Assembly: GCA_003661385.1 (NCBI GenBank)
Contig: QMWA01000023.1
Coordinates: forward strand, 1-14,564
From: Thermoproteota archaeon
GTDB taxonomy: Archaea > Korarchaeota > Korarchaeia > B14-G2
Length of the DNA stretch: 14,564 nt
Reading direction: 5' to 3'
The translations under genes and the position numbers were made by a program. Shown one piece after another: positions 1 through 14,564 of the stretch (position 1 is the first letter of the stretch; every line of letters begins with the position of its first letter). Under the pieces are notes generated by a model. That model ran no database searches. It was not told the origin of the DNA and worked only from the letters and a program-made list of their open reading frames with translations.

Positions 1-188
1 CTTAGCCTAGCTAGGGCGGCGGTCTCAGGGCTGCAGACACACCTGCAGCTCCTGCTTGGGAGGTGGTCGAGGTGAGCATGGGAGACAAAGCACTTTTCCT
101 GCGGCTTCTTGCTGTCAAAGCTTACTGCCTGCCCCTGCAGCTCGAGGAGAACGCCACCATAGCTTGCCCTTAGCTTCATCTCCCTCAT
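1..188 (-). CDS. MBL-fold nuclease-like hydrolase, N-terminal part (cut by left edge)
   Basis: This reading frame is open from the ATG at 188 through position 1 and continues outside the window, so only about 62 residues are visible. They contain SHAHLDHL (His37, His39, Asp41, His42), the HxHxDH zinc-binding signature of the metallo-beta-lactamase superfamily, preceded by a short beta-rich segment (YGGVLLELQG, then VSFDSKKP). A downstream SPETAALARL segment resembles the SPET/ATPET motif of archaeal MBL-fold exonucleases and RNA 3'-end-processing-like enzymes. The subfamily is inference, because the C-terminal domain lies outside the window. The second in-frame ATG at 179 is also possible and has GATGAGG just upstream. 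The gene lies 62 nt downstream of tRNA-Asp on the same strand. A weak TTAA-centred TATA-like element near 221-229 could give it its own promoter. Confidence 0.75.
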   Translation of the reverse strand, partial: MREMKLRASYGGVLLELQGQAVSFDSKKPQEKCFVSHAHLDHLPSRSCRCVCSPETAALARL

Positions 189-250
189 CCTAGGTGGTAT
201 AAGGAGCTCACGTGGAGCTGAGTTAAGCCCTAACTGCTGGAGCATGGAGG

Positions 251-327
251 TGGCGCCGAGGCCGGGATTTGAACCCGGGTCGGCGGCTCGACAGGCCGCT
301 ATGCTGACCTGGCTACACCACCTCGGC
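251..327 (-). tRNA. tRNA-Asp (anticodon GTC)
   Basis: On the minus strand the 5' acceptor GCCGAGG (321-327) pairs with CCTCGGC (255-261). The discriminator is G at 254, followed by an encoded CCA (251-253). The anticodon stem GCGGC/GCCGC closes the loop CTGTCGA, giving anticodon GTC at 290-292 and Asp identity. The T arm is CCGGG-TTCAAAT-CCCGG and the variable loop is short. No intron interrupts the gene. The mature body without CCA is 74 nt. Confidence 0.97.
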
Positions 328-349
328 TCAGCTTTCATGTGTGTGCTTC

Positions 350-357
350 ATTTAAAG
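350..357 (-). promoter_or_regulatory. TATA box for tRNA-Asp (possibly also used rightward)
   Basis: CTTTAAAT on the minus strand is centred about 26 nt upstream of the tRNA 5' end (327), the archaeal TATA-to-start distance. The core TTTAAA (351-356) is palindromic. Read rightward it would place a start near 380, just before the GTG at 384 and ATG at 399 of the membrane protein gene. The rightward use is inference. Confidence 0.6.
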
Positions 358-398
358 GTTTTACGCTCTTGAGTATGAGGCTAGTGAGTGGTGCTTGC

Positions 399-1418
399 AT
401 GGAAGCCGTGAGCCAGCTGGCTGTGGGTGGAGCTTGCAAGCCTGAGCACAAGCTGAGGGCAAGCTGGGTGCTTGATCTAAGGCTGCTAGCTGCCGTGGTT
501 GCTGTAGCCTTGGCTGCAGCAGCTAGGTGGAGGAGGGGGTGGCTTAAGCCCAGTACCCTAGAGGCTTGGCCTAGCTCACTAGGCTGCACTGAGATGTACT
601 CTCCTCCTGGCAGCATGCTTATTCTGCTATGTCTCTCAGCCATGCATCCTGGGCTTCAGGCGCACATGGCTGTCAGCGTGTCTCTAGCAGCCTTCATCTG
701 GAGCATTGTGCTTGCTTCAAGGTACGCTGGAGCTAAGGGGGCTTTACTCTACATGTGTGCTGTCCCCTCCACGCTGATTCTCCTGGGTGAGAGGCTTGAG
801 GGAGTTGGCGCGCTGCTTTGCTCAGCTGCTGTCCTCTCATGTGCAGCTGGCAGGGTGCTTACATCCGCCTTCCTGCTCGGTGCTAGTGGGAGCTTTAGCA
901 TGCTGCCTCTGCTTGCAGCACCTCCTCTTCTAGTGGGGCTAGGAGGGAGGAGAGCTCTGAGAGCATCTCTAGCTCTTGCATGCGGGTACCTGTGTGTGAG
1001 CAGCCCTGTCTGGCTTGCTTTCCCAAGCTTGACCGCAGGCTACTACAGGCATGTAGCTGAAAGCGCGTGGAGGCTTAGGCCTACCTCGCTTGCCTTGCTT
1101 CCGCTAGCTGCTGCAGTTACAGCAGCTCTGTCATGGCTGGCTTTGAGGGGCAAGAGGGTGGAGGGCTTGTGCGCTGCATCTGGCCTCATGTGGGTTCCAC
1201 TGGCCTCTGGTGGAGGAAGCGAGGTGGCTTCTCTTCTACCTCTGGTTGCAGCCTGCCAACCAAGCTACCCTCTGCTCTTGCTGTTTGATGGAGCCAATGT
1301 GGCTACGCAGCTGGTTGAGCACGCTCTCTGCTCTAGGATCCTGTGGCATGTTGGGCTTGTGCTGCTGGCTGCGCTGCTGTACTCCTGTGCTGGGAGGGGG
1401 GCGGAAGTTGAGAGCTAG
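399..1418 (+). CDS. Polytopic membrane protein, divergent GT-C/GT87-like glycosyltransferase
   Basis: The frame encodes a very hydrophobic protein of about 340 residues with roughly nine or ten predicted membrane segments. No close family is certain. Several segments fit the GT-C fold seen in DUF2029/GT87 proteins: MYSPPGSMLILL after the first membrane helix, GERLEGVGALL followed by a helix and then SMLPLLAAPPLL (where relatives have a Lys-x-Tyr-Pro-Leu-Leu motif), and LLLLFDGANVA near the C-terminus. The expected Lys is replaced by Ser, so catalytic activity is uncertain. The frame is open from a GTG at 339, but that start lies upstream of the likely promoter TATA at 351-356. I prefer ATG 399, preceded by GGTG; ATG 375 is an alternative. 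It overlaps the next gene by about 11 nt, so both probably serve envelope glycan or glycoprotein assembly. Confidence 0.65.
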   Translation: MEAVSQLAVGGACKPEHKLRASWVLDLRLLAAVVAVALAAAARWRRGWLKPSTLEAWPSSLGCTEMYSPPGSMLILLCLSAMHPGLQAHMAVSVSLAAFIWSIVLASRYAGAKGALLYMCAVPSTLILLGERLEGVGALLCSAAVLSCAAGRVLTSAFLLGASGSFSMLPLLAAPPLLVGLGGRRALRASLALACGYLCVSSPVWLAFPSLTAGYYRHVAESAWRLRPTSLALLPLAAAVTAALSWLALRGKRVEGLCAASGLMWVPLASGGGSEVASLLPLVAACQPSYPLLLLFDGANVATQLVEHALCSRILWHVGLVLLAALLYSCAGRGAEVES

Positions 1419-2592
1419 GATTCTGGCCATGTTCATGCCGAGCATGCTGATGGGGCTTCTGCTGGCGCTGACAGCGTTTGAGCCTCGTGAGCTCGTATTC
1501 GATGAGGTGCACTACGTGCAGTCAGCGAGAGAGATCTTGGGGAAGGGCTTCTATGAGATGCATACGCATCCTCCACTCGGCAAGGAGCTTATAGCAGCTG
1601 GAATACAGCTGGCTGGAGACGGGCCAGTCGGGTGGAGACTTTTCCCAGCTGTCTTCGGCGTAGCCTCAGCTGCTCTGCTCGCTTTGGTGGTTTACCTTGG
1701 GACTGGGTCTGCTCTAGCTGGGTTCGTGGCCTCTCTAGGGCTTGCTCTAGACCCACTCCACTTCACGCAAAGCAGGGTAGCGATGCTCGACGTGTTTCAG
1801 ACCCCACTGCTGCTAGGAGCTCTTGCAGTCATGTTGTGGAGGAGGGGCTTAAAGTGGCTTGCTGTAGCAGGTGCTCTAGCTGGCCTGGCTGCAGCATGCA
1901 AGCTCCCAGCTGCTGTGATAGGGCTTTCGCTTGGGCTATACTTCTCACTCAGCGAGGAGTCTTGGAGGAGGAGAGTGGGTAGGCTCCTCTGCTATGGGGC
2001 CTCAGCTGTAGCAGCCTACATCCTGACCTACCTCCCCTACTTTGCATGTGGCCACGGGCTAGTGGAGTGGATTAAGGACACTCAGATGTTCATGCTCTAT
2101 GTCGGGACGGCCTTCAAGTTCGACCACCCGTATACGTCCCCAGCTTGCACATGGCTTATAGGGTGGAAGCCTGTACTCTACTACTATAAGGTGGATCAGA
2201 GCGGCAGCTATGTCCATGCCATCCTAGCTGTCGGAAACGTCGCCAGCTGGCTGCCCTCGTTTGCGCTCCTCTTAAAGCAGCTTTCCTATCCTAGAGGGGA
2301 CATGGATCTGCTTCCTGCAGTGTGGTTTGCTCCATGCTATGTTTCACTCATGCTGATCAGGAGGCCAGCTTTCATATTCTACATGGAGCCTCTGATACCA
2401 GCACTCTACATGTCAGTTGGCGTGGAAGTCGGGTGCTTTGCAGGGGAAGAAAGGGCTTTAGCTGCAGCAACGGCTACAGTGCTTTACCTGGCTAGCGCCC
2501 TCCTCTTATTACCACTGTCAATAGGGACCCTAGTTCCAGTATCCTACCTTCAGAGGATGCTCATAGTAGGCAGAGCACTATGGGGAGGTTAA
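1408..2592 (+). CDS. PMT-family (GT39) protein O-mannosyltransferase-like membrane protein
   Basis: Dolichyl-phosphate-mannose protein mannosyltransferases are GT-C enzymes that transfer mannose from a polyprenyl phosphate to Ser/Thr of exported proteins. Counting from ATG 1429, the acidic pair DE (Asp25-Glu26) follows the first membrane helix and HPPLGK lies at 47-52, both diagnostic of PMT. They are followed by GWRLFPAVFG, ALDPLHFTQSRVAMLDVF and AAACKLPAAV, in the family order. Eight to ten membrane helices continue to the end. The protein is short (about 390 residues) and lacks the MIR domains of eukaryotic PMTs. TTG 1408, preceded by GGAGGG at 1393-1398, gives an Arg-containing N-terminus before helix 1. 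ATG 1429 is the alternative, and the longer frame from 1210 is out-of-frame read-through of the upstream gene. The 3' end overlaps the convergent queT-like gene by 15 nt. Confidence 0.85.
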   Translation: MRARILAMFMPSMLMGLLLALTAFEPRELVFDEVHYVQSAREILGKGFYEMHTHPPLGKELIAAGIQLAGDGPVGWRLFPAVFGVASAALLALVVYLGTGSALAGFVASLGLALDPLHFTQSRVAMLDVFQTPLLLGALAVMLWRRGLKWLAVAGALAGLAAACKLPAAVIGLSLGLYFSLSEESWRRRVGRLLCYGASAVAAYILTYLPYFACGHGLVEWIKDTQMFMLYVGTAFKFDHPYTSPACTWLIGWKPVLYYYKVDQSGSYVHAILAVGNVASWLPSFALLLKQLSYPRGDMDLLPAVWFAPCYVSLMLIRRPAFIFYMEPLIPALYMSVGVEVGCFAGEERALAAATATVLYLASALLLLPLSIGTLVPVSYLQRMLIVGRALWGG

Positions 2593-3105
2593 GGCTAGGA
2601 GCATGCCTCTCTTCTCCAGGAAGACCAGGACAGCTGAGCCTACAGCAGCTATGGACACAAGCTCGCTAGCTAGGAGAGAAGCGTATGTTAGGGCGTAGGG
2701 TAGGGAGTAGAGGTAGATTACATAGGACCCAACGATGACGGTTACAATGGACGCAGACGCTGCCCCTGCAGCCAGAGATGGAGCCCAGCCTATCCTCCGC
2801 CTTCCCCTCGCCATGCTCTTCAACACAATGTAGGCTGCTGCCGACGCCAGCGCATTCGCCAAGCTCCCTCCGACTATGTCTACAGCAGGCAGCCCAGAGT
2901 AGGCATTCCATATGAGGCAGCCTACAGCTGTGCCGACTACAGCAGGAGCTAAGCCAACAGTGGCTGGGGCAACGAGCAGCAGGGCATCAGATACCCTTAT
3001 CGACACCAAAGACGGGCCTATGTTGGATAGAGGCCCCAGCACTAGGCTCAGCACGAAGTAGAGTGCAGCTACAACAGCTGAAGACGCCATGCTTTTCGGC
3101 TTCAT
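2578..3105 (-). CDS. queT: QueT-family transporter S component
   Basis: This small membrane protein of about 175 residues, with five or six hydrophobic segments, has the QueT (PF06177) signatures: an IRVSDALLLVAP segment near residues 37-48, then a VDIVGGSLANALAS loop. Family members are substrate-binding S components of ECF transporters, or act alone, and are predicted to import queuosine precursors. In an archaeon the likely substrate would be preQ0 or a related deazaguanine for archaeosine; this is inference. The frame is open from a GTG at 3123. The TATA element at 3127-3134 lies about 26 nt upstream of ATG 3105, so a leaderless message starting at 3105 is the better model. No ECF ATPase or T component is present in the window. 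Confidence 0.8.
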   Translation of the reverse strand: MKPKSMASSAVVAALYFVLSLVLGPLSNIGPSLVSIRVSDALLLVAPATVGLAPAVVGTAVGCLIWNAYSGLPAVDIVGGSLANALASAAAYIVLKSMARGRRRIGWAPSLAAGAASASIVTVIVGSYVIYLYSLPYALTYASLLASELVSIAAVGSAVLVFLEKRGMLLALTSP

Positions 3106-3126
3106 CAAGGAGGGCAGGAGCACAGA

Positions 3127-3134
3127 CTTAAAAG
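3127..3134. promoter_or_regulatory. TATA element between the divergent queT-like and UPF0282 genes
   Basis: The sequence CTTAAAAG lies in the 88-nt gap between the two divergent genes. Leftward it predicts a start at about 3105, exactly the ATG of the queT-like gene. Rightward it would predict a start near 3157, giving the UPF0282 message a leader of about 37 nt. The leftward assignment is stronger. Confidence 0.5.
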
Positions 3135-3148
3135 AGTAGCGCCACAGG

Positions 3149-3163
3149 AGCTGTAGTACAGCT
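3149..3163. repeat. 15-nt near-perfect palindrome, possible operator
   Basis: AGCTGTA and TACAGCT form a perfect 7-bp inverted repeat around a single central G. It sits at the start expected for the UPF0282 message if the TATA at 3127-3134 is used rightward. It could be an operator or chance, since AGCT is very common in this genome. Confidence 0.35.
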
Positions 3164-3193
3164 ACCCTGCATTGCGTCTAGGGGTAGTGGGGG

Positions 3194-4078
3194 ATGGAGA
3201 TCAAGCTCATTGCCTATGATAGCATGGGAGTTAGGAGCATGTGTACCAGAGTTGAGGCAGACGGCGTCGTCCTCATGATAGATCCCTCAGCTGCGCTTGC
3301 CCCCCGCAGGTATGGGCTTCCACCTCATAGGCTGGAGTGGGAGAAGCTGAATGAAGCCTGGCGTAACATAGAGGAAGCCTGCAGCGACGCTGATGTGGTG
3401 GTAGTTACCCACTACCACCTCGACCACTACTCGCCCAAGAGGATCCACTGCTATGAGGGCAAGGTTGTGCTGCTGAAGAACCCTGAGGAAAACGTGAACT
3501 TCAGCCAGAGGAGGAGGGGGCGTTTCTTCATCAGCGAGCTAAAGCAGGTTGCTAAGGAAGTCAAGTACGTCGATGGAGCTAAGCTCGAGTTTGGCGCAAC
3601 AACCGTCGAGTTCTCTCCTCCTGTCCCACATGGAGCAGAGGGAACTAAGTTAGGGTACGTGATCATGGTTAAGGTTGCTGAGAGCAGTGGAGACACTGTG
3701 GTGTTCACCAGCGATGTCTCAGGGCCTGTATATGAGCCTGCTACAAGGTGGATAATCAACGCGAAGCCTAGGCTAGTCATCTTAGATGGGCCACCGACCT
3801 ACCATGAGGGAGCAGAGGAGAGCTTAGCTGAGGCAGCTAGGAACATGCTGGCTATACTCAGGGAGAGCACTGTGGAGAAGCTTGTGCTAGACCACCATGC
3901 GCTCAGGGACTTAAGGTACAGGGAGAAGCTGAGATGCGTCTTTGAAGCTGGAGAGGAGCTGGGCAAGGTGGTCTCGACAGCAGCAGAGCATGTGGGGCGG
4001 GATGTAAGCCTACTCGAGGCAAGCAGGCTCTACTTGTATGCTAGGGAGGGGCTTGAGCTCGCCTCTTTACTCACTTAA
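3194..4078 (+). CDS. UPF0282 family metallo-beta-lactamase superfamily hydrolase
   Basis: The 294-residue cytosolic protein is full length for the archaeal UPF0282/COG2248 family. The MBL signature THYHLDHY gives His73, His75, Asp77 and His78 as metal ligands. Other likely ligands are His146 (in VPHGAEG), Asp174 (in FTSDVSG) and the DHH at 233-235 near the C-terminus, in the order expected for a binuclear zinc hydrolase. The substrate of the family is unknown to me. ATG 3194 is preceded by a purine-rich stretch and the N-terminus MEIKLIAYDSMGVRSM is typical of the family, which supports the start. The gene is divergent from the queT-like gene and its last 8 nt overlap the convergent nucleotide hydrolase gene. 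Confidence 0.9.
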   Translation: MEIKLIAYDSMGVRSMCTRVEADGVVLMIDPSAALAPRRYGLPPHRLEWEKLNEAWRNIEEACSDADVVVVTHYHLDHYSPKRIHCYEGKVVLLKNPEENVNFSQRRRGRFFISELKQVAKEVKYVDGAKLEFGATTVEFSPPVPHGAEGTKLGYVIMVKVAESSGDTVVFTSDVSGPVYEPATRWIINAKPRLVILDGPPTYHEGAEESLAEAARNMLAILRESTVEKLVLDHHALRDLRYREKLRCVFEAGEELGKVVSTAAEHVGRDVSLLEASRLYLYAREGLELASLLT

Positions 4079-4484
4079 GGTACGCTAGGGCTTCGATGAG
4101 CTTAGCCCAGAGCTCCTCTATGCTGGAGTACTCTAATACCTGTATGCCGGGCGCTCCTGCTATCATAGCTGATAGGAAGGCCTTTCTAGACGACTCCACG
4201 ACTGCTATGACCTTCTTCCCCATGGAGAGAGCCTTGCAGACCTCAAACCCGACCCCATGACTTGGGTAGGATACCTCAGCTACCACCAAGTCACACTCTG
4301 ACAGCAGCCTAATGTTCCTCCTGTAGACCTCCTCGCTGCTCGCTGACTCGGAGCTTCCTTGAGCTACGTGCTCTGTGAGCACCTCATGCCCTAGCTCCCT
4401 TAGCATGCTGACTAGAGCTCTGACCGAGTTCAGAGCTCTCCTATCTCCCCTTATTGGTGCCGCGACATACACCCTCAGAGGCAT
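4071..4484 (-). CDS. DNPH1/RCL-like nucleotide N-glycosidase (nucleoside 2-deoxyribosyltransferase superfamily)
   Basis: The 137-residue protein has the fold signatures of PF05014: the N-terminal strand RVYVAAPIRGDR (residues 4-15) for phosphate or nucleotide binding, and the active-site block CDLVVAEVSYPSHGVGFEV (residues 64-82). The latter matches the AEVS-x-PS-x-GVG-x-E motif of 2'-deoxynucleoside 5'-phosphate N-hydrolases, with Glu81 the likely nucleophile and Asp65/Ser75 nearby. Such enzymes cleave deoxynucleotides into base and deoxyribose phosphate; the substrate here is inference. The ATG at 4484 follows the RIO2 stop by one nucleotide and uses GGAGA at the end of that gene as ribosome site. 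A longer in-frame read to 4535 only overlaps RIO2. It is the last gene of the probable operon. Confidence 0.82.
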   Translation of the reverse strand: MPLRVYVAAPIRGDRRALNSVRALVSMLRELGHEVLTEHVAQGSSESASSEEVYRRNIRLLSECDLVVAEVSYPSHGVGFEVCKALSMGKKVIAVVESSRKAFLSAMIAGAPGIQVLEYSSIEELWAKLIEALAYLK

Positions 4485-4485
4485 G

Positions 4486-5400
4486 CTAGTCTCCGAAGAG
4501 CCACTCTTCAGCCAGCTGCAGCGGGCTTGGAGCATCTAGTATCCTGTACCTCCTCCTGAAGTACGAGAATATGTTCTCCAGGTCTCTCTCAAGGATTACT
4601 TGAGCCTCTTCATACGACACTGGGACAGCCTGTGGGAAGTCGATGTAGTATAGTGCTCCCTCCCTGTCTATGAGGATGTTGTACTCGTTCAAGTCCCCGT
4701 GTATGAAGCCAGCTTCCCTCACCAAGGTCTCCATGTCGGACACTATCTGCTCAAAGGCTTCTCTCGGGTTCCTTAGCCTGACGTCTGAGAGCTTTGGGGC
4801 GGGGGTCTCAGGCTCATCTCCTTCAACCATCCTCATGGCTACAGCATGCCTGTTTACCCCGAGCGGCTCTGGGACGCTTACTCCAGCCTTATATGCTGCC
4901 TCCAGCGCCCTCATCTCTACCTGAGCTTTTGCTCTTGGGACATCTATCTTGCTGTCCTCCAGGTTGAGCTCCTGTCCTCTCACTATGACAGCAGCATATG
5001 ATAGGGACTTCCTTATGTGCCTGAACTCTCTAGCCCAGTACCTGTGGAACTTTATTACAACAGGCTCTCCGCTAGGCGACTTCGCTATCACTATCTCGGC
5101 TTCTTTGCCTTCCCCTATGGTGTCCCCGACCTCCTCTAGGACTCCGTGCCTCTTGAAGTCCCATAGTGCCAGCGTGTCGAAGCCTTTCTCGAGTATCATG
5201 AGAGCGAACTCACGGTAGTGTCCCACGTACCTGTACTTGACTAGCTCAGCTCTCTCCAGGAACTTGGCCCTCCTCTCAACCTCGATACGCGGGTAGGGGA
5301 GCTTTTCGGCCACGCTTGACATCGGAACCCACTCAAATGCGGTCCTCAGCCCCTCTACTACGCGGAGTATGGCTACATCCACCTCGTCTATAGGCCTCAA
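4486..5400 (-). CDS. rio2: RIO2 family atypical serine kinase/ATPase
   Basis: RIO2 acts in maturation of the small ribosomal subunit in archaea and eukaryotes. The 304-residue protein has the N-terminal winged-helix domain of RIO2 (about 1-85), then the kinase core: nucleotide loop GEGKEAEI (96-103), Lys117 in VVIKFHR, catalytic loop HGDLNEYN (234-241, Asp236) and metal-binding IDFPQ (Asp254). All key residues are present, so it should be active. The start is TTG at 5400 with GTGAG just upstream, and no ATG lies between it and the preceding stop. It begins 9 nt after the SCP2-like gene, so it is probably cotranscribed with the aldehyde dehydrogenase genes, with no obvious functional link. Confidence 0.95.
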   Translation of the reverse strand: MRPIDEVDVAILRVVEGLRTAFEWVPMSSVAEKLPYPRIEVERRAKFLERAELVKYRYVGHYREFALMILEKGFDTLALWDFKRHGVLEEVGDTIGEGKEAEIVIAKSPSGEPVVIKFHRYWAREFRHIRKSLSYAAVIVRGQELNLEDSKIDVPRAKAQVEMRALEAAYKAGVSVPEPLGVNRHAVAMRMVEGDEPETPAPKLSDVRLRNPREAFEQIVSDMETLVREAGFIHGDLNEYNILIDREGALYYIDFPQAVPVSYEEAQVILERDLENIFSYFRRRYRILDAPSPLQLAEEWLFGD

Positions 5401-5409
5401 GCTCTCACG

Positions 5410-5775
5410 CTACAGGAAGCCATATCGCCTAGCCCACTTGACATACCCCATTTTAGCTAGCTTGACCATGCTCTTGTTGAGCTTGTAGTCTACCCTGGCA
5501 GCCCCCTGAGGGCTCTTCATGAGCTCCCTGTACATCCTGTAGTATGTGTCAGCGTCCTTGGCCTGTGAGAGCACCTCTACTGCCTCTGGGGTGAAGTATA
5601 GGGTGAGGTCAGGGTCGCTAGCTGGCCCCTCATAGAACCTCGGTGCTCCCTGCTCCTTCCTCAGGTGGAACACGTAGTCTCCAACGTGGTACTCCCATGT
5701 TGCTCCATCCTTGAGGTGCTCCATCAGGCCTGGTAGGGACGGGAAGAACCTTCTGCAGAGCTCTCTTACGTCCAA
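5410..5775 (-). CDS. SCP2 sterol-transfer-like small protein
   Basis: This 121-residue protein resembles single-domain archaeal SCP2-like proteins, which form a hydrophobic cavity for lipids or acyl-CoA-like ligands. Visible features are WEYHVGDYVFHLRKE, an ASDPDLTLYFTPEAVEVL block (the D-x-x-[LV]-x-[FL] strand before a helix) and MKSPQGAARVDYKL, as in the SCP2 fold. There is no signal peptide. The start is TTG 5775: a strong GGAGGTG ribosome site (5781-5787) sits 5 nt upstream, inside the last codons of the aldehyde dehydrogenase gene, whose stop is 2 nt before. The reading frame extends to 6069, but that part is out-of-frame over the dehydrogenase. Tight coupling suggests it handles a hydrophobic substrate or product of the dehydrogenase; this is inference. 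Confidence 0.75.
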   Translation of the reverse strand: MDVRELCRRFFPSLPGLMEHLKDGATWEYHVGDYVFHLRKEQGAPRFYEGPASDPDLTLYFTPEAVEVLSQAKDADTYYRMYRELMKSPQGAARVDYKLNKSMVKLAKMGYVKWARRYGFL

Positions 5776-5777
5776 GG

Positions 5778-7193
5778 CTACACCTCCTCTCCTATGTGCA
5801 CGTACTTGACGTTTGTGAGCTCTTCTATCAGGTACTTTGCGCCACCTATCCCGCTGTCCTTCATGCCTCCAAAGGGAGCAAATATATCGTTGTAGAATGG
5901 GTCCTCGTTTATGACCACCATCCCGACATCTAGCCTGCTTGCTATGTACTCTGCTTCCTCTCTCGGGCCGTATATGCTTGCTCTCAGCCCGTAGCTGGTC
6001 GAGTTCGCTAGAGCTATGGCCTCCTCCATGCTGCTGAACTTGACGATGCTCCTCACTGGCGCAAAGCACTCCTCAACCCAGAGAAGGGGCTTCCTCTCGA
6101 GTGCGGTCTTCGAGTCGAGTTCTACCAGAGTGGGGTAGAAGAACGGGTCTTCACGCTTCCCTCCAACAAGCACTCTTCCACCTGAGGCTACTGTGTCTGA
6201 GAGCTGGTATTCAGCTAGGTCGAGCGCGAGCTTGTTGCCTATAGGCCCTATGTCTGTTGACTCGTCTCTGGGGTCGCCGACTTTCAGCTTGGAGATCTTA
6301 TCTACCATCAGCTCCCTTAGCTCACCGTATACTGACTCATGCACTATGTACCTCTTGCTGGACACGCACATCTGGCCTGCATTGGAGTAGCCTCCCTTGA
6401 CTGCTATGTCAGCTATCTTCTCTAGGTCTTCGACCTCCAGGATTATCATGGGGTCGTTTCCAGCTAGCTCTGGGACATACTTCTTCATTTTCCCAGCTAC
6501 TGTGAAGAACCCTCCCATGAAGCTCTGCTTGGTGCTCTCCAGGTACTTGCCCATCTCTATCATGAGCTCCTTACCGACGTGGCTGTTAGCGTAGATGACT
6601 ATGGCATCCACTAGAGGGCTGTGTATGAACTCCTTCGCAGCCTCAGCTCCAGGGTACACTGCGACCTCAACTATGTCTCCAGCTAGCTCAGCTAGCTTCA
6701 GAGTGGTGAGGGGAGCCCTCATCGAGGGCTTTAGCACCGTCGCGTTGCCTCCACCATACGATGAGAACAGGGAGTAGGCTGGGAGCACTAGCGGAGCGTT
6801 CCTCGGTGTTATGGCAGCTACAACCCCCATCGGAGTCCTGTACACGTAGCTCTTCCCGGAGAAGCTCTCTACCTCCTTTGGCCTCACCTTGTCTATCAGC
6901 GCATCGAAGAACATGGAGTTCCCGTAGGTCACTCTAGCCTCCCACCTGGCGTACTTCACTGGCTGCCCTGCTTCACGCACCATGAGGTCGACTATCTCCT
7001 CGCTCCTGTTCCTTATCTCTCGGCCTATCTCCCTCACCCTCTCTAGGCGGTCATCTAAGCCTGTTGAAGCTATCCTCTCCCTTGATTCGTGAGCTCTCCT
7101 GACCTTCTCACGGAAGGAGCTGAGGGAGTCCACCTCAAGCTCAGCTATGACCTCCCCAGTGTACTTGTCCCTTACCTCTACGGTCCTGCTCAC
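5778..7193 (-). CDS. NAD(P)-dependent aldehyde dehydrogenase superfamily protein
   Basis: The protein of about 471 residues oxidises an aldehyde to an acid with NAD(P); the substrate is not evident. Counting from GTG 7193, the catalytic set is Asn132 (ITPRN), Lys155 (VLKPS), Glu242 (ELAGND) and the nucleophile Cys276 (GQMCVSS). Two features are unusual. The cofactor-loop motif usually FTGS is YANS, and the segment between that loop and ELAGND is about 17 residues longer than in typical family members. The start GTG 7193 lies about 24 nt from the TATA element at 7214-7219, so the message is probably leaderless; GTG 7202 is the alternative. It heads the probable operon with the SCP2-like, RIO2 and DNPH1-like genes and diverges from the hdrA fusion gene. 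Confidence 0.92.
   Translation of the reverse strand: MSRTVEVRDKYTGEVIAELEVDSLSSFREKVRRAHESRERIASTGLDDRLERVREIGREIRNRSEEIVDLMVREAGQPVKYARWEARVTYGNSMFFDALIDKVRPKEVESFSGKSYVYRTPMGVVAAITPRNAPLVLPAYSLFSSYGGGNATVLKPSMRAPLTTLKLAELAGDIVEVAVYPGAEAAKEFIHSPLVDAIVIYANSHVGKELMIEMGKYLESTKQSFMGGFFTVAGKMKKYVPELAGNDPMIILEVEDLEKIADIAVKGGYSNAGQMCVSSKRYIVHESVYGELRELMVDKISKLKVGDPRDESTDIGPIGNKLALDLAEYQLSDTVASGGRVLVGGKREDPFFYPTLVELDSKTALERKPLLWVEECFAPVRSIVKFSSMEEAIALANSTSYGLRASIYGPREEAEYIASRLDVGMVVINEDPFYNDIFAPFGGMKDSGIGGAKYLIEELTNVKYVHIGEEV
5781..5787 (-). promoter_or_regulatory. Shine-Dalgarno site deciding the TTG start of the SCP2-like gene
   Basis: GGAGGTG on the minus strand lies 5 nt before TTG 5775 and within the final codons of the aldehyde dehydrogenase gene. 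It is among the best ribosome-site matches in the window and settles the otherwise ambiguous start. Confidence 0.7.
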
Positions 7194-7203
7194 GAGCGAC
7201 ACC

Positions 7204-7228
7204 TAGAGCAACATTTTAACGTAGAGCA
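7204..7228. promoter_or_regulatory. Divergent promoter: TATA element flanked by a 7-bp direct repeat
   Basis: TTTTAA (7214-7219) is the only TATA-like element between the divergent aldehyde dehydrogenase and hdrA fusion genes. TAGAGCA occurs at 7204-7210 and again at 7222-7228, one copy on each side. A centre-to-start distance of about 26 nt predicts starts near 7191 (leftward, at GTG 7193) and near 7242 (rightward, at TTG 7246/7252). The repeats would let one protein block access to both directions. The operator role is inference. Confidence 0.5.
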
Positions 7229-7245
7229 TGTCAGCTGCGTGAGGG

Positions 7246-9792
7246 TTGGAGTTGAGCTTTTTTAGAGTGCTCGCTCACTCAGCTAGAGAGAAGATAGTGA
7301 GGATGCTAGCTGAGGAAGGGCCCCTCACGTACAAGGAGATAATGGAGAAGACTGGGATAGCTGAGACTGGGAAGCTAAACTACCACCTTGAAAGGCTCTC
7401 TGGCTTCATCGAGAAGAGGGAAGGAGTCTATGTGCTGACTGACAGCGGCTGGAAGCTGTATGAGCTGATAAAGTACAGGGATGAGATCCTAGCTGGCAGG
7501 CCTCCAGCTAGGGAGAGGAGAAGGAGGCCTGTGCTCTCTAGGATTGGAGTCGTAGTGTGCATGTGTAATGGTGAGGTAAGCAAGGTTATCAGCCCAAGTA
7601 GGCTTGAGGAGGAGGCAGCTAAGCTTGAAGGCGTGGTCTCAACCATGGTGTTCCAGAACCTCTGCTCTCCTGTGAGCATAGAGAGGCTAGCTGGGTGGGT
7701 AAGGAGGCTGTTTATAAACAGGCTTGTGATAGCAGCGTGCTCACCGAAGCTGCATGCTGGAGTATACCAGCAGATAAAGGCGAAGGTTAAGGTGCCAGTT
7801 GAGGTAGTTAACATAGTTGAGCACTGCGCCTTCGTGCACCAGCCTGGCGACAAGGCCACAGAGAAGGCTGTAGCGATGCTAAAGGCTGCAGTCAAGTCGA
7901 CTGGAGTAGAGGCGTATATGCCTACCAAGGTCGTCGCTGTGAAGAAGGCTGTTGCAGTCATAGGAGGTGGAGTAAGCGGGATACTAGTCAGCCTGCAGCT
8001 AGCTAAGCTCGGGTTCAAGGTCTACCTGATAGAGAGAGCTCCAACCATCGGTGGGCTTCTAGCCAGGTGGAGCAGAGTGGGTAAGGGGGACTGCGCTAGC
8101 TGCCTGGTCTCAGAGCTCGCCTCAAGCCTAGTCCTCCATGAGAACGTTGAGATAATGACGAACACAGAAGTCGTAGGGATATCAGGGGAAGTCGGAAGCT
8201 ACGAGATAAGGCTTCTCAGAAAGCCCAGGTACGTTAACATCGAGAAGTGCACTGGATGCGGGACTTGCGCCTTAGTATGCCCTCGTGAGAGGCCTAGTGA
8301 GTTCGAGTTCGGGATGACCTCCAGGAAGGTGATCCAGATACCGTACTCCACAGCATACCCTTATGCGCCTTTCATCTCACCAGAGGACATAGAGCTGTGC
8401 CTGAGCTGCCGCAAGTGCGAGGAGACCTGCCCAGCTAACGCAATAGACCTCACCATGAAGGAGAAAGAGGACAAGATCTCCGTCGGAGCTGTAGTCTTAG
8501 CTACAGGAGGGGAGCTCTATAGCGGGCCTCTCCTCGAGAAGTATGGGTACACACTCCACGAGGACATAATAACCAGCGCAGAGTTCGAGAGAATGCTCTC
8601 CCTCGACGGGCCAACCAGGGGGGAGATAATTAAGCCGTCTAGTGGGGAGAAGCCTCTCAGCATAGGCATACTGCAGTGCATGACTAGCAAGGGGTGCTCA
8701 AGGTACTGCTGTAGCGTAGCAGCTAAGTACCTGAGGGTCATCAGGGAGAAGCTCCCAGATGCAATAGTCCACATAATATTCGACGAGAACAACATACCTA
8801 GAGACAGCGTGATACCAACTGAAATCTGGGATAGCGTGATAATAGGGAGGGGGGTGAGGATAAGAACTGAGAACGGCAGGATAATTGTAGAGATAGGCAG
8901 CAAGAGGGTGGAGGTTGACCTGCTGATCCTCAACCTAGGCCTGGATCCCCCATCAAAGCTCAGAGAGCTGCACTACATGTTGGAGTTCGCAGTAGATGAA
9001 AGGGGGTTCCTGGACCCTAGGTCGCTGCCGTACGGCTTCTTCGCATGCGGGGCTGTTACTGGGCCGAAGAGCTACGAGGAGCTCGTCTATGAGAGCTTAG
9101 CTACAGCCTCTGAGGTAGCCCTGATACTCTCCAGAGACAAGCTTGAGGTCGAGGAGGCTAAGGTCGTAGTAGACACAGAGCTATGTGGGGGGTGTGGGCT
9201 ATGTGAAGCTGTCTGCCCGTTTAACGCAGTGAGCAGGGGGGACACAGGGGTGTATGTCGACCCATTCCAGTGCAAGGGGTGTGGCGCCTGCCTTCCAGCA
9301 TGCCCAACTGGAGCACTGAAGTTCCACCAGCCTTCTGGGAAGATCCTCCAGATGGTTAAGGCTCTCTCAACCTATGATGGTAAGCCCAAGATACTGGCGT
9401 TCTGCTGCAGTGCATGTGGGTACCCGGCTGCTGACAACGCTGGGCTTAGGAGGCTGAAGTACAACCCAAACACCTTTGTACTAGAGGTCACGTGCACTGG
9501 GAGGATAGACTCGGAGTTCATACTTGAGGCTCTTAAGAGGGGGTTTGATGGGGTGATGATATTTGGCTGTAGGCTGGGATCCTGCAAGTACATCGACGGG
9601 ATTGCTAAGGCGAAGAGCAGGGTGGAGAAGCTCAGAGACCTCTTAGGTGAAGCCATGGGGGGTAGGGTGAGGCTTGTAGAGATATCAGCCATAGAGGGGG
9701 AGAGGTTTGCGCGGGAGGTTGACAGCTTCTATAGGGAGCTAGCTGGGTGTGAGAGTGGAGTACGGGGAAAGGTGGGCGGTAATCCAGCTTAG
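7246..9792 (+). CDS. Fusion of winged-helix DNA-binding domain, HdrA flavoprotein and MvhD domain
   Basis: HdrA is the FAD and iron-sulfur hub of heterodisulfide-reductase-type electron bifurcation, and MvhD links it to a [NiFe] hydrogenase. Residues 1-85 form an ArsR-like winged helix (HSAREKIVRMLAEEGPLTY, then GKLNYHLERL and a VYVLTDSG wing). An Arg-rich linker (90-94) follows. The HdrA part starts near 99 with GVVVCMCNGE and has the FAD motif GGGVSG (240-245), the Cys pair DCASC (283/286), two 4Fe-4S motifs at 335-345 and 385-395, and two more at 647-657 and 676-686. Residues about 715-832 are MvhD-like, with CCSAC (720-724), Cys750, and Cys775/Cys780 in GCRLGSC. TTG 7246 or TTG 7252 is the start; GAGGG at 7241-7245 suits 7252. 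The 3' end overlaps the hydrogenase small subunit by 44 nt. HdrB and HdrC are not in the window, so the second electron acceptor is unknown. Confidence 0.93.
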   Translation: MELSFFRVLAHSAREKIVRMLAEEGPLTYKEIMEKTGIAETGKLNYHLERLSGFIEKREGVYVLTDSGWKLYELIKYRDEILAGRPPARERRRRPVLSRIGVVVCMCNGEVSKVISPSRLEEEAAKLEGVVSTMVFQNLCSPVSIERLAGWVRRLFINRLVIAACSPKLHAGVYQQIKAKVKVPVEVVNIVEHCAFVHQPGDKATEKAVAMLKAAVKSTGVEAYMPTKVVAVKKAVAVIGGGVSGILVSLQLAKLGFKVYLIERAPTIGGLLARWSRVGKGDCASCLVSELASSLVLHENVEIMTNTEVVGISGEVGSYEIRLLRKPRYVNIEKCTGCGTCALVCPRERPSEFEFGMTSRKVIQIPYSTAYPYAPFISPEDIELCLSCRKCEETCPANAIDLTMKEKEDKISVGAVVLATGGELYSGPLLEKYGYTLHEDIITSAEFERMLSLDGPTRGEIIKPSSGEKPLSIGILQCMTSKGCSRYCCSVAAKYLRVIREKLPDAIVHIIFDENNIPRDSVIPTEIWDSVIIGRGVRIRTENGRIIVEIGSKRVEVDLLILNLGLDPPSKLRELHYMLEFAVDERGFLDPRSLPYGFFACGAVTGPKSYEELVYESLATASEVALILSRDKLEVEEAKVVVDTELCGGCGLCEAVCPFNAVSRGDTGVYVDPFQCKGCGACLPACPTGALKFHQPSGKILQMVKALSTYDGKPKILAFCCSACGYPAADNAGLRRLKYNPNTFVLEVTCTGRIDSEFILEALKRGFDGVMIFGCRLGSCKYIDGIAKAKSRVEKLRDLLGEAMGGRVRLVEISAIEGERFAREVDSFYRELAGCESGVRGKVGGNPA

Positions 9793-10495
9793 CGGGTGCA
9801 GCGGGTGCCCTTCAGCTGTGTTCTCGTCGCCAGTCCTGCAAGACCTCGTGTACTCCATGCCAGTAGCCTACTTCCCGATGGTAACTGACAGCCAGAGGGT
9901 TCTGTCAGCAGACATCGCGGTGGTGTCAGGAGCAGTCTGCAAGAGAGCAGAGGAGGAGCTCCTCAAGAGAGTCAGGGAAAGCTGCAGCAAGCTAGTTGCC
10001 CTAGGGACTTGCGCGGTGTATGGGGGGGTAGTCAGCAGGGAGGTAGAGAGCGCTAAGGCTGTTCCTGAGGTCGTGGAGGTAGACCAAGTGATACCAGGAT
10101 GCCCTCCGCCTGAGAAGCTTGTTGGGGAGTTCCTGATAGCTGAGGTAAGTGGAGGAGAGTTCAGGCTGCCAAGCTACAACGTGTGCAAGGAGTGCCCGAG
10201 AGCCCCGCTTAGGAGGAAGCCCCCCATCAGGGTCAGGTACCTGGAGCCTCCTGAGGAGCTTCAAGCTAAGGCCTGTTTTCTGGACCACGAGACCCTGTGC
10301 CTCGGGCCAGTTACTAGAGGAGGATGTGGCGCCGTCTGCATTGAGCTCGGTGTGCCCTGCCACGGCTGCCTTGGGCCGCCAGCCAAGAGCTATACCTCAC
10401 AGCTGGCAAACTTCCTCTCCATACTCGACATCCAGCTAGAGAAGAGCAAACTGATGCAGTTTGTCTCGAGGTACATTAGGGTTGGTGTCCTATGA
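9749..10495 (+). CDS. [NiFe] hydrogenase small subunit, group 3 (MvhG-like)
   Basis: The 248-residue cytosolic subunit carries three iron-sulfur clusters that pass electrons from the NiFe site, here presumably to the MvhD domain of the upstream fusion protein. The proximal-cluster ligands are Cys17 and Cys20 (SGCSGC), Cys88 (GTCAVYGG) and Cys118 (PGCPPP). The C-terminal ferredoxin-like part has Cys146/149 and the block LCLGPVTRGGCGAVC...VPCHGCLGP (Cys184 to 207), typical of group 3 enzymes. There is no Tat signal. The start is GTG 9749 (GTG 9755 is possible) with GGGAG about 10 nt upstream inside the fusion gene, giving a 44-nt overlap. It overlaps the large subunit gene by an ATGA, so the three proteins are probably made together. 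Confidence 0.92.
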   Translation: MRVEYGERWAVIQLSGCSGCPSAVFSSPVLQDLVYSMPVAYFPMVTDSQRVLSADIAVVSGAVCKRAEEELLKRVRESCSKLVALGTCAVYGGVVSREVESAKAVPEVVEVDQVIPGCPPPEKLVGEFLIAEVSGGEFRLPSYNVCKECPRAPLRRKPPIRVRYLEPPEELQAKACFLDHETLCLGPVTRGGCGAVCIELGVPCHGCLGPPAKSYTSQLANFLSILDIQLEKSKLMQFVSRYIRVGVL

Positions 10496-11730
10496 GCGTA
10501 AGGATTGTTAGAGTGCTCACTAGAGTAGAGTCTCCTGCCGAAGTCGTGTTCCATGTGCGTGGGGAGGAAGTCGAGAGGGTGGAGCTTAAGCCGATGCACT
10601 GTAGGCGTGTAGAGCATGCGCTAGCTGGGCTGCCAGCTGAAGCTGTGCCAGCTTACGTGTCCAGGATCTGTGGGCTCTGCCCGATAGCACATCAGATAGC
10701 GTCATCGCATGCGATCGAGGCCGCGCTCGGGCTGGAGAGGCCACCTGAAGCAGCTCTTGCAGTGAGGAAGCTTGCCTTGCTGGCTGAGCACATCAAGAGC
10801 CATACCCTGCACTTGTTCCTGCATGCGCTGCCTGAGCTCTTCTCATACGCCTACAACTCGCCTCAAGATGTGTTCACGCTATCTAAGGCTGAGAGAGAAT
10901 ACCCGAAGAGGATGGGAGCTCTGATAGCGTTCAGCGACAGGGTTCTAGCAGAGCTAGGTGGTAGGGGAGTGATCCCGATGATCTCGGCAGCTGGAGGGGT
11001 CTACAGCAGGCTCACAGCAGCTTCAAGAGATAAGATCGAGAAGAGGCTTAAGCAAGCTAAGGCTGCAGTAGACTGGGTTAGAGACCTCCTGTACAGCAGG
11101 AGGCTTCTAGACAAGGCCATGGTGGACAAGGAGCTCTATGACCTCCCTGAGCGCATCAAGCTCGTCACATCAGCTAGCAGGGAGGAGCTTTGGGGTGAAG
11201 TTAAGGTGTACGCAGCTGAACAGGAGCTGAAGCTCATACCGGCGGTAAGCCTGCTGAGTGAGGACTACAGCAGAGAAGCTCTTCTGACAGGGCCTGCTGC
11301 CCGGTACCTTGCTAGAGGAGGAAGCATACATGGGGTCATGAACTTGCTGAGCCACATCAGGATAAGGCTGGATGAGGTTAAGGCGTGTATAGACGCTGTT
11401 GAGAAGGCTTTGAACGAGCCTAGGCTCTACCATGGCGTACTGAGGGAGAGGCTTAAGGTGTCAGACTCTCAGGAAGCTGCTGCACTAGAGGCGCCTAGAG
11501 GAACTCTAGTCCACTACTACAGGATCAAGAGGGGGGCTATAGCAGAGAGCAGAATACTGACTCCAACTATGATAAACATGAGCACCATGATCATGGTAGC
11601 TAATAGGCTTGTGGAGCTGGCGAGCGACCTAGCTTTCCCAAGGGACTACATTATAGGCAAGACTATGGCAGCCATCAGGCTGTTTGACCCTTGCATCTCG
11701 TGCCTCTACCACACGGTTGAGCAGCTGTAG
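10492..11730 (+). CDS. [NiFe] hydrogenase large (catalytic) subunit, group 3-like
   Basis: The 412-residue subunit holds the NiFe active site for H2 uptake or evolution. Both ligand motifs are intact: RICGLCPIAH (Cys60, Cys63, His67) and DPCISCLYH (Cys401, Cys404, His407). It is shorter than methanogen MvhA. Two details are odd. The usual N-terminal RVEGHA is RVESPA, keeping the Glu but losing Gly-His, and only five residues (TVEQL) follow the final motif His, whereas protease-processed subunits usually carry a longer tail. It overlaps the small subunit by 4 nt, with GGTG upstream of ATG 10492. No maturation (hyp) or endopeptidase gene is present in the window. It ends 3 nt before the stop of the convergent surface protein gene. 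Confidence 0.93.
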   Translation: MSVRIVRVLTRVESPAEVVFHVRGEEVERVELKPMHCRRVEHALAGLPAEAVPAYVSRICGLCPIAHQIASSHAIEAALGLERPPEAALAVRKLALLAEHIKSHTLHLFLHALPELFSYAYNSPQDVFTLSKAEREYPKRMGALIAFSDRVLAELGGRGVIPMISAAGGVYSRLTAASRDKIEKRLKQAKAAVDWVRDLLYSRRLLDKAMVDKELYDLPERIKLVTSASREELWGEVKVYAAEQELKLIPAVSLLSEDYSREALLTGPAARYLARGGSIHGVMNLLSHIRIRLDEVKACIDAVEKALNEPRLYHGVLRERLKVSDSQEAAALEAPRGTLVHYYRIKRGAIAESRILTPTMINMSTMIMVANRLVELASDLAFPRDYIIGKTMAAIRLFDPCISCLYHTVEQL

Positions 11731-11733
11731 ACG

Positions 11734-13560
11734 CTAACGTGTGAAGCCATGCTCGCTGTGAGCTGCTGACTGAGCTTTCACCTTAGCTCTTCTCAGCAGG
11801 ATCGTTAGGGATATGAGGACAGCTAGTGCTGCAGCCATCGTTGCGAGCAGTGGAAAGCTCAGCTCAGGCTGCTGTAGCTTCTGCTGGCTTTCAGTCGCTG
11901 CTGGCTGGAGTATGAGCTCTGTTGCCTGGGGCTCTGAGCTAGGAGAGAACGATGGCTCTACTAGCTCTGAGGGGCTCTGAGGAGCTGGCGTCTGGGAGGG
12001 CCAGCTGGCCTCTGGTGTAGCTGTTGCAGGTGCAGCTGGTGGAGGCACAGCTTCCACTTCCACTACTCGGGTGTCTAGGACGTAGTCTCCATGTGCTAGC
12101 AGTATGGTGATGTTTAGTGTGCCCTCTGACTCAGCTAGCAGCTTGAATACGGCTTCTCCTATGGCTCCTGGCTCTACCTCGACTGTCGCATACTCAGGGG
12201 ATATCCTGGCGCCAGTGGCATTGCATATCACTTTAGCTGCGATGTAGGCTTCACCTGTGTTTATCACATACACTTTGAGGTAGCTTTCCTCTCCTAGAGC
12301 CACCTGGGCTGGGACATCTATGCTTGCTATGCTTGCCTCCGCTACCTTCAGCTCTGCCTGCGGGGTTTCCTGCTGCTCCTCCTCAGTTTGAGGGGGCTCT
12401 CCCTGTAGGTGGCTTACTCTGAAGACGTACATCCTCGTGAAAGTGTCCTTCCACTTCCTTCCCGTTGATAGGTCGCTTATGAAGTCTATTTCCACTGCAT
12501 ATGAGCCTGGTGTGGCGTTGGCGGGGACTTTCCACTCCACATTAGAGAACACCACCCTGCTCCCAGGATAAAGCACCTTGGGTGGAAGCGGGTCTAGCTC
12601 GTATCTCACACCACTTGGATCTACTATTGTTATGCTCAAGTAGAAGGTTCCCTCGGTGTTCCCTATGTTCTCCACCACTATGTACAGGCTGACGGCCTCT
12701 CCTGGGTAATAGGAGTTCTTGGAGGGCTCCACGACGACAACGTGGAACACTGGAGCAAGCTCCATTACCACGGTGAATATCACCTGCTCCACGAAGTCGT
12801 CTTCATACCTCGCTATGCTATGTGGGTCTTGGATGCAGTCCACTGCTATCTTGTACTCACCTAGCTCAGCATCCTCTGGAATAGTCCAGCTGACTTCTCT
12901 GGCTACTAGCCCATATCCAGGGGAGAGGTAGGCTGGTGGCTCCACTATAATGGTGTAGTTTTTCCCTGATGGCGAGATGAACGTGACAACTATGTAAAAG
13001 TACGCGGGCTTAACCCCGATGTTCCTGACCTTAATATGGACTACAGCATTCTCTCCTCTAGCATACACCTTGGACTCTGCTGTGACTGTTATGCTGAAGA
13101 GGGGGCCAGGTATAGGCGTGGGCTTAGCATATACCCTGAAGAGCACGATCTCACTGAGGTCGTCATCCCACTTCTCAGACTTGTCAGCATGCTTCCAGCA
13201 GTCGACTCTAACCCTATACCTTCCCTCTGGAGCATTATCAGGTATGGTCCATGTGAATTGGATCTGGTCTGTGGTGGCTCCCACGTCCAGGAAGATGGGG
13301 CCGCTTAGAGGAAGCTCGTACACGTTGTTATCTGGGCCTACTATCTCCACACCCAGGTAGAATGTGGCCATTTCATCTCCAACGTTCTTCACAGTCACTA
13401 TTATCGTCGCTGTCTCACCTTGTGTATAGCTTCCCTTATCAGAGGTGACTGATATGGTGAAGAAGGGGCCTGGGTGAGCAGCTGAGGGGGGTAAGCTGGA
13501 CGCTAGGAGCATAACTGCTATGAAGAAGGCTGCTGCTATGAAGGAGCGAGATGCATGCAT
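11734..13560 (-). CDS. Secreted, C-terminally anchored protein with three tandem beta-sandwich (CARDB-like) repeats
   Basis: I do not recognise a specific function. From ATG 13560 the 608-residue product has a Sec signal peptide (about 1-28: MHASRSF then a hydrophobic stretch ending PPSAA). Three repeats of about 115 residues follow (near 31-144, 152-265 and 269-382), each starting P-x-F-x-[IV]-x-V and containing Y-x-x-GE-x-[AV], V-[KRE]-N-[VI]G, a W-[TK]-[IV]P strand and G-x-Y-x-[VI]-x-[VI]-D. A Gln/Glu-rich linker leads to a fourth, shorter CARDB-like domain (about 405-503), a Pro/Ser/Thr-rich spacer (505-563) and one membrane helix (about 568-589) followed by RRAK. This predicts an extracellular adhesion or ligand-binding protein anchored in the membrane. 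The spacer is a plausible O-glycosylation target. An upstream GTG at 13569 is the alternative start. Confidence 0.85.
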   Translation of the reverse strand: MHASRSFIAAAFFIAVMLLASSLPPSAAHPGPFFTISVTSDKGSYTQGETATIIVTVKNVGDEMATFYLGVEIVGPDNNVYELPLSGPIFLDVGATTDQIQFTWTIPDNAPEGRYRVRVDCWKHADKSEKWDDDLSEIVLFRVYAKPTPIPGPLFSITVTAESKVYARGENAVVHIKVRNIGVKPAYFYIVVTFISPSGKNYTIIVEPPAYLSPGYGLVAREVSWTIPEDAELGEYKIAVDCIQDPHSIARYEDDFVEQVIFTVVMELAPVFHVVVVEPSKNSYYPGEAVSLYIVVENIGNTEGTFYLSITIVDPSGVRYELDPLPPKVLYPGSRVVFSNVEWKVPANATPGSYAVEIDFISDLSTGRKWKDTFTRMYVFRVSHLQGEPPQTEEEQQETPQAELKVAEASIASIDVPAQVALGEESYLKVYVINTGEAYIAAKVICNATGARISPEYATVEVEPGAIGEAVFKLLAESEGTLNITILLAHGDYVLDTRVVEVEAVPPPAAPATATPEASWPSQTPAPQSPSELVEPSFSPSSEPQATELILQPAATESQQKLQQPELSFPLLATMAAALAVLISLTILLRRAKVKAQSAAHSEHGFTR

Positions 13561-13593
13561 GAGCACCACTTAGGAGGTTTCTGCCGAGCACTG

Positions 13594-13604
13594 TAATTAA
13601 TTTT
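13594..13604 (-). promoter_or_regulatory. AT-rich TATA element for the surface protein gene
   Basis: AAAATTAATTA on the minus strand is centred about 26 nt before position 13573, placing transcription start 4-13 nt upstream of GTG 13569/ATG 13560. A nearly leaderless message is implied. Confidence 0.5.
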
Positions 13605-13644
13605 ACGTCAAGCACTATGAGAGTTACGCTACATCACGCATAGG

Positions 13645-13677
13645 AGCCAGCTAAGGTGGCTGCCTTAGATGCTGGCT
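13645..13677. repeat. Bulged inverted repeat between divergent genes
   Basis: AGCCAGC (13645-13651) pairs with GCTGGCT (13671-13677) and TAAGG (13652-13656) pairs with CCTTA (13663-13667). This gives 12 bp with a 3-nt bulge (GAT) on one side and a 6-nt loop. It lies between the two outward-facing TATA elements, so it could be a shared operator or a short structured RNA. It has no T-run and does not resemble an archaeal terminator. Confidence 0.4.
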
Positions 13678-13719
13678 TACTTCACACTGAAGCAGAGAAG
13701 TGCTGAGCAGCTGGTAAAA

Positions 13720-13729
13720 GTTTTAAACC
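13720..13729 (+). promoter_or_regulatory. TATA box for the FAD/2Fe-2S oxidoreductase gene
   Basis: GTTTTAAACC, preceded by an A-rich BRE-like AAAAG, predicts transcription start near 13751. The leader would be about 14 nt and would contain the ribosome site GAGGGGA (13754-13760). Confidence 0.6.
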
Positions 13730-13764
13730 ACGCGGGGTAGCGGCTAGGCGAAAGAGGGGATGTC

Positions 13765-14564
13765 TTGGCGGACTTAAGGATCCGAGAGCACCCTATACTC
13801 GAGTTTGAGCGTGGAAAAGAGGTTACGATATACTTTGAGGGGAAGCCTGTCAAGGCTTATGAGAACGAGACCATAGCTGCAGCACTTTATGCGAGTGGTG
13901 TCAAGGTTTTCAGTAGGAGCTTCAAGTACAGGAGAGCAAGGGGCTTCTTCTGCGCAATAGGAAGGTGCTCAGCCTGCATGATGGAAGTGGATGGAGTACC
14001 CAACGTCAGGACATGCATGGTTCAGGTCAGAGATGGCATGAAGGTGAGGAGGCAAAAGGGGTGGCCTAGCACAGAGCTAGACCTGCTGGCTCCAGTGCTT
14101 AGCAGAATGGATCTTTCTTCATCAGCATATCTCAAAAGGATGGCCAGGCCCTCAGCTCTCAGGAGGATTTACCTGAAGCTCATGAGGAAGTTCACTGGCA
14201 TAGGCAGCGCTAAGGCGGTGGGGGGAGGAGCTAAGAGGCCTGAAGTCTATGACGTGGAGGTAGCTGTAGTGGGAGGGGGGCCAGCAGGGCTGATGGCAGC
14301 TATTGAAGCAGGGCAGCTCTGTAGGAGCGTGCTGCTGATCGACGACAAGCACAAGCTGGGAGGGCAGCTGATAAAGCAGACCCACAAGTTCTTCGGGAAT
14401 GTCAGCTACTGCGCTGGGCGCAGAGGCTTCAAGCTAGCTGAGGAGATGACTGAGAAGATCTCGAAGATGAGCAGCGTCAAGGTGCTCACATCGACTTCAG
14501 CGTTCGCATACTACCCTGGAGAGGGGTTCCTCGCTGCTGTGAGAGATGGAAGCAGGATAGTCAA
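13765..14564 (+). CDS. 2Fe-2S/FAD oxidoreductase, sarcosine oxidase alpha/HcnA type (cut by right edge)
   Basis: The visible 266 residues begin with a 2Fe-2S ferredoxin-like domain whose ligands are Cys63, Cys68, Cys71 and Cys84 (CAIGRCSAC then RTC). A linker leads to a Rossmann FAD motif GGGPAG (170-175) and then GGQLIKQTHKFFG. This order is that of sarcosine oxidase alpha, HcnA and related amine or imino-acid dehydrogenase subunits. In those complexes the protein takes electrons from a partner that oxidises the amine or amino acid; here the partner, if any, would lie beyond the window. The start is TTG 13765 with GAGGGGA just upstream. An ATG at 13760 is in another frame and stops after five codons. 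The 3' end is missing, so family placement within the group is uncertain. Confidence 0.85.
   Translation, partial: MADLRIREHPILEFERGKEVTIYFEGKPVKAYENETIAAALYASGVKVFSRSFKYRRARGFFCAIGRCSACMMEVDGVPNVRTCMVQVRDGMKVRRQKGWPSTELDLLAPVLSRMDLSSSAYLKRMARPSALRRIYLKLMRKFTGIGSAKAVGGGAKRPEVYDVEVAVVGGGPAGLMAAIEAGQLCRSVLLIDDKHKLGGQLIKQTHKFFGNVSYCAGRRGFKLAEEMTEKISKMSSVKVLTSTSAFAYYPGEGFLAAVRDGSRIV

Follow-up and report, generated by a model that had tools for sequence, protein, structure and literature searches.

The window (the whole stretch of DNA analysed, 14,564 nucleotides in length) contains a gene in which a winged-helix domain is fused to a complete HdrA–MvhD electron-transfer protein, followed by overlapping genes for the two subunits of a [NiFe] hydrogenase. 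This fusion was confirmed to be real and conserved. Judged from gene content, conserved residues and promoter sequences, its product probably (a likelihood of about 60%) serves both as the HdrA–MvhD electron-transfer subunit of the hydrogenase and as a one-component regulator of its own operon, following a logic like that of PutA. The positions of the features concerned are listed in Table 1.

Table 1. Features of the fusion operon and its surroundings in the window.
Feature	Position	Strand	Basis or remark
Aldehyde dehydrogenase gene, divergent, possible target	5778..7202	-	Pfam; target role inferred
Divergent promoter region	7203..7251		Operator of the relatives absent; weak inverted repeat 7219-7240; half-site at 7228
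wHTH-HdrA-MvhD fusion gene	7246..9792	+	Frame from TTG 7246; TTG 7252 likelier start (alignment with relatives)
Winged-helix DNA-binding domain (predicted), residues 3-77	7252..7476	+	PF24038, 54.5-59.4 bits; AlphaFold2 model; MarR/RosR fold matches
Recognition helix, residues 41-50 (TGKLNYHLER)	7366..7395	+	Model; near-invariant among 54 relatives
Linker, Arg-rich in window only	7477..7539	+	Alignment with relatives
HdrA N-terminal Fe-S domain (Cys 105, 107, 140, 165, 194)	7540..7929	+	Sequence/structure alignment
FAD-binding GGGVSG motif	7963..7980	+	Pfam; alignment
Ferredoxin insert, two CxxCxxCxxxC motifs	8248..8430	+	Pfam; present in all 54 relatives
Glu448, equivalent of E356 (flavin bifurcation)	8587..8589	+	54/54
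Lys494, equivalent of K409 (flavin bifurcation)	8725..8727	+	54/54
C-terminal ferredoxin domain, two cluster motifs	9184..9303	+	Pfam; alignment
MvhD (FlpD) domain	9385..9741	+	PF02662, 124 bits
MvhG/VhuG-like hydrogenase small subunit	9749..10495	+	Pfam, NCBIfam, Cys alignment; overlaps fusion gene
MvhA-like [NiFe] large subunit, ends 5 residues past DPCISCLYH	10492..11730	+	Pfam, NCBIfam, motifs; overlaps small-subunit gene
L1 motif RICGLCPIAH (NiFe ligands)	10663..10692	+	Motif alignment
L2 motif CISCLYH (NiFe ligands)	11692..11712	+	Motif alignment

The fusion gene is a single uninterrupted frame encoding 848 amino acids when counted from TTG 7246. The TTG at 7252, which sits six bases past a GAGGG, appears to be the likelier start, giving a product of 846 amino acids, because the start methionine of the relatives mostly lies opposite residue 3 of the window protein (42 of 50 letters in the alignment). 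Analysis of the window protein with Pfam identified four ferredoxin motifs (residues 335-345, 385-395, 647-657, and 676-686), the FAD Rossmann motif and a FlpD/MvhD domain (residues 716-832), and the NCBIfam model for HdrA2 (NF040770) matched residues 99-833 with an E-value of 6e-176, at a score of 586.8 bits which misses the curated cut-off of 1100 bits. The order of parts is that of HdrA2-type proteins, namely N-terminal Fe-S domain, FAD domain, ferredoxin insert, C-terminal ferredoxin domain and fused MvhD, and solved HdrA chains align to the window protein only from residue 90-99 onward. The earlier note on this DNA, made from the letters alone, had read the gene as one frame joining a winged helix, a full HdrA with FAD and four ferredoxin-type cluster motifs, and MvhD, and in all of this it agrees with Pfam and NCBIfam.

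That note had also taken an Arg-rich linker as a feature of the fusion, which does not hold for the family, the linker of the relatives being acidic or neutral (EDIEYLDKxGSEINR). In the window the linker is encoded by a purine-rich stretch (7477-7533) that ends in a GGAGG before GTG 7531 and resembles a ribosome-binding site. It is conceivable, at quite long odds, that translation also begins internally, at the GTG 7531 that follows the purine-rich AGGGAGAGGAGAAGGAGG, yielding in the window a plain HdrA–MvhD beside the fusion, with the Arg-rich linker as a by-product of the ribosome-binding site. The likeness of the sequence ahead of this GTG to a Shine-Dalgarno site and the restriction of the Arg-rich linker to the window agree with such a start, but the GGAGG is just three bases from the GTG, AGG and AGA are ordinary arginine codons, and no comparable Arg-rich stretch is present in the relatives.

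With a 230-residue query the fusion was picked up in three genera of a second archaeal phylum, and a four-row profile run over the 227 genomes of that phylum found it in eight families. In total 57 further fusion loci were retrieved, all from the second phylum and from other assemblies. The architecture, of which the earlier note knew no other case while calling for a search for its recurrence, is thus a recurring one. The artificial joining of two genes in sequencing or assembly was also considered; no point in support of it was found and its probability is negligible, because the same junction recurs in these 57 loci of other assemblies and eight families. When the HdrA part alone was compared to that of the window, the full-length fusions scored 558-644 bits against 435 for the best non-fused HdrA, and in a 39-row HdrA tree the fusions formed one clade (support 100/100) in which the window grouped with family f144 (99/98). 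From the score gap and the single clade it follows that the fusion and this HdrA subtype travel together.

Within the window's own phylum the fusion was found only in the window's genome (29 genomes searched), and no fusion was found in four other archaeal phyla (23, 1, 28, and 115 genomes), sets which held no positive control. The sole match from a contig scan with the full protein was an MvhD-like fragment of a deltaproteobacterium, which is uninformative. The second phylum probably corresponds to Asgardarchaeota, because a RagA-type GTPase gene lies beside eight of the fusion loci and because the phylum has many hdrA copies, as has been reported for Loki- and Thorarchaeota (PMC11237513). 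The genome of the window itself holds many more copies or fragments of HdrA or HdrA–MvhD (contigs C16, C21, C43, C77, C193, C178, C188, C148, and C165), none of which showed a winged helix in the searches made.

The N-terminal domain of the window protein was matched by Pfam to DUF7347 (PF24038; residues 5-75, 54.5 bits against a cut-off of 27.6, rising to 59.4 bits when the N-terminal piece was scanned alone) and also to HTH_20. A single-sequence AlphaFold2 model of residues 1-102 is a textbook winged helix, with helices at 13-24, 29-36, and 41-50, a wing at 55-64, a further helix at 66-76 and a mean pLDDT above 90 for residues 21-70. Foldseek with this model gave no match below an E-value of 0.001; with VIA-align, structures of MarR and RosR, also in complex with DNA, matched it at Z of about 10 (for example 5h3r, Z 10.1, 1.6 A over 70 residues). 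Among 54 aligned fusions the mean column entropy is 0.99 bits for the winged helix, 1.15 for the HdrA N-terminal domain and 1.12 for MvhD, so that constraint on the winged helix is no weaker than on the HdrA N-terminal domain, and the recognition helix T-G-Q-L-N-F-H-L-K-K is near-invariant.

In other archaea, winged helices of the PF24038 type are fused to a receiver with an RDD-like membrane segment, to an RDD-like segment alone, or to other long proteins (L203 858-2063 on the minus strand, L202 2130-4421 on the minus strand, L204 11-1627, and L209 811-2118). The variety of these fusion partners suggests that the family is a mobile, reusable DNA-binding or regulatory module. Long-frame matches to the winged helix in another phylum turned out to be other regulators and not HdrA.

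A genus-wise alignment of the upstream regions first revealed a recurring palindrome of 18 bases. For each of 58 fusion genes, the preceding 330 bases were then scanned for TGAYAA-Nk-TTRTCA, with the gap k varied over all values between 0 and 20. A gap of six bases gave a perfect site in 32 of the 58 regions and a site with at most one mismatch in 41, counts made on the data that revealed the motif and inflated by kinship within genera. The contrast between gaps and the dinucleotide shuffles serve as controls and not as an independent sample: at no other gap did more than one locus have a perfect site or more than ten a site within one mismatch, and the shuffles gave a mean of 0.64 loci and a maximum of 2, against 41/58 observed.

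The placement of the sites before other leading genes provides independent tests. At the seven loci with an frhB-like gene ahead of the fusion, the sites lie before the frhB-like gene, 1,300-1,510 bases upstream of the fusion, and at L124, L125, and L128 there are sites at about -4,080, ahead of a separately placed mtdB-like operon. Two loci (L165 and L166) have one-mismatch sites before a downstream mtdB-like copy. When the 330-base scan and the displaced sites are combined, the operon promoter of 48 of the 57 relatives has a site. The fusion promoter is the sole genome-wide match of TTGAYAAN6TTRTCAW in three genomes (G454, G457, and G466), the other genomes having a handful of additional matches, a number similar to that in genomes lacking the fusion, and in a genome-wide regulon search most extra matches fell inside frames or looked random. 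The putative regulator therefore looks local. Orthologous copies of the palindrome were also seen inside the start of an FrhB-like frame (G243:C44:55025 at L231 and G484:C1:60715 at L215), possibly a third target if that frame uses a later start codon.

The operator is absent from the upstream regions of family f156 and of two single loci (L137 and L167), and family f151 has sites with two mismatches. In the window, the promoter holds no copy within three mismatches and the genome no perfect copy. The region 7203-7245, which the earlier note had picked for a binding test, therefore lacks the operator of the relatives, and DNA binding at the window promoter rests on homology because the palindrome is missing there. 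These absences are counted against the preferred reading of the fusion as a regulator.

They bear as well on another explanation, judged unlikely, in which the winged helix serves a structural purpose or binds proteins, and an unrelated regulator that happens to control these operons acts at the palindrome. Winged helices can also mediate protein contacts, the link between domain and site rests on co-occurrence, and the window and family f156 have the domain without the site. Against this, however, the face of the recognition helix is near-invariant, the nearest structural matches are DNA-binding regulators, the same domain family occurs elsewhere on receiver and membrane domains, and the site follows the fusion operon across families, in three genomes being found nowhere else.

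The gene order of the operon, with wHTH-HdrA-MvhD followed by MvhG and MvhA (F-G-A), is the same in all 52 loci that have a complete fusion gene and room for neighbours, the window included. The first two genes overlap in 43 of these, by a median of 11 bases. All complete large subunits keep the NiFe-ligating cysteines at every position with known bases, and the Fe-S cysteines of the small subunit are kept in 49-52 of the 52. The best NCBIfam models for the hydrogenase subunits are VhuG, ShyA, and FrhA. In the three large subunits of family f156 (L161, L162, and L163) the motifs read SKxCGFC...DPCISCSSV, with the NiFe cysteines kept and both the conserved arginine before L1 and the conserved histidine after L2 altered.

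The L2 motif is the exact C-terminal end of 38 of 50 large subunits and is followed by 5-11 residues in the other 12 (5 in the window), compared with 18-28 in ordinary archaeal paralogues of the large subunit. H2-sensing hydrogenases naturally have no C-terminal extension of the large subunit, and the same is true of groups 4c, 4e, and 4g (PMC7294309), for which reason a missing maturation peptide is not specific to sensors. Genes for HdrB or HdrC are absent from the F-G-A operon of the window and its relatives, and a gene for an HdrC-HdrB-like protein lies 5-6 kb away in four relatives. The FAD motif and the equivalents of E356 and K409 are kept in all 54 fusions, a result in agreement with either a working enzyme or a sensor. 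Cysteines 478, 484, 488, and 489 are retained together only in the window and in families f156 and f144.

A gene family with the N-terminal domain of methylene-H4MPT dehydrogenase (PF09176, MtdB-like) is found near the fusion in 39 loci, divergent in all of them except the three of family f144. In family f156 the neighbours are the formylmethanofuran dehydrogenase FwdB (615 bits, cut-off 328) and an FwdD-like protein, and further loci have FrhB-like and HdrA genes as neighbours. In the relatives, the neighbours share a tie to C1 and electron metabolism, specifically to the methyl branch of the Wood-Ljungdahl pathway. Conserved sequences with no Pfam match (VLELKPIKNKK..., ESEFPIDWW...) precede or join the MtdB-like domain at two loci (L071 5544-6923 and L155 7710-10057) and probably belong to the regulon. 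In the window, a frame on the minus strand (5410-6069) with no Pfam match overlaps the aldehyde dehydrogenase gene, and its second half gives the impression, and only that, of a small SCP2-type domain. A histidine-kinase-like gene (PF02518) is found near the operon in five loci (among them L120, 1559-2620 on the minus strand) and might add a second signalling route.

Under the preferred reading, H2 would be oxidised at the NiFe site of MvhA and the electrons would pass through the Fe-S clusters of MvhG to the MvhD domain and on to the ferredoxin clusters and FAD of HdrA. The reduction state of this chain would alter the N-terminal winged helices, which in an HdrA dimer would be paired on the palindromic operator (TGAYAA-N6-TTRTCA in the relatives). 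With this operator placed in the promoters of the fusion operon and of the neighbouring methyl-branch genes, the supply of H2 or redox state would set the expression of these genes, whether up or down. In its strictest form, the protein would be a dedicated one-component H2 sensor, in which a [NiFe] hydrogenase signals to a DNA-bound flavin/Fe-S transcription factor with neither kinase nor second messenger; this is held tentatively, at somewhat less than an even chance.

The nearest competing explanation, to which we give close to an even chance, is a trigger enzyme like PutA, that is, a working hydrogenase/ferredoxin oxidoreductase that represses its own operon when idle and is freed from DNA by turnover of its substrate and not by H2 sensing as such. 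The conservation of every catalytic and flavin-bifurcation residue is in keeping with this, as are the metabolic neighbours (MtdB-like PF09176, FrhB, FwdB, and FwdD), and the trifunctional PutA is known as an autogenous flavin-dependent repressor (PMC5293562). Yet the F-G-A operon has neither HdrBC nor another obvious electron-accepting partner, the large subunits are without the maturation peptide, and the four cysteines beside the flavin lysine are lost in most fusions. The trigger enzyme and the sensor overlap, both needing DNA binding and differing in whether turnover matters to the cell, so the chances given to them are not exclusive. The sensor is favoured because the recognition helix is conserved, the relatives have the operator, the hydrogenase subunits are intact and the large subunits have no maturation peptide. 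The suggestion of the earlier note that the protein is a direct redox or hydrogen sensor controlling transcription thus stands as the best reading of the fusion, its response to H2 or redox state being the part that we infer.

No description of an HdrA fused to a helix-turn-helix or winged helix, or of an archaeal regulatory hydrogenase of such a kind, was found in the open-licence literature, and a recent survey of HdrA lists MvhD and GltD fusions with DNA-binding absent from its text (PMC12054007). One-component regulators, trigger enzymes and H2 sensors are already known; what is new is a hydrogenase joined to DNA by way of HdrA. As far as the literature searches show, this would be the first transcription factor built on an electron-bifurcating HdrA scaffold and, if the reading is true, the first one-component H2-responsive regulator of transcription, found widely among what are probably Asgard archaea and linked to their Wood-Ljungdahl genes. 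Hydrogen exchange is central to ideas on the partnerships of Asgard archaea and the origin of eukaryotes, and no direct H2 sensor in these archaea was found described in the open-licence literature. The fusion family offers a named candidate with a likely operator and likely targets, which opens the question of H2 sensing in Asgard archaea to tests on purified protein with short DNA.

Among known systems, the fusion shares with HdrA2, or type Ia HdrA (e.g., Methanosarcina HdrA2B2C2), the order of domains over residues 99-833, the cysteine motifs, the equivalents of E356 and K409, and the C-terminal MvhD, but differs from it in the N-terminal winged helix, the operon without HdrBC, the separate clade and the lower score (586.8 against 1100 bits). 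With the MvhADG-HdrABC complex of methanogens (group 3c) it has in common the MvhA, MvhG, and MvhD modules encoded with HdrA and the kept NiFe and Fe-S ligands, whereas here HdrBC is missing from the operon, the C-terminal peptide of the large subunit is absent or short, and a putative DNA-binding domain has been added. The H2-sensing regulatory hydrogenases of groups 2b and 2d (HoxBC/HupUV) resemble it in a large subunit without C-terminal extension (PMC7294309) and in the proposed H2-dependent control of genes. These sensors, however, act through a kinase and response regulator and have group 2 sequences, whereas the signal of the fusion would go straight to DNA, its hydrogenase subunits fall with group 3 models and a kinase-like gene is near only five relatives.

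PutA likewise bears its DNA-binding domain at the N-terminus of a flavin redox enzyme and, as proposed for the fusion, regulates its own genes, in many cases through a divergent promoter (PMC5293562). A putative operator in the gene's own promoter, as in PutA, is found in the relatives and not in the window, and the two proteins are not homologous, PutA joining a ribbon-helix-helix to proline dehydrogenase and the fusion a winged helix to HdrA and hydrogenase. The closest likeness to the N-terminal domain itself is to the archaeal winged-helix regulators of the PF24038/HTH_20 type, the family cut-off of which it exceeds, with the difference that the sensor part here would be a hydrogenase-coupled Fe-S flavoprotein.
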